Source of the DNA: SAR116 cluster bacterium
GTDB lineage: Bacteria > Pseudomonadota > Alphaproteobacteria > Puniceispirillales > Puniceispirillaceae
Assembly (NCBI GenBank): GCA_004213025.1
Contig: SHBC01000071.1
Location: 1-6,079, forward strand
DNA: 6,079 nt
Direction of reading: 5' to 3'
The position numbers and the translations under genes were made by a program. The notes under the pieces were generated by a model, which saw only the letters and a list, made by a program, of their open reading frames with translations, did no database searches and was not told where the DNA came from. Positions 1-6,079 of the stretch are shown one piece after another (position 1 is the stretch's first letter; each line of letters opens with the position of its first letter).

Positions 1-15
1 CTGACCTGTTTCCTG

Positions 16-31
16 AAAAACACATGTTTTG
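16..31. promoter_or_regulatory. Degenerate outermost copy of the TetR operator-like palindrome
   Basis: The sequence AAAAAC-ACAT-GTTTTG resembles the GTAAAC-N4-GTTTAC palindrome found further right, with one mismatch in the left arm and two in the right. Its centre (23.5) lies 34 bp from the centre of the next copy (57.5), which keeps the spacing of the other three. On its own it would be unconvincing; the regular spacing is the main reason to list it. Confidence 0.35.
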
Positions 32-47
32 CAGATAGCTAGGTAGT

Positions 48-67
48 ATGTAAACGCATGTTTACAT
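48..67. promoter_or_regulatory. Operator-like palindrome, best copy
   Basis: ATGTAAAC-GCAT-GTTTACAT is a perfect 8-bp inverted repeat around a 4-bp spacer. Its size and symmetry suit a dimeric TetR-family repressor, and a TetR-family gene starts 110 bp downstream. Autoregulation from such sites is common in the family. That this repressor binds here is an inference from position and symmetry. Confidence 0.7.
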
Positions 68-89
68 TTTCATCTACTCGGCATGTAAA
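61..89. promoter_or_regulatory. Candidate bidirectional promoter embedded in the operators
   Basis: On the + strand, TTTACA (61-66) is 5/6 to a sigma-70 -35 box. It is followed after 17 bp by TGTAAA (84-89), 4/6 to a -10 box. These hexamers are reverse complements of each other, so the minus strand shows the same TTTACA-17-TGTAAA arrangement. The -35 and -10 elements are the inner arms of two neighbouring operator copies, so repressor binding would cover the promoter. A similar TTTACA lies at 96-101 with an AT-rich -10-like stretch near 118-124, so the true + strand promoter could be one period downstream. Confidence 0.4.
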
Positions 90-102
90 TGAATGTTTAC
101 AG
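83..102. promoter_or_regulatory. Operator-like palindrome, second strong copy
   Basis: ATGTAAAT-GAAT-GTTTACAG keeps both core arms of the 48-67 site, with one change in the inner left arm and one at the outer right arm. Its centre (92.5) is 35 bp from that of the 48-67 copy. It is probably a second binding site for the same regulator. Confidence 0.65.
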
Positions 103-116
103 CAGCAGCTTGAAAA

Positions 117-136
117 AAATAAACAGTTGTTTACAA
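117..136. promoter_or_regulatory. Operator-like palindrome, proximal copy
   Basis: AAATAAAC-AGTT-GTTTACAA keeps a full right arm (GTTTAC) and TAAAC of the left arm. Its centre (126.5) is 34 bp from that of the previous copy. It lies about 40 bp before the repressor start, inside the probable 5' untranslated region, where bound repressor could block transcription. Confidence 0.55.
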
Positions 137-164
137 TTTGATCCTGAAGCGGTCATGGCGCATC

Positions 165-168
165 GAGG
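165..168 (+). promoter_or_regulatory. Shine-Dalgarno motif deciding the repressor start
   Basis: GAGG ends 8 nt before the ATG at 177, a good ribosome-binding spacing. The open reading frame extends upstream to a TTG at 138, but that codon directly abuts the proximal operator copy and has no such motif. This supports the ATG at 177. Confidence 0.6.
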
Positions 169-176
169 TTCAGTGG

Positions 177-770
177 ATGTCAGAGCAGAGCATGTCGGAA
201 AGGTCACCGGCAGGATCATCGGCAGGATCATCGGCGGATCGCACCAGGTCGGCCATCCTGACCGCCGCGCGCACCTGTTTTGCCGAGACCGGATATGATG
301 GCACCGGCCTTCGGGCCATCGCGGTGCGGGCCGGGGCGAATGTGGCGCTGATCCAGCGTTATTTCGGCTCCAAGGAGGGGCTGTTTCTGGCCGCGATCCT
401 GCCACGCCTGGATGTCAGTCTGCTGCTCGACGGGCCGATGGATGAGTTCGGTGCCCGCGCCGCTTCCATCATGCGGATGAAGGTTGGCCGCGGCTTCGAC
501 CCGATGATGGCGCTTTTGCGCGCGCTTGCCACTCCGTCGCTGGCGCCGTCACTCTCCGCCGCATTGTCACGGCAGGTGATGGCCCCGCTGGCGGCGCGTC
601 TTGAGGGGGATGAGCCGGAGATGCGTGCGGCGTTGATCCTCGCGCATCTTGCCGGTTACGAGATGCTGCTGCGGGTCCTGCAGCTGCCGGAACTTGCCGA
701 GGCCAAGGCAGCGGCGCGCGAGACGGCGCTGGCGACGACATTGCAGGATCTTGCCGACGGCCCGCGATAA
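177..770 (+). CDS. TetR/AcrR-family transcriptional repressor
   Basis: A 197-residue protein, typical length for TetR regulators. Residues 1-21 are a Ser/Ala/Gly-rich tail encoded partly by a 12-bp tandem repeat. The DNA-binding domain covers about 22-70: helix 1 (ILTAARTCFAETGY), then a helix-turn-helix (GLRAIAVRAGANVALIQRYF) ending in the hallmark GSKEGLF. The rest is the helical ligand and dimer domain, resembling the C-terminal type with a DPMMALLRALATPS segment; the ligand cannot be predicted. The start at ATG 177 is chosen for its GAGG; a second in-frame ATG at 192 is possible. Palindromes upstream suggest that it represses its own promoter and perhaps a divergent gene beyond the left edge. 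Two photolyase-like genes follow on the same strand after a 117-bp gap, so they may be co-transcribed, but nothing proves a light or DNA-damage role for the regulator. Confidence 0.92.
   Translation: MSEQSMSERSPAGSSAGSSADRTRSAILTAARTCFAETGYDGTGLRAIAVRAGANVALIQRYFGSKEGLFLAAILPRLDVSLLLDGPMDEFGARAASIMRMKVGRGFDPMMALLRALATPSLAPSLSAALSRQVMAPLAARLEGDEPEMRAALILAHLAGYEMLLRVLQLPELAEAKAAARETALATTLQDLADGPR
209..240 (+). repeat. 12-bp tandem repeat within the repressor N-terminus
   Basis: GGCAGGATCATC occurs twice in direct succession (209-220, 221-232) and is followed by a partial copy, GGCGGATC. It is in frame and encodes the SSAG-like part of the disordered N-terminal tail. Replication slippage is the likely origin. 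The repeat is outside the helix-turn-helix, so copy-number changes should be tolerated. Confidence 0.75.
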
Positions 771-833
771 GCGAATGCCTGTGACAGGCGAATGCCCGTG
801 ATAAGCGAAGATTTATGACAGGCGAAGATCGGT
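766..833 (+). repeat. Four imperfect 17-bp tandem repeats
   Basis: The units are GATAAGCGAATGCCTGT, GACAGGCGAATGCCCGT, GATAAGCGAAGATTTAT and GACAGGCGAAGATCGGT, with no gaps. All share GA-(T/C)-A-(A/G)-GCGAA. The first five bases alternate GATAA/GACAG, giving a 34-bp higher-order period. The tails instead pair units 1-2 (TGCC) and units 3-4 (GAT). The first unit overlaps the repressor stop codon. The period is not a multiple of three, so the array is unlikely to be coding. Between units 1 and 2 lies a 13-bp palindrome (GCCTGTGACAGGC, 777-789), which could form only a short hairpin and has no T-tract. Function is unknown. Confidence 0.8.
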
Positions 834-887
834 GATGCGGCATCCGGCCGCTGGACATTGCTGGCAGGACTTCCCATCTGCCGCTCC

Positions 888-1700
888 ATGGATGATCAAA
901 CCCCACCCTCCGCGCTGTCCGCCAGCGACCGGCAGGCCGTTATGGCCGACCTTATCTCGCAGTCAGGCCCGGATCCCGACCATGCCGCATCGCGGCCACT
1001 GCCGGGCGGACGCGCCGCCGGTGAAGCCGCGCTGGCTGCCATCGACCCGGTTGCCTACGGTGCCAGCCGCAATCATCTGGACGGCGCGGTGACGCGGCTG
1101 TCACCTTACATCCGGCATGGGATCCTCAGCCTGGACGAGGTTCGCAACCATGCGCTTGCCGCCGTGACAGACCCGCGTCAGGCCGAGAAATTCATTCAGG
1201 AGCTCGCCTGGCGGGATTATTGGCAGCGTATCTACCTTGCCCATCCGGACCGTATCTGGAACGACGTCGAGGCCTATAAGACCGGGTTTGATGCCGATGA
1301 ATATGAAACCGCCCTGTCGGCGGACATCATCGATGCGCAGACCGGTGTGGCCTGCATCGACCAGTTCATCACCATGCTCTATGAGACAGGCTATCTGCAC
1401 AATCACGCCCGCATGTATCTGGCGGCCTATGTCGTGCATTGGCGGCGTGTGCGCTGGCAGGCTGGCGCCGCCTGGTTCCTTGAACATCTTCTTGATGGCG
1501 ATCCGGCAAGCAATAATTTGTCATGGCAATGGGTTGCCAGCACCTTTTCAAAAAAGCCCTATATCTTCAATCTCGACAATGTCGCGAAATATACCGGCCA
1601 TGACATCAATACGCGAATGTCCGACAACCGGGTGCTTGCCTATTCCTATGAAAGGTTGAGTGAATTGCTGTTCCCGAATCTGGGGGTGGCCCATGGCTGA
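888..1700 (+). CDS. Stand-alone FAD-binding (catalytic) domain of a photolyase/cryptochrome
   Basis: A 270-residue protein matching only the helical FAD-binding half of DNA photolyases, which use flavin and light to repair pyrimidine dimers; the N-terminal antenna domain is absent. Visible motifs are RLSPYIRHG (70-78, flavin phosphate region), FIQELAWRDYW (102-112), GYLHNHARM (168-176) and DGDPASNNLSWQW (203-215). By alignment from memory with E. coli photolyase, N172 matches N341, R175 matches R344, D203 matches D372 and N209 matches N378. W213 and W190 match W382 and W359 of the electron-transfer Trp chain; no clear match to W306 is seen (W124 is a candidate). The C-terminus stops about 55 residues after the WQW motif, shorter than usual. 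The start is uncertain: ATG 888 is chosen by default, TTG 858 would lengthen it, and ATG 942 has GGCAGG 5 nt upstream. It overlaps the next gene, which resembles the missing domain. Repair versus photoreceptor function cannot be decided here. Confidence 0.85.
   Translation: MDDQTPPSALSASDRQAVMADLISQSGPDPDHAASRPLPGGRAAGEAALAAIDPVAYGASRNHLDGAVTRLSPYIRHGILSLDEVRNHALAAVTDPRQAEKFIQELAWRDYWQRIYLAHPDRIWNDVEAYKTGFDADEYETALSADIIDAQTGVACIDQFITMLYETGYLHNHARMYLAAYVVHWRRVRWQAGAAWFLEHLLDGDPASNNLSWQWVASTFSKKPYIFNLDNVAKYTGHDINTRMSDNRVLAYSYERLSELLFPNLGVAHG
1682..1686 (+). promoter_or_regulatory. Ribosome-binding motif for the antenna-domain gene
   Basis: GGGGG inside the end of the FAD-domain gene lies 6 nt before ATG 1693. 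It favours that ATG over an in-frame TTG at 1660 and indicates translation coupled to the upstream gene. Confidence 0.5.
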
Positions 1701-2130
1701 CCTGATCTGGCTGCATGACGGCGCGCTGCGGCGCACGCACCCCATCTTCGCAATGGCCGGTAAAGGCGCGCCGGCGCTGTTCATCTGGGACCGTGACAGG
1801 TTCGCGGCAGGCCATGTAGGGGTGCGACGCCAGCTCTTCATCTATGAAACGCTGGCCGAGCTTGATGTCGAGATTTATGAGGGCGATGCCGCCGATCTGA
1901 TGCCGCGGTTGTTGGCGGCGCGCGGGGCCGATCGCCTGCTGGTGCCAGCGAGCCCCGATCCGGTGATCCTGAAACAGATTGCCGATATCAGGCAGGCGAT
2001 GCCCGCCGTGACGGTCGATCTGGTCGAGGATACCCCCTTTGTGACCCTGACCATGGAGCCTGACCTTGGCAGGTTTTTTCGCTACTGGAACAAGGCCCGG
2101 AAAAGCGCGCTGCGCCCCCATGGTGTCTGA
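1693..2130 (+). CDS. Stand-alone photolyase antenna-like (N-terminal alpha/beta) domain protein
   Basis: A 145-residue protein that resembles the N-terminal Rossmann-like domain of photolyases and cryptochromes, which normally carries the light-harvesting cofactor. The opening DLIWLHDGALRRTHPIF matches the usual strand-then-DLRLHDNPAL pattern. ALFIWDRDRF (28-37) corresponds to the second strand, RRQLFIYETLAELDVEIYEGD (45-65) to the helix and strand that bring in the nucleotide-like fold, and RFFRYWNKARKSAL (127-140) to the closing F-x-x-(F/Y)-x-K/N-x-W-like helix. There is no FAD domain in the protein. The gene overlaps the 3' end of the FAD-domain gene by 8 bp (1693-1700) in another frame, so the two are almost certainly co-translated. 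The likely role is to form a two-subunit photolyase with the upstream product. Sequence similarity is modest, and the cofactor (folate, deazaflavin or none) cannot be told. Confidence 0.7.
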   Translation: MADLIWLHDGALRRTHPIFAMAGKGAPALFIWDRDRFAAGHVGVRRQLFIYETLAELDVEIYEGDAADLMPRLLAARGADRLLVPASPDPVILKQIADIRQAMPAVTVDLVEDTPFVTLTMEPDLGRFFRYWNKARKSALRPHGV

Positions 2131-2169
2131 GGCAAGCTGACGTCACCAGACCCCGGTCCCCGAAAGCAA

Positions 2170-2199
2170 TTGATCCGCGCGGTGGCTTTCCGATAGACT
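2170..2199 (+). promoter_or_regulatory. Candidate promoter of the pccBA operon
   Basis: TTGATC (2170-2175, 4/6 to a -35 box) and TAGACT (2194-2199, 4/6 to a -10 box) are 18 bp apart in the 105-bp gap between the antenna-domain gene and pccB. Transcription would start around 2206, giving a leader of about 30 nt. No clear terminator for the upstream genes is visible in the gap, so read-through is possible. Confidence 0.35.
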
Positions 2200-2235
2200 C
2201 CCGCCTCCAAGTGACTGACGTTCCGGGATGCTCAG

Positions 2236-3768
2236 ATGACTGATATACTTGCCGAACTCGAGGCAAGGCGTGCCAAGGCCCGCCTTGGCGGAGGGCAGCG
2301 CCGTATTGATACCCAGCATGGCAAGGGCAAGCTGACCGCGCGTGAGCGAATAAATCTGCTCCTTGATGACGCCTCATTCGAGGAATGGGACATGTTTGTC
2401 GAGCATCGCTGCCATGATTTCAACATGGAGGAGATGAAGGTCCCCGGCGACGGGGTGGTGACAGGCTATGGGACCATAGGTGGCCGACCTGTTTTCATCT
2501 ATTCGCAGGATTTCACCGTCCTTGGCGGGTCGCTGTCCGAGACGCATGCCGCGAAAATCTGCAAGATCATGGACCAGGCCATCAAGACCGGTATTCCGCT
2601 GATCGGGCTGAATGATTCCGGCGGCGCGCGCATTCAGGAAGGTGTCGCCTCGCTTGGTGGCTATGCCGAGGTGTTCCAGCGCAACGTCCTGGCATCCGGC
2701 GTGGTGCCGCAGATCTCGCTGATCATGGGGCCCTGTGCCGGCGGCGCCGTCTATTCGCCGGCCATCACCGATTTCATCTTCATGGTCGAAGGGTCGAGCT
2801 ACATGTTCGTCACCGGGCCTGATGTGGTGAAAACCGTCACCCATGAAGATCTGACGGCCGAGGAACTTGGTGGCGCGAAGATGCACAGCCGCGTTTCGGG
2901 CGTTGCGCATGGCGCCTTCGAGAATGACGTTGAAATGCTGATGCAGACGCGGGCGCTGATGTCCTTCCTGCCGCTTTCGAACCGTGAAGGGGCGCCGGTG
3001 ATCCCCTGTCATGACCCGATCGACCGTCCCTCGGCGGTGCTTGACCAGATCATTCCGGCGAACGCCAACATGCCCTATGACATGCGCCAGGTGGTGTTGC
3101 AGATCGTCGATAACGGCGAATTCTTCGAAATACACACGAATTACGCCGGCAATATCATCTGTGGCTTTGGCCGCATAGACGGCAAGACGGTGGGCATAGT
3201 CGGCAACCAGCCGATGGTGCTTGCCGGCTGCCTTGACATCAACGCCTCGCGCAAGGCGGCACGGTTTGTGCGGTTCTGCGATGCGTTCAATATCCCGCTT
3301 GTCACGCTTGTCGATGTGCCGGGATTCATGCCGGGTCTGGCGCAGGAAACAGGCGGCATCATCTCGAACGGCGCAAAGCTGCTGTTCGCCTATGCCGAGG
3401 CAACGGTGCCGAAGGTCACGCTGATCACCCGCAAGGCCTATGGCGGTGCCTATGACGTGATGGCCTCGAAACATCTTCGCGGCGATGTGAACTATGCCTG
3501 GCCAAGCGCCGAGATCGCGGTGATGGGGCCGGAAGGCGCGGCGCGGATCATTTTCCGCGAGGATGCCAAGGACCCAGACAAGCTTGCCGCCAAGACCGAC
3601 GAGTATCGCGAGAAGTTCGCCAACCCGTTTGTCGCCGCCGGGCGCGGTTATCTCGATGACATCATCATGCCGCGAAATTCCCGCCGCCGCATCGCACGGG
3701 CGCTGGCCATGCTGGCTGACAAGCAGCTGGAAAACCCGGCACGCAAGCATGACAATCTACCACTCTGA
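2236..3768 (+). CDS. pccB: Propionyl-CoA carboxylase, beta (carboxyltransferase) subunit
   Basis: A 510-residue cytoplasmic protein, the usual PccB length. It transfers the carboxyl group from carboxybiotin to propionyl-CoA, making methylmalonyl-CoA. The N-terminal carboxyltransferase half contains [25 protein letters not shown] and [12 protein letters not shown] (165-176), whose glycines (169-170) form one oxyanion hole. The C-terminal half contains [22 protein letters not shown] (near 320-341) and [17 protein letters not shown], with the second oxyanion glycines at 403-404. Asp407 in GGAYDVM corresponds, by recollection of the Streptomyces enzymes, to the residue favouring propionyl-CoA over acetyl-CoA (Ile in acetyl-CoA carboxylases). 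A weak ribosome-binding motif (CGGGA, 2224-2228) precedes ATG 2236. pccA follows after 29 bp, an operon arrangement giving the alpha6-beta6 holoenzyme. A methylcrotonyl-CoA carboxylase is less likely given overall motif similarity to PccB. Confidence 0.95.
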
Positions 3769-3797
3769 TCCGCAGCATTCCGCCGGGGCCCGATACC

Positions 3798-5777
3798 ATG
3801 TTCGATAAGATCCTGATTGCCAATCGTGGCGAAATCGCCTGCCGGATCATACGCACGGCCAGGAAAATGGGCATTGCCACCGTCGCTGTCTATTCCGATG
3901 CCGATGCCGGCACCCCGCATGTCACCATGGCGGACGAGGCGGTTCATATCGGCGGTGCCGCGTCCGCCGACAGCTATCTTCGTGCCGACCGGATCATCGA
4001 GGCGGCGCAGCAGACAGGTGCCAAGGCCATTCATCCGGGGTTCGGCTTCCTGTCGGAAAACGCCGGCTTTGTGACGGCGGTTGAGGCTGCCGGGATCGCC
4101 TTCATCGGGCCGGCGACAAAGGCCATTGCGGTGATGGGCGACAAGATTGAATCAAAGGCGCTGGCACAATCGGCCGGCGTGTCGATCGTTCCCGGCACCC
4201 CCGGCGCGGTCGAGGATGTCGAAACCGCCCTCAAGGCCGCGGCTGAGATCGGCTATCCGGTGATGGTCAAGGCATCGGCGGGCGGCGGCGGCAAGGGCAT
4301 GCGCGTCATTGAAAGCGCCGATGATCTGCCGGACGGCATGCGCGCCGCGATGAGCGAAGCGCAGACGGCGTTTGGTGATTCTCGTGTCTTCATAGAGAAA
4401 TTCGTCGTCCAGCCGCGGCATATCGAGATCCAGCTTCTGGCCGACCAGCACGGCAATGTGGTCTATGTCGGCGAGCGCGAATGTTCGATCCAGCGCCGCC
4501 ACCAGAAGGTCATCGAAGAAGCGCCAAGCCCCTTCATCTCGCCCGAGACCCGCGCCGCGATGGGGCAGCAGGCCGTCGATCTGGCACGGTCTGTTGATTA
4601 CCGCTCGGCAGGCACGGTGGAATTTATCGTCGGCGCCGATCAGGATTTCTATTTCCTCGAGATGAATACGCGTCTTCAGGTCGAACATCCGGTGACCGAA
4701 ATGGTTTACGGGCTCGATCTTGTCGAACAGATGATCCGCGTCGCCGCCGGCGAAAAGCTGTCCTTCTCGCAGGACGATATCGTTGCCGATGGCTGGGCCA
4801 TCGAGGCGCGTGTCTATGCCGAGGATCCGGCGCGTGGCTTCCTGCCCTCGATCGGCCAGCTGATCCGCTATCGCGAACCGCGCGGGGAGAGTGTACGGGT
4901 TGATTCCGGGGTCGAGGAGGGCGGCGAAATCTCGATGTATTACGACCCGATGATCGCCAAGCTGGTGGCGCATGCGCCGACCCGCGATGCCGCCATCACC
5001 AGGCTGCATCTGGCGCTTGATCATTACGAGATTGATGGCATCGCCAGCAACCGGCAGTTCCTTGCCGCGGTGCTGGAGAATGACGCCTTCAGGAGCGGCG
5101 ATCTGACAACCGGCTTTATCGCCACCGAATTCGATGGCGATTTCATGGCCGGACCACCCGACGATGTGGCGGCACTTGGCCTGACCGGGCTTGGCGCGGC
5201 GATTGCCGCGCTGCAGGACGAAGACAGGCATTTTGCGACGCCGGGCCGTGAATTCGTGGTCATCGACCAGACAGGCCGCCGGATGATGGTCGAGGTGGTG
5301 AAACTGACCGACATTGCCGCAAAGCTTGTTGTCGACGGCAAGACAATCGTCATATCGGGGCGCATCCGCAGCCCGGTGCATCTGTTTGACGGGACGATCA
5401 ATGAAGATCCCGTTGCCGTGCAGATCCGTCAGTCCGGCCATCGCATCACCCTGATGCGCGGTGCGGCAAGGCTGGCGCTGACGGTGCTGCCGGCGCGCTT
5501 TGCGCCGATGCTTGACCATATGCCGGCGCCGGATGAGGGCGCCGGTGCCGATGAAATCACGGCGCCAATGCCGGGGCAGATCACCAAACTGCTGGTGGCG
5601 GTCGGTGACGAAATCCGCAAGGGTCAGGATGTCGCCATCATCGAGGCGATGAAGATGGAGAACGTCCTGTCATCAGAGGCGGGCGGCACGGTCCGTTCGA
5701 TCGAAGTCGCCATCGGCGACAATCTGAATGTCGATGATCTGATCATGTCGCTCGACCTTGCCGGGGATGACGGCTAG
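3798..5777 (+). CDS. pccA: Propionyl-CoA carboxylase, alpha (biotin carboxylase and biotin carrier) subunit
   Basis: A 659-residue subunit that carboxylates biotin with ATP and bicarbonate. The biotin carboxylase N-domain (about 1-112) starts with [16 protein letters not shown]. The ATP-grasp domain (about 115-322) has the glycine loop [11 protein letters not shown] (158-168). Catalytic residues E275, E288, N290, R292, Q294, V295, E296 and R338 are all present, almost in register with E. coli AccC. The C-terminal lid runs to about 445. A beta-barrel BT domain (roughly 480-580), which docks the beta subunit, and a biotinyl domain (585-656) follow; K619 in EAMKME is the biotin acceptor. This architecture fits PccA; the MccA type is the main alternative and is disfavoured by the PccB partner. 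A weak GGGG (3785-3788) precedes the ATG. The stop codon overlaps that of the convergent gene. Epimerase and mutase genes completing the route to succinyl-CoA are not in the window. Confidence 0.95.
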
Positions 5778-5780
5778 CCG
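5771..5780. other. Palindromic shared stop-codon junction of convergent genes
   Basis: CGGCTAGCCG is a perfect 10-bp palindrome. Its central CTAG (5774-5777) gives TAG to pccA on the + strand (5775-5777) and TAG to the oxidoreductase gene on the minus strand (5776-5774). The two coding regions overlap by 4 bp with no intergenic space, so any transcription terminator must lie inside one of them. The stem is too short to serve as a terminator itself. Confidence 0.85.
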
Positions 5781-6079
5781 GCGCTGTCCTCGCGGATCAT
5801 CTGCGCGGCCTTTTCGGCAATCATGATCGTCGGCGCGTTGGTGTTGCCGGAAACAAGCGCCGGCATGATCGAGGCATCGACAACCCGCAGCCCCGCAACC
5901 CCATGAACGCACAGCCGCGGGTCGACAACATCGCCTCGCGCCGGGTCCGGGCCCATGCGGCAGGTTGATACCGGGTGATACAGCGTCACGCCGGTGGCCC
6001 GCGCATAGGCCAGAAGATCGGCATCATCGGCCATTCCGGGGCCGGGTTTCATTTCATGATCGACATGCGGTTCCATGAC
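5774..6079 (-). CDS. GMC-family FAD-dependent oxidoreductase, C-terminal part (partial)
   Basis: This is the last 101 residues of a gene that enters from the right edge; the full family length is about 530-560 residues. The C-terminal GMC domain is clear: [10 protein letters not shown] (34-43 of the visible part) carries the catalytic His35, followed by [23 protein letters not shown], then [19 protein letters not shown] with the Asn residues (79, 81) of the second catalytic position and FAD contact. Family members (choline dehydrogenase BetA-like, alcohol dehydrogenases) oxidise primary alcohols with FAD. The visible part does not identify the substrate, and the BetA name would be a guess. 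It is transcribed toward pccA and ends in the same CTAG. Confidence 0.93.

Follow-up and report, generated by a model that had tools for sequence, protein, structure and literature searches.

Can the two domains of a photolyase be supplied by two separate genes, in the reverse of the usual order? Class I CPD photolyases (E. coli PhrB, A. nidulans 1TEZ/1OWL) are single chains with the antenna domain first and a complete Trp chain, whereas the locus studied here, from a SAR116 cluster bacterium (contig SHBC01000071.1), has two genes with the FAD domain first. A sequence-only reading of the stretch of 6,079 nucleotides that contains it (hereafter the window) had proposed that a FAD-domain gene is followed, with an 8-bp overlap, by a small gene for the missing antenna domain. 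Both open reading frames are present with this overlap, in the following surroundings.

138–770, + strand: TetR gene, upstream of the FAD gene
888..1700, + strand: predicted FAD (catalytic) subunit gene, 270 aa, inverted-order photolyase family; ATG start; assigned from PF03441, structures, tree and active-site residues
1693..1700, + strand: 8-bp overlap ATGGCTGA, comprising the antenna gene start and the FAD gene stop; read from the sequence
1693..2130, + strand: predicted antenna-domain (alpha/beta) subunit gene, 145 aa, with a conserved C-terminal FFRYWNK stretch; ATG start; assigned from a sub-cut-off PF00875 match, family profile and dN/dS
2236–3768, + strand: carboxyltransferase-domain gene, downstream of the pair
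3798–5777, + strand: biotin-carboxylase gene, downstream of the carboxyltransferase-domain gene
− strand, in the window: GMC oxidoreductase gene, partial

We consider it probable that the two gene products are subunits of a single enzyme for light-driven DNA repair, a CPD photolyase of inverted order. The computed basis for this is the homology of both halves, their pairing, the varied reading frames, a ribosome-binding motif, natural fusions and CPD-type residues; from these we infer the complex, its docking, its chromophore and its substrate.

The FAD protein

The 270-residue protein belongs to the photolyase/cryptochrome superfamily, having a PF03441 domain with flavin-site residues. The PF03441 profile matched it with an E-value of 4.3e-25 over residues 102–231 (131 of 203 profile positions), as the sequence-only reading had expected, and class I photolyase structures matched residues 56–234 (best E 4.4e-21). 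The protein keeps N209, R109, D203, D205, S72 and Y57 of the flavin site, two of the three Trp-chain positions (W190 and W213, the distal position being Ala136), and the CPD-site Glu, Trp, Asn and Met as E105, W108, N172 and M176. The flavin Asn and Arg and the two Trp residues named in the earlier reading are among them. Class I CPD photolyases share the CPD-site residues and most of the flavin-site residues, and both of their domains are homologous to those of the pair. The search for relatives of the FAD protein covered the best 120 of 7998 scored candidates.

The antenna protein and its controls

On its own, the 145-residue protein matched PF00875 only below the cut-off (E 8.3e-4, 19.8 bits, cut-off 26.6), and an NCBIfam search with it gave no match. 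Its family says more. In an alignment of 26 members (A3), with identities to the window protein down to 21%, 13 members match PF00875, the best at 2.8e-8. The PF00875 match expected by the sequence-only reading was therefore found for half of the family but stayed below the cut-off for the protein itself. When the family profile was compared with the N-terminal domains of 13 canonical-type photolyase ORFs (hhalign), the match had Prob 98.5 and E 3.8e-15 over 139 columns, and the conserved DLGRFFRYWNK stretch aligned to what we take to be the start of the canonical interdomain linker.

With gappy columns removed, this comparison scored 93.0, while the best of 100 column-shuffled controls reached 24.5. 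Without trimming, three of 60 column-shuffled canonical N-domain alignments beat the real comparison (131–138 versus 97); two of these three were inspected and covered 5 and 24 columns, and we take the high scores for an artefact of shuffled gap columns. Reversed alignments gave E-values of 0.04–0.06, and an unrelated flavoprotein family gave 0.29. A scan of viral contigs with the antenna profile returned 120 pattern matches, with no relative among them. Because the family matches both PF00875 and, as a profile, the canonical domains, homology of the 145-residue protein to the canonical antenna (alpha/beta) domain is, at the level of sequence, well supported despite its own weak Pfam match. 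The suggestion of the sequence-only reading that the second protein is antenna-like is borne out by the family profile.

Conservation and selection of the pair

Both halves are under purifying selection, with dN/dS against four relatives of 0.17–0.20 for the FAD gene and 0.18–0.22 for the antenna gene. The close homologues of the antenna protein that carry names in a protein search come from Puniceispirillaceae or the SAR116 cluster. The adjacency from which the sequence-only reading had argued for two subunits recurs in other genomes. A scan of species genomes gave 17 antenna loci, and the FAD gene lies directly upstream in all 17, though in two (L010 and L016) it is cut by a contig end. Nine of 289 alphaproteobacterial genomes have a window-type FAD gene (at least 339 bits, the next match being at 159), and an antenna match adjoins it in each, weakly in G047 (3.6e-7) and G276 (3.4e-5); a tenth antenna match in this set lies inside a 491-residue photolyase-like ORF. 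The antenna profile matched in ten of 274 gammaproteobacterial genomes, in three of them as small ORFs that each adjoin a FAD gene and in the remainder within longer ORFs (414–519 aa). Among 121 genomes of the order of locus L002, 33 had antenna matches. The 25 of these that reach at least 121 bits are exactly the 25 genomes with the FAD type at at least 366 bits, with both genes on the same contig and strand (except that in G016 the FAD gene is divided between two contigs); the matches in the remaining eight are all weak and lie in longer ORFs.

A window-type FAD gene lacking an antenna gene was thus not found in the alphaproteobacterial genomes (9 of 9 paired) or in the order of L002 (25 of 25 paired), both sets including genomes first found through the antenna query and so not being independent of it. 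This pairing bears on the idea that the FAD protein acts alone as a short photolyase and that the small downstream protein does another job. Photolyases without an N-terminal domain (SPL) have been reported, but the constant presence of the antenna gene, together with the fusion of FAD and antenna domains in Deinococcus (below), makes this improbable.

Two halves that overlap out of frame could also be the remains of a decayed, frameshifted photolyase gene. We give this practically no credence: the domain order is reversed, both halves are under purifying selection, and, apart from the window, 37 genomes and one plasmid have the pair intact. The sequence-only reading had allowed that the FAD domain need not be a relic, and selection on both halves, the conserved pair and the same-order fusion in Deinococcus all agree with it.

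Junction and translation

The 39 pairs of the junction set (the window, the 37 genomes and the Deinococcus plasmid) all have the FAD gene first and the antenna gene on the same strand. The junction itself varies: the genes overlap by 8 bp in 16 pairs, by 4 bp in eight and by 1 bp in six, and are separated by 1–29 bases in nine, the antenna start being taken as the nearest start codon within 45 bases (for L060 the script took an internal start 29 bases past the stop, and the first ATG of the ORF would give a 1-bp overlap). Relative to the FAD gene, the antenna frame is +1 in 21 pairs and +2 in 18, and is never the same. The stop codons are TGA, TAA or TAG. Every pair has a start codon near the N-terminus of the antenna domain (38 ATG, one GTG). 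Of the 39 antenna starts, 22 have a match of at least four bases to AGGAGG before them; among 564 out-of-frame ATGs within these FAD genes, taken as controls, 37 do (Fisher p 1.7e-14, with many of the 39 pairs related). The window's own antenna start is one of the 17 without a four-base match.

Because overlap, frame and stop codon vary and the ribosome-binding motif is enriched, the sequences favour two separately translated, coupled subunits over programmed frameshifting. A programmed +1 frameshift at the overlap could instead yield a single full-length chain, a possibility that Haney et al. raise for phr4/phr5. Such a chain would agree with the fused proteins of the same order in Cyanobium (PMC9426592) and Deinococcus, and in 16 pairs the 8-bp overlap does put the antenna in frame +1. 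However, with 18 pairs in the +2 frame, three different stop codons, a start codon in all 39 pairs and the enriched ribosome-binding motif, we regard it as very improbable.

For the loci L025 and L026, nothing placed a marked TGA inside the conserved gene, and we make no claim of TGA recoding. Two FAD rows of alignment A4 are read with code 4.

Relation to known inverted-order photolyases

The sequence-only reading knew of no system in which an overlapping downstream gene supplies the antenna. Here it has to be corrected, since Haney et al. (2022, PMC9426592) describe in marine Synechococcus, in all examined, the adjacent out-of-frame ORFs phr4 (FAD) and phr5 (photolyase domain), and in two Cyanobium strains their fusion in the same order, phr6. 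They put forward a heterodimer and a product of +1 frameshifting as alternatives, without deciding between one protein and two. Among titles and abstract openings in the open-access literature, we found no further publication on such a pair. What stands of the two-gene, reversed-order interpretation is the conserved succession of a FAD gene and a separate antenna gene; what falls is its lack of precedent.

The reversed two-gene arrangement is real, is under selection and has already been described in marine cyanobacteria. Compared by description, Phr4/Phr5 resemble the window in that a FAD gene is followed by an adjoining antenna-domain gene in another frame (PMC9426592). The window pair is nevertheless a variant clade, in which the Fe-S motif is absent and the genes usually overlap (by 8 bp in the window). 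Phr4 and Phr6 have four Fe-S cysteines, which in Phr4 of RS9916 are C169, C254, C257 and C263 (PMC9426592), whereas the window protein has only the first (C156) and its clade lacks the CxxC...C motif. Elsewhere the cysteines are spaced 85/3/6 (L022 and L023) or 85/3/7–8 (L024 and three Deinococcus fusions). The spacing in L022 and L023 equals that of the Phr4 residue numbers (PMC9426592), which by motif would tie the family to Phr4/Phr5.

These fusions are ORFs of the same order, FAD first, on plasmids of Deinococcus psychrotolerans (457 aa), D. wulumuqiensis (472 aa) and Deinococcus sp. AJ005 (456 aa), and their antenna parts match at E-values from 2.4e-27 to 5.7e-30, calculated for a single-entry database. 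Annotated as 'FAD-binding domain-containing protein', they carry the same two domains as the window in the same order, but as a single chain of 456–472 residues with the CxxC...C motif. In Deinococcus sp. QL22 the two domains are separate genes that overlap by 4 bp. A further candidate fusion, L061, is an ordinary-order photolyase.

In a FAD tree of 76 rows, 63 inverted-order rows stand apart from 13 canonical-order rows (SH-aLRT 98); the tree, computed quickly and without bootstrap, drew a program warning of long branches and excludes L016, whose FAD gene is truncated at the end of its contig. Twenty NewPHL-like rows, recognised by architecture and not against a reference NewPHL sequence, form one inverted-order group (SH-aLRT 99), and the second group holds the split rows together with those of Deinococcus and Persicobacter (SH-aLRT 86). 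Within the latter, the 34 split rows without the Fe-S motif are a clade that includes the window (SH-aLRT 99). In the FAD tree of Haney et al., Phr4/Phr5/Phr6 are likewise nearest to Phr7 (NewPHL) (PMC9426592).

What is new here is the clade without the Fe-S cysteine motif, comparative evidence that favours two subunits in the question raised by Haney et al., and the extension of the reversed two-gene photolyase to marine Alphaproteobacteria, some Gammaproteobacteria and Deinococcus. A naturally separate antenna protein would also allow subunits to be mixed to probe flavin-site closing and light harvesting.

Proposed activity

As two subunits of a CPD photolyase, the pair would divide the work as follows. 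The FAD protein would bind FAD, hold the pyrimidine dimer and carry out electron transfer. In the antenna protein the canonical alpha/beta domain would exist as an independent subunit, translated from a start codon of its own in coupling with the end of the FAD gene; it probably docks on the FAD domain and closes the flavin pocket, and perhaps also holds a chromophore that harvests light. The likeliest substrate is the cyclobutane pyrimidine dimer (CPD), perhaps when it lies in single-stranded DNA, the form on which NewPHL is reported to act (Emmerich et al. 2020, as cited in PMC9426592).

Among the 34 Fe-S-less split rows, 33 retain the CPD-site Glu, 34 the Trp, 34 the Asn and 33 the Met, and nearly all inverted-order rows have these four as well as the flavin Asn and two Trp. 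Directly after the CPD-site Asn, all 63 inverted-order rows carry His and all eight class I-like rows carry Arg; at the distal Trp position, 24 of the 34 Fe-S-less split rows have Ala, as the window does. CPD repair appears the likeliest activity because the CPD-site residues are kept, because the sister NewPHL is reported as a CPD enzyme (PMC9426592) and because the pair and NewPHL do not co-occur (below). Against the preferred two-subunit CPD enzyme we count the sub-cut-off Pfam match of the antenna protein itself, the 17 of 39 pairs, window included, without a ribosome-binding match, the absent distal Trp, the His in place of Arg beside the CPD-site Asn, the fact that no chromophore site was identified for the pair, and the (6-4) prediction for phr4/phr5 (PMC9426592).

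The last point leads to a rather unlikely alternative, a two-subunit photolyase of the same family that acts on another lesion, such as (6-4) photoproducts, or serves as a light sensor. Haney et al. predict phr4/phr5 to be a (6-4) photolyase from its Fe-S cysteines, and in E. coli the genes protected against UV-C with very little effect after UV-B (PMC9426592). Moreover, 15 of 17 pair-carrying genomes have other PF03441 proteins, and CPD repair may already be covered there. However, in the clade of the window the CxxC...C motif is missing and the class I CPD-site residues are retained, and the sister NewPHL is reported to repair CPDs (PMC9426592, citing Emmerich et al. 2020).

A possible link to NewPHL

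NewPHL (Phr7) shares the inverted order with the window, its FAD domain groups with that of the window, and the C-terminal domains are weakly similar by profile. It is one chain with a Z-domain, whereas the window has two genes and a domain whose match to the canonical antenna domain is clear; the window protein also lies outside the NewPHL-like group in the FAD tree. The C-terminal part of 19 NewPHL-like ORFs matched the antenna family with a score of 35.4 (E 5.7e-5; 1.7e-5 with Deinococcus added) and the canonical N-domains with E 4.7e-4. After gappy columns were trimmed, the match to the antenna family fell to 26.0 (E 1.3e-3), modestly above the shuffled maximum of 20.9, and homology of the NewPHL-type Z-domain to the antenna domain is therefore only suggestive. 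It is, as far as it goes, new evidence, if weak, that this C-terminal domain is an antenna domain.

In the 121 genomes of the order of L002, the split pair (25 genomes) and NewPHL-like matches (51 genomes at 117–154 bits, counted by eye among the matches listed, which go down to about 97 bits; two of the 51 are short open frames of 174 and 275 aa) never co-occur (Fisher 1.3e-7, uncorrected for kinship). This would fit interchangeable roles, but may reflect kinship. We therefore offer only tentatively, and with the odds somewhat against it, a wider picture in which inverted-order photolyases include a large two-subunit clade whose antenna is free and may be exchangeable, the Z-domain of NewPHL is what remains of such an antenna after fusion and wear, and the split, Phr6/Deinococcus and NewPHL forms are mutually replacing states of one family. 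The family in any case offers a testable link to NewPHL.

Neighbouring genes

In L002 a TetR gene precedes the pair as in the window, and the downstream ORFs (510 and 674 aa) are similar in size to those of the window. ORFs similar in size to the window's carboxylase genes also follow the pair in L007 and L008. Six other loci (L013, L014, L015, L016, L017 and L090) have a gene for an amine-oxidase-like FAD/NAD(P) oxidoreductase directly 3' of the antenna gene, 327 aa long in the four that were read; it is a possible partner or electron source of the split pair. In the gammaproteobacterial locus L012, a 789-residue open frame (844–3213) lies upstream of the split pair, overlaps it by 4 bp, and has PF00875 and PF03441 domains of its own and a long N-terminal extension. 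One further locus has a second long ORF directly downstream, which is photolyase-like by eye.
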